NCBI RefSeq assembly: GCF_014306625.1
Contig: NZ_JACRYL010000008.1
Coordinates: 165,415 to 229,414 of the forward strand
Length of the DNA stretch: 64,000 nt
Origin: Pedobacter fastidiosus
Lineage (GTDB): Bacteria > Bacteroidota > Bacteroidia > Sphingobacteriales > Sphingobacteriaceae
Direction: 5' to 3'
This document shows, piece by piece, positions 1 through 64,000 of this stretch. The notes under the pieces were generated by a model, which saw only the letters and a program-made list of their open reading frames with translations, was not told where the DNA came from and did not search any database. The first letter of the stretch is position 1, and every line of letters starts with the position of its first letter. A program made the position numbers and the translations under genes.

Positions 1-313
1 TTGCTAATTCATGAAAATTATATAAGAAAAACTTCGAAAGTTACCCGCTTAAGGTACTTAAGAAAACAATTCACTTATGATTGTTTATCTTTTTTATACC
101 TAAAAGAATTATTAGCAAATCTTGCTAACCAGATTTTACTTATTTCAATTTTCAAAAAATTCTCTCAATCGTTCCTGCTCTTTTGAGAGAAATTATATTA
201 TCGATATAATTAACGCATTTTTAGAGTTCAATTTTATCTTAATACCATAAGCTTTCCATCAGCGGTTTCAAAAAATTTAAAGCCAAGGAAAAATTGACAT
301 ATTTGGAGTAAAA
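1..313. other. AT-rich leader without a supported gene
   Basis: No convincing gene here. A 61-codon open frame begins at base 1 on the plus strand with TTG, but it has low-complexity Leu/Lys/Phe composition and no recognisable domain. It could at most be the tail of something outside the window. The rest is AT-rich spacer downstream of the minus-strand kinase that ends at 314. Confidence 0.5.
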
Positions 314-2584
314 CTAGATATGAATATCATCTGATGCTAATCTGTCTGTTTCGAAAATTACCTCTATTGCGAGTCCATCACAGTCCTGGATTGTAAAAGT
401 ACCTCCCAATTGTTTGCTTAATCCACGCATTAAATTCATCCCCATGGAATTACTTGTTTTCAAGTCAAAATCCTTTGGTAGGCCGATACCATTATCTTTA
501 ATTGTTAATTTGTTATTAATTTTATCGATCTGAAGTAGGGATATGCCAATCAAATTCGAAGCACCATCGGGATATGCATATTTAATCGAATTTGTAATGG
601 CTTCATTCATAATCAAGCTCAGCGGGATTGCCTGCGATACTGATAAGTGAATTTCATCAAAGTCCTTTTCAAACTGCAAACGGTTACCTGGATCACAGCT
701 ATCTTTTAAATGACTAATAAATTCTTCCAGATATTCAGCCATATTAATCAGATCAGATCCTTCTGACTGATAGAGTTTTTGATGGATCAGTGCAATGGAT
801 CGCATTCTATTTTCACTATTTAGAATGGCATCCTTCGCAGCTTTATTATCAATATAATCTGATTGACGTTGCAATAAGCCAATAACGATCTGCAAATTAT
901 TTTTTACTCGATGGTGAATTTCTTTTAACAGCCATTGTTTCTCGTCGAGCAAATTGTCTTTATCGTCTAAAAGTGAATTCAATTCGTCATTTCTTTGTTG
1001 TATAATTTTATTGGCTTTTTGTTTTTCTCGAAAACTATTGATGAGTACGCCGAGAAACAAAAGCAATAATATAATCATTCCAATAATCAGGTTTTTGATG
1101 TAATTGGCTTGTGATACTTTATCGAGCAATAAAACACGGTCTTTTTGCAACGCCCCAATTGCGGCTTCTTTTTGTAAGGTTTTATAGCGCACCTGTATCT
1201 CAGCAATCTGTCTGGCAGAGGCGACATTGAAGAGAGAATCACTCTTTCGCTTAAATATTCGGAAATGATCCAAAGCAGACTTAAAATTTTGATTTGCAGA
1301 ATCTATTTTATAATAAAAAAACTCATCTTCAGCACTATTCAAAAAGGCTTGGCTATCTGAATGAATATTTTTAAATTCTCTATCCAAAAATATGCGTGCC
1401 TTTGCATATTTTTTTTGCGCCATGTAAAAACCGGCCAGTACTTTATTGCCCCAAGATTCGTCCATAAGTCTACAACGATAGTAAGCAACCATTTTTAAGT
1501 ACCAAGTTTCTGCCTGGCTGTACCGGCCAATCGCATTGTAGTACAGGCCGTATACTTCGGCTTGGCGTCCAATTTGTAGACTATCTAAGGGTGGATATTT
1601 GTTAAAGATTTTTACCGCTTCAGTTAAGGCGGTCTTCGGTATATTTAAAAACACACATTCTCTTGCTAACTCACTAATGTGCAAATATGTAACTTCTGAT
1701 GTTGTATTTCCTTGATTATTTGTTGTTCCAATTTTAATCGCACGCTTGAAATTTTCCAAAGCATTCGCATGGTCATTCATATCTGAATACACATAAGCGA
1801 GCTGTCCATACCGCTGTGCCATATTCTGATATTTCAAGGTATCGCCCCTTTCGTTGGCATTATCAATTGCTAATAGAGCATATTTCAATGCCTTATTTAA
1901 ACTTCCTTTATTCCTGTAAATTGCAGAAAGGTGATAGTAGGTAAAACCAAGATCATTAGAATGGGAGAACTGGTAGGATTTCAGTGCCATAAGGGAATAA
2001 TGTTCGGCACTATCTAATTTAACTCGGCTATAATATTCTGCACCTAAGGATGAGAAACATTCGGCCTCCTTAATATTATCTCCTATTTCGTGATACAAAC
2101 CAGATGCCTTTTTTAAATTAGCAATGACTTCAGGCCTATCTTTATATGAGTCTTTCATCATATTTGCAAAGCGTAACCAAGTCCGTGCTTCTCTTTTCTT
2201 GTCGCTATCTCTTTGATAAGCCTGAATAACCGACATAAAGTATTGTTTACCACTAGGCAAATTGTTTAGTCTAAAATAAGTTTCTCCAACCCGCAACATA
2301 CCTTCGTACCTATTATTAACACGAAGCTTAACGGAGTCGGCAAACTTAATGGAATACAAAAAATAGCGAAGACCACTATCTAGGTTTATCTTTTTATTCC
2401 CCGGTTTTAATAATTGAATTTTACCCAATTGCTGTATCAGGTTACACTTAATACTATCGTTGGAAGTACTTTGAATCATCGCCTTTACTTTGGTTGCATC
2501 AGCTTGATCTCCTGGAAGTACCTGTGCCAAAGCAATACCCTTTTGCAAAATGAAAGCAATCAAGAAGAAATAAATAATTTTCAT
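314..2584 (-). CDS. TPR-linked HisKA_2 sensor histidine kinase
   Basis: Membrane sensor kinase of 756 residues. A signal peptide (about 1-20) leads into a long periplasmic helical region of degenerate TPR units (about 50-450). A short coiled coil (455-490) precedes one transmembrane helix at about 499-516. A second coiled coil leads to the HisKA_2 box [11 protein letters not shown] (likely phospho-acceptor His558, by analogy with the family), and the HATPase follows with N-box NEAITNSIKYA and G-box DNGIGLP. It should autophosphorylate in the cytoplasm and pass phosphate to a separate receiver, since it has none of its own. It is one of five close paralogues in the window. No regulator is adjacent, and no CAACG-N6-CGTTG site was seen upstream. 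The ligand is unknown. Confidence 0.93.
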   Translation of the reverse strand: MKIIYFFLIAFILQKGIALAQVLPGDQADATKVKAMIQSTSNDSIKCNLIQQLGKIQLLKPGNKKINLDSGLRYFLYSIKFADSVKLRVNNRYEGMLRVGETYFRLNNLPSGKQYFMSVIQAYQRDSDKKREARTWLRFANMMKDSYKDRPEVIANLKKASGLYHEIGDNIKEAECFSSLGAEYYSRVKLDSAEHYSLMALKSYQFSHSNDLGFTYYHLSAIYRNKGSLNKALKYALLAIDNANERGDTLKYQNMAQRYGQLAYVYSDMNDHANALENFKRAIKIGTTNNQGNTTSEVTYLHISELARECVFLNIPKTALTEAVKIFNKYPPLDSLQIGRQAEVYGLYYNAIGRYSQAETWYLKMVAYYRCRLMDESWGNKVLAGFYMAQKKYAKARIFLDREFKNIHSDSQAFLNSAEDEFFYYKIDSANQNFKSALDHFRIFKRKSDSLFNVASARQIAEIQVRYKTLQKEAAIGALQKDRVLLLDKVSQANYIKNLIIGMIILLLLFLGVLINSFREKQKANKIIQQRNDELNSLLDDKDNLLDEKQWLLKEIHHRVKNNLQIVIGLLQRQSDYIDNKAAKDAILNSENRMRSIALIHQKLYQSEGSDLINMAEYLEEFISHLKDSCDPGNRLQFEKDFDEIHLSVSQAIPLSLIMNEAITNSIKYAYPDGASNLIGISLLQIDKINNKLTIKDNGIGLPKDFDLKTSNSMGMNLMRGLSKQLGGTFTIQDCDGLAIEVIFETDRLASDDIHI

Positions 2585-2708
2585 ATTTTATCTAACCAAT
2601 TTATTCAAATTTCAGGCAATAATCAATATGCGTAAAACTAGGAGTTGGGTATTAGTTTTAAAAATTTTAACGCGTCTTTTCGGACCACTACAGTATTTTG
2701 AATGAATG

Positions 2709-3503
2709 CTAAAGTACACCCTTTAACACTCCACCATCGGCTCTTATTGCGGCACCATTCGTAGCAGACGCAAGCGGACTGGCCAAGTAAGTTACCATAT
2801 TTGCCACTTCAGTTGTACTTAAAAACCGTTGAATAATTGAGGTTGGGCGAACATTTTTGAAAAAATCTGCTTCCACCTCCACATTAGTCTTATTTTGATC
2901 TTTGGCCAAATTTTCAATAAACCCTTCAACACCCTCTGAAAATGTAGGCCCAGGCAGTACACAATTTACTGTAACAGCAGTGCCTTTTGTCATCTCTGCC
3001 AATCCGCGAGCAACAGCCAGCTGGGCAGTTTTAGTCATTCCATAATGTATCATTTCCTCGGGAATTTGAACGGCCGATTCACTTGATATGAATAATATTC
3101 GTCCCCAACCATTTTTTAACATTTGGCTAAAGTATGCACGGGATAAACGGATTCCACTCATTACATTTATCTCATAAAAATGCAACCAATCTTCGTCGGT
3201 AATATCTGCAAAAGCCTTAGGCTCAAATATTGAAATATTATTAACCAAAATATCAACCTGAGGAAGCTGGGTAATGAGATTTTTAATAGATTCAAGCTGG
3301 GCAAAATCAGCCACTACTCCACTTACTTGATCATTTCCACTTTCGATTTTGATTTGTGCAACCGCCCTTTCTACACGGTCTGTTGTACGTCCATTAATAA
3401 TAACTTCGGCACCCTCTTTCGCTAAGTTAAGCGCAATAGCAAAACCTATTCCGGCAGTTGAGCCGGTAACTAAGGCCTTTTTATTTTTTAATTGTAATTC
3501 CAT
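2709..3503 (-). CDS. Short-chain dehydrogenase/reductase (SDR)
   Basis: Classical SDR oxidoreductase, 264 residues from the chosen start. It has the glycine-rich NAD(P)-binding motif TGSTAGIG near the N-terminus, the NNISIF strand, and a catalytic Ser with Y-x3-K (HYGMTKTA). The substrate cannot be told from sequence. The frame stays open 16 codons further upstream, but those codons overlap a sigma-54-like promoter (3529-3544), and the ATG at 3503 gives the usual MELQLKNKKALVTG start of the family. A CAACG-N6-CATTG enhancer-like site lies about 105 bp upstream. It is flanked by two TPR kinases, which suggests it is an output gene of the local two-component network. Confidence 0.92.
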   Translation of the reverse strand: MELQLKNKKALVTGSTAGIGFAIALNLAKEGAEVIINGRTTDRVERAVAQIKIESGNDQVSGVVADFAQLESIKNLITQLPQVDILVNNISIFEPKAFADITDEDWLHFYEINVMSGIRLSRAYFSQMLKNGWGRILFISSESAVQIPEEMIHYGMTKTAQLAVARGLAEMTKGTAVTVNCVLPGPTFSEGVEGFIENLAKDQNKTNVEVEADFFKNVRPTSIIQRFLSTTEVANMVTYLASPLASATNGAAIRADGGVLKGVL

Positions 3504-3528
3504 ATTATTTAAATTTATATCGTTTGAA

Positions 3529-3544
3529 AGCCCGCACAAGTCCA
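3529..3544 (-). promoter_or_regulatory. Candidate sigma-54 promoter of the SDR gene
   Basis: Minus-strand sequence TGGACTTGTGCGGGCT keeps the GG (-24) and GC (-12) dinucleotides at the exact 10-bp separation, although the usual TTGC is GGGC. Predicted start of transcription is near 3519, giving a leader of about 16 nt before the ATG at 3503. The nearby enhancer-like repeat supports it; alone it would be weak. Confidence 0.5.
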
Positions 3545-3606
3545 AACCCATGCCGAACTATAAAACGATGTTTTAATGGTCTTTTAAAGAATTTATTTAA
3601 AAAAGA

Positions 3607-3645
3607 CAACGATATTTCATTGCCTATGTACTCGTTCAACGATAT
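3607..3645. promoter_or_regulatory. Enhancer-like inverted repeats (CAACG-N6-CGTTG family)
   Basis: CAACGATATTTCATTG at 3607-3622 matches the local 16-bp consensus with one arm mismatch. A second CAACGATAT half-site begins exactly 30 bp later at 3637, and it overlaps the small palindrome TCGTTCAACGA (3632-3642). The pair sits about 90-125 bp upstream of the SDR transcription start predicted at 3519, a typical distance for an NtrC-type activator. Confidence 0.55.
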
Positions 3646-3702
3646 TCAAAAGGAATTTAATAAAACCTCGTAATGAAAGAGCCGTTTTTTATCTTCATAC
3701 GG

Positions 3703-6006
3703 CTAACCATTTGAGCTGTTATCTGTTAAATGCTCTATCTTAAATTTAACGCAAACTGATGTTCCTTGAGCATCTTCGATACTGAGTTTACCCCCTATCT
3801 GTTTACTTAACCCTTTCATTAAATTCATCCCCATAGATTTGATATTTAAGGGATCTAAACCCGATGGAAGACCAGGACCATCGTCTTTAACAATCAAACA
3901 ATAAAGCCCGTATTCTATGGGCAAAAAGGAAACCACCACAGAACCAAAGACTTTACCTGCAAATGCATATTTAATGGCATTGGTAATTGCCTCATTTATA
4001 ATAAGCCCTAGCGGAAGAGCTTGATTTACATTTAAATTATCGAATTTTATATCTTTTTTAAAATGTATACGATTACCTAAATCAAAGCTATCCCTCAAAT
4101 AATTAATCAGTTCATCAATATATTCAGGCATATTGATAAATCCCGGACTATCAGATTGATAAAGTTTCTGATGGATTAGCGCTACAGAATGCATCCTGTT
4201 CTCGCTATTACGAATGGCACGAAGCGCTTCCTTATTTTTTATATAGGCCGATTGGCTCTGGAGCAGCCCCATTACAATCTGAAGATTGTTCTTTACTCTA
4301 TGATGAACTTCTTTCATTAACCACTCTTTTTGCTCCAGAAACTGATCTTTCTCTTTTACTAACATACTGAGTGCGGCCGCTTTTCTCCGGTTTGCCAAAT
4401 ATGACTTATAAAGTAAGATGAAAAAGAAAATCAATGCCGCGATGGCAACGAGCGTTAAGTTGCGGGTAAAATAGGCCTTTGCAGTTTTTTCACGCTCCAA
4501 TTGCGCATCTTTTTTTAATATAATAATGTCATTTTCTTTTTTTTCAATTTCATATTGCGTGCTCAGCCTTGCCAGCTGATTGCTTTTGGTAATGTTAAAG
4601 GCTGAATCGCTTAATGTTTTGTATCTTTTATAATGATTAATTGCAGAGTTTAATTTACCTTCCGCAGAATCTATTTTGAAGTAAGATAATTCATCGTCAA
4701 TTAATGTCGAAAAAGCCATTGTGTTGATGGGAAGATAATTGTATTGATCTTTTAGCGCCTGCCTTGCTAAAGCATATTTTTTTTGCTTTAAATAAAATGA
4801 ACTCAGCACCTTATATCCCAATGTTTCTAATGAACCACTTTTTCGATAAAAATGAATCATGGACAGAAATGAACGTTCTGCTTCCCGATATTGCATTAAA
4901 GCTTCGTAACATCGACCTCTAATTTCTGCCGCAATACCATATTGGAGGGGATCAGCAGGTGGGTATACTTTCATTATGCTATTCGACATCACAACCGCTT
5001 CTTTGGTTTTACCTGCTGAAATTAATGAACGAACAAGCTCATTCAGATAATTATAAGTGATGTCCATAGCAATCCCAACATCCCTATTTCTTAAGGATAA
5101 AGCGATAGCTTTTCGATAATTTTCAGCTGATTTTTTATATAGACCGAGATCTGTGTAAATGAGACCAAGCTGACCATAATATGGCACTATGCCTAAAGTT
5201 GTTGTATCTCCAATTGAATTTGCGCTTCTAATACTTGCAATGCTATTGGCAAGACTTTGATCGAGTTTACCTTTGTTTCTATAGATAACTGAAAGATTAT
5301 AAAAAGTTAAAGAAAGATTATGATCCTTATAACCAGCTCTTCTATATAATTTAAGTGCCTGCGAGAGTTGGTATTCTGCACTGTCTAGATTGCCTGCTAT
5401 ATTGCCAATATTTTCTTTATTATAAATTCCCTTTTCCATCATCACATCCCCAACTTCCTTCCACTGCTTTAATTCATTATACATTGTAATGGTTTTTTGC
5501 AGATAATAGGGAATTTCCGGATCTAATGGTTCGCCATTTTTTAACTTTATACCTAATCTAAACCATGTACGAGCCTCACGCTTCTTATCGCCTAGGCGCT
5601 GATATTCACGAATAACCCGCATATAGATTGATTTTCCCGATCTTATTTCTTTCCTTAGAAAATAGACCTCACCGATTCGGCACATGCATTCGTATCTGAA
5701 ATTAGCCTTCATCTTGAGTGAATCAACTAATTTTAAGGAATATTTAAAGTATAGCATCGCACTATCAAGATTAATCTTATACTTTCCCGGTTTGTTAAGC
5801 ATTTGGTACTTACCTAAATTCCAAACAAGCTCTACTCTAACAGAATCAGGCAACCGGCCTTGAAGTGCTTTCTGTGTTAAAGCCGATTCTTTTTGGTCTA
5901 TCGGTACAGTAAATTGCCCATGCACAACAAAGCTGCAAATATTGAGTATTGTTAGGAACAATACAAAGTGAATTTGCACATTAAACCTGATTAATATTTT
6001 TTGCAA
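3703..6006 (-). CDS. TPR-linked HisKA_2 sensor histidine kinase
   Basis: Paralogue of the kinase at 314-2584, 767 residues. Order: signal peptide/anchor (about 5-30), degenerate TPR array (about 60-470), coiled coil, transmembrane helix near 510-530 (LTLVAIAALIFFFILLY), coiled coil, HisKA_2 box [11 protein letters not shown] (His569) and HATPase with N-box NEAITNAIKYAF and DDGPGLP. The start must be TTG at 6006: the frame upstream closes with TAA five codons earlier, and no in-frame ATG precedes the signal sequence. An intrinsic terminator separates it from the hydrolase gene upstream, so it probably has its own promoter, which I could not identify. Confidence 0.92.
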   Translation of the reverse strand: MQKILIRFNVQIHFVLFLTILNICSFVVHGQFTVPIDQKESALTQKALQGRLPDSVRVELVWNLGKYQMLNKPGKYKINLDSAMLYFKYSLKLVDSLKMKANFRYECMCRIGEVYFLRKEIRSGKSIYMRVIREYQRLGDKKREARTWFRLGIKLKNGEPLDPEIPYYLQKTITMYNELKQWKEVGDVMMEKGIYNKENIGNIAGNLDSAEYQLSQALKLYRRAGYKDHNLSLTFYNLSVIYRNKGKLDQSLANSIASIRSANSIGDTTTLGIVPYYGQLGLIYTDLGLYKKSAENYRKAIALSLRNRDVGIAMDITYNYLNELVRSLISAGKTKEAVVMSNSIMKVYPPADPLQYGIAAEIRGRCYEALMQYREAERSFLSMIHFYRKSGSLETLGYKVLSSFYLKQKKYALARQALKDQYNYLPINTMAFSTLIDDELSYFKIDSAEGKLNSAINHYKRYKTLSDSAFNITKSNQLARLSTQYEIEKKENDIIILKKDAQLEREKTAKAYFTRNLTLVAIAALIFFFILLYKSYLANRRKAAALSMLVKEKDQFLEQKEWLMKEVHHRVKNNLQIVMGLLQSQSAYIKNKEALRAIRNSENRMHSVALIHQKLYQSDSPGFINMPEYIDELINYLRDSFDLGNRIHFKKDIKFDNLNVNQALPLGLIINEAITNAIKYAFAGKVFGSVVVSFLPIEYGLYCLIVKDDGPGLPSGLDPLNIKSMGMNLMKGLSKQIGGKLSIEDAQGTSVCVKFKIEHLTDNSSNG

Positions 6007-6117
6007 GGGAACTTCTTTTTAATTGAAGCCAATTTACATAGAATGTGGCTCATTATCCTAAATAATTTTCCTTCTGAATATGGTAAGCAACAAAAGAAAT
6101 TGTTAACATGTAAGAAT

Positions 6118-6147
6118 AAAAATGGGCCAATCTTAGGTCCCATTTTT
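6118..6147 (-). terminator. Intrinsic terminator of the hydrolase gene
   Basis: The stem ATGGG/CCCAT, with further partial pairing inside, is flanked by A-rich and T-rich tracts on both sides. On the minus strand it lies just after the hydrolase stop at 6159 and is followed by a T run, so it should end that transcript. It could work in either direction. Confidence 0.6.
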
Positions 6148-6158
6148 ATTCAAATCTA

Positions 6159-7034
6159 TTATTTGGAAATCTCCAGAAATATTTCGGATACTTTTTCTGG
6201 CACAGAAAGAAATGGAGAATGACCAGTATCTACAATATAAGTATTTGTTATGCCCGCAGCCTTTGCCATCTGCTTCTGAAGATCTTGCCCTATAGCTTGG
6301 TCTTTTGCCGTAAAAATATAATACTTCTTAACCGATCCGAAAGCAGCTGAAGTAAGCTTTATTTTATCAGCAAATGGTATGGCAGGTTCTGACCTATAGT
6401 TAGCAATTACGAGCTTTTTTATTAATTCAGAGGCATCCTGACAGAAAATATCTGTAAGCTTATCTTTATTAACATCAAGAGTAAGCTGATCTGCAGATGG
6501 AATAAGGTTTGGTCTCAATAGCGAAGTTTTATCCTGAAAAGCCAAATCAATAAGCGACTCACCATCCTGAGGAACGAAAGCTCCGATAAAAACAAGTTTT
6601 TCAATACGCTCGGGGATTTTTTCTGCAACTGCAGAAACAACTATGCCACCCATACTGTGCCCAACCAGAATAACTTTTCCTGTTAGATTTTCTATAGCGG
6701 CAACAACTTTGTCACGGTAAATATTCATTGATACAGAAACCGCAGGCGTGTTGTCAGCACCGTGAGCAGGTAGCTCAACAACAATTACTTTGTTTCCCTT
6801 TTTTTCCAGTTGTGTTTTTACCGTTGACCAAACATATGCTGATTGCCATGCCCCATGTACCAGGACAAATGTCTTTGTTTGCTTAACCATCGGCTCTTTT
6901 GAACAGCCAGAAAAACAAAACACCATTACCATAAAACAGGCCATAAGCCACTTAGTTGCCCCCTGTGGATAATTTAAGAATGCTTCTTTAATGTATGGAG
7001 TCGCAACCATCATTTTTTTTTCATTTGTTTTCAT
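6159..7034 (-). CDS. Lipoprotein alpha/beta hydrolase (esterase-like)
   Basis: Alpha/beta hydrolase of about 291 residues with an N-terminal hydrophobic segment ending in the lipobox FSGC, so probably a lipid-anchored periplasmic or outer-membrane enzyme. Visible motifs: oxyanion region FVLVHGAWQ, nucleophile elbow GHSMGG, acid in FTAKDQAIG, and catalytic His in DTGHSPFLS. The pattern resembles the methyl-ester esterase (MES/salicylate esterase-like) branch; the substrate is unknown. The exact start is uncertain because three Met codons lie ahead of the signal sequence. Two enhancer-like repeats lie about 190-225 bp upstream (7222-7259), but no sigma-54 promoter was found between them and the gene. 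Confidence 0.9.
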   Translation of the reverse strand: MKTNEKKMMVATPYIKEAFLNYPQGATKWLMACFMVMVFCFSGCSKEPMVKQTKTFVLVHGAWQSAYVWSTVKTQLEKKGNKVIVVELPAHGADNTPAVSVSMNIYRDKVVAAIENLTGKVILVGHSMGGIVVSAVAEKIPERIEKLVFIGAFVPQDGESLIDLAFQDKTSLLRPNLIPSADQLTLDVNKDKLTDIFCQDASELIKKLVIANYRSEPAIPFADKIKLTSAAFGSVKKYYIFTAKDQAIGQDLQKQMAKAAGITNTYIVDTGHSPFLSVPEKVSEIFLEISK

Positions 7035-7599
7035 AACTTTAAATTTTTGTGATTTGAATGCCTCAATTGTTTAGCTAGAGGAGTTAAACCTTGTAATCCA
7101 AATAACAACCAAAAACATAAATACTTAATTATCAAAACAGTACAATAAATAAGCATAACTAAACTACTTTATCTCGTCATAATTTTACGGTATATAATAA
7201 AATAAACTGACAACATTTACCCAACGATATATAGTTGTTGAGGCAACGACATATCGTGAATACAGATTTTCCTTTACTAAAAATCGCACTGGATAATTTA
7301 AAAACCTGTTGCTAAGCTTATATTTAACCTATATTAATCTAAAATGGCATTTTTTGATTTGTGGCTGGATTTATGAGTTCCGAAGTTAAGACAAGCTTAC
7401 CAGTTAAAATTTTTAGCGCTAGCCCCTACCAATCGTTATAATGAAACTTAGAACCAGAATCAACTTTACATTTTGCGACCTTGTTTTTCTTGACTACCGA
7501 AATTTCCAACATCCTGACCCACTAAATTGGAATCGTGCCAAAACTAAGTAAACAATTGATTAGATTTTTGAGCAATAAACTCAAACCCAATAAGGAGTT
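7035..7599. other. Divergent regulatory spacer, 565 bp
   Basis: There is no gene in this AT-rich spacer between the divergent hydrolase and the NtrC-type regulator. It holds two enhancer-like repeats at 7222-7259. It also has a stretch near 7163-7195 (CTCGTCA, then TTTACGGTAT) that recalls the repeat block at 16333-16359. No canonical -24/-12 element was found for either flanking gene. Confidence 0.6.
7222..7259. promoter_or_regulatory. Pair of enhancer-like CAACG-N6-CGTTG repeats
   Basis: CAACGATATATAGTTG (7222-7237) and CAACGACATATCGTGA (7244-7259) are two near-consensus copies with start points 22 bp apart, about two helical turns, in the same orientation. This is the usual geometry for adjacent NtrC-family dimers. 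The adjacent plus-strand gene encodes exactly such a regulator, so autoregulation is a natural reading, but it is inferred. Confidence 0.6.
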
Positions 7600-9549
7600 A
7601 TGAAGAAAAAAAAGATTCTCATCGTTGAGAACGAATTTATTATTGCCGATGTTTTGGCCAACATTTTAAAAACTGCTGCATACGAAGTTTGCGGGATTGC
7701 GGATAGCGTTAAAGAGGCTCTTGAAATGGTTGCAGAGTTCCGTCCTGAGTTTGTACTATTGGATATTTATTTAAAGGGCAAGCTTACCGGAATTGATTTG
7801 GCGCACCAGTTAACCGAGATGAATATTCCTTTTATTTACATATCGGCAAATTCCAATCAAAAAATATTAGAAGCCGCAAAGGTGACCAACCCCTACGGGT
7901 TTGTTATTAAGCCTTTCCGGGAAAAGGATGTGCTAATTGCGCTCGACATCGCAGTTTATCGTCACGAAAACCATTTAGAAACCGGAACGAGACAAAACGC
8001 GGTACTGCAAAAAAAAGCGGCTGAGATATTGTCTTCATCCATCACCTGGGAATCTAAGATCCTAGAGATATCCAAAGCGCTACAGCCTTACATACCTTTC
8101 GAATTTTTATCTTTTGGAACAAAGCAGGAAGATGAGGTTAGTTTTTATGAACTCTGCTTCTCAAGGATAGGTTTTGATGAATATCAGTCTATGGGTTGTG
8201 CTGAATTAATGGTGGTTACCAATCGCAAGCGACATGAACTGGCCGCATTAAAATCAAACGATCCAAATAATCAAATGGCTACTTGGTATGATGAAAAGGA
8301 ACTTGAAGCATTATTAGAAAAACCATCACTTAAAAAAATATATGCTGAGCGATATGATCTTAAATCCCATCTATCATTTCCTATTCCCTTAGGCAACGAT
8401 AAATGGTGTTATTTTAATTTTTACAGCAGACGGCCTGACGCATATCAAGCAGATCATTTAATATTGTGCAACAGATTACAGCCATTATTAATTACTTTTA
8501 TGGAGGGTATGTTACAGGCTCCAAACAGCCCATTAGCAACTGAAGTACAGAATTATACTGTAAAGCACCACAAAGCGTCGATTGAACAACCCAGCCCTTT
8601 TTCTGGCATTATCGGAAACAGCCACCTGCTTTTAACGGTTTTTGACCATGTTATCCAAGTATCAAAATCAGATTCTTCTGTATTGATTTTGGGCGAGAGC
8701 GGTACAGGAAAAGAAAAGATTGCAGAGCGTATTCATTCACTTTCACTTCGTAAAGAAAAACCGTTTGTCAGGATCAATTGCGCAGCACTTCCAACCTCAC
8801 TGATTGATTCAGAATTGTTCGGGCATGAGAAAGGTGCTTTTACCGGAGCTCACGAACGTAAGATTGGGCGATTTGAACAGGCGCATTCTGGCACCATTTT
8901 TTTAGATGAAATTGGCGAACTCCCATTGGAATCTCAATCGAAATTACTCAGAGTGCTTCAGGAAAAAGAAATTGAACGGATTGGAGGTCGAGTTACGATT
9001 AAAACCGATGTTCGCATCATTGCAGCAACTAACAGGGACCTGGATAAGGAAGTTGCAGAAGGCCGATTTAGACTGGACCTTTTTTACCGCATAAACGTTT
9101 TTCCGATACTGATGCCGCCACTTCGGGAACGCAAGGAAGATATCGCTGATTTAGCTATTCATTTTTTAAACATATATACCCGTAAAATTGGCAAAAACAT
9201 AAGGGGTATTAGTCCTCAGGTATTGCAGAATATGAAGCAATACCATTGGCCTGGCAATATTCGTGAGCTGGAAAACTTGATCGAAAGGAACGTTTTGCTA
9301 ACCAGAGAGGATATGATCAACAACATGGTTCTCCCAACCCAATTGGAACAATATGCATCCGTAATACCAACAGAAGCTACAGTAATTACAATGAGTGAGG
9401 GTGAACGTGCCCATATCCTCGCTGCATTAAAAAAATGCAATGGAAAAATCTGGGGTCAGGGTGGCGCAGCCAGCTTATTAAATTTACCGCCCACAACACT
9501 AAACTCTAAAATGAAAAAACTGGGCATCCGTAAAGATTTTGGTTCCTAG
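7600..9549 (+). CDS. NtrC-type sigma-54 activator, REC-AAA-HTH response regulator
   Basis: Response regulator of 649 residues. The receiver domain (about 1-120) has phospho-acceptor Asp55 (VLLDIYLKG) and switch residues SAN and KPF; its acidic pair reads VENE rather than the usual VEDE. A GAF-sized middle region of unknown function (about 140-310) follows. The sigma-54 interaction AAA+ domain (about 335-570) shows Walker A GESGTGKE, the sigma-54-contacting loop GAFTGA and Walker B FLDEIGEL. The C-terminus has a Fis-like helix-turn-helix (GGAASLLNLPPTTLNSK). It should activate -24/-12 promoters from upstream sites. Start ATG at 7600 follows AAGGAG at a good distance. Its paralogue lies at 11954-13912. 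It probably serves the HisKA_2 kinases nearby. Confidence 0.95.
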   Translation: MKKKKILIVENEFIIADVLANILKTAAYEVCGIADSVKEALEMVAEFRPEFVLLDIYLKGKLTGIDLAHQLTEMNIPFIYISANSNQKILEAAKVTNPYGFVIKPFREKDVLIALDIAVYRHENHLETGTRQNAVLQKKAAEILSSSITWESKILEISKALQPYIPFEFLSFGTKQEDEVSFYELCFSRIGFDEYQSMGCAELMVVTNRKRHELAALKSNDPNNQMATWYDEKELEALLEKPSLKKIYAERYDLKSHLSFPIPLGNDKWCYFNFYSRRPDAYQADHLILCNRLQPLLITFMEGMLQAPNSPLATEVQNYTVKHHKASIEQPSPFSGIIGNSHLLLTVFDHVIQVSKSDSSVLILGESGTGKEKIAERIHSLSLRKEKPFVRINCAALPTSLIDSELFGHEKGAFTGAHERKIGRFEQAHSGTIFLDEIGELPLESQSKLLRVLQEKEIERIGGRVTIKTDVRIIAATNRDLDKEVAEGRFRLDLFYRINVFPILMPPLRERKEDIADLAIHFLNIYTRKIGKNIRGISPQVLQNMKQYHWPGNIRELENLIERNVLLTREDMINNMVLPTQLEQYASVIPTEATVITMSEGERAHILAALKKCNGKIWGQGGAASLLNLPPTTLNSKMKKLGIRKDFGS

Positions 9550-9593
9550 TGATCTATTTCTTAAAACCAAGTTAAAAATGTTGATTTAAGCGA

Positions 9594-10964
9594 TTAAAAC
9601 TTAAGCGTAATTGTACTGCCGGTCATTAAAATATCCTTGCCCGGACCAGCTGTTTTTAAATAGTCACGGGCACTAAACCATGTAATTTCCTGCTTGAAAG
9701 ACAGGTGTATGTTGGGCGAGTATTCCAGAGCTCCTCCAAGCTGCTTCCCAATATGTTTTGAGCTTCCGACCATGCTGGGATAAATCAATTTACCATTTAC
9801 TGCGTATAATCCGTCATTGCGGTTCATGCGCCAAAACATGTCATAATCCACAGCAATTAAAAGTTTTTTGGTTAGGTTTAATTGTACATATGGATGGATG
9901 TCCATCAAATTATATGGCCCGATCAATGCTGCTAACCCAAAGTATGCACCTTTAGGAAACAGTGGATTAAATGTATTTAATCTATTATCAGCTGTGTTTT
10001 TATCGCCGCTGATCGCTTCGGTTTTTAAACCTATCTGCGGTTTTAGTTTACTCCGAAAAAATGTGTAGGAAACATTTGCCGACATGGTCCAGGCAGATAT
10101 ATTGCTTTGTTCAAGGTCTCCGAATTGATAGAGCCCCTCTAAATCATATTGCCAGGTAGGCGTATTTGCCCAAACACGAGCTCCGATAGAATGTCTGGTT
10201 TCAGCACCTTTTCCATCATTGTAAATTGCTACTTTCTTATGTATCCCTAGATAATAGAGATCGATATTTTTGATTAGCGGAACTTCATTAAATACACCGT
10301 AAACGCCCCAAAATTGCGTTGCATCGCTAAAGCCATCATCAAAAATATTTGATTTTGCAGGAACATAATGTGCATAAAAGAAATCAAGCCTGGTGTTTTT
10401 GTTCGCATATACAATTTTCGCAGCATCAAAAGACTGGCGATTATTTGGGGCTTCTCGAACTGCTACCAATCTTTGCGAACCATACGATAATTCTTGCCGT
10501 CCAACCCTTAAGGTAATATGTGCTTTATCATTTAGCGGCGTAGAATATTCTATAAAAGCCTGGTGCAGATCGAGCGGATTTTGATCTACCGGCGAGGGTG
10601 TTTCTGCCTGACCGTCAGCCAAACTGCTCTGTAACTGAACAAAGGTACGAAAGTGCCTGCCCGCATGAAAATCGACATGCCCCAGATAGCGGCTCAATAT
10701 AAATCCATCGTTATCCTCTGGTGCTTCACCCCAGTCCTGGTTCTTAAAATAAAAATACTGATAACGCACTTCACCTCCGAAACTGAAATAGATAGATTTG
10801 TCAGTTGACAAAGGGCTGAATTTAACTTTATTGTACCAGTTAGTCGAGGTATCTCGGGCCAAATAGGAATAATTTTCATCGTAGCGTAACTGTTTAAATG
10901 GAGATTCTTGCGCCATAGCTAAATGAGCGGCAAGCATAAAGCATAGTATGATAATCGTTTTCAT
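9594..10964 (-). CDS. Alginate-export-family outer-membrane porin
   Basis: Outer-membrane barrel of 456 residues with a cleavable signal peptide (about 1-18, ending in AMAQE). The body alternates short beta-strand-like stretches and ends in an outer-membrane sorting signal with terminal Phe (STITLKF). The spacing of motifs such as VGRQELSYGSQRLV resembles the alginate export/AlgE-like porin family, which in Bacteroidota includes many porins of unknown substrate. It converges with the regulator at 7600-9549 with only 44 bp between stops. A weaker enhancer-like site (11096-11111) lies about 135 bp upstream, but no matching promoter element was found. Confidence 0.85.
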   Translation of the reverse strand: MKTIIILCFMLAAHLAMAQESPFKQLRYDENYSYLARDTSTNWYNKVKFSPLSTDKSIYFSFGGEVRYQYFYFKNQDWGEAPEDNDGFILSRYLGHVDFHAGRHFRTFVQLQSSLADGQAETPSPVDQNPLDLHQAFIEYSTPLNDKAHITLRVGRQELSYGSQRLVAVREAPNNRQSFDAAKIVYANKNTRLDFFYAHYVPAKSNIFDDGFSDATQFWGVYGVFNEVPLIKNIDLYYLGIHKKVAIYNDGKGAETRHSIGARVWANTPTWQYDLEGLYQFGDLEQSNISAWTMSANVSYTFFRSKLKPQIGLKTEAISGDKNTADNRLNTFNPLFPKGAYFGLAALIGPYNLMDIHPYVQLNLTKKLLIAVDYDMFWRMNRNDGLYAVNGKLIYPSMVGSSKHIGKQLGGALEYSPNIHLSFKQEITWFSARDYLKTAGPGKDILMTGSTITLKF

Positions 10965-11095
10965 AATCGTAGCGGATTTATTCCTTTACAATATCATACC
11001 AAGATTAGAACCAACAACACAACAAATTGATTATCAATTATTTACACATGCTACTTTATTTCAATTGCTTTATTTCGGAGTTTTTTAAGGTTTTT

Positions 11096-11111
11096 TTATG
11101 AAATATCGTGA
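11096..11111. promoter_or_regulatory. Degenerate enhancer-like site
   Basis: TTATGAAATATCGTGA shares the core GAAATATCGT with the strong copies at 17652 and 30515 but has lost the left arm. It lies in a 330-bp divergent spacer between the porin gene (minus) and a small plus-strand gene. No -24/-12 element with correct spacing was found; the best candidate near 10972-10984 is one base short and too close to the start codon. Confidence 0.3.
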
Positions 11112-11296
11112 TCAGCCAAATTTCCGCATAAAATAATTTGATAAGCAGTTTAAAACCAATTAACTATATAACGTTGATCATAATTTTAATTTGCGAAATA
11201 ACGTTCATTTACAACTTTAATTCAATATTAAATAACTCATTATCAATACTTTATAAAAAAGGAATGTTATTTGAAATGATCTCTTTAAAAAACGTT

Positions 11297-11578
11297 ATGA
11301 AACAGTCATCCTTAAAAAAACTTAACCTTACACTTACCGATCGGATAATCTGCCTACATCAAAAAGGATATACCGATGATTTCTTGTCTATCAATTCAGA
11401 AAAACTGCAGTGCATTCAGAACGGCGAAAGTTTTTTCATAGATGATGTTCGCATTAATTTGGTAGACTGTGGTTACGACATACTCACCCGATCTTTCCAG
11501 TATATCCATACTATCGATACCCAGATTGGTTGCCGGGGTTTAATGATCCTAAACGGTATTTTACCGCTCTATAAATAA
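11297..11578 (+). CDS. Small protein resembling the 'phosphoribosylpyrophosphate synthetase' micro-family
   Basis: Small cytoplasmic protein of about 93 residues. The segment with GYTDDF, followed by an ILNGILPLYK-like C-terminus, recalls short Bacteroidota proteins often labelled 'phosphoribosylpyrophosphate synthetase'. They are far too short for that enzyme, and their function is not known to me. The frame is open from 11138, but the extra N-terminus is low-complexity and hydrophobic, so I chose the ATG at 11297; 11276 is also possible. An unidentified gene begins 8 bp downstream, so the two may be co-transcribed. Confidence 0.55.
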   Translation: MKQSSLKKLNLTLTDRIICLHQKGYTDDFLSINSEKLQCIQNGESFFIDDVRINLVDCGYDILTRSFQYIHTIDTQIGCRGLMILNGILPLYK

Positions 11579-11585
11579 ATACCCA

Positions 11586-11957
11586 ATGAGAAGAGAACCA
11601 AAAATTACTTTCGCAGAATCTGCTCAATTGAGGGATCTGCTGGCAAACTGCCTCACAAATATATTTATCGATAACAGCATATGTAAATACATGGCAATTG
11701 GTGGGCTGGAAACCGAGCTGGAAATCTTAAATTGCTGCAGTGATCATTTGCCCGAGCTTCCCCAAATAAAAATGGCATTTAATATTTGGGGAAGAATGGA
11801 AGTGGCCGATAGGCATGCGGTGCTTTGTAAATTTCATTGCCTCTATGCAACCTTACCGATAATGGGGCCTGCCAAAATGAGAACTTTTATCTTTTCCGCA
11901 CTGTTTATTCATGAATTTCCCTCCATCTTTGCTGAGGCTTTGAGGTGGCCGGATTAA
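11586..11957 (+). CDS. Hypothetical protein, 123 aa
   Basis: I do not recognise this protein. It is mixed alpha/beta by appearance, has several Cys residues (NCLTN, ILNCCSD, LCKFHCLY), and shows no signal peptide or clear membrane segment. It starts 8 bp after the preceding small gene, suggesting a two-gene unit. Its stop codon (TAA at 11955-11957) overlaps the stop codon of the convergent NtrC-type regulator at 11954, a very tight arrangement. Confidence 0.5.
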   Translation: MRREPKITFAESAQLRDLLANCLTNIFIDNSICKYMAIGGLETELEILNCCSDHLPELPQIKMAFNIWGRMEVADRHAVLCKFHCLYATLPIMGPAKMRTFIFSALFIHEFPSIFAEALRWPD

Positions 11958-13912
11958 TATCCCGAAACATGCTTACGGGTAATCCCCAATCGCTTCATTT
12001 TGGAGTTTAGCGTAGTTGATGGCACTTCTAATAATTCGGCAGCACCACCCGGACCCGAAATACGCCCGTTGCATTTTTTCAATACCGATAAGATATAATC
12101 TCGCTCGTTATCATCAATAGACTTAATTCGGTTAGTTTCCACAGGCATCTCCGTATCTGTTATTTTATTTGCTGTAATCACATGATCTATTATCAATCCT
12201 CTATTGAGCAGTACACTTCTTTCGATTAGATGCTCCAGTTCGCGAACATTGCCAGGCCAATTGTAGCCGGCCATTTCATTAAGTGCATGGGTAGATAATG
12301 ACATTCCTGGTTTTCCGGCCTTTTCTCCATACTTTTCCACAAAGAACGTTGCGAGTTCTGCAAGGTCTTCTTTTCTTTCACGCAGGGCAGGCAATAAAAT
12401 CGGAAAAATATTAAGTCGATAATAAAGGTCAAGTCTAAATTTCCCTGTCGAAACTTCCTTTTCCAGGTTGCAATTCGTGGCGGCGATTACCCGTACATCC
12501 ACTTTTAAAGTTTCTCGTCCGCCAAGTCGCTCGATTTCTTTCTCCTGTAAAACCCGCAATAACTTTGCCTGCGATTCCAGAGGCAATTCTCCGATCTCAT
12601 CCAGAAAGATGGTACCCCCATTGGCTTGTTCAAATTTACCGATACGCCGATCAACTGCACCTGTAAATGCACCTTTTTCATGTCCAAATAACTCAGATTC
12701 GATTAAATGTGTTGGCAATGCAGCACAATTAACGGTTACCATCGGTTTACTCTTTCGAAGAGACATTCCATGGATCGATTTGGCAAATCTTTCTTTGCCT
12801 GTTCCACTTTCCCCCAAAATTAAAACCGATGTATCCATTGGTGCTACCAATGTCAGATGATCCAAGGCCGTAAGCAACAAATGGCTTTTGCCGATAATAC
12901 CTTCAAAGCCCTGTTTTGCAAAAGGTTTTGCTCCTTTATTTTTTGAAATCAGGTTTATTGGGGTTGCTTTAGTTGCCTCTTCAGGTCTTGTATCAACATT
13001 CAAAATCCCATTTATGGCATGGCCCATAGGTTTTTGCAAACGTTTTGTCAGCCTAAGATGCTTGCTGTTATAGGTGTCATTTTTCCTGCTATAAAATGAA
13101 ATCGTAAAACCGTTATGCCCATTAACGGGAATAAATAATGATAAATTTGACATCATTTTGAAAGCTCTACGAATTAAATTTTTTTCGGCATTTTGCTGGG
13201 AAGCACTCATAAAATCAGCATCGTTGTAAATCTGTGATTGGCTATCATCAGCACTTGGTTCCTGTATCTTTAACAACTCCTGTTTTTTAAGTCCCGATAT
13301 ATTAAGCAACTCATCAAAACCAATGGTCTGGTACTCATTAAATCCCATCCGTAAAAAACTAATCCCCCGATAAGGTAAGATATCCATATTTTTCATGCCA
13401 ATAGCCAGATAATCAAAAGGAATTTGCGGTTGCAATAACTTGGCTAATTTTAAAAATTTCTCGGCCCACGAACCGGTTTCGGCAAGGAGATCTGCCAAGG
13501 TTCCCTGCAATAGGAGTTCACTATTTTTGCGTACCAACATGTTTTGCTCATGCAGGTATTGTGCTATCTCCAAGCTTACCAATACATCTTTTTCTCTAAA
13601 GGGTTTAACCATAAAGCCATAAGGACTGGTGGCTTTAGCCTCTTCTAGAATTTTTTGATTTGAATTTGCCGATAAGTAAACAAAGGCTATGTTCTGCTCT
13701 CCCAATTGCTTGGCCAGATCGATACCAGTTAATTGGCCTTTTAAATGGATATCCAACAAAACAAGTTCAGGACCATATTTTCCAATCATTTCTTTGGCCT
13801 CCTCTACTGAATCAGCTATGCCACAAACTTCATATCCGGCATTTTCCAAAATGATAGATAAATCATTCGCCACAATAAATTCATCTTCAACTATTAGTAT
13901 TTTCTTATTCAT
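11954..13912 (-). CDS. NtrC-type sigma-54 activator, REC-AAA-HTH response regulator
   Basis: Paralogue of the regulator at 7600, 652 residues. The receiver has the normal acidic pair (VEDE) and phospho-acceptor Asp54 (VLLDIHLKG). A divergent middle region (about 125-330) follows, then AAA+ with Walker A GESGTGKE, loop GAFTGA and Walker B FLDEIGEL, and a Fis-like HTH (GGAAELLEVPSTTLNSK). It starts 10 bp after the TPR kinase at 13923-16223, so kinase and regulator form an operon and very likely a cognate pair. That operon is preceded by a good sigma-54 promoter and an enhancer-like site, which suggests positive autoregulation. The middle region differs most from its paralogue, so input specificity may reside there. 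Confidence 0.95.
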   Translation of the reverse strand: MNKKILIVEDEFIVANDLSIILENAGYEVCGIADSVEEAKEMIGKYGPELVLLDIHLKGQLTGIDLAKQLGEQNIAFVYLSANSNQKILEEAKATSPYGFMVKPFREKDVLVSLEIAQYLHEQNMLVRKNSELLLQGTLADLLAETGSWAEKFLKLAKLLQPQIPFDYLAIGMKNMDILPYRGISFLRMGFNEYQTIGFDELLNISGLKKQELLKIQEPSADDSQSQIYNDADFMSASQQNAEKNLIRRAFKMMSNLSLFIPVNGHNGFTISFYSRKNDTYNSKHLRLTKRLQKPMGHAINGILNVDTRPEEATKATPINLISKNKGAKPFAKQGFEGIIGKSHLLLTALDHLTLVAPMDTSVLILGESGTGKERFAKSIHGMSLRKSKPMVTVNCAALPTHLIESELFGHEKGAFTGAVDRRIGKFEQANGGTIFLDEIGELPLESQAKLLRVLQEKEIERLGGRETLKVDVRVIAATNCNLEKEVSTGKFRLDLYYRLNIFPILLPALRERKEDLAELATFFVEKYGEKAGKPGMSLSTHALNEMAGYNWPGNVRELEHLIERSVLLNRGLIIDHVITANKITDTEMPVETNRIKSIDDNERDYILSVLKKCNGRISGPGGAAELLEVPSTTLNSKMKRLGITRKHVSGY

Positions 13913-13922
13913 TTCAGCTTGA

Positions 13923-16223
13923 TTAAATAACTTTTACGATTACCTCATTTTTAAATTCGACAGATAGAATGGTTCCATTGTTGCTTTCGATGCTCAGTTG
14001 TCCGCCTAATTGTTTGCTAAGCCCACGCATCAAACTCATGCCCAAAGATTTCCTTTTGCCAATTTCGACTGCTTCCGGCATACCTATGCCGTTATCCTTT
14101 ATAATCAGCTCAAATGAATTTTCATCCTTATGTTTTAAGGAAATACTGATTTTCCCAATGCGATGATCAGGAAAAGCATATTTGATCGAGTTGGTAATGG
14201 CCTCATTTAAGATTAAGCCCAAGGGAACCGCATGTGTTACATCAAGCTGTGCGTGAACAATATCCATTTCGAATGCAATATGCGACCCAGTGTCGAAACT
14301 ATCGCGGAGGTAAGCAACTAAATCCGAAATGTAGGCGCAAACCTCTACAAGTGCCAGATTTTCTGACTGATACAATTTTTGATGGATCAGGGAGATAGAC
14401 TGCATCCGGTGCTGGCTTTCGCGAATGGCATTAAACGCAATGTCGTTATCCAAATAGCTTGACTGGGTGCTAAGCAAACTGATTACGATTTGTAGGTTAT
14501 TTTTTACTCGATGATGTATTTCTTTCATCAGCCATTCTTTATCTGCAAGCAAATTATCTTTTTGACTGACCAGCTCGGTTAGTGACTCGTTTTTATTTTC
14601 AATCTCTCTGCTTTGCGAAAGCAACTGACGATTAATCCGTTGCTTCACACGGAAACTGTTATAGCTTAATCCCAACAGAATGAGCAACAATAGGGCACCG
14701 CCAATAACCAATTTTTGAGTCGTCTTTTCCTGCTTAAGATTTAATTGTTGCAAGTTTGCCTGGCTGTTCAATAGTTTTATACGGTAATCCTTAACGGCCA
14801 ACTGCTGGTCCTTTCTTTCAGTTTCAAAAAGCATTTCGAGCAGAGCGATTTGCTTGGTTTTCCGAACATTATAAAGTGAATCTTTGATTACGCATGCAAT
14901 CTCATAATTCTTAAAAGCTGCAACATAATTGTTTTCAGCAGAGTCTAAACGCGACTCTAACCGATAGGCGTTGGCTAAGGCTACTGGGTTATGATGTGCC
15001 AAGGCAATTTTTTTAAAAAATACAAGATGCTTACGTGCCGGCTTATCCTGTAGGGTTGCTACATAGTAGTCGGTTAAAATACCTTGAATCTGTAATTGGT
15101 TGTTGCTATTCTGGTCAGTATTCTGGCTAAAAACATCTACCCGGCTTAAATAGCTTTTAGCATCATCAAACCTTTTTAGCTTAGTATAGCATTTTAACAT
15201 GGCATAATAGAGACCCATATTTTGGGACAATATTTCTGGAGGATATTTTTTTTCCACCCTTTTTAATAGGGCTATACATTCATTATTCCGACCGCTCGTG
15301 ATCAAAGCACTGGCAATATTAATGTTTAAGTCTAATTGTGTTAATACATCCTTATTTTTCAGAGCGATGTTCAGTGCCTTTCCATAAAATATCCGTGCAC
15401 GATCGTACTGTTTCATGCTATAAAAGGTTATCCCCACCCGATTATACACGGCACAGGCCTGCATGGTAGTATCCTTACCCTGTTCTGTCATTTTTATGGC
15501 TAACAAGCCATATTCCAATCCTTTATCCAGGCTGCCCAATGCCGTGTAAACGCTGCCGAGCAGATCATAAAGGCTCTCTTTATCTAAAATTTTAACATGC
15601 TTAACCAGTGTTAGCGCCTGTTTTAGATAAGAAAGCGATTGAGGATAATCGGCTTTTACATAATAGAAATCGCCCAGAACCTTTAAAGTTGCTTCCTCTC
15701 TATCTCTTGCCGGCGATGCTCTAAATAATACAAGTGCTTCCTGATAATAAGCGATCCTGATATTAAGATCAGAACCTCCAAAATATTGGTAAAACTCTTC
15801 CATGTTTAAAACTGCTTCGCCAGCAGCCTTGAAATGGCGATTTTCAACAAATACGTTTTTGGCCCGCAACAAATACTCTTTAGCCCTAATACTGTCTTTT
15901 CGGTTGCGCCAAGCTTTAGCAAAAGCTAAGTAACTGTTACCTATACCAACGTGATCAGTAAGCGAAATACTCAATTTTTCTGCCGCACTGGCATAGACTA
16001 GTGCTTTGGTAACATGAGCTAACGGCTGAGGCAGATTATTGTAATAATTACTCAACTGTAATAAAATAGTGGTGCGAGCACTGTCCGGTTTGCTTTTTTG
16101 TAAACGTACTTTCAGCGCATTAACATCCGGCGCCTGAGCAAAGGATTTAAAGCTAAGCAACAATAAAAAACAGGTTAGCAGTATAAGCCATGCATATAGA
16201 TACTTCTTTCTTTTACCAATCAT
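13923..16223 (-). CDS. TPR-linked HisKA_2 sensor histidine kinase, first gene of operon
   Basis: Third TPR kinase, 766 residues from the chosen ATG (12 more codons are open upstream but precede a normal signal peptide, MIGKRKKYLYAWLILL). Degenerate TPRs fill about 40-440. A coiled coil, a transmembrane helix (LVIGGALLLLILLGLSY, near 515-531) and a second coiled coil follow. The HisKA_2 box is [11 protein letters not shown] (His571 in this numbering) and the HATPase shows NEAITNSIKYAF and DNGIGMP. It is co-transcribed with the NtrC-type regulator 10 bp downstream. The sigma-54-like promoter at 16255-16270 gives a leader of about 20 nt to this ATG and supports the start choice. Confidence 0.93.
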   Translation of the reverse strand: MIGKRKKYLYAWLILLTCFLLLLSFKSFAQAPDVNALKVRLQKSKPDSARTTILLQLSNYYNNLPQPLAHVTKALVYASAAEKLSISLTDHVGIGNSYLAFAKAWRNRKDSIRAKEYLLRAKNVFVENRHFKAAGEAVLNMEEFYQYFGGSDLNIRIAYYQEALVLFRASPARDREEATLKVLGDFYYVKADYPQSLSYLKQALTLVKHVKILDKESLYDLLGSVYTALGSLDKGLEYGLLAIKMTEQGKDTTMQACAVYNRVGITFYSMKQYDRARIFYGKALNIALKNKDVLTQLDLNINIASALITSGRNNECIALLKRVEKKYPPEILSQNMGLYYAMLKCYTKLKRFDDAKSYLSRVDVFSQNTDQNSNNQLQIQGILTDYYVATLQDKPARKHLVFFKKIALAHHNPVALANAYRLESRLDSAENNYVAAFKNYEIACVIKDSLYNVRKTKQIALLEMLFETERKDQQLAVKDYRIKLLNSQANLQQLNLKQEKTTQKLVIGGALLLLILLGLSYNSFRVKQRINRQLLSQSREIENKNESLTELVSQKDNLLADKEWLMKEIHHRVKNNLQIVISLLSTQSSYLDNDIAFNAIRESQHRMQSISLIHQKLYQSENLALVEVCAYISDLVAYLRDSFDTGSHIAFEMDIVHAQLDVTHAVPLGLILNEAITNSIKYAFPDHRIGKISISLKHKDENSFELIIKDNGIGMPEAVEIGKRKSLGMSLMRGLSKQLGGQLSIESNNGTILSVEFKNEVIVKVI

Positions 16224-16254
16224 ATTCACTTTCTTATGCTCATCTCTAAACGCA

Positions 16255-16270
16255 TGCAATTCTAATACCT
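16255..16270 (-). promoter_or_regulatory. Sigma-54 promoter of the kinase-regulator operon
   Basis: Minus strand reads AGGTATTAGAATTGCA. It has GG and TTGCA at consensus spacing (GG-N8-TTGCA), and only the first T of TGG is changed. Predicted start near 16244, 21 nt before the ATG at 16223. An enhancer-like block lies about 75 bp further upstream. Confidence 0.65.
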
Positions 16271-16332
16271 TTAACTTAAATTACTTATAATAAGTTAATT
16301 AACCATTAAACACCATTTATTTAGTCTAATGA

Positions 16333-16359
16333 AATTCGTCAGTTTACGGTATTTCGTCA
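16333..16359. promoter_or_regulatory. Enhancer-like block before the kinase-regulator operon
   Basis: The reverse complement of 16344-16359 is TGACGAAATACCGTAA, matching the consensus core ACG-AAATAy-CGT. A second TTCGTCA arm lies just beside it at 16335-16341, so TTCGTCA occurs twice, 18 bp apart. The block is about 90-115 bp upstream of the predicted transcription start. It also recalls the CTCGTCA ... TTTACGGTAT stretch near 7163-7195. Confidence 0.5.
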
Positions 16360-16381
16360 TTTATCCGATATCGATTTAAAA

Positions 16382-17506
16382 TTAACTCACCGGAAATTCG
16401 ATTGTGATATACAAACCATTTTCATTTTCCATAGCGATTTGACCACTTATCTGCTTGCACATTCCTTTCATAAGGTTAATCCCTAGCGATTGACAGATGT
16501 CTATATTGAACTCGGGAGGAAGCCCCATTCCATCATCGGTAACCATCAATTTTAACAACTTTCCTTTTAAGCATTTTAGTTCAATGGCAATTTGACCCAC
16601 AGCATCGGCGGGGAAAGCATGCTTAAGCGAATTCGTAATTGCTTCGTTTAGAATAAGACCAATGGGAACTGCACGCAATACATCAAGATCGATATCACCA
16701 ATGTTCAACTTAAAGGCGATCCTGTTTCCGGTTTCAAAACTTTGCTGTAAATACTGAACCAGTTCCTGCGTATATTCTTTCATATTAATCAATGCACGGC
16801 TTTCAGACTGGTAAAGTTTTTGGTGGATAAGCGATATGGATTGCATGCGGTGCTGGCTTTGGCGAATTGCCTCAGACGCTTTAATATCATTCAGGTAAGC
16901 CGACTGTGTATTAAGCAAACTGATAACTACCTGCAAATTATTTTTAACCCGATGATGGATCTCTTTGATCAACAGTTCCTTTTCTTCTAAAAGTGTATCC
17001 TTTTGCTTAGAAAGATGTTCCAAAGCATTGTTTTTTTGATTGATGGCATCCTGTTGATTTTCGAGACGCAGATTTGCCTGTTTTTTTAAGCGGTATTGCA
17101 AAAAACTAATGGCCAATAAAAAGGCTATAGTCATGATCACGCCAATGGTAATTTTTCGAATTATCCGGGCTTGGTAAATGTTTGTGTTCCTTAAACTATT
17201 CTGGCCAATAAGGAGGTTTATGTTTTTTTCTTTTGATTTGGCCTCTAAGTCTTTTTTTACCGTTTGATACCTTAATTGAAGTGCACTAATTTGTTGTTGT
17301 TTGTAAACCTCCAAAATAGAATCTTTTACATGTTGATACTGTTTTAAATATTTAAGCGCCGATGAATAATCTTTTGTTGTGGAATAGGCTCTGATTTTTT
17401 GAGAAAAAATGCTTAACCGTACCGAATCGCTCGGTTTGACAGGTTGTTGCGAATGGGCAACAGCAGAAAAACCAACAGATAAAATTAATATTAAAAGTAT
17501 TCTCAT
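16382..17506 (-). CDS. Shortened HisKA_2 sensor kinase lacking the TPR array
   Basis: Kinase of 374 residues with the same C-terminal core as the four long paralogues: [11 protein letters not shown] (His185), N-box [12 protein letters not shown] and DDGMGLP. A signal peptide ([19 protein letters not shown]) is followed by only about 60 periplasmic residues, equivalent to the last TPR-like hairpin ([18 protein letters not shown]), then a coiled coil and transmembrane helix ([17 protein letters not shown]). It looks like a deletion derivative that has lost roughly 390 residues of the sensor. The sigma-54 promoter upstream is intact, so it is probably expressed. It may be constitutive or respond to a partner protein. 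Confidence 0.9.
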
Positions 17507-17520
17507 CGAACTAACGGCCT

Positions 17521-17536
17521 TGCACAAAGCAAGCCA
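17521..17536 (-). promoter_or_regulatory. Sigma-54 promoter of the shortened kinase
   Basis: Minus strand reads TGGCTTGCTTTGTGCA, with TGG at -24 and GTGCA at -12 in exact N8 spacing. Predicted start is about 17510, only some 4 nt before the ATG at 17506, so the message would be nearly leaderless. Shares the enhancer block at 17630-17667 with the divergent operon. Confidence 0.6.
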
Positions 17537-17629
17537 AAGTAATGAAAAGCCGCATTAGCTTAGAAAAAGGCTGTGTAGACTTAAGAAAGTCAGGCAAGTT
17601 TCTTCTGGGGAGCCAAAGTGCGGCATCTA

Positions 17630-17667
17630 AATATCGTTGCAGTATTTGCGACAACGAAATATCGTTG
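17630..17667. promoter_or_regulatory. Shared divergent enhancer, perfect CAACG-N6-CGTTG
   Basis: CAACGAAATATCGTTG (17652-17667) is a perfect inverted repeat, with a second half-site ATATCGTTG at 17631-17639. It is nearly equidistant from two divergent sigma-54 promoters, about 150 bp from each predicted start. Weaker related elements occur downstream (TCTCGTTG near 17698; TAACGATATA near 17721). Confidence 0.65.
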
Positions 17668-17787
17668 CAATTAGTCAAAACCCCTTACTTACCTTATCTC
17701 GTTGTCTGGTTTCAGAAGATAACGATATAAAGTCAAATCAAATATTTAAAAAAAAATAAAACACTGTATTTCAATTAGTTAATCAAA

Positions 17788-17803
17788 TGGCTCAGAGCTT
17801 GCC
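17788..17803 (+). promoter_or_regulatory. Sigma-54 promoter of the five-gene hydrolase operon
   Basis: TGGCTCAGAGCTTGCC is the best -24/-12 match in the window (consensus TGGCAC-N5-TTGCA). Predicted start near 17814 leaves a 13-14 nt leader before the ATG at 17827. Confidence 0.75.
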
Positions 17804-17826
17804 AATATGGGTTCATATCAAATAAT

Positions 17827-18588
17827 ATGACTATGAATACATTTCAGCAACACACATCGCTTATAACCGGCGGAAATAGCGGAATCGGTTACGCAACTGC
17901 TAAACTATTTAAAGCCAAAGGCGCAAACGTGATCATTACCGGCAGAAATACAGATGCTATTGCCAAAGCCTCTACCGAACTGGGTGTAACCGGCTATGTT
18001 TCAGATCAGGCAAGCCTCCAAGCAATTGATGCACTCGTGGCTTCAATAAAATCAGAATTTGGCACGTTGGACAGTATATTTTTAAATGCCGGAGTAGCTG
18101 AATTTCAGGCATTTGAACAGGCAAGTGAGTCCCATTTCGATACACTAATGGACATCAATGTAAAGGGCGTATTTTTTACCCTGCAAAAATTATTACCCAT
18201 CCTGAACGAGGGCGGATCCGTAATTTTCAACACCTCTGTAAATGCCAGCGTTGGTATGCCAAATTCAGCCGTTTACTCAGCAAGCAAAGCAGCGATTATT
18301 GGTATGAGCAGGATATTGGCCACCGAACTTGCGCCTAAAAACATTCGAGTAAACTGTATTTCGCCCGGCCCTGTTGAAACTCCGGTATATGAAAAACTTG
18401 GAATGAACAGTGAAGAACTTAATGGCTTTAGTAAGCTTTTAAGTGAAAAAATCTTATTGAAAAGATTTGCCCAGGCAGAGGAAATTGCACAATTGGCCAG
18501 CTTTCTGGCATCAAGCGATTCATCATTCATCACCGGTACCGAAGTGATTATCGACGGTGGTCTCACCGTAAATCCGGTAATAAATTAA
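17827..18588 (+). CDS. Short-chain dehydrogenase/reductase, first gene of sigma-54 operon
   Basis: SDR of 253 residues with TGGNSGIG cofactor motif, GTLDSIFLNAG, catalytic YSASKAA and the usual C-terminal GTEVIIDGGL. It most resembles glucose/3-oxoacyl reductase-type SDRs; substrate not assignable. It is the first of five closely spaced plus-strand genes (gaps 11, 15, 29 and 26 bp) behind a strong -24/-12 element and a shared upstream enhancer. It lacks a signal peptide, whereas three of the four genes after it encode exported proteins, so the pathway may end in the cytoplasm with this reductase or dehydrogenase. Confidence 0.94.
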   Translation: MTMNTFQQHTSLITGGNSGIGYATAKLFKAKGANVIITGRNTDAIAKASTELGVTGYVSDQASLQAIDALVASIKSEFGTLDSIFLNAGVAEFQAFEQASESHFDTLMDINVKGVFFTLQKLLPILNEGGSVIFNTSVNASVGMPNSAVYSASKAAIIGMSRILATELAPKNIRVNCISPGPVETPVYEKLGMNSEELNGFSKLLSEKILLKRFAQAEEIAQLASFLASSDSSFITGTEVIIDGGLTVNPVIN

Positions 18589-18599
18589 CGCTACATATT

Positions 18600-19382
18600 A
18601 TGAAAATGACTCATTCTAAAATCATTGTTTTTATTACTGGTGCATTCGTAAGCAGCGACGGCTGGAACGACTGGAAAGAATACTTTGAGCAACAGGGCTA
18701 CAGAACGATTGCACCCGCCTGGCCATATAAAGATGCGCCAGCATGCACTTTGCGCCAAAGACACCCGGACGCGGAAGTAGCCTCCTTAAGGTTGACTGAC
18801 TTGATAGCTTATTTTATAGGCATTGTAGAAGCCTTGCCAGAAAAGCCCATCTTGATAGGGCACTCCATGGGCGGTCTTATAACGCAACTTCTGGTTCAAA
18901 AAGGGTTGGCTACAGCAGGTATTGCGATCCATTCTTTACAGCCTCAGGGCATTTTTACCTTTAAATTTTCATTTTACAAGGCCGGCTGGGCTGCACTCGG
19001 TTTTTTTACAGATGCAAAAAAAACTTTTTTAATGTCTTTTGCCCAATGGCAATATGCTTTTACCAATAGCATGTCTTACGAGGAACAGAAAGATGCTTAC
19101 TATAAGTTACTGATTCCGGAGTCGAAGCTAGTGGTAAGAGATGCAACTACAAGTGCTGCGAAAATAGATTTCACTCGCCCGCATGCACCGCTATTATTCC
19201 TATCGGGAAGTAACGATCACTTTATACCCGCATCGCTGAACTACACCAATTATAAAAAATATACGCATACGGGCTCAATAACCGATTATAAGGAATTTGT
19301 TGGTCGCAACCACTTTGTACTTGGGCAACCGGGATGGCAGGAGAACGCCAATTTTATATTGAAGTGGCTTAACGAATTATAA
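18600..19382 (+). CDS. Alpha/beta hydrolase (cytoplasmic)
   Basis: Hydrolase of 260 residues with GHSMGG nucleophile elbow, acid within SGSNDHFIP and catalytic His in VGRNHFVLG. An inserted cap follows the nucleophile strand. No signal peptide. Resembles uncharacterised 'alpha/beta hydrolase' proteins of Bacteroidota and Actinobacteria that act as esterases or lactonases; no substrate can be named. It starts 11 bp after the SDR stop, so it is in the same operon. Confidence 0.9.
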   Translation: MKMTHSKIIVFITGAFVSSDGWNDWKEYFEQQGYRTIAPAWPYKDAPACTLRQRHPDAEVASLRLTDLIAYFIGIVEALPEKPILIGHSMGGLITQLLVQKGLATAGIAIHSLQPQGIFTFKFSFYKAGWAALGFFTDAKKTFLMSFAQWQYAFTNSMSYEEQKDAYYKLLIPESKLVVRDATTSAAKIDFTRPHAPLLFLSGSNDHFIPASLNYTNYKKYTHTGSITDYKEFVGRNHFVLGQPGWQENANFILKWLNEL

Positions 19383-19397
19383 CCATATATAAAAAAC

Positions 19398-21182
19398 ATG
19401 AAAAATTTAATTATGATCGGCAGAAAGCTGTTATGCTTGCTGCTAATTTTAACTGCAATGGAGGTCAGGGCCCAGCAAAAGGCTGACCTAATTATCTATA
19501 ATGGAAAAATTGCCACAATGGCCAAGGAGGGAGAATTTAGACAAGCTATAGCCATAAAAAATGGTCTTATCCTCGCTACGGGCACCACAAAAACTATTCT
19601 CAAAACCTATCAATCTTCAGAAGCCAAATTGATTAATGCCGGAGGAAAAACCGTTATCCCCGGATTGAACGATAGTCACATGCATGCCATCCGCGAAGGA
19701 CTGAACTTCAATATGGAATTGAGATGGGACGGTGTAAAAACCTTAAAACGTGCTATGGAAATGCTGAAGGAGCAAGCTGCAAGAACACCACCGGGCGCTT
19801 GGATTAAGGTAGTTGGGGGCTGGAACGAATTCCAATTCGCAGAAAAAAGGCAACCTACAATTGATGAGATTAACGCAGCAGTTCCAGATAAGCCTGTATT
19901 CATAACCTACTTATATGGCAAGGCTTTTCTGAATAAAAAAGGTATTGAAGTGCTGGGCTATGATAAGAACACCAGTTATCCCGGAAGTGTTGTTGAGCTT
20001 GATAAAGATGGCAAGCCGACCGGATTACTTTACGCCAAAGAAACACCCATGGCCATTTATCGCACACTTGCGCTAACAGGCAAACTTACAGATGAAGAAA
20101 GAATAAACAGTTCAGCGCATTTCTACCGTGAGATTAACAGTTTTGGGATAACCAGCGTGGTTGATGCTGCTGGAGGTTCACAAAATTATGATGCAGATTA
20201 TCAGGCTTCTCTCGCATTAGCCAAAGCAGGAAAATTAACGGTAAGAACATCCTACTATTTATTCGCCCAGCAAAAAGGGAAAGAGTTTAGCGATTATGAA
20301 AAATGGATTGCACTCACCCATCCAAATCAAAATGACCATTTGTTAATGGCCAATGGATATACGCTAGAGGGTGCAGGCGAAAACCTGACTGCAACTGCTG
20401 CAGACTTCGAAAATTTTTTGGAACCTAGGATTGTGCTATCCCCAGATATGGAGACAGATCTGGAGCCCGTTATCCGTTTACTGGTTAAAAACCGCTGGCC
20501 TTTCCGGTTGCATGCTACGTATGGAGAATCTATAGACAGGATGCTAAACGTGTTTGAAAAGGTGAACAAAGATATCCCTTTCAACGGACTACGATGGTTT
20601 TTCGATCATGCAGAAACCATTACCGAACCAGAACTCTTGCGAGTAAAAGCTCTTGGTGGTGGTATTGCGGTACAGTTCCGAATGTATTTTCAAGGCGAAC
20701 TGTATACCAAAATGTATGGACAGCCAAAAACACAATTACCACCCATCAAAAAAATGCTAGAGATGGGCGTTCCGGTTGGAATGGGGACCGATGCTCCACG
20801 TATTTCTACCTACAACCCTTGGATGGCATTGCATTGGTTGCTTACAGGCAAAACCATTGGGGGTATGCAGTTCTGGCCGAAGGAAGAGGTCTTAGACAAA
20901 TTTACTGCACTGCAGTTATATACATCGGGTAGTGCATGGTGCTCTGGAGAAGAAAAACTGAAGGGTAAACTGATTGAGGGCATGTATGCCGATATGGTTA
21001 TTCTATCTGACGATTATTTTACCTCTGCTCCCGACAAAATTAAAAACATCACCGCAGTAATGACAATTGTCAATGGGAAAGTGGTTTATGCATCAGGTAA
21101 GTATGCCGCTCAAAGCCCTCCAATTCCTGAAGTGATCCCGGCATGGTCGCCTGTAAAATACTTCGGCGGTTATCAAAAATAA
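19398..21182 (+). CDS. Exported amidohydrolase of the YtcJ/Amidohydro_3 type
   Basis: Metal-dependent hydrolase of 594 residues with signal peptide (about 1-25, ending in VRAQQ). Metal ligands are visible: H-x-H in GLNDSHMHAI, a later His in FRLHATYGE, His in FFDHAETI, and Asp in MGTDAPRIS. The N-terminal beta-sandwich (DLIIYNGKIATM) and C-terminal IVNGKVVYASGK are typical of the YtcJ-like group, whose members cleave amides or N-formyl bonds in varied substrates. Third gene of the operon; probably periplasmic. Confidence 0.92.
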   Translation: MKNLIMIGRKLLCLLLILTAMEVRAQQKADLIIYNGKIATMAKEGEFRQAIAIKNGLILATGTTKTILKTYQSSEAKLINAGGKTVIPGLNDSHMHAIREGLNFNMELRWDGVKTLKRAMEMLKEQAARTPPGAWIKVVGGWNEFQFAEKRQPTIDEINAAVPDKPVFITYLYGKAFLNKKGIEVLGYDKNTSYPGSVVELDKDGKPTGLLYAKETPMAIYRTLALTGKLTDEERINSSAHFYREINSFGITSVVDAAGGSQNYDADYQASLALAKAGKLTVRTSYYLFAQQKGKEFSDYEKWIALTHPNQNDHLLMANGYTLEGAGENLTATAADFENFLEPRIVLSPDMETDLEPVIRLLVKNRWPFRLHATYGESIDRMLNVFEKVNKDIPFNGLRWFFDHAETITEPELLRVKALGGGIAVQFRMYFQGELYTKMYGQPKTQLPPIKKMLEMGVPVGMGTDAPRISTYNPWMALHWLLTGKTIGGMQFWPKEEVLDKFTALQLYTSGSAWCSGEEKLKGKLIEGMYADMVILSDDYFTSAPDKIKNITAVMTIVNGKVVYASGKYAAQSPPIPEVIPAWSPVKYFGGYQK

Positions 21183-21211
21183 AATCAACATAAATATTAA
21201 AAAAAATCAAT

Positions 21212-22216
21212 ATGAAAAAGTTATTAAAAAAATCTGGTTTAAGCCTATTGTTGCTGTTATTGTGCGGCATGGCATATGCTCAAATGCCAATGCCACCTGT
21301 TGTACCCATTTGGGATGCCAATAAAGTAACACTGGAACTGCAAAAGATCAGTACAGATATTTATGCCATTATTCCCACTACGGCCGGAACCGAAACCTCC
21401 AAAGGTACTCCTCAGGCCACTACTGGCGGATTTATTATCGGCGAAAAAGGCGTATTGCTTATAGAAGTGATGCTAACCAAGCGTCTTTACGATCAGGAAG
21501 TAAAATTGATCCGTTCGGTAACGAATAAACCTATCTTATTTGCGGTAAATACAAGCGATCATGGTGACCATTGCTTCGGAAATTATTTATTACCGGCTTC
21601 AACAATTATCATTCAAAATGAATTTGCCAAAGACAATCTGGAGAAAAACTACGAAGGCATAAAACAGTTCATGGTCGGTTTGTTTGGCACTGGCAGAGGA
21701 ATAGAAAATACAGTTTTTCGCCCTGCGGATATCGTTATTCCCAAAAACAGCAATTTAAAGGTTGATTTAGGTGGAGGCAAAATTGTAGAAATGCTTAATG
21801 TGGGAACGGCCCAATCTCCCGCAGATTTGTTTGTTTGGATGCCAAATCAAAAAGTTTTTTGGGCTGGAAATCCTTTCATCGCCGAAAGCCCTGCTATCCC
21901 TTGGTTGTTCGATGGTTTCTTTCTGGAGCCAGCCGCAAACCTTAAAAAGATGTATGACTTTTTACCGGAAGATGCCATTGTGATCCCTGGTCATGGTAGA
22001 ATCACCAACAAGGCTGGGATCAAATACACGATAGATTATGTTCAGGAACTTAAAAAAGAAGTAGAGGCGGCCGTAGATAAAGGCCTTAGCCTTGAGCAAA
22101 CCAAAGAAGTGGTTAAAATGAAAGAATATGACAAAGGCTATGTTTTGTTCAACTGGTTACACAGCAATTTTAATCTACCAAATGCTTACAAAGATATTAG
22201 CAACAATAAAAAATAA
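21212..22216 (+). CDS. Exported metallo-beta-lactamase-fold protein with incomplete metal site
   Basis: MBL-fold protein of 334 residues with a signal peptide (about 1-23, ending in AYAQ). The HxHxDH motif is altered to SDHGDH (Ser115 in place of the first His). The position of the next His ligand carries Gln201 (GTAQSPADL), and the bridging Asp is Asn220 (WAGNPF). Kept are His117, Asp119, His120 and His261 (PGHGRI). That set resembles a single second-site metal centre, so it may be a mono-zinc hydrolase or a non-catalytic fold member. The general shape (GGFIIGEKGVLLIE, then ...SDHGDHCFGN) resembles SoxH/quinoprotein-relay-like MBL proteins. Fourth gene of the operon. Confidence 0.9.
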   Translation: MKKLLKKSGLSLLLLLLCGMAYAQMPMPPVVPIWDANKVTLELQKISTDIYAIIPTTAGTETSKGTPQATTGGFIIGEKGVLLIEVMLTKRLYDQEVKLIRSVTNKPILFAVNTSDHGDHCFGNYLLPASTIIIQNEFAKDNLEKNYEGIKQFMVGLFGTGRGIENTVFRPADIVIPKNSNLKVDLGGGKIVEMLNVGTAQSPADLFVWMPNQKVFWAGNPFIAESPAIPWLFDGFFLEPAANLKKMYDFLPEDAIVIPGHGRITNKAGIKYTIDYVQELKKEVEAAVDKGLSLEQTKEVVKMKEYDKGYVLFNWLHSNFNLPNAYKDISNNKK

Positions 22217-22242
22217 TATACAAATCAAAAACAATAAAAATC

Positions 22243-23163
22243 ATGAAAACAAAAATCAAAAACCTAATTGTTACAATGCTGTTTACTGCCTTTATTGGCA
22301 ACGTTATGGCTGCCATTCCCACTAACCCACCATCTAATTTCAAACATCAGTATGCAACTGTGAACGGTGTTAAACTCCACTATGTAATTGGAGGCAAGGG
22401 CGCACCATTACTGCTTGTACATGGTTTCGGTCAGAACTGGTACATGTGGAACAGATTATTGCCAGAACTTTCTAAACATTTTACAGTAATTGCTCCAGAT
22501 ATGCGGGGTGTGGGCGAATCTGGAAAAACAAAAGGTGGTTATGATAAAAAGAACATGGCCGTGGATATGCATGAGCTTATGAAGAAACTAGGCTATAAAA
22601 ACATAAACCTTGCCGGCCATGATATTGGCTTAATGGTTGCCTACGCCTATGCAGCACAGTTTCCGACAGAAGTTAAAAAAATGGCATTAATGGATGCCTT
22701 ATTGCCAGGAATTGAACCCGTATGGAGCCAAGTAAAGGCGCAAGCCTGGTGGTTTGGTTTTTTTGCACAGCCCCATGCTGGGGAATTGGTTTCGGGTAAA
22801 GTAGGGCTGTTTTTAACAGATTTCTGGCCGGTTGTTGGTTTTCAAAAAAATGCTTTCACTGTTGCTGAACGTAATGAATTTATTCGTGCCTATTCTGTAC
22901 CAGGCGCAACAACTGGTGCTTTTCATTGGTTTGGATATTTCGATCAGGATGCTAAAGACAATATGATTTTTGCCAAGCGCAAACTACCTATGCCCGTATT
23001 AGCTATGGGCTCAGATCATTTTGCCGCACCGTTCCTTGCAACACACACTAAATTGGTAGCGGATAATGTAGTGGAATCTGTGATTAAAGATTCGGGACAT
23101 TGGGTTGTACAGGAAAATACCGCACAGGTTCAAAAGGATCTTTTGAACTTCTTTTTAAAATAA
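22243..23163 (+). CDS. Exported epoxide hydrolase/dehalogenase-like alpha/beta hydrolase
   Basis: Hydrolase of 306 residues with signal peptide (about 1-25, VMAAIP). The nucleophile elbow GHDIG carries Asp rather than Ser, as in epoxide hydrolases and haloalkane/haloacetate dehalogenases. The oxyanion motif is HGFG, catalytic His is in DSGHWVVQE, and the cap contains many aromatic residues (AWWFGFF, FHWFGYF). An ester-alkyl-enzyme mechanism is expected from the family; the substrate is unknown. Last gene of the operon, closed by a strong terminator 30 bp downstream. Confidence 0.92.
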   Translation: MKTKIKNLIVTMLFTAFIGNVMAAIPTNPPSNFKHQYATVNGVKLHYVIGGKGAPLLLVHGFGQNWYMWNRLLPELSKHFTVIAPDMRGVGESGKTKGGYDKKNMAVDMHELMKKLGYKNINLAGHDIGLMVAYAYAAQFPTEVKKMALMDALLPGIEPVWSQVKAQAWWFGFFAQPHAGELVSGKVGLFLTDFWPVVGFQKNAFTVAERNEFIRAYSVPGATTGAFHWFGYFDQDAKDNMIFAKRKLPMPVLAMGSDHFAAPFLATHTKLVADNVVESVIKDSGHWVVQENTAQVQKDLLNFFLK

Positions 23164-23193
23164 TAGAGGAAGTTCCAGTATTCTAGTTCAACA

Positions 23194-23227
23194 AAGCATT
23201 CTACATAAACTGTAGGATGCTTTTGTT
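23194..23227 (+). terminator. Rho-independent terminator of the hydrolase operon
   Basis: Stem AAAGCATTCTACA / TGTAGGATGCTTT with one bulge, loop TAAAC, followed by TTTTGTTTATTT. Position directly after the last operon gene. Confidence 0.85.
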
Positions 23228-23251
23228 TATTTAATTGCGACTTAGCCGTGG

Positions 23252-23267
23252 CAACGTAATATCGTTG
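23252..23267. promoter_or_regulatory. Perfect enhancer-like repeat upstream of TPR kinase
   Basis: CAACGTAATATCGTTG, a perfect CAACG-N6-CGTTG inverted repeat differing from the copy at 17652 at a single spacer base. It lies 164 bp upstream of the kinase start codon and about 85 bp before a weak -24/-12-like element. Confidence 0.6.
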
Positions 23268-23352
23268 AAGCACAAAATATCAGCTTTTGCAGATAAGCCA
23301 AAACAAGCTGATTATCAGTTAATTAAAATAATTTTAACCAATACAATTAATA

Positions 23353-23368
23353 TGGATTAACATTTGTC
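23353..23368 (+). promoter_or_regulatory. Weak -24/-12-like element before TPR kinase
   Basis: TGGATTAACATTTGTC keeps TGG-N8-TTG but has GT for GC at -12. The leader to the ATG would be about 52 nt. Listed only because a perfect enhancer-like site lies upstream. Confidence 0.3.
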
Positions 23369-23430
23369 TTTAGTGGAGAAGCCAAAATGATTAAAGCTGA
23401 CTTTTTCTTATCCACCAAATCCAAATTATT

Positions 23431-25647
23431 ATGAATAAACTCTTTCTAATAACGGTCTTCACCTTGTTTTGGCTGGTGCGAGTATCTGCTCAGCAACCGA
23501 AGCAAAAGTTACTGCAGCTACTTGAGAAAAGCAAACCGGACTCCAACCAACTTAAAATTTTAAATGACCTGGGTGAATTCTACAAAACTAGGCGCCACGG
23601 AAAAAACGCAGCGGATCTGGATTCTGCCAAAACCTATTTTCTAAAAGCATTAGCACTTAGCCATTTGGTAAAAGACGAATCCAAGTGTGGGAAAGGAACA
23701 ATCTGGATGAATTTGGGTGAAATTGAAATAGACAATCGCAACATTCCTAATGGAAAAGCCTGGTTTATGAAAAGTGTTAAACTCTTTCAGGACAAGGGCA
23801 ATCTTGAGTATGAGGCCAAAACCTATGAAAGACTTGGGAGCTATTTGAGGGATCTCACCAAAGAAGGAATAAATGTGGCAGAATATTATAAGCGGGCAAT
23901 CACAATTTTTCAAAAATTACATAATACAGATAAGGTAATTTTGCTCAGTTTTATGATGGCGGCGGATAAAATGTATTTGGGCAAACCGGATTTGGCAGAG
24001 AAAGAATGTGCTGAATTGATTGTTAAATACAAAAACACACGTTTTAAAAACTTAGAAATGGCTTATTACCTGATTTCATTTCTAAGCCGATATAATGGGA
24101 ACTTAAACAAAGCATTATCCTTTGCTTTAGGCGGTGTACGCAGGATGAGTCTCACCAATGATACCTCCAAAGCAGAAACTTTATATGGTGAGCTGGCACA
24201 AGTGTACCAGGCTACTGGGGATATAGACAATAGCATTTATTATTATAAAAAAACAATTTTCATTCGGGAGAAAATCCATGCCAGGCAACAATTTATTTTC
24301 AGAACAGCGGGCTTTGTAATTCAGCAACTGATTACAAAAAACAAGGCTGCTGAGGGTTTGAAATATATTATCGGACTCGAAAAAAAACACCCACCAGATA
24401 GCGAATACGAAGCCGCAATTGTTGCGCAGATAGAGGGATATTGTTATGAGGCATTAGGTATGTTTAATTCCGCTGAAAAAGCTTATCTGATAATGATTAA
24501 AGGACTTGGTAGAGACTCCAGTGAAATAGGTAAAATTGCTCATTTGGATATTGCAAAATTTTACGGGGAGCAGAAGAAATTTAAACAGGCCGCTTTTTAT
24601 TCCGTTAATATTAGGGTTGGCGATGCCCTGGTGTTGAAAGATCTTGAACTGCTCCGCTTTAAAATCGATTCAGCAGGTGGTGCATTCCGCTCTGCAATCA
24701 ATCATTACCAAAGGTTTAAAGTAATCAATGATTCGATTTTTACGATTTCAAAAACCAGGCAAATCCAGCAACTGCAGATCGAATATGAAACAGAAAAAAA
24801 AGATAAAGACATTAAAATCCTTCGAAGCGACAGTTTGATTCAGCTAGCAACGATCCAAAAAGCAAATAGCATTAGAAATTTGACTTTGGCCGGTGTAGCC
24901 ATCTTGGTTTTATTTCTGGTGTTGCTTTACAAAAGCTATCGTTTTAAACAAAGGAAAAATGAATCCCTAAATATTTTGGTTAGAGAAAAGGATGACTTAT
25001 TGATAGAAAAAGACAGTTTACTTGTTGAAAAGCAGTGGCTTCTGAAAGAGATTCATCACCGGGTTAAAAACAACCTGCAGATTGTTATGGGCTTACTACA
25101 GCGTCAATCGACATATATAGATAACAGTATCGCCCTCTCTGCCATCCAGAATAGTGAGAATAGAATGCGCTCCATTGCGCTCATTCACCAGAAGCTCTAC
25201 CAATCAGAAGGTTTAAACCTGATCAGTATGCCTGAATATATTGATGAACTGATCCAGCATCTAAAAGATAGTTTTGACTTGGGTACGAGGATAAATTTCG
25301 ACAAAATTGTAGATCCAATTTCATTGGATGTGTCGCAGGCTGTACCCCTTGGGCTGATTCTAAACGAGGCGATCACTAATGCAATCAAATATGGCTACCC
25401 AGATCAGTCACCGGGCATTATTCATGTTTATTTACGAGGGAAGAAGGACGAAAAAAACACACTTCATATACAGGATAATGGTATGGGCCTGCCAAAAGGT
25501 TTTAATCTGGAAAAGATAGATTCTATGGGCATAAACTTGATGAAAGGATTGAGCAAGCAACTTTGCGGAACTTTCGAAATTGTTGAAGGTGACGGTCTGC
25601 TGATCAAAATCAGCTTTAAAACGGAGACTTTTATGGCTTCTTCTTAA
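23431..25647 (+). CDS. TPR-linked HisKA_2 sensor histidine kinase
   Basis: Fourth full-length TPR kinase, 738 residues and the only one on the plus strand. Signal peptide (about 1-21, VRVSAQQ), degenerate TPR array (about 30-450), transmembrane helix (LTLAGVAILVLFLVLLY, near 488-504), a coiled coil with the doubled heptad LLIEKDSLLVEKQWLL, HisKA_2 box [11 protein letters not shown] (His543) and HATPase NEAITNAIKYGY, DNGMGLP. Its core is closest by eye to the kinase at 314-2584 (shared [20 protein letters not shown]). No receiver gene is adjacent, so it must use one of the two NtrC-type regulators or a distant one. Confidence 0.93.
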   Translation: MNKLFLITVFTLFWLVRVSAQQPKQKLLQLLEKSKPDSNQLKILNDLGEFYKTRRHGKNAADLDSAKTYFLKALALSHLVKDESKCGKGTIWMNLGEIEIDNRNIPNGKAWFMKSVKLFQDKGNLEYEAKTYERLGSYLRDLTKEGINVAEYYKRAITIFQKLHNTDKVILLSFMMAADKMYLGKPDLAEKECAELIVKYKNTRFKNLEMAYYLISFLSRYNGNLNKALSFALGGVRRMSLTNDTSKAETLYGELAQVYQATGDIDNSIYYYKKTIFIREKIHARQQFIFRTAGFVIQQLITKNKAAEGLKYIIGLEKKHPPDSEYEAAIVAQIEGYCYEALGMFNSAEKAYLIMIKGLGRDSSEIGKIAHLDIAKFYGEQKKFKQAAFYSVNIRVGDALVLKDLELLRFKIDSAGGAFRSAINHYQRFKVINDSIFTISKTRQIQQLQIEYETEKKDKDIKILRSDSLIQLATIQKANSIRNLTLAGVAILVLFLVLLYKSYRFKQRKNESLNILVREKDDLLIEKDSLLVEKQWLLKEIHHRVKNNLQIVMGLLQRQSTYIDNSIALSAIQNSENRMRSIALIHQKLYQSEGLNLISMPEYIDELIQHLKDSFDLGTRINFDKIVDPISLDVSQAVPLGLILNEAITNAIKYGYPDQSPGIIHVYLRGKKDEKNTLHIQDNGMGLPKGFNLEKIDSMGINLMKGLSKQLCGTFEIVEGDGLLIKISFKTETFMASS

Positions 25648-25706
25648 ACCGCCACCTTACACCAAAAAAATTGCATTTAAAATAATTCGACTCTTAAAGA
25701 ATATTT

Positions 25707-26549
25707 TTATTGAGGAAAATCTGTTGAAATGCTCACCGCTTCGTATTCTTTCATCTCTGCTTGTAACATGCTTATCTTATAGTTGGCATATTGCACAGCA
25801 TCTGATCCCAATAACAAACGAAGTGGCGGCTTAGCCAAAAGTGCGGTATTAAAAATTACCTCTGCTGCCTTCTCTGGATCTCCTGGTTGCGAGCCGGGAA
25901 TCTCGTGGGCATGCTTGCGCTTTATCTCTGTAATTTCAGTATAGGCCTCAACAATCTGCTTCGGTAAGATAACCGATCCTGCATTGAGAAAATTGGTTCG
26001 AAAATAACCAGGTTCTATAATTGTAACCTGTATCCCAAAAGGCTGAACTTCTTGAGCCAATGCTTCTGAGAGCCCTTCAACGGCAAATTTAGTAGCACAA
26101 TAAATTCCCCACCCAGCACCTGCAATCAATCCGAATACAGAGGAAATGTTGAAAATGTGTCCAGAATTCGCTTTTCGCATAAAGGGCAAAACTGCCCTCG
26201 TTACACTTAATAAACCAAATACATTCACATCGAAATTATCTTGAACCTCTTCTTTTGAAGATTCCTCGATACCACCCAATAAGCCATAACCGGCATTATT
26301 GACTAAAACATCAATCCTGCCAAATTTTTCAATAGCCTTAAGTACGCCTTTAACAATGCTTTCTTCATTTTTGAGATCCATCTGTATGGGTAAGAAACGC
26401 CCTTTATCAGCTTCCAAATCCAAAATAGAGGACATGTTGCTTCGGGAAGCGGCAACAACATTGTCGCCAGCAGCCAACACTTTTTTAACCAGTTCAAGGC
26501 CAATGCCTTGTGAGGTTCCGGTAACGAACCATGTTTTTGTATTATTCAT
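25707..26549 (-). CDS. Short-chain dehydrogenase/reductase
   Basis: SDR of 280 residues from ATG 26549, chosen because the glycine motif TGTSQGIG then lies at the usual distance from the start. Catalytic Tyr/Lys in YCATKFAVEGLS, and an extended C-terminus with RKHAHEIPGSQPGDPEKAA. This is the branch often annotated 'oxidoreductase, SDR family' acting on ketones or steroids; substrate unknown. It converges with the kinase at 23431-25647. A GG-N10-GC element lies upstream (26584-26599) but no enhancer-like repeat was seen near it. Confidence 0.92.
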   Translation of the reverse strand: MNNTKTWFVTGTSQGIGLELVKKVLAAGDNVVAASRSNMSSILDLEADKGRFLPIQMDLKNEESIVKGVLKAIEKFGRIDVLVNNAGYGLLGGIEESSKEEVQDNFDVNVFGLLSVTRAVLPFMRKANSGHIFNISSVFGLIAGAGWGIYCATKFAVEGLSEALAQEVQPFGIQVTIIEPGYFRTNFLNAGSVILPKQIVEAYTEITEIKRKHAHEIPGSQPGDPEKAAEVIFNTALLAKPPLRLLLGSDAVQYANYKISMLQAEMKEYEAVSISTDFPQ

Positions 26550-26583
26550 TTTTTTTATGTTTTTAATGTGATTCAATCTTCGA

Positions 26584-26599
26584 GGCTTAAACACGTCCA
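26584..26599 (-). promoter_or_regulatory. Weak -24/-12-like element before SDR gene
   Basis: Minus strand TGGACGTGTTTAAGCC has correctly spaced GG and GC but AAGC for TTGC. No enhancer-like site is nearby, so chance is a real alternative. Confidence 0.3.
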
Positions 26600-26647
26600 C
26601 TATTCAACAGGCCTTTATTGATGCTTATCAATAGGATGAGCTCTACC

Positions 26648-29188
26648 TTAATACCTAAAACTCATGGAGATGTACGGATACCAACCCTCATTTGAATGTG
26701 TTGCAACAAATCGAAAAAGAGTGAGAGAAGCGGGCGCAAAATAAAGGCCGCCTCCGATGCCATGGTGCAGCGTTTTAGAATTTTGATTGGAAACAAAAAC
26801 CCTACCCACATCGTACATGCCCATCATACCGAATTCGCCCGGTAGAATGTAGTTTACGAATTGACCAAGTTTAGCCCGTAATTCCAGATTATTGTATAAG
26901 ATCTTTTCTCCGGCAAAACGGTACTGTCTAAACCCAAGCAAATTACCTTGCCCACCCAGATAAAGCGATTGATAAAAAGCCTCCTTACCTGCTGTAATTC
27001 CTCCTCCAATCCGTTCGGCCAGTACAAGCCCCCCTTTCCGGTTCAGTTTTACATAGCAGGATAAATCAGTTGTAAGTTGCGCGAATGTATTTGAAGAGCT
27101 ACTGAGCCCCGTATAACCTTTCACGCGGACGTGCAACAAAATCCCTGTATTGGGTAAAAGCTTACTGTTTCGTGTATCCATCAAATATTGAGCGGTGAAA
27201 CCGGCAAAGGCTTTCGGCTCTTTAATTGTCAAACTATCTGGAGAATACAGGAAATTTCTATTTTCGATAAATCTGCCGGCATTGCCGGCTCCGTAACTGT
27301 AAAGTTGTAGAGATGGACCAAATTGAATAAATGATTTTCGCCATCTCCGTTTTAACATCGCATCCAATTGATAGTTATTAAATCTGGCTCTGTAATAATC
27401 GACTCCGAATATTTCCTCAGCATTTGTAGTATTATTTCCAAATCCAAAAAAGTTCTGCCTGTTACTTGGCACCTGGATTCCGGCTTCAACAACTAAGCTC
27501 GCCTGACCCAAAAACTTAGACCATTCTTCATGATAGTTGACTTGAAAGGCATTGCTGGCAAAGGAATAAACGAACCCAATGGCTTGGACATTTGAATTCG
27601 GTAGCTTTCTAAATTCTGGAAACGTAAAATTTGCTGAAAGGCCTAACATTACACCATCATCTTTATTATAACCAACATTCGGAACAACAAACGATCTCTT
27701 ATACATATCTTTAGCCATGTAGGAGGTATTTGTCGTATCAGATGAATCGTGAATACTCACCTTTTTCAAATTACGACCAGTATATCGTTCGTCGCTTTTC
27801 TGTCCATACACAATTGTCCGACCGGCAACGTGATTAAAAGTCATGTTTTTATCGCCTTCACCACTAATTATACGAACTTTTATCTCTGAGTGCTGTTGAT
27901 CTAAAACGAGGCTATCCGATCCATTATGCAGATAAATTCTGATTTCTTTTGTTATTGCGGGATCAAATAACCTTTGATACAAAACTTTAGCAGCAACACC
28001 TAGATCGGAAACTTTGTTCACCGTAACGAGCATTCCCCCGTCTGGGCCATCCAAAATTCTTACAGATTCGTTTTTGTCCGAAAGTTGAATATCAACGATC
28101 CTGTTGAAGAACCTATAATAATCATCCATCAACTTTGGCAACAAATCTCTCCTTTGCTTCATCTGAGATAGTATTTGATTATGCCATGTAACATATCCTT
28201 CTGTCGGGAGTTTGGCAAGGGCACTCTCCAATACCTGATTGTTCATTTTGGCACAAAAATCTCTGACAATGATTTCACAATCTTTCCTGTCAAGTTCTGC
28301 AAGCAATCTGCTGTTAATGTTTCGCCCTTCCCATAAAAACCAGTTAATTTTTGTTAGATTTCTTTCATAACCCTGCATCATTGGTAATAACCAGTTCGAT
28401 TGAGCCATTCGCTGCACAAAACCATCAGACCTAAAAAAAACCTGGTCCCTGTCCCTTGGGACGGCTAGATATGTCGTTATTCCATTCCTTTTTTCGGGCT
28501 TCCACCTCCATTGATCTTCATGTCGATCCCAATCCCCTACTAACACATCCAGCAACTTAGCTCTAAAGTAAAGTTTGGCATCAAACCCAACATCATTGCT
28601 TTCATCAAGCCTGTCAAACATTTTAGCTGTATTATCAGATTTACCGATTGGTTCCCTTTCTTCTAAAAGACATACTGTATTTTCAAACTCCTTTGCGAAT
28701 TCACCTAAACGGCTATCCGGTGCAATAACGCCAATAATTGGATTGCTATGCGGTACCCCCGCAGCCTCAGCCAAGGCAGGAACAACCAAGGCTCCAAATG
28801 GATACTCTGCCGACATATTATCTTCAATTATTTCGAGCAGAAAGGTTTGCCTTAGCGGTTCAGGCAATAAAACCCCCGGATATTTCTGTACACTCCTTAG
28901 CACCCATTCTTTTCCCTTTAGATCTCGCAACCGAATGGAGTTGGACTGTTTGCCACCACCTTTCTGGATGGCCGTCAAACCCCCTGCAATTTCGGATAGG
29001 TGGATAACGGGAAGTTTAACCGATTGTGCATAATCTTTTCGGTAGTTGTCTCCAAAAATTTTTCGATGAAATCTGCCAACGCTGTCATACTTTGGCACCA
29101 ACCTTAATTTAATGCTATCTGCCTTAGCCTGGCAGAAGCCATAACTAACCACCATGCATAAAACACAGGTGATTTGTATGCGTTGCAT
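26648..29188 (-). CDS. Kinase-like domain fused to a BamA/TamA-type outer-membrane barrel
   Basis: Protein of 846 residues from ATG 29188 (the upstream 24 codons lack signal-peptide character, whereas MQRIQITCVLCMVVSYGFCQ is one). The C-terminal half (about 480-846) is a BamA/TamA-like surface-antigen barrel ending in ISMSFRY. The N-terminal half has a Gly-rich segment (KGGGKQSNSIRLR), then EWVLRSV, VGDWDRHEDQW (about 217-227) and PRDRDQVFF (about 244-252). These resemble the loop, catalytic Asp and metal Asp of HipA/FAM20/CotH-type atypical kinases. Proteins of this layout occur in Bacteroidota annotation simply as 'BamA/TamA family'. Kinase activity is my inference. It follows the Pycsar-effector-like gene by 50 bp and is probably co-transcribed. 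Confidence 0.88.
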   Translation of the reverse strand: MQRIQITCVLCMVVSYGFCQAKADSIKLRLVPKYDSVGRFHRKIFGDNYRKDYAQSVKLPVIHLSEIAGGLTAIQKGGGKQSNSIRLRDLKGKEWVLRSVQKYPGVLLPEPLRQTFLLEIIEDNMSAEYPFGALVVPALAEAAGVPHSNPIIGVIAPDSRLGEFAKEFENTVCLLEEREPIGKSDNTAKMFDRLDESNDVGFDAKLYFRAKLLDVLVGDWDRHEDQWRWKPEKRNGITTYLAVPRDRDQVFFRSDGFVQRMAQSNWLLPMMQGYERNLTKINWFLWEGRNINSRLLAELDRKDCEIIVRDFCAKMNNQVLESALAKLPTEGYVTWHNQILSQMKQRRDLLPKLMDDYYRFFNRIVDIQLSDKNESVRILDGPDGGMLVTVNKVSDLGVAAKVLYQRLFDPAITKEIRIYLHNGSDSLVLDQQHSEIKVRIISGEGDKNMTFNHVAGRTIVYGQKSDERYTGRNLKKVSIHDSSDTTNTSYMAKDMYKRSFVVPNVGYNKDDGVMLGLSANFTFPEFRKLPNSNVQAIGFVYSFASNAFQVNYHEEWSKFLGQASLVVEAGIQVPSNRQNFFGFGNNTTNAEEIFGVDYYRARFNNYQLDAMLKRRWRKSFIQFGPSLQLYSYGAGNAGRFIENRNFLYSPDSLTIKEPKAFAGFTAQYLMDTRNSKLLPNTGILLHVRVKGYTGLSSSSNTFAQLTTDLSCYVKLNRKGGLVLAERIGGGITAGKEAFYQSLYLGGQGNLLGFRQYRFAGEKILYNNLELRAKLGQFVNYILPGEFGMMGMYDVGRVFVSNQNSKTLHHGIGGGLYFAPASLTLFRFVATHSNEGWYPYISMSFRY

Positions 29189-29238
29189 AATTAATTCTAT
29201 TTTCCCGACTAGGCGTGTCCAAGCTGAGGTTCCAGCTC

Positions 29239-30417
29239 TTAACTTAAATTTGCATTCCATAACGTGGCGATTAAAAAAGAAAATATTGAGATAACCAATC
29301 CATAAATAAAGATGATGTAAGCAGTTCTGAGCAGGTGATATTTTTTTGCCAAAGCAACGCCCTGGCCATGTATATCATAAATTAAGTTGGTATAGAGCAT
29401 ATCTTTACTTTCCATAAGTCGAAGCATGGCAGTGCGATAATCTGCTCTGTTCACTTTGTAGAAATTACCGAAGAAAAGCAGATTGGCTTGGTTTGCATCC
29501 AATTGAGCAGTGGTAAATATGCCGGAGAAAATATGCGGCCTCGTAGCTATTATCGCCAGCACCATAGTAGCAAGACTCATGGCAATCAGCATAAAGGTTG
29601 GCCAGATTAAATAAGGCTGCTCTGAAAGTTTACGTAAAATTAGACTAACAACCGCTGAAAGGATAATGGCATTAACCGTGATTAGAATATGTGCTTTATT
29701 ATCTGCCATACTGCTCATTCGCTGGTTATTGGCAGAAGCAATTCTGAAAACTGTTTCTATTCCTTTCTCTGGAATGTTATTTTCTCCTTTTAATAATTGA
29801 AGACTGGGCTGTTTTTCTTTCCAATCTGAGATTATTTTTTTAATTCGATTAATATTTTTTTGCAATTGCCTATTCAGAAGTAAATGCAAAAATTCAGTTT
29901 GAAACCTAAATGCTGAAATCAGATCCCAGGTTTTTAGCAACCAATCTTTTTTATTTATTCTATTTTCTTGCAGGATATTATTTTGCTTGCGAAGCGCTTC
30001 ATTGTCTTTGAAAAAGGACTTCCGCCCGAGATAATAAAAATCAAGATCCTCAAGAATCATTAAAAGAGAATCTTCTTTTCCCGGAGGTGTAGGTAATGCC
30101 TGAGAAAGAATATTTATCCGCTCCATCTGCGCTATACCGATGTTAAGTTCAGATAAAAAGGTCGTCAGGGATTTCGCACTATCCGAATGATCATATTTTA
30201 GCTTTATTAAAAATGCCATTTCTCTAAGCCAGAGTGAGCTAATTAGAACAACATGATCGGCTTCCGATAAGACCTGATGCTTTGAGACCTTTTCAGCCGT
30301 TTTTACCTTTTCTTTTATATGTTGATAATTATGAAAGGGTAGTTCGCCACTATGAAATTCCATAAGGCTGTTTTTGACAAATTGCTTGATTGCTATAATT
30401 GGTGATGGCTTTCCCAT
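29239..30417 (-). CDS. Pycsar-effector-like (PycTM/DUF5706) membrane protein with degenerate HD domain
   Basis: Protein of 392 residues. The N-terminal 150 residues align by pattern with an HD-domain fold (PFHNYQH; ILEDLDFYYLGR), but the signature His-Asp is Leu64-Arg65 (SLWLREM) and the later Asp-Ala-Asp is Asp-Leu-Asp, so phosphohydrolase activity is doubtful. The C-terminal part has RIASANNQRMSSMADNKAH, then helices at about 243-262, 272-291 and 365-386, matching the PycTM/DUF5706 effector domain of Pycsar systems. No nucleotide cyclase lies nearby, so this is not a classical Pycsar operon. Upstream are a sigma-54-like element and enhancer-like sites. The BamA-like gene follows. Confidence 0.85.
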   Translation of the reverse strand: MGKPSPIIAIKQFVKNSLMEFHSGELPFHNYQHIKEKVKTAEKVSKHQVLSEADHVVLISSLWLREMAFLIKLKYDHSDSAKSLTTFLSELNIGIAQMERINILSQALPTPPGKEDSLLMILEDLDFYYLGRKSFFKDNEALRKQNNILQENRINKKDWLLKTWDLISAFRFQTEFLHLLLNRQLQKNINRIKKIISDWKEKQPSLQLLKGENNIPEKGIETVFRIASANNQRMSSMADNKAHILITVNAIILSAVVSLILRKLSEQPYLIWPTFMLIAMSLATMVLAIIATRPHIFSGIFTTAQLDANQANLLFFGNFYKVNRADYRTAMLRLMESKDMLYTNLIYDIHGQGVALAKKYHLLRTAYIIFIYGLVISIFSFLIATLWNANLS

Positions 30418-30445
30418 TGATTTTAGATTGATTATTCTGAGGAGA

Positions 30446-30461
30446 GGCCAAAACCACACCA
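30446..30461 (-). promoter_or_regulatory. Candidate sigma-54 promoter of the PycTM-BamA unit
   Basis: Minus strand TGGTGTGGTTTTGGCC has TGG-N8-TGGC, one change from TTGC, with exact spacing. Predicted start near 30435, about 18 nt before the ATG at 30417. Enhancer-like repeats lie 80-150 bp upstream. Confidence 0.5.
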
Positions 30462-30514
30462 ACACCATAAACCACTGTAAATCAAAGCAATAAACCTATA
30501 CCACGAGGTTTAAT

Positions 30515-30584
30515 CTGCGAAATATCGTTATTCAACGAAAAACGCTTTAATTTTTTTTACCAGATGAAAAAAATATAACGATAT
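30515..30584. promoter_or_regulatory. Enhancer-like sites upstream of the PycTM gene
   Basis: CTGCGAAATATCGTTA (30515-30530) matches the 16-bp consensus at 13 positions. It runs into TTCAACGAAA, giving an overlapping CGTT-N4-AACG inverted repeat, and a further half-site ATAACGATAT lies at 30575-30584. A GCGAAATAACGC element follows near 30610. The spacer also separates this unit from the divergent YceI gene. Confidence 0.5.
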
Positions 30585-30711
30585 CCAGCAATCCAGGCTG
30601 TGACTTTGGCGAAATAACGCAGGTCAAAAAAGCATCAAAAAATACAACAAACTGTTTTACAGGTAATTAACACAAAGGCGTATTAATTGTATTGATAACA
30701 GAAAAAAAAAT

Positions 30712-31245
30712 ATGACAAACCATTGGAAAATTGATCCTTCGCATAGCGAAGTAGAATTTAAGGTAAAACACCTTATGATTACAACCATTACAGGACACTT
30801 TGGAACCTATAAGTTGGATGTTACAACGAATGATGACGATTTTACAAGTGCAACTGAAATCGATTTTACTATTAATGTGAATTCGATCAACACGAAAAAT
30901 CAACAACGCGATGAGCATTTAAAATCTGCAGAATTCTTTGACATCGAGCACTACCCAGAAATTACACTAAGGGGTGGCAGATTAGAAAAGAAAAATGATT
31001 TATATATACTTCTTGGCGAACTCACGATTAAAGGTATAAGCAGAGAAATAACGTTTGAGGTAGAATTTGGTGGACAAATTACGGATCCGTATGGTCAGCA
31101 AAAGGCAGGTTTCACAATTATAGGTGCAATAAGCCGCAAGGAATTCGGCCTGATATGGAACGCCATAACAGAGGCTGGTCAGGTTGTCGTTGGTGATCTA
31201 ATCCGTATCAATTGCAACATTCAATTGATCAAAACTGAGTTCTAA
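30712..31245 (+). CDS. YceI-family protein
   Basis: YceI-like lipocalin-fold protein of 177 residues without a signal peptide, so cytoplasmic, unlike many exported YceI proteins. Typical features are WKIDPSHSEVEFKVKHL at the start, RDEHLKSAEFFDIEHYPEI in the middle and RKEFGLIWN towards the end. Members bind long isoprenoid or amphipathic ligands; a role in polyprenoid binding or stress is known only for the family. Divergent from the PycTM unit; a DoxX-family gene follows 129 bp downstream. Confidence 0.93.
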   Translation: MTNHWKIDPSHSEVEFKVKHLMITTITGHFGTYKLDVTTNDDDFTSATEIDFTINVNSINTKNQQRDEHLKSAEFFDIEHYPEITLRGGRLEKKNDLYILLGELTIKGISREITFEVEFGGQITDPYGQQKAGFTIIGAISRKEFGLIWNAITEAGQVVVGDLIRINCNIQLIKTEF

Positions 31246-31374
31246 ACTGCAAATAAAATGAAACGCATTATCCACTCTATTATAGCTTATTGGATTTCAA
31301 GAAAATTCAAAAAACTTTAATAGAATCAATTTAAAGATAATTATTGTGGTTGAATGTAATTAAACAATAGCGTA

Positions 31375-31809
31375 ATGAGCTTATTTAAAATCTTATCATT
31401 TCGTGGCACCAGCAAAAGAACAATGGATTTTTGCATGCTGTTTTATAGGATAGCTATATCACTGGAGCTAATTATTGTACACGGACTTAAAAAAATTGGA
31501 ATTGGGGGCGTTGCGGAAGTCGTGCCCAATCCGTTTGGCATTCCACAGAACCTAAATGAAATCCTTGCAATAACAGCCAATCTTCTTTTGCCTCAATTGA
31601 TTATAATAGGATTGTTTACAAGATTTGCCACTTTACCAATTCTTGCAGTTACATTAACAGGTTATTTTGTTGTGCATGGAAACGATCCCTTAATTGTGAG
31701 GGATGTTCCATTTATGTTCAGCTTAGGCTATTTATTGATTGCAGTTGTTGGGCCCGGAAGATTTTCGCTGGATCATTATTTCTTTCGTAGCGTATCTAAT
31801 AAACTATAA
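31375..31809 (+). CDS. DoxX-family membrane protein
   Basis: Integral membrane protein of 144 residues with about four helices (FYRIAISLELIIVHGLKKIG; ILAITANLLLPQLIIIGLF; LPILAVTLTGYFVVHG; MFSLGYLLIAVVGPG). This is the DoxX/DUF1634-like pattern, including a HGLKKIG segment and a C-terminal GPGRFSLDH. The family is linked to thiosulfate:quinone oxidoreductase subunits and membrane redox complexes, but most members are uncharacterised. Located after YceI, a frequent pairing for redox-stress genes, though the 129-bp gap leaves co-transcription open. Confidence 0.88.
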   Translation: MSLFKILSFRGTSKRTMDFCMLFYRIAISLELIIVHGLKKIGIGGVAEVVPNPFGIPQNLNEILAITANLLLPQLIIIGLFTRFATLPILAVTLTGYFVVHGNDPLIVRDVPFMFSLGYLLIAVVGPGRFSLDHYFFRSVSNKL

Positions 31810-31907
31810 GTTTATTTTAAAAATGTGCTGTCTATTTTGCATTCATTTCTTCCAGACATCATTCGTTCAAAATTATTTCAAATTTTGAAGTTATCTGATA
31901 TCGAGTA

Positions 31908-32351
31908 CTACATTGTGAAATAATCAGCAACTTTCACCAATTCCTGCAAATCAGGCAAGAAAAAGTTCGAAATTTGTCCAGTAACGGCTACCATAGTAGG
32001 CAAATCAAAATTATCCTTTGATTTGCCTTTTTTTTTGCCCTCAAAAACCCCTTTTAAACTACCTAGAACGCGGATTGCCTCATTTAGCCGAACAGTTCGA
32101 TGTAACTCTCCGTCAAAAGTCCAATTTTCGGGATAGATCGAACTGATTAAACGCCTTTTCCCTTCAGAATCTGCATTTAAATAGGTTTTAGGCAGATTTG
32201 TTAGCATTCCAGTCGCTTTTGCAACTATTGGCTCTAAATTCAAATTTCCACGGGAAATCTCGAGCAGTTTTCCCTCAAGAATCGTAATGCTTCTTTCGCA
32301 TTCAATCTTAATTTTACGGTATTCAAAATCAAGAATTACATCTTGCAACAT
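31908..32351 (-). pseudogene. C-terminal remnant of a large serine recombinase
   Basis: A 147-codon fragment resembles the coiled-coil and C-terminal part of Bacteroidota serine site-specific recombinases: an amphipathic helix (FEYRKIKIECERSITILEGKL), then LNADSEGKRRLISSIYPENW, FDGELHRTVRLNEAIRVL. The catalytic N-terminal resolvase domain and the Zn-ribbon are missing. A TAA lies nine codons upstream in frame, and no catalytic remnant was found in the 220 bp before it. It is a decayed mobile-element gene, and it sits at the boundary between the signalling region and the metabolic block. Confidence 0.7.
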
Positions 32352-32571
32352 CTTGTCCCTTGCAAATATTCGTTTTTATGAGGCTGATTTTGAAAGGCAT
32401 CCAAGAAATAGAGATTTCCAATACTATCTATCCAGAACCTAATAATCATTTATTAAGTGTATTTTGGAAAAACCAGTTTTATTGATTTATTTACGACAGA
32501 AAAACACCACAATTTAAAGCAATATTTTAAACAGGGTAACTGCTTAAGCATTAACATTCCTTTATTAGATT

Positions 32572-32946
32572 TTACCGGATTTTTCCAGTCTGCAGATCTA
32601 CCCTATTTACGAAGTCAACGATATCGAATGGCTTTTTGATAAAATCCTCCGCTGAACAGTTATAATTCGCATCAGTTGTTGAATAATTTGCGCTCATCAT
32701 CAGCACGGGTATATGCATGGTTTCGGGCAGGGATTTTAATACTTTGCATACCTCTATACCATTTCCATCCGGCAGCATTACATCGAGTACAAAGGCATTG
32801 GCTTGCCTAGTTAGTGCACCGTTCATAAAATCACATACATTGGCGTAACTGAATACCTCATATTGTTCCGATTCAAGAAGAAATTCAACGATTTCTCGTA
32901 TATCATTATTATCTTCAAGTACACATATTCTCATCCTCAAATCCAT
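32572..32946 (-). CDS. Stand-alone receiver-domain response regulator
   Basis: Single REC domain of 124 residues with acidic pair in LEDNND, phospho-acceptor Asp55 (FVLDVMLPDGNG), switch residue in MMSANYS and KKPF near the C-terminus. No output domain, so it would act as a phosphate shuttle or by protein binding, like CheY or Spo0F-type proteins. Candidate partners are the hybrid-lacking kinases in the window, such as the CheB-CheR-kinase at 39619. An alternative ATG four codons later has a GAGG directly before it. Confidence 0.92.
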   Translation of the reverse strand: MDLRMRICVLEDNNDIREIVEFLLESEQYEVFSYANVCDFMNGALTRQANAFVLDVMLPDGNGIEVCKVLKSLPETMHIPVLMMSANYSTTDANYNCSAEDFIKKPFDIVDFVNRVDLQTGKIR

Positions 32947-33085
32947 TTTAAGGCTTACCCATTAAACTTATAAGTATTTATAATCAACTCCATTTATCGC
33001 GGAAACGTTTGCGAACTTATCATAAGATTCAAAACAATTAACACTCCTCAGAAATATATCAATTAACTGACATTCCGATAACTAT

Positions 33086-33463
33086 CTAATCCCTGGGATC
33101 ATATTTTACTCCCGGAGTTAGCCAGAACAACAACATCACCCTGGAATATCTAAAATTAAACGGTGCGAGTAATAGAACAGCTATGGTAAGCACGGCAATA
33201 TATAGCCAGAAAGAACTCAGATCGCCCGTGATCATGTAGGTCAATATACAGGCAAAGAGCAATTCGATAACGTTCATTCCGTAACTGACGTACATCGCCC
33301 CGTAAAAACATCCTGGCTCACGCTCAAACCTGTAATGGCAGACCGGGCAGTACTCATTCATGTGCTGAAAGTGAAACCCATACATATTGTTTTAAAACAT
33401 ATTGCCCAGCCTGCACCTTGGGCATTTGGCGTGTATAAAAGCAAAGGTTTGTGATACGTTCAT
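33086..33463 (-). pseudogene. DUF983 membrane protein interrupted by an in-frame stop
   Basis: The downstream part (from 33385) alone would be a 99-residue protein beginning in the middle of the DUF983 zinc-ribbon region. Reading back in the same frame gives ATG at 33463 and the normal family N-terminus with HAKCPRCRLGNMF. A TAA at 33392-33394 follows, and the frame then continues NNMYGFHFQHMNEYCPVC. Both CxxC pairs and the FEREPGCFYGAMYVSYG motif are intact, with two membrane helices after. Only one codon separates the halves, consistent with a single-base AAA-to-TAA type change or a sequencing error. Downstream re-initiation at 33385 could give a protein lacking the first CxxC. Confidence 0.8.
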
Positions 33464-33589
33464 AGAAATAAAATCAAAGTATGCCTAAAAAAAAAGATAG
33501 TTGAAGAGCTGTAGGACTGTAAACAGGGAATGGAAGATAAATCCTGATTTCGTTATCAAAAATCATCTCCATTCCAATTAAAAAATAAC

Positions 33590-34831
33590 TTATGTCGTTG
33601 CTAGTTCAAGCTTGAGATTATCATCAAGTTTCGAAAGAAATTCCTCGGTATAAAGATAATCTTTGCCATGCTCAACTGCGTTTCCATGAATACATACCGC
33701 AAGATCCTTGGTCATACTGCCTGACTTTACCGTTTCTATACAGACTTTTTCCAGTGCTTGGCAAAAATCTATAAGCTGCTGGTTCCCGTCAAGCTTCCCG
33801 CGGAACTCCAGTCCCCTGGTCCATGCAAAAATTGATGCAATGGGATTGGTCGAGGTGGGCCTGCCAGCCTCGTGTTCCCGAAAGTGCCTGGTAACTGTTC
33901 CATGTGCTGCTTCAGCTTCCATGACCTTTCCGTCTGGAGTAATCAGAACTGATGTCATAAGTCCCAGAGATCCAAAGCCCTGTGCAACGATATCCGACTG
34001 CACATCTCCATCATAATTCTTGCATGCCCATACAAAGTTTCCGTTCCATTTTAGTGCAGAGGCAACCATATCGTCAATCAGACGGTGCTCATATGTAATC
34101 CCTAATTCAGTAAAAGCACCCTTAAATTCTTTTTCAAAGACTTCCTGAAAGATATATTTAAAACGCCCGTCGTATTTTTTTAGGATGGTGTTTTTTGTAG
34201 ATAGGTAGAGTGGCCATTTTTTTGCAATGGCCTGATTAAAACATGCCCGGGCAAAGCCATATATACTCTCGTCGGTATTGTACATCGCCATTGCAACGCC
34301 GTTCCCTTTAAAGTTATACACCTCGTAGCTTTCCTCCCCTTGCCCGTCATCGGGTTTAAAAGTTATAGTCAGCTTTCCGCTGCCCTTTGTACGGAAATCC
34401 GTAGCCCGGTACTGATCACCAAAGGCATGCCTTCCGATACAGATGGGGCTCGTCCAGTTGGAAACCAGTCTTGGAATGTTCTCGATAACAATTGGCTCGC
34501 GAAAAACAGTACCGTCCAGAATATTTCGAATCGTACCATTTGGGGACCTCCACATTTCCTTAAGCTTGAATTCTTCCACACGCTGTTCATCTGGCGTGAT
34601 TGTGGCGCACTTGATTCCTACACCATATTTCTTAATGGCCTCGGATGCATCTATAGTCACCTGGTCACCGGTCATATCTCGGTGCTCAATCCCAAGGTCA
34701 AAATATTTAATATCAAGATCCAGATAAGGAATTATGAGCCTATCCTTTATAAACCTCCATATAACACGGGTCATTTCATCACCATCCAGCTCAACTATCG
34801 GTGATGTTACCTTGATTTTTTTAATTTCCAT
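33590..34831 (-). CDS. icd: NADP-dependent isocitrate dehydrogenase, eukaryotic-type homodimer
   Basis: About 413 residues, oxidising isocitrate to 2-oxoglutarate with NADPH production. It belongs to the type II (IDH1/2-like) class, shown by [15 protein letters not shown] at the N-terminus, the substrate loop [26 protein letters not shown], and the NADP-binding [10 protein letters not shown] with later [11 protein letters not shown]. The frame is open 14 codons upstream, but the ATG at about 34831 gives the standard MEIKKIKV-type start. It is transcribed away from the Crp/Fnr-type gene upstream, 97 bp apart. Bacteroidota usually carry a housekeeping icd elsewhere, so this may be a condition-specific copy in the accessory block. 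Confidence 0.96.
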
Positions 34832-34927
34832 AATGATATTTTTTTGGCGGAGAAATAAATTTTTCCCCATCAACAGAATCGATCGGACCTTAATTAGTAC
34901 CCAGGCCCGTGAAGTATGGAAGCAGTT

Positions 34928-35635
34928 TTAGCGGTAATTTGATCTGATAATCAGTTTTTCAATATTCTTGATCCAGATTTTCCTACCCTCGGTATAGATG
35001 ATATCCTCAGACTTTAATTCTTTCAGTAGCCGGATTACATTTTCTTTCGCCAGCCCTGCAAGGTTGGCGAGATCATTTCTGGAGATGTTGATGAGGATCT
35101 CACCCTGCTCATTAAGATCCTGTTTATATTTTTCCCTGAGAAAAATTAGTGCTATTGCAAGCCTTTCAATCGCCGAGCGCTGCGAAAAAACAGAGATGCT
35201 GTTCGCCAGCACGGTAAACTCGTGGCTGAGCGCCTTTAACATCCGTGAGGTGAGCAGTGGCGAGTTTCCCAAAACCTGAAGAAAATCCTCTTTGGGTATG
35301 AAGCTCAATATACTCTCCTCTATTGCCGCCGCAGAATCCGGGTAGCGCTCTTCCGAAAGTACTGCGTGGTAACCGATAAACTCGCCCTGGTTTGCCACAT
35401 AGATAATCTGTTCCCTACCAAGGTGGTCAACCTTGTATTTTTTTATCTTGCCCTTATGGATGAAATATATTCCCGAGGGCACGACTCCTTCCCTGAAGAT
35501 GACCTCTCCCATCGTATATTTCTGGGCAGGCTGATCGGAGATCAGAAATTTATATTCCTCCTCGGTCAGCACATTCAATATGGAGTGTGTACTAAAATTC
35601 CATTTATCGATGGGAAAAATTCCGGATAGGCTCAT
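34928..35635 (-). CDS. Crp/Fnr-family transcriptional regulator without Fe-S cysteines
   Basis: 235 residues: cyclic-nucleotide-binding-like jelly roll (about 20-140, GEVIFREGVVPSGIYFIHKG), dimer helix, and winged HTH (ISRNDLANLAGLAKENVIRLL). There is no cysteine at all, so it cannot carry the [4Fe-4S] cluster of true FNR. It could respond to another ligand or redox signal by a different mechanism. Its position among icd, fumC/sdh, acetate kinase and a FixL-like kinase makes it the natural candidate regulator of the block. Palindromes such as 58555-58574 are possible operators, though none is proven. The minus-strand leader contains TACCTTTA, close to the TAnnTTTG promoter element. Confidence 0.94.
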   Translation of the reverse strand: MSLSGIFPIDKWNFSTHSILNVLTEEEYKFLISDQPAQKYTMGEVIFREGVVPSGIYFIHKGKIKKYKVDHLGREQIIYVANQGEFIGYHAVLSEERYPDSAAAIEESILSFIPKEDFLQVLGNSPLLTSRMLKALSHEFTVLANSISVFSQRSAIERLAIALIFLREKYKQDLNEQGEILINISRNDLANLAGLAKENVIRLLKELKSEDIIYTEGRKIWIKNIEKLIIRSNYR

Positions 35636-35716
35636 TTATAAAGGTACAACTTATATCATGCGTAAACGCCTTGCTCTACACTCATCAGCAATTACCTCAA
35701 TATGCGGTGTGCTCAA

Positions 35717-36295
35717 CTAGTCCTTTTTGTACATTTTTAGTTCTGGGTGGTAAAATTCCTCAGCAATCTTAAAAGACGGCGGAATCTGTGCAGGCTTGGT
35801 ATAATAGGTAACCAGTCTGCAACCTGAGGGCTGTTCATCAAGTTTCCTGTAAAGCAACTGGGTATAAAAACGATAGAGGTCACAGTTTCTGTTTACCGTT
35901 GAATCAATCCCTGCAAGGGTATTTAGATTCTCATAAAATGAATTAAAAAAGTAAAGGCTCCTGTATTCCCTGAAATCTATATCTGTTATGTTGCCGCTTA
36001 TAAAATCGACATTGGAGAGATGAAGGCGTTTTTTGGTATCGTTTGCATGTTTTATAAGCGACGGTCTCTGATCAATTCCATAGAATCGCGTATCTGGATG
36101 AAAAAAGGCCGAGGTCAGGCAAAATTTACCTACCCCGCAACCGATATCCATCACCTTATGTCCAGGGCAGGAAAGGAATTCGGAGGCCTTTCTGGCAACA
36201 TCAATCGGTGTCCAGTGGACCGAGGATAGCTGCTGAATATGATCCGGATACAGGTAATCAAAATGGATATCGTGATCGAAATAGGTATTTATCAT
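35717..36295 (-). CDS. Class I SAM-dependent methyltransferase (paralogue 1)
   Basis: 192 residues from ATG 36295. SAM-binding motif I DIGCGVGKFCL, followed by acidic RFYGIDQRPS and motif NVDFISGNITDIDF. The rest (YSLYFFNSFYEN-like, then GCRLVTYYTK) is shared with the gene immediately upstream, so the two arose by tandem duplication. No domain reveals the substrate. The N-terminal FDYLYPDHIQQLSSVHWTP element is also conserved between the copies and may define a small family. Gap to its paralogue is 38 bp, so probably one transcript. Confidence 0.88.
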   Translation of the reverse strand: MINTYFDHDIHFDYLYPDHIQQLSSVHWTPIDVARKASEFLSCPGHKVMDIGCGVGKFCLTSAFFHPDTRFYGIDQRPSLIKHANDTKKRLHLSNVDFISGNITDIDFREYRSLYFFNSFYENLNTLAGIDSTVNRNCDLYRFYTQLLYRKLDEQPSGCRLVTYYTKPAQIPPSFKIAEEFYHPELKMYKKD

Positions 36296-36333
36296 TTTTT
36301 TGATTTCAATTATTATTAATAGATTAAAGTCTC

Positions 36334-36915
36334 TCAAGTGATCTTGATGTACATCTTGAGAAGATTGTTGATTGCGCTACCGACCAAGCTAAAGTTTTCG
36401 GAAACCTCCCTTCCGGAACTCTGGTAGGTCACTATTTTTGTGCCTATCGGCATACGGTCCAGATTTGCCCTCAGGTATTGGGTATAGTAGCTATATAGTG
36501 CAATGGAAGTTTCCACAGAATCGTCGATCCTGTTTACAAAATCAATGTTTTCAAAAAAAGAGTTATAAAAATAAAAATGATCAAAAGCTCTGAAATTTAT
36601 CTGGGTGATGTTGGCGTGTATAAATTCAAGGTTTTCAAGCTTCAGAAGGTTTTTTGCATCGTTCGCATAATAAACAAGTCTGGTCCGCTGCTCCACACCA
36701 AAGAACATGGTTTGCGGATATTGCTGGGCACCAATGAGACAAAACTTCCCGATACCGCTTCCTATATCCAGAATATTTGAGCCTGGGGAAGCAAGGAAGG
36801 CTGCAGATTGAATGGCAACAGCTAAAGGAGTCCATTGCTTTTTGGACATCAGCTGAAGCTGCTTGGGATATAGCCAATCAAAGGCCTGGTCGTTATCGAA
36901 AATCTTATTAATCAT
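36334..36915 (-). CDS. Class I SAM-dependent methyltransferase (paralogue 2)
   Basis: 193 residues. Motif I DIGSGIGKFCLIG, acidic strand FFGVEQRTR, NLEFIHANITQINF, and PIGTKIVTYQSSG near the end. Clearly homologous over its full length to the next gene downstream (FDWLYPKQLQLMSKKQWTP against FDYLYPDHIQQLSSVHWTP). Two copies kept side by side suggest either paired substrates or a heterodimer; both are inference. Confidence 0.88.
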   Translation of the reverse strand: MINKIFDNDQAFDWLYPKQLQLMSKKQWTPLAVAIQSAAFLASPGSNILDIGSGIGKFCLIGAQQYPQTMFFGVEQRTRLVYYANDAKNLLKLENLEFIHANITQINFRAFDHFYFYNSFFENIDFVNRIDDSVETSIALYSYYTQYLRANLDRMPIGTKIVTYQSSGREVSENFSLVGSAINNLLKMYIKIT

Positions 36916-37012
36916 GTTGATCCCTTATGTGAGGTTATTGCCTGTGTAATGGAACAAAAAAATATATTCCTTTTTCTTTATGTATAAAACCCCCTTAACC
37001 TGCCTAGCATAA

Positions 37013-37255
37013 TCAGGTTTTCTTAAGCCATCGCTGAGCGATAATGTGCGTCAACTTGTCTAGGAGCCCAGCCTCAATCTGTATATTTCCTTTGATGATC
37101 TGCTGTGACCATACATTATCCTCTCCGAGAACAAGGCTATAGTTTCTGCCCTCCAGGAGTATTTCAACCGAGGTAATCTTCTCCTGCAGGAAGGAGATAA
37201 CATAGAACATATATACTTTAAAATTATATGTTACCGATAAGGGAATCCCATTCAT
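37013..37255 (-). CDS. Hypothetical protein, 80 aa
   Basis: Unrecognised small protein that looks like a single alpha/beta unit with beta hairpins (SVEILLEGRNYSLVLGEDN) and a C-terminal helix (LLDKLTHIIAQRWLKK). No signal peptide. It lies between the methyltransferase pair and another unknown gene, all in the same direction, so it may belong to the same transcript. Confidence 0.5.
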   Translation of the reverse strand: MNGIPLSVTYNFKVYMFYVISFLQEKITSVEILLEGRNYSLVLGEDNVWSQQIIKGNIQIEAGLLDKLTHIIAQRWLKKT

Positions 37256-37323
37256 CTGATTTCATTTTAAGACATGAACTTTCCAGGTTCACTTTTTCAA
37301 AAGGCCCACATTCTTGGAGTTCT

Positions 37324-37770
37324 TTAGATACCTTTTTCAAAAAGCTTGCTAAAAATAGCATGATCCCGATTGATATTCTGTTTTTCAACCTCACCGCTCC
37401 CATCTAGAGCGAGTACAACAATAGGCATTAGTTCAGGTTGCGAACCGGTAAAATCGATCAACATCTCCCTGATTGATTGCTCGTCCAACTTTGCCCTGGT
37501 TTTAGAGAAGCGCACAAAGTCTCCCACTATCCCGCAAAGAATTTCCAGGTTCTCCTCATTTTCCCTGCCCCTTGCAGAAAAATTGAAACCCGCCTTTTCA
37601 AGATCGTATCCTGCATAAAAAATCTCGTTCATTCGCTTTATTTCTTTCTCGGAGTAGCGGTAGCCAACGGCACAATGGCCGTAGACTTCTACTAATCCGG
37701 CATACAAAATTACATGCTTATGAATAGCCTTTTCAGGTAAAATGTCATACCGGGCAATGATATTTATCAT
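37324..37770 (-). CDS. Hypothetical protein, 148 aa
   Basis: Unrecognised soluble protein, 148 residues, with alternating charged helices (KEIKRMNEIFYAGYDLEKA) and a Gly/Ser-rich loop (LALDGSGEVEK). No signal peptide or membrane segment. Divergent from the alpha-oxoamine synthase gene, with about 130 bp between the start codons. Confidence 0.55.
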   Translation of the reverse strand: MINIIARYDILPEKAIHKHVILYAGLVEVYGHCAVGYRYSEKEIKRMNEIFYAGYDLEKAGFNFSARGRENEENLEILCGIVGDFVRFSKTRAKLDEQSIREMLIDFTGSQPELMPIVVLALDGSGEVEKQNINRDHAIFSKLFEKGI

Positions 37771-37900
37771 CTCTGGGGCTGATAAGTTTCCGGTACTGCA
37801 CGGGATAGAACAGTTAGATTTGAAACCGGTTAAACCCTGCCGAATAACATATTGTGGCAGTTACCCAATATATAGTAAAGGTCGTAATAACGAGAAAGTC

Positions 37901-39175
37901 ATGAATTTAGTAGAAAAAAACCTGTTGAAATTAGGCCCATTGGGCATTCACGCCCATTATGCACATGGTTATTTTGCCTATCCAAAACTGGAGGGAGAAA
38001 TCGGCAACAGGATGATTTTCAATGGAAGGGAAAAACTCGTCTGGAGCCTTAATGATTATCTTGGTCTCGCCAACGACCCCCTAGTGCGAAGAGCAGATGA
38101 GGAAGGTACCAGACAGTATGGACTTGCCTATCCTATGGGAGCAAGAATGATGACAGGAAATACCATTCTGCATGAAATGCTGGAGGCCAAATTATCTTCA
38201 TTTGTAAAAAAAGAAGATACGTTCCTGCTCAACTATGGATATCAAGGCATGTTATCAATAATCGATAGCCTACTTGACCGCCATGATGTTGTTGTTTATG
38301 ATGCCGAGGCACATGCCTGTATTATCGATGGGCTCAGGCTGCACATTGGCAAGCGATTCGTGTTCAAGCATAACGACATTGCCGATTTTGAGAAGCAGCT
38401 GATCAGGGCACAAAAAATCACAAAAAAAACCAATGGAGGTATTTTGGTGATTACTGAAGGTGTTTTCGGAATGCGTGGTGATACCGGGAAAATCCGGGAG
38501 ATTATAGGTTTTAAAAAGAAGTTTGATTTTACCCTTCTGGTTGATGACGCGCACGGAATCGGCGTAATGGGACAAAGTGGTGCGGGCACTGGAGAAGAGC
38601 AGGGTATCCAGGAGGAAATAGACCTATATTTTGCAACCTTCGCAAAATCATTTGCTGCAATCGGAGCCTTTGTTTCCGGAAAAAAAGAAATCATACAATA
38701 TCTCCGGTACAATATGCGCTCGCAGATTTATGCAAAAGCTTTGCCTATGCCACTGGTATATGGCCTTCACCAACGGTTGCGTATGATCAGGGAAATGCCT
38801 GAGCTTCGGGAAAGGCTTTGGAATATCACGAAAAAACTGCAGAATGGACTTAGGGAAGCAGGGCTGGAGATCGGCAATACAGAAAGTCCGGTTACGCCTG
38901 TTTACCTTAAAGGATCAATCACCCAGGCTGCCAACCTGGTGAGGGATCTGAGGGAAAACCATGACATCTTCTGTTCGATGGTCGTATATCCGGTAGTTCC
39001 CCATGGCATCATTATTCTCAGGCTGATACCAACCGCTAACCATAGCGAGGAAGAAGTCACGGAGACTGTCGCCATTTTTAAAAACATTAACTCCAAACTA
39101 GGAGGGGGCTTTTATGATCAGGAGCGAAAAGCGCCAGAAAACATAACTGGTGAGCTCGCGGTCCACCATCCCTAA
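37901..39175 (+). CDS. Alpha-oxoamine synthase family PLP enzyme (BioF/KBL/SPT-like)
   Basis: 424 residues from ATG 37901; the frame is open to 37742, but those codons lack family similarity. Fold-type I PLP enzyme condensing an amino acid with an acyl thioester by analogy with BioF, KBL and serine palmitoyltransferase. Visible: LVWSLNDYLGLAND, substrate-binding DAEAHACIIDGLRL, PLP Asp and His in LLVDDAHGIGVMG, and the Schiff-base Lys in TFAKSFAAIGAFVSG. The AKSFA-type lysine motif is nearer to serine palmitoyltransferase than to BioF. Sphingolipids are normal in Sphingobacteriaceae, so a second SPT-like enzyme is plausible but unproven. No biotin genes are near. Confidence 0.88.
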   Translation: MNLVEKNLLKLGPLGIHAHYAHGYFAYPKLEGEIGNRMIFNGREKLVWSLNDYLGLANDPLVRRADEEGTRQYGLAYPMGARMMTGNTILHEMLEAKLSSFVKKEDTFLLNYGYQGMLSIIDSLLDRHDVVVYDAEAHACIIDGLRLHIGKRFVFKHNDIADFEKQLIRAQKITKKTNGGILVITEGVFGMRGDTGKIREIIGFKKKFDFTLLVDDAHGIGVMGQSGAGTGEEQGIQEEIDLYFATFAKSFAAIGAFVSGKKEIIQYLRYNMRSQIYAKALPMPLVYGLHQRLRMIREMPELRERLWNITKKLQNGLREAGLEIGNTESPVTPVYLKGSITQAANLVRDLRENHDIFCSMVVYPVVPHGIIILRLIPTANHSEEEVTETVAIFKNINSKLGGGFYDQERKAPENITGELAVHHP

Positions 39176-39328
39176 CCTGCAGCGGATCTGAAATTCCTGA
39201 TCATGATTTATCGCTGAAATGCCCAAAACAATTCACGCTGCAGCATGTTGTTCAGACAATTATCGGCAATCAGCCTATCCATGTATCTCTTCATCAAAAA
39301 AACTCGATTTATTCTAAATCCATCAAGT

Positions 39329-39622
39329 ATGACGGTTTTTAGCGTTAGTCTGAGGTTGCCGACAACAATACCCGTGGGAAGGTTCAACGCTGCACAAATT
39401 ACCGAGCTCTATCAAAAATACAGCGATGCAGTTTATGGGAACATACTTCTTCTTTTGATTTTCAGGGAAATTTCTGAAAAAACATTGGAAAACACGTTTA
39501 TCGAGCTTAATCTAAGCCATACAAAATATTGTTTAAAAAGCTGCAGTGATTTTACCTTTATAAACCGGATTGCCAGGAAGCATTGCATGGAGATTATAAG
39601 GACTAACGCCCTACTTGATTAA
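39329..39622 (+). CDS. Orphan sigma-70 region-2-like small protein
   Basis: 97 residues from ATG 39329 (open from 39245). The segment YQKYSDAVYGNILLLLIF ... ENTFIELN ... INRIARKHCMEIIR follows the region 2 pattern of ECF sigma factors (YxxYxxxVYGYLLRLV ... AEDILQDTFIKIW ... WMLNIARNxAIDYLR). It lacks the acidic helix pattern, the usual Trp residues and all of region 4. It may be a degenerate sigma factor or a repurposed core-binding protein. Its stop overlaps the convergent kinase gene by 4 bp. Real gene status is moderately supported. Confidence 0.5.
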   Translation: MTVFSVSLRLPTTIPVGRFNAAQITELYQKYSDAVYGNILLLLIFREISEKTLENTFIELNLSHTKYCLKSCSDFTFINRIARKHCMEIIRTNALLD

Positions 39623-42600
39623 ACAGGCAAGCTAAAACAAAATACCGAACCTTTACCCATCTCGCTTTCCACCCATATTTTTCCCTTATGGGACTTTACA
39701 ATTTCTGCTGATAGGTATAGCCCAAGACCAAATCCAGCAACTTTTCTGGTCTGGATATTATCCACCCGGTAGTATCTGTCAAATAGCCTTTCCTGATCCT
39801 TCTTCTTGATGCCAGCTCCCTGGTCCCGGACCAAAATGGTGACCGTTTTTTTGGCTGCCTTAAATGAGACTTCGATATCCGTTCCGGTAGGGGCATATTT
39901 TACCGCATTGCTGATCAGGTTGTTTAAAACCTGCCCGATCTTATCCCTGTCTGCAGTTATAGCACAGTCCGCATTGGGCAGTAAAAGGAGGTGGTGCTTC
40001 AACAGCATAATTTTAGCCTCTTCTGTTATTTCTTCCAGCAGATCGTTTAGCTCAAAAGTTTCCATGTTCAGATAAATCTTACCAGCCTCAAAGCTTGAGG
40101 TATTCAGAAATCCGTCAATAAGGCCTGCCATCTTTTTGACCTGTGTATTTACTTTTCCCATCGAGTTGGTCAGAAATTCATCACCACCTTTCTTTGTCCT
40201 CGATTCGATGAGCTGAATATAGCCCTGAAGCGTAGTCAGGGGTGTTCTAAGTTCATGGCTTGCCATGGCGATAAAATCATTTTTCCTGATTTCATCCTCT
40301 TTATGTATAGTCACGTCATTTAAGAGTCCGGCAAAATAAACCGGTTTATCGTCCTCATTATAAACAACATTACCGATGGCCCTCACCCAGCGGGGCTTAT
40401 GGTCCAGTGGAAGGTTAATTGGATATTCGATATCCATTTTTTCTCCATTTATAATGCTGTTTTCAATTCCATCGGTAAATAGAACCTGATAATCTTTAAC
40501 CACTCTTGCAACGGCCGCCTCAAGTGGCATTTCCTGTCCACTGCCGTATCCAAAAATTTCTTTCAACCTTGTCGAGGGAATAAAAGCCCTGGTATTGACA
40601 TCAATGGAGTAGGTTCCCATTTCCGCCGCATCTACGGCCATGGCCAGTGTCCTGTTGCTAACATCAAGTTCTCGCTGGACCCTTTTAAGTTCTGTAACAT
40701 CGTTGAAGGTGACAATCGCCCCACTGTTTTTCTGGTCTGACTGCTGTACGTATGGCATGGTCATTACCTGGTACCATTTACCATTATTGGTCTCAATTTC
40801 TTTTGTGATGATTGTCCCGTCTATGAGTACCAGTTTGATATCCTCGATGATGGTCTCGAACTTTATGTTCGTTGTGATATTGCTTAAAGGCCTGCCGATA
40901 TCGGTTTCCAGCAGATTGATCTGCTTTACCGTACCAGGGGAAAACTTCATCAGTAACAGATCATTATTAATGAAGAGCTGCCCGTTGATATTGCTCCTGA
41001 AATAGTTGTTCAGGTCATCATTGATATCCAGTAGTTCTTTGTTCTTGAGCTGGTATTCAGAATTGATGGTATCCAGTTCTTCATTGACAGACTGCATTTC
41101 CTCATTGGTGCTCTGCATCTCTTCGTTGGCAGAGATCATTTCTTCATTGAAGGACTGCATATTCTCATTGGAGGCATCGAGCTGCTCATAGGTAGATTTG
41201 AGTTTTTCCTTCAGATCCCTGAGTTCCTCCTCCAGATTGAGGGTATACTGGTCATGATATACTTTTTCATTGAAATCGATCCCTTCCTGCTCAGAGACCG
41301 CAAAAGATTTGTCCTCCGTAAAAGTTACCATGATCAGTTTCTGTTCGCCGCCCTTTACAGCGATTGGCGTCAGACTTAAATTAACGCGTATGAATGAATC
41401 ACCCTGTTTTACCTTGATCCGGTTCAGTGTAGCCTTTTTTCCGGTCTTGATTACATTGTTGCTCATGGTATGAAATACCATTGCCAATTTCTTAGGCAGC
41501 AGTTTTTCCAAATTGGTCGTAAAAAGTTTTGCAAGCAGGAATTTGGAAGTGTTTCCGTAGGACTTGATCACATTTTTGTGTTCATCTATACAGAGGGCGA
41601 GATAGTCGAGGTCTTCTGCGAGGCTTACCTGCATCATCTCTGTTAGCGAGCTATTCGAATCGCTATTCATCCCCTCACTGGAAGCAAAAGCAGGCCGGTG
41701 TTTGACCTCTAAGGTATCGGGCATGGAAAAGGCATCAAAACTGAACATCCGCTTTGATTTGATGTTCCGGTAAATCTTGTACTGTTTGCTGACCACTTCA
41801 AGGTTCTGGATGATCGGCATTGGGTTTTCGCTCGACCCCAGGAAAAGATATCCGTCCATTTTAAGTCCGAAAAGGAGCATAGAAAACACCTTGCGCTGCA
41901 GAACGGGAGCCATGTAGATCAGAAGATTGCGGCAACTGATGAAGTGCATATTGCAATATGGTGGATTTTTGACCAGGTCGTGCTGGGCGAAAATGGCCAT
42001 CTTCCGGAGTGTTGGTTTTATCCGGTACTGATCCCCCTCTTTAATAAAATGTTTTTTTAACCGTTCTGCGCTAACATTTTTTATGGTATCAGACTGATAG
42101 ATTCCTTTGCCTGCGTGGATCAGTGCGGCACTGTCAATATCGGTCGCAAAAATCTTGACTACAGTGAAGGCAAGATCTCCGGTGAGCTGTTCTGAGATGA
42201 GCATGGCCAGGGAATAAACTTCTTCGCCTGTTGCACATCCCGCAACCCAGAGTTTAAGTTCCTCATTGGGCACCAGTTTTTTTAATATCCCGGGAATCAC
42301 GTTTTTTTGGATATAGTCAAAAGCTTCCTTGTCCCGGAAAAATGCGGTTACGCTGATAAGGAAGTCCTTGGAAAGCGCTTCAATTTCTTCGGGTGAGCTT
42401 TTCAGAAAATCATGGTATTGGGCAAGGGTAGCAAAATCATGATAGGCTGCCCGGCGTTTGGTCCTGCGCAGTATGGTGGTAGGCTTATAATCAGAAAAAT
42501 CAAGCGGTGAGCGCTGTTTGATCAGATCAATGATCAGACCCAAGTTCTTATCATCATCCTTTGCAACGTTTCTGGTCTCCCCTTCGTAATTAACATAATC

Positions 42601-43149
42601 CTCTATTGCTCCCGGCATGGAGGCAGGCTCCAAAATAAAATCGACCATTCCAGTAGCGATCGCCTTGGAGGGCATACTCGGGAACGGTGAGGTTTCGGGA
42701 TTTCTGGCCATAACCATTCCACCTGCTTTCTTAACAGCAATCAGCCCTTCAGCGCCATCACTCCCTAATCCAGAAAGTACAACAACGATGGCCTTGTTGC
42801 CACAATCAAGCGCAAGCGAATTAAAGAATGTGTTTATGGTCAGGTGCGGACTTTTTGTTTTCTCTTTCTCACGCAGGTATAGATGTCCCTTTTGGATGGT
42901 CATAAATTTATCGTGTGGAATAAGGTAAACGCGGTTGGTCTCTACAAGGATCCCTTCAGTTGCCTCTTCTACGGAGAGTTTGCTATGTTTGGCAAGCACT
43001 TCGCCCATTCTGCTTTTAAAGTCGGCCGAGAGATGTTGCACAACAATATAGGAAACACCATCGAGGGGAGTATGGTCGAAAAAGGAATTGATTTCCTCCA
43101 GTCCACCAGCAGATGCACCAATTGCTATAATGTATTCAGGGTCTTTCAT
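39619..43149 (-). CDS. CheB-CheR-PAS-PAS-histidine kinase fusion
   Basis: 1176 residues from ATG 43149. A CheB methylesterase-like domain comes first (about 1-190): Ser in IGASAGGLEE, His in VVQHLSADF, Asp in GLGSDGAEGL. CheR methyltransferase follows (about 200-480): SVTAFFRDKEAF, SAM motif VAGCATGEEVYS, FATDIDSAAL, SCRNLLIY. A long heptad coiled coil (NEEMQSTNEEMQSVNEELD) leads to two PAS domains, HisKA (MASHELRTPL) and HATPase with DQGAGI and FGLGLYLS. No receiver is fused to CheB and no MCP gene is in the window, so it is a sensory fusion rather than classical chemotaxis. The lone receiver at 32572 is a possible partner. Confidence 0.95.
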   Translation of the reverse strand: MKDPEYIIAIGASAGGLEEINSFFDHTPLDGVSYIVVQHLSADFKSRMGEVLAKHSKLSVEEATEGILVETNRVYLIPHDKFMTIQKGHLYLREKEKTKSPHLTINTFFNSLALDCGNKAIVVVLSGLGSDGAEGLIAVKKAGGMVMARNPETSPFPSMPSKAIATGMVDFILEPASMPGAIEDYVNYEGETRNVAKDDDKNLGLIIDLIKQRSPLDFSDYKPTTILRRTKRRAAYHDFATLAQYHDFLKSSPEEIEALSKDFLISVTAFFRDKEAFDYIQKNVIPGILKKLVPNEELKLWVAGCATGEEVYSLAMLISEQLTGDLAFTVVKIFATDIDSAALIHAGKGIYQSDTIKNVSAERLKKHFIKEGDQYRIKPTLRKMAIFAQHDLVKNPPYCNMHFISCRNLLIYMAPVLQRKVFSMLLFGLKMDGYLFLGSSENPMPIIQNLEVVSKQYKIYRNIKSKRMFSFDAFSMPDTLEVKHRPAFASSEGMNSDSNSSLTEMMQVSLAEDLDYLALCIDEHKNVIKSYGNTSKFLLAKLFTTNLEKLLPKKLAMVFHTMSNNVIKTGKKATLNRIKVKQGDSFIRVNLSLTPIAVKGGEQKLIMVTFTEDKSFAVSEQEGIDFNEKVYHDQYTLNLEEELRDLKEKLKSTYEQLDASNENMQSFNEEMISANEEMQSTNEEMQSVNEELDTINSEYQLKNKELLDINDDLNNYFRSNINGQLFINNDLLLMKFSPGTVKQINLLETDIGRPLSNITTNIKFETIIEDIKLVLIDGTIITKEIETNNGKWYQVMTMPYVQQSDQKNSGAIVTFNDVTELKRVQRELDVSNRTLAMAVDAAEMGTYSIDVNTRAFIPSTRLKEIFGYGSGQEMPLEAAVARVVKDYQVLFTDGIENSIINGEKMDIEYPINLPLDHKPRWVRAIGNVVYNEDDKPVYFAGLLNDVTIHKEDEIRKNDFIAMASHELRTPLTTLQGYIQLIESRTKKGGDEFLTNSMGKVNTQVKKMAGLIDGFLNTSSFEAGKIYLNMETFELNDLLEEITEEAKIMLLKHHLLLLPNADCAITADRDKIGQVLNNLISNAVKYAPTGTDIEVSFKAAKKTVTILVRDQGAGIKKKDQERLFDRYYRVDNIQTRKVAGFGLGLYLSAEIVKSHKGKIWVESEMGKGSVFCFSLPV

Positions 43150-43258
43150 TTTATTTACGGTATATCTATTGGGCAAAATCAATCACATCGATTGGAAAAA
43201 CAGCACGGTTTGTACTGGTGAAACAGAAAGGTATTGTGAAAATATGTGATTTAAAGAT

Positions 43259-43272
43259 AGGTATTAATACCT
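43259..43272. promoter_or_regulatory. Perfect 14-bp palindrome AGGTATTAATACCT
   Basis: A perfect palindrome lies about 110 bp upstream of the CheB-CheR-kinase start and just past the stop of the DUF1275 gene. It may be an operator for the kinase; no similar copy was noticed elsewhere in the window. Confidence 0.35.
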
Positions 43273-43285
43273 GCCAAAATGTTAT

Positions 43286-44056
43286 TTATACCTTTTCATT
43301 TTTGTCGGTTGATTTTGACTGGCGTTTATTCTTCTTGCGAGAGCGCAAATTGGAATAGTATCTCTTAATGTTCAAACGAAACACATCGTACAGGAGTATA
43401 AAAGAGAGCATTGATGCCGGGATAAAAAAGGAACGGAAGCTGATGTAAGTGAAAAGATATGCACCAGACAGCGCCCCGAGCATAAAGAAAAGTATAATCG
43501 AAAACCGGAGCTTTATCCTAGACAGGAGCTCGCCCTGCGCCGAATAATTATCAGTCCGGAGCTGAGCAAGTTCTATACCCAGATCCGTAAAAGTGCCGGT
43601 AAGGTGCGTGGTGCGAACAACTGAGCCTGAAATTACCGAAACCAGTGCATTTTGTATCCCCATTGCAAACAGGAGGCACCCCGCAAAAAAATTACCTGAA
43701 AAACCTAAATCCCTTACTGATGGTGAAAACGCACAGAATAGCAGGATCATGGTTTCTAAAACAATGGGAATGGCGAAAGAAAACCTTGCGTTATGGCCGA
43801 TTTTGGTTACAATTAAGCTACTTGTGAAAGCTCCGGCAAGAAAGAGCATCATCCATGTTGCAACAATTCTGGCCATCAACCAGTCCTGCCTTGCAATGCC
43901 TTCGGCAAAGAGCGCAGCATGCCCTGTAACATTTGTAGTTAGTGCAGAAAAACCAAGAAATCCTGCCGCATTCACAAAACCGGCAGTTAGACTTAACAGC
44001 ACAGCGAGTTTCAGGTTGTGCTTATAGGTTCTCTTAACTCCGAAATGTCTTAGCAT
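43286..44056 (-). CDS. YoaK/DUF1275 family membrane protein
   Basis: 256 residues, about six membrane helices: LAVLLSLTAGFVNAAGFLGF, MARIVATWMMLFLAGAF, FSFAIPIVLETMILLFCAF, and later pairs. Contains the family's N-terminal GFVNAAGFL and the middle AMGIQNALVSVISGSVVRTTHLTGT. DUF1275 proteins are conserved, probably transporters, with no agreed substrate. It ends the run of genes from fumC downward; spacing to DUF6544 is 21 bp, so co-transcription with the succinate dehydrogenase genes is likely. Confidence 0.92.
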   Translation of the reverse strand: MLRHFGVKRTYKHNLKLAVLLSLTAGFVNAAGFLGFSALTTNVTGHAALFAEGIARQDWLMARIVATWMMLFLAGAFTSSLIVTKIGHNARFSFAIPIVLETMILLFCAFSPSVRDLGFSGNFFAGCLLFAMGIQNALVSVISGSVVRTTHLTGTFTDLGIELAQLRTDNYSAQGELLSRIKLRFSIILFFMLGALSGAYLFTYISFRSFFIPASMLSFILLYDVFRLNIKRYYSNLRSRKKNKRQSKSTDKNEKV

Positions 44057-44077
44057 GGTGGTCCTCTCTGTATTTTA

Positions 44078-44887
44078 TTAAAAACAAAACGCCATATCGT
44101 ATTCTATTTCCTGTACTTCAAATCTTGCATAGGGAATCTTTTTCCCATCTATTTTCCAGCTGGCTTCGGCCAAAAGGGGAATACTGACTGAGTTGATCTC
44201 CTTGTAGCCAGAAAGACTGATCTCCCAGGTTTCTAGGGTACCATTCATATATCTTTTGGTTGATAATGTTGCAATTTCTCCCCTTTTGTTAAAAGATACA
44301 AGATAGTTCAGGACCAAACCATCTACGCTTACCCTAAGCCTGGCGTTTTTTGAATCAATTACAAACCACTTCTTATTTTCATCCTGAAGAAAGTTTGTTG
44401 GAAACCAAACGCTTTCAGCCAACCAACGCAACAGTTCACCCTGATCAAATTTCTCACCCTTGCCATTAACAATTCTTAGCGCATCGAGCAAAAAAACCTC
44501 CAACCTTCCCTTAGCGCCTATATACATATCTCTAGCACTGAATAAGGCGGTATTGCCTTTCCAGATAAAGCCGGCAGGTACGGTGGTAAAATACTGTTCG
44601 CCGCGGATCGGGATCCATGGCTTATCCAGAGCAGTTTTGAACTGGCCTCCGTGTTTTAAACGGATGGTTCCGGGGTAAATTGAGCCTTCTTTAAGCACCA
44701 GCCTGAAATATTTCTCAACCGGCGAGGGAAGCCCCGAAAGTTGGTTAAAGTTGAAAATCCTCGGAGCAGATTTATCCATGAGCGAAAACAATCTGTTGAC
44801 TTGTATTTTATAGCGCCAATTGGATAGCAGCACCAAAATGGAATATAAAACCAAGATAATAATCACAATGTATGCAGCAGTTATCAT
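44078..44887 (-). CDS. DUF6544-family membrane-anchored protein
   Basis: 269 residues with an N-terminal membrane anchor (AAYIVIIILVLYSILVLLS). The family pattern is then visible: LPSPVEKYFRLVL, GGQFKTALDKPWIPIRGEQYF, FIWKGNTALF, LLRWLAESVWFPTNFL and late FNKRGEIATLSTKRY. Function unknown; the fold is expected to be lipocalin or beta-barrel-like. It starts 4 bp after the sdhB stop, so it is in the sdh transcript, possibly by chance of operon growth. Confidence 0.85.
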   Translation of the reverse strand: MITAAYIVIIILVLYSILVLLSNWRYKIQVNRLFSLMDKSAPRIFNFNQLSGLPSPVEKYFRLVLKEGSIYPGTIRLKHGGQFKTALDKPWIPIRGEQYFTTVPAGFIWKGNTALFSARDMYIGAKGRLEVFLLDALRIVNGKGEKFDQGELLRWLAESVWFPTNFLQDENKKWFVIDSKNARLRVSVDGLVLNYLVSFNKRGEIATLSTKRYMNGTLETWEISLSGYKEINSVSIPLLAEASWKIDGKKIPYARFEVQEIEYDMAFCF

Positions 44888-44891
44888 TTCG

Positions 44892-45638
44892 TTATTTCCT
44901 TAGTGCAAGCGCCTTATTGTACTCATAATTCATCCGTCCGATGTGAAGAACCGATATTTCCTGAGGACATTCTACCTCACAGGCCTCTGTATTGGAGCAA
45001 TGTCCAAAACCTTCGGTATCCATTTGGTTAACCATACTAACAACCCGGTCAGCGGATTCCAGTTTTCCCTGTGGCAATAGTACCAGATGGGAAATCTTGG
45101 CCGATGTAAACAGCGCAGCACTTGAATTTTTACAGGTAGCCACACAGGCACCGCAGCCTATGCAGGCAGCGGCATCGAATGCTGCCTCTGTAACTTCATG
45201 CGCAATCGGAATACTATTGGATTCGGGTGCCTGACCGGTAGATGCGGATATATAACCGCCCGACTGGATGATATGATCAAAAGCAGAGCGATCTATTTTC
45301 AGATCCCTTAAAACCGGGAATGCGGTTGCACGGAAAGGCTCAATATACACAGTTTCGCCATCATTAAAGCTTCTCATATGCAACTGGCATGTGGTTGTTC
45401 CGGTGAGTGGGCCATGCGCCCTCCCGTTGATCATCATGCCACATGCGCCGCAGATGCCTTCTCTGCAATCGTGGTCGAATTCAATTACCCGCTCTCCTTT
45501 TTGGATCAGTCTTTCGTTTAACAGGTCTAACATTTCCAAAAAGGACATATGCTCGGAAATGCCATCAACCTCGTAACTGATCATGCCACCTTTTGAATCC
45601 CTGTGCTCCTGACGCCAGACTTTTAAATATAATTTCAT
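44892..45638 (-). CDS. sdhB: Succinate dehydrogenase/fumarate reductase iron-sulfur subunit
   Basis: 248 residues. The plant-type ferredoxin domain carries the [2Fe-2S] ligands Cys58, Cys63, Cys66 and Cys84. The C-terminal bacterial ferredoxin domain has [11 protein letters not shown] (Cys159-Cys169), and [12 protein letters not shown] completes the [3Fe-4S] and [4Fe-4S] sites. It passes electrons between the flavoprotein and the cytochrome b subunit. Start is 21 bp after the sdhA stop. Confidence 0.97.
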
Positions 45639-45659
45639 AATATACTTCTTGATAATTAA

Positions 45660-47570
45660 CTATTTGTAACTCCTAACGGTAAGCTTGACGGTCTCAAAAA
45701 CCAATGGTTCCTTATGCAGTTCGGGTTCAACTGCTTCCCCTTTCCATTCCCATGCTGACACATAACAGAAATCTTTGTCATTGCGAACTGCTTCACCATC
45801 GGGTGTCTGATATTCTTCTCTGAAATGTGCGCCGCAGGATTCTTCACGCTGCAATGCATCATGACACATCAGCTCGCCAAGTTCCAGAAAGTCCGAAACG
45901 CGTCCAGCCTTTTCCAGTTCGGAATTCACGCCTTCATCACCGGTAATCTTCAGCTCATGATCAAACGATTTTTTGAGTGACCTGATTTCGACGATGGCCT
46001 CTTCCAGGCTTTTTCTCGTTCTGGAAAGTCCGCATTTATCGTAGAGCAGCTTGCCTAGTGTTTTATGGAAATGATCGGCAGAAAGATGCCCTTTTAGGTT
46101 CAAAAACCTATTCAGCTGTTCTCTTACATTATTCTCTGCATCAATAAAGGCAGGATGGTCAGTAGTTACCTTTTCCGCTTTAAGTTCTCCAGAGAGATAA
46201 TTCGGGATGGTGTATGGCGCAATAAAATAACCATCTACACAGGATTGGAGCAATGAATTTGCGCCCAACCTATTGGCTCCATGATCTGAAAAATTAGCCT
46301 CGCCTAAGGCAAAAAGACCGGGAATAGTGGTCATCAGATCATAATCCACCCACAGACCGCCCATGGTAAAGTGTGCAGCGGGAGAAATCAGCATGGGCTC
46401 TTTATAGGCATCAACACCATTTATTTTATCGTACATCCTAAAAAGGTTGCCATATTTCTCCTCGATCTTGTCCCTTCCCTGTTCCCTGATCGCTTTTGAA
46501 AAATCAAGACAGACTGCATTTTTCATCGGCCCAACTCCACAACCGGCATCAATCCTTTCCTTTGCTGCTCTTGAAGAGATGTCTCGTGGAGAAAGGTTCC
46601 CAAAAGTGGGGTAACGTCTCTCCAGATAATAATCTCTTTCTTCTTCGGGTATATCGTTTGGCACCCGCTCATCACCGGCTTTTTTGGGCACCCAGATCCT
46701 TCCGTCATTGCGTAGGGATTCGGACATCAGGGTGAGCTTGGACTGGGTCTCACCGATCTGTGGCAGACAGGTCGGATGGAACTGTATCCAGCTTACCCCC
46801 GACATAAAGGCACCTTTTTTGTGTGCCCTCCAGATCGCAGAACTATTGCAGCCCATGGCCAGTGTGGAGAGATAATACACCTTTCCATAACCGCCCGTAG
46901 CAAGTACCACCGCATTGGCCACATGGCGCTCAATTTCTCCTGTTTCCAGGTTACGGGCGATAATGCCACGGGCTTTTCCATCGATTAAAACCAGGTCGAG
47001 CATCTCGTGGCGGGTGTAGGTTTTCACCTTGCCTGCCGAAACCTGCCTCATCAGCGCTTGGTAGGCGCCTATCATCAGCTGTTGGCCGGTCTGCCCCCTC
47101 GCATAAAAGGTTCGCGATACCTGCACGCCGCCAAAAGATCTGTTATTTAAATATCCTCCATATTCCCTTGCAAAAGGCACGCCCTGTGCCACGGCCTGAT
47201 CGATAAGCGCCAGCGAGCATTCGGCAAGGCGGTAAACGTTGGCTTCGCGTGAACGAAAATCTCCTCCCTTAATCGTATCATAGAACATGCGATAAACGCT
47301 ATCTCCATCGTTCTTGTAATTCTTTGCTGCGTTTACCCCTCCCTGGGCCGCAACCGAATGCGCCCTACGTGCAGAATCCTGAAAACAGAAAGACTTTACA
47401 TTGTATCCCTGTTCTGCAAGTGTTGCCGCACAGGAAGAACCTGCAAGCCCGGTACCTACTACAATGATATCGAGTTTTTTACGGTTGGCAGGGTTGATGA
47501 GTTTTGAGCTGTCCTTATAGTTGTTCCATTTATCGGCAAGGTCACCGGCAGGAATTTTAGCGTCTATCAT
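45660..47570 (-). CDS. sdhA: Succinate dehydrogenase/fumarate reductase flavoprotein subunit
   Basis: 636 residues. FAD-binding [17 protein letters not shown] near residue 35, covalent-FAD His in [17 protein letters not shown], active-site region [11 protein letters not shown] and [11 protein letters not shown] with the catalytic Arg region. This is the long form found with a single-b-subunit, di-heme (type B) partner as in Bacteroides FrdCAB, which works in both directions depending on quinone. Its ATG overlaps the sdhC stop by 4 bp, so translation is coupled. Confidence 0.97.
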
Positions 47571-48235
47571 AATACGTTTAGATTAAAATATATGTAAATC
47601 GGAATCAGCATAAAGCCCAAGGTGATCGCTAAAGAATAGATCCATCCGAAAACCCGAACCAAACTTGAATATTTGGGATGATAGAGACCAAGCGTTCTTG
47701 ATGCGCTGAAAAAACCATGTAAAAGGTGGAAGCCAAGCGCAATGAAGGAAAGCTCATAAATAATGATGTACCAGCCCTGTTGGAATGAGCTGATCACAAT
47801 GGAATACAGATCTTTGTTCCCCTTTGCATCCAGCGGCAAATGACCGAACTTATACACATACCAATAATCCTTAAAATGGATAATCAGAAAAATCAGGATA
47901 ATCGTTCCCAATATCCCCATGTTCCGGCTGTTCCATGAGCTGACCTGACTGCGCTTATCGTAAACATACTTTTCGCCGTTTGCTTTGGTATTTTTCCTGT
48001 TGATGACCAGTGCATAAATGGCATGTCCGATCAGCGAAAGATAGAGTACGTAGGAGATAATTTTGATCAGAATATTTCCCGACAGCAGATGCGAGTACCA
48101 GTTGAACTGTTCCCGAGCCCCAGATTCAGGCAATAACAGCTGCAGGTTTCCCAGCAGATGGATCACCAGAAAGAAGCACAGGAAAAGTCCCGTTAGGGCC
48201 ATCACCAGTTTGTATGTTAATGTGGTCTGTTTCAT
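47567..48235 (-). CDS. sdhC: Succinate dehydrogenase/fumarate reductase cytochrome b subunit
   Basis: 222 residues, five predicted helices: [78 protein letters not shown] and [19 protein letters not shown]. Conserved His residues in [27 protein letters not shown] and ALGFHLLHG are the expected di-heme ligands. The type B architecture fits a menaquinone-linked fumarate reductase/succinate dehydrogenase. Leads the sdhCAB unit; the DASS carrier ends 85 bp upstream. Confidence 0.95.
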
Positions 48236-48320
48236 CTATTATTTATATATTTTTATTTGTTGTATAGAACCTTTGATGATTATATTTTATATATTTTCAG
48301 TAATATAAATTGAATTTATC

Positions 48321-49751
48321 CTACCAAAGCCCGATGACTTTCCACCATAATCCACCAACCAGGAACCAGACCAGTAAGAACAATACGCTCATAAAGAAGC
48401 CTTGTTTCCACCAATCCTTCAAATCAACGTAAGTGCTCCCAAAGAATATCGGTGCAGGACCGTGGCCATAATGGGTAAGTGAACCCATTAAGGAAGCACA
48501 GGCTCCCAAGAAAATAGCGAGCATTGTTCCCGGTACGCCAACTGCAATACCAACGGCCAAGAAAACGGAGTACATGGCCGCAACCTGCGCCGTTGCGCTG
48601 GCAAACATATAATGGCAATAAGAATAAACGAGAATGATGACCGGGAAAGCCAGTTGCCAGCTCAAATGTACCATCTGTCCACCTACCAGGTGACCAAACC
48701 ATCCGATAAAGCCCAATGAATTCAAGAATGACCCCATCATCACCAGGGAAGAAAACCACACAATGGTATCCCATGCCCCTTTTTCTGATTTAACATCTTC
48801 CCATGTGAGCACACCGCATAAAAGCAGGATACAAAGCCCAATCAATGCACCGGTTGTGGCATCAATAGCAAACAGATTTCCAAAAATCCAAAGTACCAAA
48901 AGAATGATAAAGGTTGCAACCATAAGCCATTCCTTAATACTCATTGGTCCCATTTCCTTCAACTGCCTGGCAGCAATGGCAGGCGCTTCCTTAGTTTCTT
49001 TTAGCTCAGGTGGAAAAACCTTATACAGAAATATTGGCACTAAAAGAAAACATACCAGTCCTGGAACCAGCGCCGCAATGGCCCAGCTTCCCCAGGTAAT
49101 GGTTACACCAAGATCCTTTGCGAATTTCTGCGCCATAGGGTTACTGGCTGTAGCGGTCAGAAACATGACCGAGGTAATCATATTCGCGTTGTAGCTGCTT
49201 AAGGTAAGGAAAGCACCGATTTTCCGGTGTGTTTCTGCTTTCTCGGGAATAGATCCCATGTTTACGGCGATAGATTTCATGATTGGAAAGATTACCCCTC
49301 CCGCCCTTGCAGTATTGCTTGGAATGGCAGGAGCTAAAATAAGATCAGCTGTGTTCAATCCATAAGCCAGGCCCAATGGGCTTTTGCCAAAGATCTTGAT
49401 AAAGCTATAGGCAATCCTGGTACCAAGGCCGGTCTTTATAAATCCCCGGGCTATAAAAAATGCAAGGCCGATCAGCCATATGGTGGAGTTGCCAAAACCA
49501 CTAAGTGCATTGAGTATGGATTTTGTCGGATCACCGGGTGCTAAGACTTGTGTGGCGGCACAGAGAGTGATTCCTATAATGGCCATAGTACCCATGGTTG
49601 CGGCTTTGGAAATAATGCCGACAATGGTTGCTACAAAAATAGCCAGCAAATGCCAGGCATTGGGTTTCACCCCATCGGGTACTGGAATAAACCAGATGGC
49701 CACACCGACCACAAGGGTGATGATGAGCGATTTAAAATTGATCTCTTTCAT
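48321..49751 (-). CDS. DASS-family di-/tricarboxylate:sodium symporter
   Basis: 476 residues from ATG 49751, with about 12 helices. Divalent anion:Na+ symporter family features: GFGNSTIWLIGLAFFIARG, FGKSPLGLAYGLNTADLILAPAIPSNTARAGGVIFPI (the SNT motif) and a second repeat with FASATAQVAAMYSVF and GSLTHYGHGPAPIFFG. This matches the CitT/SodiT1-like 2-oxoglutarate/malate translocator branch. It would import C4-dicarboxylates such as malate, fumarate or succinate for the fumC/sdh products encoded beside it. Start is 10 bp after the porin stop. Confidence 0.93.
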   Translation of the reverse strand: MKEINFKSLIITLVVGVAIWFIPVPDGVKPNAWHLLAIFVATIVGIISKAATMGTMAIIGITLCAATQVLAPGDPTKSILNALSGFGNSTIWLIGLAFFIARGFIKTGLGTRIAYSFIKIFGKSPLGLAYGLNTADLILAPAIPSNTARAGGVIFPIMKSIAVNMGSIPEKAETHRKIGAFLTLSSYNANMITSVMFLTATASNPMAQKFAKDLGVTITWGSWAIAALVPGLVCFLLVPIFLYKVFPPELKETKEAPAIAARQLKEMGPMSIKEWLMVATFIILLVLWIFGNLFAIDATTGALIGLCILLLCGVLTWEDVKSEKGAWDTIVWFSSLVMMGSFLNSLGFIGWFGHLVGGQMVHLSWQLAFPVIILVYSYCHYMFASATAQVAAMYSVFLAVGIAVGVPGTMLAIFLGACASLMGSLTHYGHGPAPIFFGSTYVDLKDWWKQGFFMSVLFLLVWFLVGGLWWKVIGLW

Positions 49752-49761
49752 AATATTTAAT

Positions 49762-50910
49762 TTAAAAGCGTATTTGTAACTGAACATAACCTAAGCTGTG
49801 ATTGTAGGTTGTAGTTAATGGCAACTGGTTTTTAAACTGATCTATCGCTACCCCAACCTGAACGGCGGCATAAAAATCATCGGCAAAAATCAGGGAGACA
49901 TTGGGAATGAGAGTCTGGCGGGGATTGCTCGCCAGTTTGTAGTTCTCATCAAAATATTCATATCTGCAGGAAAACTCTACCGCTCGCAGCCTTCGGCTTT
50001 CGTGGTTGTATCGAAGCGTTGGGAAAAAATAAAATCCATGCATCTGGTATTCGCTTATATCCGGACGGAGGAGCTGCTTATCGGCATTATAGGACAGAAA
50101 GTTTGCCCCTGTTTTAAATTCAGCCATTAAAAGCAGATCGAATTTTCTGGCTAAGGGAATCTTGGCCGTCGCATCAGCGCCATAGGCCTGGCCGATGCTG
50201 CTGGATGCCATACTGCCCGATCCTGCATTAATGCCAATGGTGAAATCCTTTAAAAAATCTGCTTCCAGTCTACCATAAAGATTTTTGGTGTTGTTGTCAT
50301 CGGATGATTGGTTCTTGTTGTTTCCGTTGTAGGCGCCTGCAAAATAGCGGATTTTGCCTCCTGAGACAACATTGCCCAGAACGGAAATTCCGGTCTGAAA
50401 ACTCTGCCAGCCATTTTTCCCAAAGGCATAGTACTGGTTTGAAAAATCCAGTGTGCGGATAATATCCACTGCCATGGCATCCTCTATCCCAAAGAACGGA
50501 CGAAACTGCCCAGCTTGGATGTGGAAATACTCACTAAGCGAATATTTGATATAGGCATTTTCAAGCACCTTGTTGGTGGGATCGGTATTGAACTCTGCTA
50601 AATTGGCCAGAATATTTGCCGAAAAATGATCATTGATATCTCCCTTAACCATTACCCTTGCCCTTTTAATGAGGAAAGTATTGGATATCGCCTTTGATGT
50701 GGCCGGATCGAAATTCTTTCCGTTAATATCGACATCCTTATCCAAAGAGAGTACATATCTGGTCTGCAAGACTCCAGCAAAGGTCAGTTTTCTTTTATAG
50801 GCTGAATAGTTTTTGAGCGTATCGCTCAATCTGGTGCGGTCCTTCTGTTGCGCTTGGCCAACAAAAGAATTGGCAATCAGAATTACAAAAAGTATGTAGA
50901 GTTGTTTCAT
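49762..50910 (-). CDS. OprO/P-type outer-membrane porin
   Basis: 382 residues from ATG 50910, with signal peptide (MKQLYILFVILIANSFVGQAQ). Beta-barrel pattern with FLIKRARVMVKGDINDHFSANI near the start, GQFRPFFGIED, and a final VQLQIRF ending in Phe. This is the phosphate-selective porin O/P family, which in Bacteroidota covers porins for many anions. It sits between fumC and the carboxylate carrier (46 bp after fumC), so it is probably the outer-membrane entry for carboxylates. Confidence 0.9.
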   Translation of the reverse strand: MKQLYILFVILIANSFVGQAQQKDRTRLSDTLKNYSAYKRKLTFAGVLQTRYVLSLDKDVDINGKNFDPATSKAISNTFLIKRARVMVKGDINDHFSANILANLAEFNTDPTNKVLENAYIKYSLSEYFHIQAGQFRPFFGIEDAMAVDIIRTLDFSNQYYAFGKNGWQSFQTGISVLGNVVSGGKIRYFAGAYNGNNKNQSSDDNNTKNLYGRLEADFLKDFTIGINAGSGSMASSSIGQAYGADATAKIPLARKFDLLLMAEFKTGANFLSYNADKQLLRPDISEYQMHGFYFFPTLRYNHESRRLRAVEFSCRYEYFDENYKLASNPRQTLIPNVSLIFADDFYAAVQVGVAIDQFKNQLPLTTTYNHSLGYVQLQIRF

Positions 50911-50956
50911 GATCTGGATGTTTTGTAGTTGGTTATATGCTCTCAATAAAAAATTG

Positions 50957-52390
50957 CTATTTAATCGTTCCGATCATATCCTCAGGCCGTACCCATTCAT
51001 CAAACTGCTCATTCGTAACCAGCCCAAGCGCTATGGCAGATTCCCTCAGCGATTTGTTATCCTTTAGGGCTGCTTTAGCAATCCTGGCAGAATTATCATA
51101 ACCAATATGGGGATTCAGGGCTGTTACCAGCATGAGTGACGTTTCGAGGTGTTTTTTAATACCGTCATAATTGGGCTCAATGCCTAAGGCGCAGTGTTCA
51201 TTAAATGAACAACAGGCATCGCCGATCAATCTTGCTGACTGCAGAAAGTTAGCGGCCATTACGGGCTTAAATACATTGAGCTGAAACTGTCCGTTTGATC
51301 CTGCAACGGTAATCGCCACATCATTACCCATCACCTGCGCAGCAACCATGGTTACTGCTTCATTTTGGGTCGGGTTTACTTTGCCGGGCATGATGGATGA
51401 GCCTGGTTCGTTTTCGGGTAGGTGTAATTCCCCAATACTGCATCTAGGCCCTGAGGCCAGCATGCGGATATTGTTGGCAATGTGCATAAGGGAAACTGCA
51501 ATCTGTTTTAGTGCGCCATGGCTTTCCACTACGGCATCATGAGCAGACAGTGCCTCAAATTTATTGTCCGCCGTACGGAAAGGTAGACCGGTAAAATCTG
51601 CAATGTATTTTGCAACGGCAACATCATATCCCTTTGGTGTATTCATGCCCGTACCAACTGCTGTTCCGCCAAGTGCCAGTTCAGAAAGGTGATCCAATGT
51701 ATGTCGCAGGGCCTTTAACCCATGGTCCAGCTGTGATACATAACCTGATATTTCCTGTCCGAGGGTTAAGGGTGTTGCATCCATTAAATGGGTACGGCCA
51801 ATCTTAACCACATTTGTGAAGTTTTCTGATTTTATCCTTAAGGTATCCCTAAGTTTTTCAATACCGGGAATAGTGATATCCACCAATATCTTATAGGCTG
51901 CAATGTGCATAGCCGTTGGAAAAGTGTCGTTTGAAGACTGTGATTTGTTTACATCATCATTTGGGTGAACATACAGTTTACCCTCACCCATTTCATTGCC
52001 CTGCAGCACATGGATCCGGTTAGAGATGACTTCGTTTGCATTCATATTCGACTGGGTTCCTGACCCGGTCTGCCAGATCACCAACGGGAATTCCCCGAAA
52101 AGCTTTCCATCTATGATCTCATCACATACCTTTGCGATAAGGTCCCTTTTATCTGTGGGAAGAACATTGAGATCTTTATTTGCATAGGCGGCAGCTTTCT
52201 TCAGGAAGCCAAAAGCCTCAATAATCTCTTCGGGCATGGATGCCTTCGGGCCGATCTTAAAGTTGTTTCTTGAGCGCTCGGTCTGCGCTCCCCAATAGCG
52301 GTTTCTTGGTACCTGAACATCGCCCATACTGTCGTGTTCGGTTCTTGATACGGATAGACCTGTGTTATTTATTTCTTTTAAGATAGACAT
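50957..52390 (-). CDS. fumC: Class II fumarate hydratase
   Basis: 477 residues, reversible hydration of fumarate to malate. The iron-free class II type is shown by [47 protein letters not shown] and the signature [16 protein letters not shown] containing the catalytic Ser. First gene of the probable operon fumC-porin-DASS-sdhCAB-DUF6544-DUF1275. Being iron-free it would stay active under oxidative stress. The divergent spacer to the tautomerase gene is about 165 bp. Confidence 0.97.
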
Positions 52391-52501
52391 ATATGCTTCG
52401 TTTAGGATATGCAGTAAAGGTGCACAAGGTTAGCTGGCTCAGCCATGACCGCAATCAAGAGATAAGATGATGTGAATCAGCCGAAATCACATACAAATAA
52501 G

Positions 52502-52512
52502 CCTACCTTGTA
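52502..52512 (+). promoter_or_regulatory. Shared element CCTACCTTGTA upstream of tautomerase gene
   Basis: The same 11-mer occurs on the plus strand at 62744-62754, upstream of the FixL-like kinase. Here it lies 45 bp before the chosen start codon. It resembles a relaxed TAnnTTTG promoter element (TACCTTGT). Listed as a possible common promoter or operator. Confidence 0.35.
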
Positions 52513-52556
52513 TATGGGATAACCAATTCCGGTCTATGCCTACAAAAAAACATGCT

Positions 52557-52952
52557 ATGCCCTATCTTCAGTTGGAAGTCATCAGAAACTACCCTTACGC
52601 TACTAAAAAATTATTGGCAAAAAGAATCGGAGAAACTTATTCAAAGATTATGAAAGCAGATCAAAACCGCATAACGGTAAGCATCCGTGAGCTTGGCGAA
52701 GGCTCCATTTGGCGTTGTGGCGATGAGGAACCCATGCCGGCAGCCATTATGATGTGCGATATCCGAAAAGGAAGGGATGCGCATCTCAGAATAGCACTTT
52801 CTAAAGCGCTTATTGAAATGTGCAATGAGGTGCTTGGACTGGAAACAGGCCAGCTAAACATCGAATTTACTCAGCATAGTGGCGATGAAATGTACCACCA
52901 GCGCTTGGGAAGTTTTAGTGCCGATTGGACTGCTAACGAGGGATCTTTATAA
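52557..52952 (+). CDS. Tautomerase-superfamily protein
   Basis: 131 residues from ATG 52557. The second codon is Pro (MPYLQLEVI), giving the N-terminal proline that is the catalytic base in 4-oxalocrotonate tautomerase/MIF-type enzymes after Met removal; starting at 52536 would bury it. Then YPYATKKLLAKRIGETYSKIM and RITVSIRELGEG, and a longer C-terminus than the 60-residue 4-OT type, like the double-length trimeric members. Substrate unknown. Divergent from fumC. Confidence 0.85.
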   Translation: MPYLQLEVIRNYPYATKKLLAKRIGETYSKIMKADQNRITVSIRELGEGSIWRCGDEEPMPAAIMMCDIRKGRDAHLRIALSKALIEMCNEVLGLETGQLNIEFTQHSGDEMYHQRLGSFSADWTANEGSL

Positions 52953-52962
52953 TCGATCCCTC
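52938..52962. terminator. Stem-loop between convergent tautomerase and transpeptidase genes
   Basis: GAGGGATC and GATCCCTC form a perfect 8-bp stem around a 9-nt loop, overlapping the tautomerase stop. No T tract follows on either strand, so it may be a weak or Rho-assisted bidirectional terminator. Confidence 0.45.
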
Positions 52963-52968
52963 AAAAGA

Positions 52969-54471
52969 TTATCGCCTCGAGCTGATTTTCTTATCTGAAG
53001 CGAGCAACCTTTCGTAGCCGTACATCGCCATTTCCAGCGACCGATCTTGAGCATAAATATCCTTGTAAATAACGAGCTGACTGTCTATCATTTCACAGGT
53101 TAGGTAAGTTATTTTTAATGGAATGGGTCTGTCCAGCTTAAAATCTGTAGTCTTATCTTCTACAATGGCGGTATGCAATAAAGTTCTTCCATTGGCCGAA
53201 CCGTCCTGAATCAATAATAATCCAGCCAATTTTTCGGCCTGATCAATATAGATACAGCCAGTACTCAAGGCTCTTTGGGGGAAGCGGGCCAATTTAGATA
53301 AAGGCATATCATGTAGATAAATATCGGAAGCTCCTGCAAAGCGAAAGAGAATTCTGCCCATTGCATGGTCGCAAGCCTCAGACTGACGTGCGTGATAACC
53401 TTTTGGTTGTGCTTTTATCTGCAGGAGTTTTTTTGCTGTGATTTCGACAAATCTGCCTTTCGAATCATAGATAGCAAAGTGGTTATTTGCCATATAGCTC
53501 GGGTTTTTGATTGCTCCGGGCAAAACTTCTTCTATAAACATCCGCTCAGTCACCCTGCGATCTGGTATGGCGGTTATAGCGATTAACTTACTTTCCAATA
53601 CCGGGGTTGGCGAAGAAGGTTTGCCCACAATAATTTTAAAGGTATAAACAGAATCCCTGAGTTTCATTTTTGCGGTAAAGGCAGGAATGTTAATGATCAG
53701 GCTTGGTGTCTGGCTGGCAGAAAGCCATCTTAAACGCTCCATATTTATTGTCATTTTCTTAACGCTCTCTTCTGGAAATTCATAACTGTCTTCCAGATAC
53801 TGGCCACGCACCAAGTGCATATATTTTTGCAGATCATCATACTCTTTTGATGAGGGCTGTACCCTTGCGATTTCGTTATAGAAATCTTTGCTTTCCATTA
53901 ATTGCAATAATTTAGCTTCAGCACTAAAGTCTCCATAACCGCCATCATCAATCCGGGATGGTGTTAGAGCAGTATTGAATTTTCCATAATGCAGGTGGTT
54001 CATAAAGGTAATCATCGCATCGGTCATTAACACATCGAAGATTGCACGCTGGCCACCACCCAGCATATCGGGATCTTCGTCCAATACCTTTACCTGTTCA
54101 TAAACGAGCTCACTGGAGTGAAAGTCCTGACGGTTGAGGCCAAACTGAGAAATACAGTCCAGAATCATCATCGCCGGAGCAAGTTGTCTATTGTGATTTT
54201 CCTTTTCTACCCAAGCCAATGCGTAACCTTTAGATTTGTAAAAACGCTCTACAGATTTAGGATAGTTTAATGTGCCTTGGCAGGCCAAAAGTTGTGCTTT
54301 GGTCTGCTCAGAGATAAATGCATTGCGTTTTTCTCCCTCCTTTGTAAAAGTAATTGCAGGGCGCTGCGCCAGTACATTAAAGGAGATGTGTGCAAGCAGG
54401 CAGATCATCCATATGATAAACACCGTTCTATAACTTTTCGAAAAGTGCGCTGTTTTGAAGATATTTTTCAT
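52969..54471 (-). CDS. YcbB-type L,D-transpeptidase
   Basis: 500 residues from ATG 54471, chosen because it starts a signal anchor (RTVFIIWMICLLAHISFNVLA). The N-terminal YcbB-like substrate domain (about 55-240, FYKSKGYALAWVEKEN) precedes a catalytic YkuD domain (about 255-460). Active-site His387 is in YLHDMPLSKL and Cys406 in LSTGCIYID, matching the LHD...S[ST]GC pattern of YcbB. The Arg that usually follows (GCVRV) is Tyr408 here. It should form 3-3 cross-links in periplasmic peptidoglycan. A 43-codon upstream extension contains the stem-loop at 54568-54591 and is better read as leader. Confidence 0.92.
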   Translation of the reverse strand: MKNIFKTAHFSKSYRTVFIIWMICLLAHISFNVLAQRPAITFTKEGEKRNAFISEQTKAQLLACQGTLNYPKSVERFYKSKGYALAWVEKENHNRQLAPAMMILDCISQFGLNRQDFHSSELVYEQVKVLDEDPDMLGGGQRAIFDVLMTDAMITFMNHLHYGKFNTALTPSRIDDGGYGDFSAEAKLLQLMESKDFYNEIARVQPSSKEYDDLQKYMHLVRGQYLEDSYEFPEESVKKMTINMERLRWLSASQTPSLIINIPAFTAKMKLRDSVYTFKIIVGKPSSPTPVLESKLIAITAIPDRRVTERMFIEEVLPGAIKNPSYMANNHFAIYDSKGRFVEITAKKLLQIKAQPKGYHARQSEACDHAMGRILFRFAGASDIYLHDMPLSKLARFPQRALSTGCIYIDQAEKLAGLLLIQDGSANGRTLLHTAIVEDKTTDFKLDRPIPLKITYLTCEMIDSQLVIYKDIYAQDRSLEMAMYGYERLLASDKKISSRR

Positions 54472-54567
54472 ATTTATTTTTATTAGTTTAAGATAGGGAA
54501 TGGAAATTTCATCATGATGATCTTTGAGCAACAAACTTCGCTCTAATCCTCTTATCCTAAAATGATT

Positions 54568-54591
54568 AAGGTCAGCCTTTCGGCTGACCTT
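54568..54591 (-). ncRNA. Perfect 10-bp hairpin in the transpeptidase leader
   Basis: AAGGTCAGCC / GGCTGACCTT with a 4-nt loop; on the minus strand the loop is GAAA, a stable GNRA tetraloop. It lies about 100 nt upstream of the transpeptidase ATG and 47 bp after the stop of the preceding gene. No U tract follows, so it may be a structured 5' leader, an mRNA-stability element or a weak terminator. Confidence 0.5.
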
Positions 54592-54637
54592 GCACATGAT
54601 TATTCTCTCGACAGGAGAAGTAAAGTCGTTGATGGAT

Positions 54638-55054
54638 TTATGATATTTCTTGCTGAGCCTTTATAACTTGCTCTACGGCCAAAAAAAGTTCTTTTTTGAG
54701 TGTTCTGTAAGTCGTTGCTAAATGGATCATAGCATGTTCCATCTGCTCGTGCCTTTCTGTTAGGAATTCTCCTCGGTCAAATACCAGATCTTCGGTTTGT
54801 CCCTCCAAATCCTTAAGGTGTTCGATTAGATGGAGATCTGCACTATATTTATCTTTTTCTAGTTGCAGTAATTTAGTACCTACACTTTTTAGTGCTCCAA
54901 GATATTTAGGATCAGACAGCCGAATAAAATAATCGTCTAGAAGGTGGTGTAAAAAAACGGTTTCAATCTTAAAAAAATCTATATCCGATGCCCAATGTCT
55001 GGCTCTGGCGTGATATTGACGATACGTCGCAGAGGTGCTGTTTATGCCGTTCAT
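54638..55054 (-). CDS. Hypothetical helical protein, 138 aa
   Basis: Unrecognised all-helical soluble protein (FFKIETVFLHHLLDDYFIRL; EHMEHAMIHLATTYRTLKKEL-like heptads near the C-terminus). Several His residues in helices (LHHLLDDYF, LHLIEHL, RHEQMEHAMIHL) hint at a four-helix bundle but do not fit the hemerythrin pattern. It starts 25 bp after the stop of the UspA gene upstream and is likely in its transcript. Confidence 0.6.
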   Translation of the reverse strand: MNGINSTSATYRQYHARARHWASDIDFFKIETVFLHHLLDDYFIRLSDPKYLGALKSVGTKLLQLEKDKYSADLHLIEHLKDLEGQTEDLVFDRGEFLTERHEQMEHAMIHLATTYRTLKKELFLAVEQVIKAQQEIS

Positions 55055-55079
55055 AATTATAAAAGTTTAGGTAAGAGCA

Positions 55080-55910
55080 TTAAGATGGAAAGATGAGCAG
55101 CGGAACGGGCTTGTACAGCGCACATTTATCTTTAAAATATTGTTTGGTTAGGGTATTGAAATGAAAATGCTGGTTTACCAGAACCAATAGATCAGCCTGC
55201 ATACCGCTTACCAAGATTTCGAGGGTATTCTGTTTATCGTTCTTATCTAGCATATTGAGGAACAGCTTTTTGTAACCTACATTAAGGCTTACTTCTTGGT
55301 TAAAAATGTTCTCCGCCTCTTGCTCCTCTATTTCAGGCAGCCCACTTGCTGAAGTGTGTGCAATAACAAGATTTGCCTTCCAGCATCCTGCAAGATCCGC
55401 AAGAAACCGCACGGTCTCGATTCCGCAGAAACGCAGATCGGTTAAATAAACCAGTCGCCTGAATTCATTTTCCTGCCATGAGGATGGAACAAGCAATAAG
55501 GGAACCTGAAGTTTGTTTAACAGGGTGTTAATGGCTAGGTTTACATTGAGGAGTGCCTGTGGCAGAAACTCATCCATTCCTTTAACAACCATATAAATAT
55601 CATTTCTCGAGGCCAACAGAAATAGATCTTCCCTATCATTATCAAGCCCAACCTCTTGGATTAGTGGGCTGAAACCGGGATGCAGTTTTTTGCGCCAGAG
55701 CAATTTTTTCATCAAAGGGGTATGAATCAGTTCTGCGATGGTTTCATCATGAGAACACCCCGCCCACTCGTAATTCTGCGAATCAAGTTTCGGCTCCGTA
55801 CTGCTGGCGAGTATGATATTAGCACCTATTCTCTGAGCGAGTACAAGCGCAAAATCGGCCGCATGTTCTGCTTCCTGTGTATGATCGTTGATGATGAGTA
55901 TTGTTTTCAT
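55080..55910 (-). CDS. Tandem universal stress protein
   Basis: 276 residues made of two UspA-like halves (about 1-140 and 150-276). Half one begins MKTILIINDHTQEAEHAADFAL; half two begins RRLVYLTDLRFCGIETVRFLADLA. The ATP-binding G-x2-G-x9-G-S/T motif is not clear in either half, so it may not bind ATP. The paralogue at 57626-58501 is better conserved. Cytoplasmic stress and dormancy factor by family. Confidence 0.88.
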   Translation of the reverse strand: MKTILIINDHTQEAEHAADFALVLAQRIGANIILASSTEPKLDSQNYEWAGCSHDETIAELIHTPLMKKLLWRKKLHPGFSPLIQEVGLDNDREDLFLLASRNDIYMVVKGMDEFLPQALLNVNLAINTLLNKLQVPLLLVPSSWQENEFRRLVYLTDLRFCGIETVRFLADLAGCWKANLVIAHTSASGLPEIEEQEAENIFNQEVSLNVGYKKLFLNMLDKNDKQNTLEILVSGMQADLLVLVNQHFHFNTLTKQYFKDKCALYKPVPLLIFPS

Positions 55911-56084
55911 TTGGATTATTGTTTAAGCATGCTGCTGACCATAAATATCGGCATAGCGCTAAGGAAACCAAATGATGGCAATCATCTTGTAGATTGTTTA
56001 TCATCACCAATTAAAATCGAATCTGGAGCGTATATATTGATTACCCACATGTAGATAGAGGCTTCCAACCCACAACTTCAAGTA

Positions 56085-56282
56085 TTATTTTTTTGATATC
56101 CCCAATATCCTTTTCGCATAAAGCATTAAGGCCATATATGGCCAAAGGGTTAATTGCTTGGAAAGTTCAATCAGAAGATAACGGCTAGAAATCCAGTTTA
56201 AAACCGCAAGTCTTGAGCGGAGATAGATTCTTGCAAGGTCAATAGAATGATCTTCTGGATTATCCTTTTCAGATGGTTGCAT
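56085..56282 (-). CDS. Hypothetical protein, 65 aa, translationally coupled to BON gene
   Basis: Small basic protein of unknown function with a central hydrophobic stretch (LTLWPYMALMLYAKRIL) that may touch the membrane. Its ATG overlaps the 3' end of the BON-domain gene by 14 bp in a different frame, the usual layout for coupled translation, which is the main reason to accept it. Confidence 0.5.
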   Translation of the reverse strand: MQPSEKDNPEDHSIDLARIYLRSRLAVLNWISSRYLLIELSKQLTLWPYMALMLYAKRILGISKK

Positions 56283-56931
56283 GATCGATTAACAGTTCAT
56301 TATGTACATTCCAAACCCCCGGCGCATTCCAAGCAATACGTTCAGCCTCATCTTTTTGATAAATTGATTTTACCTTACCGCTTAGGGTAACCCTGTTGCC
56401 AAACACATTAACTAGAATATGATGATCATCAATTGCCCAGTTCCTAACCAGCGCATTTTCGATGGCCACCTTTTCAACATCATCAGCCGTTTCTGATTTT
56501 ACCTGTATATTATTGGTTAGATTCCTAATTCCAGAAAGCGCCTCTACTGATTTTTGAACAGCCTCTTTCTGTGTATACCATTTTAACTCACCCTCAATTG
56601 TTACCCAGCTGTTCTCAACCTTGATAAAAATTTTATCCTGAGGAATTTCGGGATTAAGTCTTATGGATTTGAGGATTTCTGCAGCGAGTTCAAGGTCGGT
56701 CTTTTTGCCATCGGCACCAAAAACCACCTCTATTTTTTCTACAACTGCACGCACACCGATAACGGTTCTGGCAGCATGTTCCGCCTCCATTTTCTTCGCA
56801 AAACTATCTACTGTGCCGGTAAGGGTAATAATTCCCTCTTGAGCAGTTACGCCAATCTCCGCTGCATGCAATAAGGGCTCCCACTTTATTGCCTCAAGTA
56901 CATCGAGCTGTAATTTTTCGTTGTGTCTCAT
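56269..56931 (-). CDS. Triple BON-domain protein
   Basis: 220 residues from ATG 56931 with three BON domains (about 5-70, 80-145, 150-215), each with the pattern W/V-x-V-x-x-G-x-V-x-L-x-G: GIITLTGTVDSF, SWVTIEGELKWY, NRVTLSGKVKSI. No signal peptide, unlike OsmY, so probably cytoplasmic. BON proteins bind phospholipid or support osmotic and envelope stress. The gene lies between a SHOCT membrane protein and a coupled small gene. Confidence 0.92.
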   Translation of the reverse strand: MRHNEKLQLDVLEAIKWEPLLHAAEIGVTAQEGIITLTGTVDSFAKKMEAEHAARTVIGVRAVVEKIEVVFGADGKKTDLELAAEILKSIRLNPEIPQDKIFIKVENSWVTIEGELKWYTQKEAVQKSVEALSGIRNLTNNIQVKSETADDVEKVAIENALVRNWAIDDHHILVNVFGNRVTLSGKVKSIYQKDEAERIAWNAPGVWNVHNELLIDHATI

Positions 56932-56975
56932 TTTTATGATTTTTAAGATGTGTGGACTAAACGTAATGGACCTCA

Positions 56976-57203
56976 TCATGACTGTTCCATTTTATCACGA
57001 TCCAATATTTTTTTGTTCCGCTCGTATTCCTTAAGATCAATTGCACCTTTGGCGAAACGTTCCTGAAGAATATGCATTGCAGAGCGCTTTCTGTTGCGTT
57101 GCCCGGGAATATCGTATGGAACAAGAAATATCCATACCAGTAATGCAGACCATAAGATCCACCAGAGAAAATCCATTCCGAAAAAAAGATTTGTAAAGAA
57201 CAT
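56976..57203 (-). CDS. SHOCT-domain membrane protein
   Basis: 75 residues: one N-terminal membrane helix (FLWWILWSALLVWIFLV), then the short C-terminal SHOCT motif (LQERFAKGAIDLKEYERNKKIL). Such proteins are common small membrane partners in oligomerisation. Ends 45 bp before the BON gene start and probably shares its transcript. Confidence 0.85.
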   Translation of the reverse strand: MFFTNLFFGMDFLWWILWSALLVWIFLVPYDIPGQRNRKRSAMHILQERFAKGAIDLKEYERNKKILDRDKMEQS

Positions 57204-57249
57204 TTTGGGTTTATTTAAGGGTGATTAGTTTTTTATATTTTGCAGGACA

Positions 57250-57498
57250 TTAGCCTACCTCACTATTATCTAGAAGTAAGCCCATTTCGCTTACCACCCA
57301 CTCAGAGAGACTATCGCCGTGGTTTCTGCTTAAGGCGGCAACTTTTTTGAAAATGGTTGCCCTTTCCAAAAAATCCTTATTTTTCCAGATCCGGAATTTT
57401 TCCTCTATTCTTGAAAGTTGCCGCAGGTAATCTGACTCGTGCAGGTTGCCGGCATCTTGAATATGTTGTTCTATTTGAAGGGCAGTATATAAATCCAT
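57250..57498 (-). pseudogene. Fragment resembling the N-terminal part of an aldehyde dehydrogenase
   Basis: 82 codons from ATG 57498 (open further to 57585). The stretch KDFLERATIFKKVAAL ... SLSEWVVSEMGLLLDNSEVG matches by pattern the segment before the Rossmann core of succinate-semialdehyde-type aldehyde dehydrogenases (ERAxxLRKxAxLL ... LAxLxTxEMGKPxxEAxxEV). The gene then stops; the cofactor and catalytic parts are absent and I saw no continuation before the SHOCT gene. It could be a decayed ALDH gene or a small protein that evolved from one. Confidence 0.5.
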
Positions 57499-57625
57499 TT
57501 TCTGATTTTTATGATATTGTAAATATCGCCTTAAACATCTGCCTGGGTAATGATGCCGGTCATCACTGATGAAGACACTCATCACATTAAACCAACTACC
57601 TGCGCTTAAGGCTTTTAAATCTACT

Positions 57626-58501
57626 TTATGCGATGTGCTCAGCTACCGAATTGGCCTTGAAGATCAGCATTGGGAAATTCAGATCTTTTGCCAGTTTTTC
57701 TGTCAGACTTCCTTTTAAAAGACTAGCCAGAAAACTTTTCTCACGATGAACCATAACCAGGAGATCCGTTGGTGCGTGAGACATCAACTTGTCAAGACCC
57801 TCTATTGCCTTATCCGCATTGATCCTGATGAAATGGATGCCGGGATAGCCGAGATCGCTACTAAAATCAAGAACCATTGCTTTTGTTTTTGCTGAGATAT
57901 CCCTTGCTACGGTTTTAGGGGTCGAGATGTGGGCGATAAAAATTTCCGCCCTAAATGCGCTTGCCAATGGGATCAGCTGTTTTAAAAAAACAATGTCCCC
58001 ATGAGGATCGCTGAGATCAGAAGCAAAATAAATATTTTTGAACGGAGCAATCTTCACTTTTGAGGGGACGAGTAAAAGTGGTACCCCTAAAGATTCAATC
58101 ATGTTGCGTGTATGGTTTCCAAGCAAAAAGCTTCCAAACCCACCTCCATGTGTTCCCATAACCACAAAGTCTATTAACTCATCGGCAATCAGTCCACCTA
58201 CTACATCCTGAAGATAGCCGGACTGGTTCATGATACCGATCTGCGGTTTTTTATCATGTGTGGGATTTGCTTTTGTGAGGTGCTCCCTTAATTTTTCAAG
58301 CTCGCTCGTACTGGCTTCTTCCAAAACATTAGACTCTTCCATTGGCCATACCACAAGTCCGGCTTGGGGCATCTCGGCAGGCACAATTACGGCGTTGCAG
58401 AGAATAATATCTGCGTTAATTTTTTTGGCAAGCGAATAGGCATATTCTGCAGCATGTTTAGCGTGCGAGGAGAAATCGGTAAGTACCAATAAATTTTTCA
58501 T
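57626..58501 (-). CDS. Tandem universal stress protein
   Basis: 291 residues, two UspA halves. Half one shows MKNLLVLTDFSSHAKHAAEYAY and the ATP-type motif VMGTHGGGFGSFLLGNHT with following VPLLLVPSK. Half two shows IYFASDLSDPHGD and LLVMVHREKSFLASLLKGS. The first half thus probably binds ATP. A perfect 20-bp palindrome lies about 55 bp upstream. Divides two P-type ATPase/acetate-kinase genes from the BON-SHOCT cluster; all point the same way. Confidence 0.93.
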   Translation of the reverse strand: MKNLLVLTDFSSHAKHAAEYAYSLAKKINADIILCNAVIVPAEMPQAGLVVWPMEESNVLEEASTSELEKLREHLTKANPTHDKKPQIGIMNQSGYLQDVVGGLIADELIDFVVMGTHGGGFGSFLLGNHTRNMIESLGVPLLLVPSKVKIAPFKNIYFASDLSDPHGDIVFLKQLIPLASAFRAEIFIAHISTPKTVARDISAKTKAMVLDFSSDLGYPGIHFIRINADKAIEGLDKLMSHAPTDLLVMVHREKSFLASLLKGSLTEKLAKDLNFPMLIFKANSVAEHIA

Positions 58502-58554
58502 TTTTTCTATGTTAAGTGCGGCAAATCAATAGTATTTTTCCACCCTATAAAATT

Positions 58555-58574
58555 GGACAATATAAATATTGTCC
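58555..58574. promoter_or_regulatory. Perfect palindrome GGACAATAT-AA-ATATTGTCC, candidate operator
   Basis: 9-bp arms with a 2-bp spacer, in the spacer between the ATPase stop and the UspA start. A possible -7 element (TTGATTTG on the minus strand, 58522-58529) would place the palindrome centre about 48 bp upstream of the transcription start. That is near a class II activator position, as for Crp/Fnr-type regulators. No exact second copy was noticed. Confidence 0.5.
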
Positions 58575-58628
58575 GCCGTGATAGTGGTCACCTTTGCAAA
58601 TGTTTATCATCAGTAAAACCCTTTTTAA

Positions 58629-61349
58629 TTAAGCCGGTCGTACCAAAGTTTTTTTGGAACGACCAGGTATAGATCTTTTTTCAAATACCAGCTTATAAAG
58701 CTGCACCAATACTAAAGGAAGCATGCTGGAAAGGCCTGCGAGAACCCATGCCTGAAATGGGATTATATCAAGATTTAGTGCATCACGGCTCTGTTGAAAC
58801 AGGTAGACGACTACGATTAGAAAAAAGCAGAGCAGAAGGGCAATCCATACAAATTTGTTTTTGGTTACCTCATTGCCCAGCATTCCCGAATGCAGAGATG
58901 ACATGTTAAAAACATGAAAAAGCTGTGAGGATGCCAGGGTCAGAAAAGCTACATTATTAATTACCCTTACATCGCTACCCACATAAATCCTGCAAAGGAA
59001 AATAGACAGCAATACAGAACAGGTCATCATCAGAGCATAGATCAATATGACCATCCAGTTGCGGCTAGAGACAATATCCATTCTGGGGTCTCTAGGTGGC
59101 CTTTGCATAATGGTAGAATCCCCTTTGCCCAACCCGAGTGCAAGGGCAGGAAATACGTCAGTAACCATGTTGAGAAATAAAATCTGTAATGGAAATAGCA
59201 TAGATCCCTGAGCAAAAAAACCAAGTAGGGTAACAATAAAAATTTCGCTGAGGTTGCAGGATACCAGATAGATTACAAAGCGCTGAATATTCTGAAAGAT
59301 TTCCCTTCCATGGGCTACGGCCTGAGAAATAGAAGTAAAAGAATCATCTTTAAGTACAATACTCGCGGTTTCCTTAGCCACCTGTGTTCCCCTAAGTCCC
59401 ATTGCGATGCCTACATCTGCTTTTTTAAGGGCGGGTGCATCATTTACACCATCTCCGGTCATCGCCACTATATAGCCTGCCTTTTGATAGACATCAACAA
59501 TTTCCAGTTTCTGCTTGGGTGTTGTCCTTGCAAATACAGTGGTGGAAAGAATCCGCTCTTTCCATTCATCTCCAAGAAGTTCCATTTCAGGCAGTTCGCT
59601 CCCCGCGATTACCTTATTATCTTCCAGCGCCGTTATGCCTACCTTTTTGGCAATGTTCAATGCAGTCATCGGATGGTCTCCTGTGATCATGACAATCCTG
59701 ATACCTGCTGAATGGCAGGCGCTGATCGCATCTTTTATGTCGGTTCTGGGAGGATCCAAAAAGCCGACCATCCCAACGTAAATGAGTTCCTGGAGATAAT
59801 TATCCCCGGGTCTTTCAGTCGATATCAGGTAAGCAAAAGCAAGCACCCGAAGACCGGATGAGGAAAGGGCTTCTGCCCGCGAAAGGATTTTTTCTCTTCC
59901 ACTGCCATCCAAATTCCCTTGAGCACTGCCGAGTTGGATCTTTTTGCACTTTGACAGCAAATCTTCTACAGATCCCTTTGCAGAGACAAAGAAATTAGTT
60001 TTTCCCTTATGCAGGGTGCCCATGATCTTGGTCTCAGAGCTGAAAGGCATTTCAGATATCCGCTTAAATTCACCGATATTGTTTTCTGCATGAAATCCTG
60101 CAGCACTGGCAAGAATCAACAGTGCGATTTCGATAGGATCACCGGAAGATTTTTTTCCTTTGTCTGCCCCCTCAAGGGATGCATCGTTGCAAAGACTCCC
60201 GATCCGGACAAGCAGTTCAAAATTCTCGTGGCTTTTTTGAAGCCTCGCTCCCTTATATTCAAGTATTCCCTTCTTTATCGCAACATTCAGTTCTTCCCCA
60301 GGAAAAGAGAGTACCTCAACAAAAATTTTGTTTTCGGTCAATGTACCAGTTTTGTCGGTTAGGATAACGTTCACTCCTCCAAGCGTTTCTACAGCCGATA
60401 GTTTTTTCACAATGGCATTCTTTCTGGCCATGAGTAACATTCCATGTGCAAGCGCTACGGTTGCGACGATTGGAAGTCCTTCGGGAAACGCTGCGACGGC
60501 CAATGCTATTGAGGTTTCCAATATCTGCAACCAGGGCTTTTTTTCAATCACACCCGAAACCGCAAAAATGGCTGTCATAATGAGCGTAATCCAGATCAGT
60601 TTTTTGGTTAGTTTGCTGATCTTGATGTCTAGAGGTGTTTTTGTTGGTGCTGAGCGCCCAACCATTTCACTGATCTTTCCAAGCTGTGTATTTTCGCCAA
60701 TCCCGGTAATGATTACCCTAGCATTTCCATTTATGACTGCTGTACCTTTGTAAACCATGTTTAGGGCAGCTGAAGGTTCTGTATCAGCGTTTAATGTTTC
60801 CGATGTTTTAACAACAGGAAAAGACTCCCCGGTAAGGGAAGATTCATCAACCTGAAGACCATTGATGTGCACAATCCGTCCATCGCCCGAAACCACATCG
60901 CCTGCTTCCAGCAAGACCAGATCTCCCGGCGTAAGTTGCTCAGATGGAATTTCAATTTTTTTTCCGCCCCTTATTATTCTGGAATAGCTAACGTCCATCT
61001 CCTTTAAGGCCCGCATAGAACTTCTGGCCTGCAGTTCCATAAAAAATCCGATCAGACCGTTAACTAGAATAACTATAAATATAGCTTTAGCCTCTACAGG
61101 ATTTTTGAAATACAAGGAGGCAAAGCCGGCGAGAAAAAGAAGATAAACTATAGGACTGTTAAACTGCTCAAAAGCCATCAGCCATAGGCTTTTCTGCTTT
61201 TGGCTTTTGTAAATATTAAGTCCGAACTTCTTTGATCTCGTGGCGGCTTCCGCTCCGCTGATACCATTCTTCTGATCTGTCGAAAGGGCATTTAACAGAC
61301 TTTCAACCTTTAGTGAATAAGCTGTTTTAAGGGGATACTTAATGTCCAT
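58629..61349 (-). CDS. P-type (P2, Ca2+/cation-like) ATPase
   Basis: 906 residues. Actuator motif LTGES (172-176), PEGLP in helix M4 (289-293), phosphorylation site DKTGTLT (Asp332), nucleotide-binding and hinge MTGDGVNDAPALKKADVGIAMG, and helix M6 LFLNMVTDVFPALALGLG with the Asn/Asp pair of Ca2+-type pumps. It fits the P2A/PMR1-like group; substrate Ca2+ or another divalent cation is a family inference. The ATG lies 5 bp after the acetate kinase stop, so they share a transcript. Confidence 0.95.
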   Translation of the reverse strand: MDIKYPLKTAYSLKVESLLNALSTDQKNGISGAEAATRSKKFGLNIYKSQKQKSLWLMAFEQFNSPIVYLLFLAGFASLYFKNPVEAKAIFIVILVNGLIGFFMELQARSSMRALKEMDVSYSRIIRGGKKIEIPSEQLTPGDLVLLEAGDVVSGDGRIVHINGLQVDESSLTGESFPVVKTSETLNADTEPSAALNMVYKGTAVINGNARVIITGIGENTQLGKISEMVGRSAPTKTPLDIKISKLTKKLIWITLIMTAIFAVSGVIEKKPWLQILETSIALAVAAFPEGLPIVATVALAHGMLLMARKNAIVKKLSAVETLGGVNVILTDKTGTLTENKIFVEVLSFPGEELNVAIKKGILEYKGARLQKSHENFELLVRIGSLCNDASLEGADKGKKSSGDPIEIALLILASAAGFHAENNIGEFKRISEMPFSSETKIMGTLHKGKTNFFVSAKGSVEDLLSKCKKIQLGSAQGNLDGSGREKILSRAEALSSSGLRVLAFAYLISTERPGDNYLQELIYVGMVGFLDPPRTDIKDAISACHSAGIRIVMITGDHPMTALNIAKKVGITALEDNKVIAGSELPEMELLGDEWKERILSTTVFARTTPKQKLEIVDVYQKAGYIVAMTGDGVNDAPALKKADVGIAMGLRGTQVAKETASIVLKDDSFTSISQAVAHGREIFQNIQRFVIYLVSCNLSEIFIVTLLGFFAQGSMLFPLQILFLNMVTDVFPALALGLGKGDSTIMQRPPRDPRMDIVSSRNWMVILIYALMMTCSVLLSIFLCRIYVGSDVRVINNVAFLTLASSQLFHVFNMSSLHSGMLGNEVTKNKFVWIALLLCFFLIVVVYLFQQSRDALNLDIIPFQAWVLAGLSSMLPLVLVQLYKLVFEKRSIPGRSKKTLVRPA

Positions 61350-61354
61350 AATGT

Positions 61355-62602
61355 CTATACTTTTTCGGTCTTGGCATGCAGAGCAGATGCCAGTTTGTTT
61401 TCATTGTCAGGTAATAAAAAATTTCGTGTATGCATTGCAATCATAGATTCCTCACTGGTTTTCATTACACGGATGCAAACCTTACTGCTTTGGCTGGAGA
61501 TGACTTTCTCAGAACGCAGGTTAAGACAGCGGTCTATTTTAAGCCCCATGAAATCCATTTCAGCACAGATCCGTTCCCTGACCTCAGGAGAATTTTCCCC
61601 AATGCCACCTGTGAAGATGAGCATATCAATGCCTCCGAGCGAAGCCGCAAGCGAAGCAATAAATTTCTTAGCCTGATGACAATAAAGGGTTAATGCGGCT
61701 TCCGCTTTTTTGTCATCACAAAGGCTATTTAGAATCTCCTCCATATCACCCGTTCCCGAAATAGCCTTGAGTCCTGATTCATGGCTGAGCTCTACATCAA
61801 GTTCTTCAGGGGTAATATCATTCTGCTTAAGCATAAACAGCACAGCACCTGGATCAAGATCACCACAGCGCGTAGCCATTACCAGCCCTCCTATCGGGCT
61901 AACGCCCATAGTTGTGTCAAAGCCTTTTCCCAATGAAACGGCAGCCATGCTGGAGCCATTTCCGAGATGGGCGATAACAATTTTTTTCTGATCGATAAAT
62001 GCATGTTGCTTATCGAGTTTTTGCATGATATATTCATAAGACAGTCCGTGAAATCCATATCTCATCAAACCCTGTTCAGCATACTTAGCAGGCAGCGGGT
62101 AATATTTATTACAATCGGGCATATCCCGGTGAAAGTTGGTATCAAAGCACGCCACATGCAGTAGGTAGGAAAATTCCAGCATGAATGCATTAATAAGACT
62201 GAGTTCGTCAGGCAGGTGATTGGGGGCTAAAAAGATGAGTTCTTTTAAATCCTCCAGTAATTTTTCTGTAATGATTTCAGGTCTTCTGTGCACTGCTCCT
62301 CCCTGTACCAAACGGTAACCAATGGCAGAGATCAGGCAGTGCTTTTTATTTTCCCTGAGCCACCGGATTATTGCTACGGAAGCATCCTCAATATTTCGGT
62401 AATGTTCTTTTTTTAAGGCGATAGAATCCCCGTAGCTATCGGTTAAATCCATAGTCCCGATCGGCTTACCTATCCCCTTTATCACTCCCGACCATTGCCT
62501 GTGCCCAGTCGTCTGGTGATAAACCGCAAATTTCAGGCTTGATGAGCCCGAATTGAGCACCAATATAAAATGCTCCCCGGATAATTGTAAGGTCTTGTCC
62601 AT
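61355..62602 (-). CDS. ackA: Acetate kinase
   Basis: 415 residues from ATG 62602. ASKHA-fold motifs: LVLNSGSSSLKFAVY at the N-terminus, MRYGFHGLSYEY, IAHLGNGSSMAAV, TTMGVSPIGGLVMATRCGDLDPG and LIFTGGIGENSPEVR. Makes ATP from acetyl phosphate. No phosphotransacetylase gene is beside it, so its partner is elsewhere; pairing with the ATPase downstream may tie pump energy to acetate flux. A strong Bacteroidota-type promoter lies 57-86 bp upstream. Confidence 0.95.
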   Translation of the reverse strand: MDKTLQLSGEHFILVLNSGSSSLKFAVYHQTTGHRQWSGVIKGIGKPIGTMDLTDSYGDSIALKKEHYRNIEDASVAIIRWLRENKKHCLISAIGYRLVQGGAVHRRPEIITEKLLEDLKELIFLAPNHLPDELSLINAFMLEFSYLLHVACFDTNFHRDMPDCNKYYPLPAKYAEQGLMRYGFHGLSYEYIMQKLDKQHAFIDQKKIVIAHLGNGSSMAAVSLGKGFDTTMGVSPIGGLVMATRCGDLDPGAVLFMLKQNDITPEELDVELSHESGLKAISGTGDMEEILNSLCDDKKAEAALTLYCHQAKKFIASLAASLGGIDMLIFTGGIGENSPEVRERICAEMDFMGLKIDRCLNLRSEKVISSQSSKVCIRVMKTSEESMIAMHTRNFLLPDNENKLASALHAKTEKV

Positions 62603-62658
62603 AGTTCTCCCTTTTAACGTTAGCAAACCTGAATTGATCCATTAACATCCCACTAGAA

Positions 62659-62688
62659 CAAAGGTACCTCCGGCAGGAGTCGCCCAAA
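62659..62688 (-). promoter_or_regulatory. Bacteroidota-type promoter of the ackA-ATPase operon
   Basis: Minus strand has TTTG (62688-62685), an 18-bp spacer, then TACCTTTG (62666-62659), matching the known TTTG/TAnnTTTG consensus. Predicted start of transcription is near 62652, about 50 nt before the acetate kinase ATG. Confidence 0.7.
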
Positions 62689-62743
62689 ATGACCTCGCCC
62701 CAAGCGAATAATGATAGCCATCACAGATAAGCGGATAATTGTA

Positions 62744-62754
62744 CCTACCTTGTA
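62744..62754 (+). promoter_or_regulatory. Shared element CCTACCTTGTA upstream of FixL-like kinase
   Basis: Same 11-mer as at 52502-52512, in the same orientation relative to the gene, 121 bp before the ATG. Possible common promoter element or regulator site. Confidence 0.35.
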
Positions 62755-62874
62755 CAGATAAGTAAAGGCTGGTAATGGTGAGCTACTGAATAGGCTGTTC
62801 GATAATCGAAACAAATCAACCCAGCCGATTGTCTATCTTAAGCAGCTAATTATTTAGCTGTTAATCAATAATTT

Positions 62875-64000
62875 ATGGAAAATACCGTATTGCTGAAAGC
62901 AATCATTGAAAATGCAATAGACGGCCTGATTACCATAGATGACCGTGGGATTATTGAATCCATTAATCCATCTGCATGTAAGCTTTTTCATTATTCTCAG
63001 GAGGAGGTTGTTGGCCAGAATATATCCATGTTGATGCCGCAGCCAGACCGGGCCCGGCATGACGGCTATCTTTTTCAGTACAAAAAAACAGGAAATGCCA
63101 GTATCATTGGTATTGGCAGAGAATTAGTAGGACTTAAGAAAAACGGAAGTCAGTTTCCCTTCCGGCTTGGTGTAAGCGAGGTAAAATATTCCGGAAGAAT
63201 TATCTATGCAGGCTTTATACATGATCTGACAAGGGAAAAGGAAGCTGAAGGAAAATTACAAGATTATGCAGCTTTACTGGAAGAACAGGTGGAGGAAAGA
63301 ACACATTCACTCAGAACGAGTGTAAAAGCCCTGCAAAAAACCCAGGATGATTTAAATCTTTCACTTAACAAAGAAAAAGAACTTGGCCAGCTTAAAAGCA
63401 GGTTTGTATCCATTGCATCACATGAATTCCGTACCCCCTTGAGCATGGTACAACTTTCAGCATCGCTTATTGACCGATATGCAGAAAACCAGGATAGGGA
63501 GAGCATCGGTAAACACGTTGTTAAAATCAAAGATGCGGTACTGAATATTACGGCCATACTCAATGATTTTCTTTCGCTCGAAAAACTCGATTCGGGAATG
63601 GTAAAACCAAAGCTTAGCCACTTCAACCTCTCCGAAATGGCCGAAGAGATTACCGGCGAAATGCAGATTACGCTGAAAGGAAAACAGAAGATAATTTTCA
63701 AGCATAGGGGACCTGGCCTAATGATCAACCTGGATCAGAACCTGCTTAAAAACTGCATCGTAATCCTCATCGATAATGCCATCAAATATTCAGGAGAGGA
63801 GAGCGAAATCCAGTTTTATACCAAGATCAATGAAAACAACTTCTCCATTAGGATCTGCGACAATGGCATCGGTATTCCGGATACGGATCATAAACATCTC
63901 TTTGAGGCATTTTTTAGGGCACATAATACAGGCAATATTTCCGGAAACGGCCTCGGGTTAAGTATACTTTCCAGATATACTGGTCTGATGAATGGGAAGG
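62875..64000 (+). CDS. FixL-like PAS sensor histidine kinase (runs off the window)
   Basis: First 375 codons; the 3' end lies outside. A single PAS domain (about 5-120) has DGLITIDDRGIIESINPSA, MLMPQPDRARHDGYL and SIIGIGRELVG. His62 (ARHDGYL) and Arg82 (IGIGR) align with the heme-ligand His and O2-sensing Arg of FixL (known for that family). A coiled coil (130-170), HisKA ASHEFRTPLS (His183) and HATPase with N-box DNAIKYSG and DNGIGIP, then NGLGLS, complete a soluble kinase. No membrane helix, so cytoplasmic. It is divergent from ackA and is probably the oxygen sensor of the block; heme binding is inferred, not shown. Confidence 0.93.
   Translation, partial: MENTVLLKAIIENAIDGLITIDDRGIIESINPSACKLFHYSQEEVVGQNISMLMPQPDRARHDGYLFQYKKTGNASIIGIGRELVGLKKNGSQFPFRLGVSEVKYSGRIIYAGFIHDLTREKEAEGKLQDYAALLEEQVEERTHSLRTSVKALQKTQDDLNLSLNKEKELGQLKSRFVSIASHEFRTPLSMVQLSASLIDRYAENQDRESIGKHVVKIKDAVLNITAILNDFLSLEKLDSGMVKPKLSHFNLSEMAEEITGEMQITLKGKQKIIFKHRGPGLMINLDQNLLKNCIVILIDNAIKYSGEESEIQFYTKINENNFSIRICDNGIGIPDTDHKHLFEAFFRAHNTGNISGNGLGLSILSRYTGLMNGK

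Follow-up and report, generated by a model that had tools for sequence, protein, structure and literature searches.

The best-known role of FixL, in rhizobia and their relatives, is to head a chain of three steps. In the FixL-FixJ-FixK2 chain of Bradyrhizobium and Sinorhizobium, a FixL-type heme-PAS kinase stands at the head and an FNR-family output at the end. In mycobacteria, the heme sensor kinases DosS and DosT act with DosR over low-oxygen genes that are rich in universal stress proteins, with a GAF sensor and a NarL-type output. In the FixK2-NnrR network, ccoN and hemN are among the genes with a listed FNR-type box (PMC6710368). A rewired FixL circuit without FixJ has been described in Rhizobium, where a hybrid kinase (hFixL) acts through FxkR on a separate FixKf gene; the same study traces the FixK of Alphaproteobacteria to an FnrN whose Fe-S cluster was lost and which came under FixLJ (PMC4999443).

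The locus described here lies at the end of a 64,000-nucleotide stretch (the window, C64:165415-229414 of a 5.27-Mb genome of 65 contigs), in another phylum, where a sensor of this type seems to head a circuit of two proteins. A gene for a FixL-type kinase is followed by a gene for a receiver fused to an FNR-like module (REC-CRP), and because of this fusion FixJ and FixK appear collapsed into one protein. Compared with FixL-FixJ-FixK2, there is no FixJ and one step fewer, the boxes are often paired 22 bp apart, and the predicted set includes ackA, fumC and stress-protein genes. Unlike hFixL-FxkR-FixKf, receiver and FNR-like output form one chain. REC-CRP resembles the Fe-S regulators FNR and FnrN in its DNA-binding half, its E-T-V-S-R helix and its FNR-like box, but it lacks their N-terminal cysteine cluster and has a receiver domain in its place; in this respect the history of FixK offers a parallel, except that here a receiver was fused instead. 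In contrast to DosS/DosT-DosR, the pair combines a PAS sensor with a CRP/FNR output. We consider it fairly probable that the heme-PAS kinase phosphorylates an FNR-like activator at low oxygen and that REC-CRP acts via paired boxes. Our literature search found no paper on a FixL-type kinase and REC-CRP pair in Bacteroidota, but novelty in print is not established, because the search was partial, with subscription journals mostly outside it.

Kinase gene and its setting

The kinase ORF is open at the window end (Table 1), and its whole length (L021:790-2007) encodes 405 aa. Pfam analysis reveals a single PAS domain (PF00989, residues 7-117), a HisKA domain (174-241) and a HATPase_c domain (287-395). 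As the PAS domain starts about 6 residues past Met1, no space appears to be left for a membrane segment in front of it. The earlier note, made from the window alone, had described a soluble single-PAS kinase divergent from ackA; the domain make-up suggests that the first part is right, and the position and strand of ackA confirm the second. Among the matches listed, the closest named relatives of the PAS domain are from Pedobacter species, with 95% identity in P. jejuensis. Against the NCBIfam equivalog for rhizobial FixL (NF041777), which at 485 positions is longer than the protein, the kinase scores 153 bits and does not reach the cut-off of 850.

A structure model of the kinase has a mean pLDDT of 78 but drops below 50 over the predicted heme helix (residues 59-64), and is therefore useless for the pocket. 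The model of REC-CRP has a mean pLDDT of 82 and a pTM of 0.41. Foldseek searches with the two models gave mostly kinases and CRP/FNR proteins and were no sharper than the sequence.

Table 1. Features of the kinase locus and of the predicted operators in the window.
Feature	Position	Strand	Evidence or remark
FixL-type PAS histidine kinase, aa 1-375 (whole protein 405 aa)	62875..64000	+	3' end at L021:2007, outside the window
PAS domain, residues 7-117, predicted heme-binding	62893..63225	+	PDB FixL match, E 5.1e-30; PF00989
His62 codon, predicted proximal heme ligand (BjFixL His200, SmFixL His194)	63058..63060	+	alignment to PDB FixL; PMC10765370
Arg82 codon, predicted ligand-contact Arg (BjFixL Arg220, SmFixL Arg214)	63118..63120	+	alignment to PDB FixL; PMC10765370
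His183 codon, predicted phospho-acceptor in SHEFRTPL	63421..63423	+	HisKA match; invariant in 15/15 FixL-type kinases
ackA, acetate kinase, divergent from kinase, predicted target	61355..62626	-	TIGR00016 above cut-off; operator and -7 element
FNR-like box ATGATAGCCATCAC between ackA and kinase	62711..62724		score 16.3
Degenerate second box, 22 bp nearer ackA, weak	62690..62701	-	3/8 positions off; half-site GGTCA kept
-7 element TACCTTTG, predicted ackA promoter	62659..62666	-	offset 51 from box centre
Paired operator, 1 mismatch, before Usp gene 57626-58501 (-)	58579..58612		C64:223993; Usp by Pfam
Paired-operator match, 1 mismatch, inside 5' end of ORF 57250-57585, may be chance	57551..57584		C64:222965
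Paired operator, 1 mismatch, before Usp-like gene 55080-55910 (-)	55973..56006		C64:221387
Perfect paired operator (0 mismatches) between fumC (50957-52390, -) and tautomerase-like gene (52536-52952, +)	52446..52479		C64:217860

Heme pocket of the PAS domain

In a phmmer search of the PDB, FixL chains came out on top (1dp6, E 5.1e-30, query residues 7-130). The alignment is gap-free and pairs His62 with the FixL His and Arg82 with the Arg of GIGR, which bears out, at the level of an alignment, the claim of the earlier note that these are the heme and O2-contact positions of FixL. According to a study of SmFixL, His194 is the ligand, Ile209, Ile210, Leu230 and Val232 are distal residues, and Arg214 is located at the bound ligand (PMC10765370). 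The window kinase is identical at all six positions (H62, I77, I78, R82, L98 and V100), and the hydrophobic distal pocket of FixL kinases (Ile, Ile, Leu, Val/Ile) is present as I77, I78, L98 and V100. By sequence, the window kinase has a FixL-type heme pocket and is predicted to bind heme.

A FixL-type PAS scan of genome_contigs (84,980 species) gave at least 520 confirmed relatives, of which the best 80 were analysed. Among these best 80 of at least 520, H62 and R82 are present in 80/80 each, I77 in 79, I78 in 78 and L98 in 79, and position 100 is V in 66, I in 9 and L in 5. There are 21 PF00989 matches in the genome, and the H, I, I and R columns are found only in the window kinase and its paralogue. 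As none of the other 19 domains carries this set (0/19, in an alignment that is rough for such distant PAS domains), the set is not due to chance.

The propionate Arg (SmR200/BjR206) is replaced by Gln68 in the window kinase, and is an Arg in 65 of the best 80 of at least 520 relatives. The Soret band of SmFixL is at about 395 nm in the oxidised and 418 nm in the oxy form; optical spectra of its R200 variants, including R200Q, stay similar, and the BjR206A variant weakens the inhibition of FixL by O2 (PMC10765370). The effect of BjR206A means that Gln68 weakens the case for the proposed oxygen circuit. Ligands of heme-PAS proteins differ between members, and this variability and Gln68 are both compatible with a PAS domain that binds heme but senses NO, CO or heme redox rather than O2. 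We regard such a ligand as improbable, since Arg82 and the Ile/Ile/Leu/Val distal wall are an exact match to SmFixL and the neighbouring hemN and cbb3 genes fit O2 limitation.

The His and Arg residues taken alone do not identify a heme domain. Kinases with a divergent PAS domain beside REC-CRP (27 alignable) keep the His at the FixL position in 27/27 and the Arg in 15/27; therefore, this pair of residues is not diagnostic, and we rejected it as proof of heme. In 21 of the 27, a polar or charged residue is present instead of the distal Ile. These kinases also bear on the possibility that the PAS domain of the window kinase has lost its heme, with His and Arg as inherited remnants, as may hold in divergent relatives. 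Retention of the His by divergent kinases beside the same regulator would be in line with such a loss, but most of them are without the distal Ile, and the FixL-type pocket is near-invariant in the best-80 loci, which makes heme loss in the window kinase very improbable. Looked at for themselves, the divergent kinases (L057-L096) keep the His at the FixL position and have a mostly polar distal residue.

The adjacent REC-CRP protein

The kinase gene shares its last 26 bp with the gene that follows it, L021:1982-3031, whose product consists of a receiver (REC), then cNMP_binding and then HTH_Crp_2 (Pfam). The earlier note had expected the cognate regulator just outside the window, and the protein encoded there is likely the cognate partner of the kinase. 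The FixJ type that the note had proposed for this regulator is not what the DNA past 64000 encodes; the domain order is that of a REC-CRP protein and not REC-LuxR/NarL, and FixJ was rejected as partner on this basis. The Crp/Fnr regulator to which the note had drawn attention exists as a free gene at 34928-35635, but it is not adjacent to the kinase and has no receiver, and we rejected it as partner as well.

The receiver contains D10, D53 and K105, which are invariant in 24/24 aligned sequences. The recognition helix of REC-CRP is E-T-V-S-R, which we take to resemble that of E. coli FNR. The N-terminal Cys cluster and the middle Cys of FNR were not found in the window-locus REC-CRP, where Cys is present only at 52, 233 and 310, and the Cys cluster was not found in the paralogue, where it is present only at 52, 205 and 290. 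The R-S-A motif, presumably the cAMP-contact residues of CRP, was not seen when the cNMP domain was read by eye only.

Distribution and gene order

In a survey of the phylum, REC-CRP had a match at 1e-35 in 62 of 296 genomes. Full-length REC-CRP is present at 48 places in 43 genomes of its own class, and the remaining matches cover mainly the receiver. All 48 loci were taken for the kinase survey. A kinase is located within 600 bp upstream on the same strand at 43 of the 48 places (with the window locus, L021, added by hand); no adjacent kinase was found at L062, L072, L075 and L078, and the kinase of L070 is on the opposite strand. The upstream kinases include 15 of the FixL type and 27 others that align to FixL at only 39-77 bits, while those of L070 and L084 gave no alignment to FixL.

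Approached from the kinase, the best 80 of at least 520 FixL-type loci are titled Pedobacter, Mucilaginibacter, Dyadobacter and relatives, or Bacteroidetes, and REC-CRP is the next gene in 77 of the 80. The other three are L135, in which the kinase ORF ends early and a REC-CRP piece follows, L137 and L140 (contig end); L137 has a short kinase ORF, and no REC-CRP was seen there. Raw counts within about 6 kb in the same best 80 loci, taken without a neighbour-frequency control, are 32/80 for hemN, 56/80 for 2-hydroxyacid dehydrogenase, 31/80 for any universal stress protein and 9/80 for ackA.

A second FixL-type kinase and REC-CRP pair is present in this genome on contig C20 (L022, G000:C20:13000-32500), and the two kinases are 57% identical. 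Its neighbours are a 2-hydroxyacid-dehydrogenase fragment, hemN, a heavy-metal ATPase and a fused ccoNO (cbb3 oxidase). The operon to which this pair presumably belongs has a strict box. A box with 1 mismatch is present at ccoNO and another at the dehydrogenase/hemN operon, and all three boxes have a -7 element at offset 51. The 2-hydroxyacid-dehydrogenase ORF (L022:7055-7483) looks truncated in this genome, as it encodes 142 aa and its relatives have 325-347 aa.

Box, pairing and predicted operators

In a scan of noncoding DNA of 46 loci for inverted repeats, with all 4-base half-sites and spacers of 0-10, TGAT-N4-ATCA leads the 2797 patterns, with 61 occurrences where 3.5 were expected. The genome itself has the pattern 9 times (0.4 expected), and it is sixth there by z, behind patterns with 1-2 sites; these own-genome sites belonged to the set from which the box was first listed. 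A pentamer scan of the own genome alone had too few sites. The stretch of the window from 50 to 64 kb contains 5 noncoding matches in 1284 noncoding bases, and eighteen other kinase loci of this genome contain none in 10978. The consensus of the FNR-like box is TGAY-N4-RTCA.

A box is present within 400 nt upstream of 66 of the best 80 of at least 520 FixL-type kinases (63 if only noncoding boxes are taken); the control figure, for unlabelled ORFs of these loci, is 18 of 118. The 14 kinases of the 80 that have none within this distance speak against our reading. A second box follows at exactly 22 bp 264 times, against 6-38 times at other distances (434 sites). TAnnTTTG, which we take to be the Bacteroidota -7 element, is present at offset 51 in 58 and at offset 29 in 16 of 237 promoter stretches, and in at most 2 at any other offset. 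These two offsets would therefore place the boxes near -63.5 and -41.5, the positions of an activator.

Pairing is not restricted to loci with heme-type sensors. Sites are paired in 194/262 cases in the best-80 loci, in 30/54 in other FixL-type loci including the window, and in 9/10 in FixL-type loci with another helix. They are also paired in 27/43 cases in REC-CRP loci with a divergent or no adjacent sensor outside one family, and on this count we rejected pairing as a mark of heme-type sensors only; it marks REC-CRP loci broadly, which slightly weakens our main reading. In that one family, which has divergent sensors, 1/65 sites are paired, and at hemN of genomes without REC-CRP 3/15.

When no more than 1 mismatch is allowed, the whole genome has 9 paired operators (control 0); with 2 mismatches the count is 25 (control 5). 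Seven of the 9 are located within C64:217860-247121, 29 kb around the pair. In addition to those in Table 1, this group includes one between Usp and L,D-transpeptidase genes and two between a BON gene and an AraC-type gene, and the predicted operators continue about 18 kb beyond the window end. The Usp-like gene of Table 1 is below the Usp cut-off (22.4 vs 24 bits) and is similar to the neighbouring Usp. The earlier note had supposed oxygen control of the whole metabolic block. The block has to be redrawn, and oxygen control of it is a prediction: there are predicted operators at fumC, Usp, Usp-like and ackA genes and past the window end, but no noncoding site with a score of at least 7 was found at the succinate dehydrogenase, Na/sulfate-symporter-type transporter and isocitrate dehydrogenase genes. 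Two observations go against our reading of these sites: the strong -7 element in the window is directed at ackA rather than at the kinase, and no TAnnTTTG is present at the expected offsets from the usp and fumC sites.

Past the window on C64, genes for phosphoketolase and then class I aldolase (L253:6642-10048) lie near ackA, several BON proteins and paired operators. Phosphoketolase, aldolase and acetate kinase together would suit substrate-level ATP formation at low oxygen.

Which protein reads the operator

Three genera contain genomes with and without REC-CRP. In these, 23 paired operators were counted over 6 genomes with a FixL-type pair (control 0), this genome contributing 9, and 4 over 12 genomes that lack REC-CRP (control 6). 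The outer base of the box follows the fourth residue of the recognition helix: with S it is G in 36% and C in 6%, and with I it is G in 8% and C in 32%. Within one family, the ratio of G to C is 15:2 or 4:42 depending on this helix residue, although site counts are not independent events and the significance of the contrast is overstated. In the best-80 loci, which all have the S helix, the outer base is G in 170 and C in 77 of 522, and this weaker contrast counts against REC-CRP as the reader.

The box itself is wider than the REC-CRP fusion, as hemN boxes and paired sites occur in genomes without REC-CRP. Where REC-CRP is absent from the genome, 12 of 15 hemN genes have a single box within 400 nt, and where it is present 8 of 16 do, which counts against our reading; a single box was accordingly rejected as proof of REC-CRP control. 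Five genomes without REC-CRP outside the three genera have 4, 3, 12, 3 and 5 paired operators (control 1, 0, 2, 0 and 0), and four of the five encode a free-standing FNR-like protein whose N terminus bears a cysteine cluster. Neither the box nor its pairing is exclusive to REC-CRP or to heme-type sensors.

These hemN boxes and paired operators outside REC-CRP genomes raise the possibility that the heme-sensor pair is real, but that the boxes are read mainly by a free Crp/Fnr protein (here possibly that of 34928-35635, which shares the E-x-x-x-R helix frame as ENVIR), with REC-CRP in control of few genes. However, paired operators track the FixL-type pair within the three genera and cluster at the kinase/REC-CRP locus, and within one family the outer base follows the helix residue of REC-CRP. 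Moreover, in three genomes with both hemN and REC-CRP-locus boxes, the hemN box is single at offset 29 and 8 of 20 REC-CRP-locus boxes are paired. Reading mainly by a free regulator is thus unlikely, though it deserves more weight than the other alternatives considered above.

Mutual exclusion of Fe-S-type FNR and REC-CRP is unsupported. A strict Cys pattern, applied to 43 rows, is present in 5 of 17 genomes without REC-CRP, in 1 of 15 with divergent sensors and in 0 of 7 with the FixL type; this pattern misses more widely spaced Cys, for example in the CxxC proteins of one family, and three of those proteins come from genomes with a FixL-type pair. Genome G194, which has an Fe-S-type FNR, has no paired operator.

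A possible oxygen switch and its origin

The cytosolic heme-PAS kinase and the downstream REC-FNR/FixK-like regulator without a cysteine cluster may together act as a single oxygen switch. By analogy with FixL, heme-bound O2 would keep the kinase off. When O2 falls, the kinase would phosphorylate the receiver of REC-CRP, whose FNR-like part would bind TGAY-N4-RTCA boxes, which often come in pairs with a spacing of 22 bp (about -63.5 and -41.5), and REC-CRP would activate promoters with the TAnnTTTG -7 element. Predicted targets are the second-copy operon, the cbb3 oxidase, the 2-hydroxyacid-dehydrogenase fragment with hemN, acetate kinase, fumarase and the stress-protein genes. The sequence itself shows the order of the genes, their domains, the residues of the pocket, and the operator with its spacing and clustering. 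The phosphotransfer, the reader of the operator and the direction of control are what we infer here, together with the binding of heme and O2. If true, this shows how an FNR-type oxygen regulator can become phosphorylation-controlled, and predicts a low-oxygen set (acetate kinase, fumarase, stress proteins, cbb3 oxidase and hemN) for soil Bacteroidota. The defined operator makes the circuit testable in culturable Pedobacter and Mucilaginibacter.

For the origin of the pair, trees were built from 47 of the 48 REC-CRP places (L077 left out), the second with 28 standalone rows selected by hand from 42. In the tree of the DNA-binding half, the 47 fused and the 28 free proteins lie on two sides of one branch with a support of 100/99, and a single fusion event is therefore possible. 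On the REC-CRP tree, the FixL-type sensors require two switches of sensor type; the base of this tree is unsure because of two long-branch rows. Our results suggest that a short oxygen-to-gene circuit replaces the longer FixL-FixJ-FixK chain in the Pedobacter group. The chances seem evenly balanced that, in a Bacteroidota lineage, an FNR-type regulator swapped its Fe-S sensor for a receiver under a FixL-type heme kinase and kept the FNR-like box, often paired at 22 bp, so that one protein does the work of FixJ and FixK, and that the sensor changed between heme-PAS and a probably non-heme PAS with the output unchanged.

Other sites and regulators

Two paired operators with 1 mismatch each are present at L254:6129-6277 (C29:10128-10276), near copper-type genes and a second acetate kinase. 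In the window, a single FNR-like box at 26618-26631 precedes a short-chain-dehydrogenase-like ORF; at the offsets where a -7 element would be expected there is none. At 314-25647 of the window, several histidine kinases in a row and two receiver regulators whose centre is AAA-type, all named by eye, lie among short-chain dehydrogenases.
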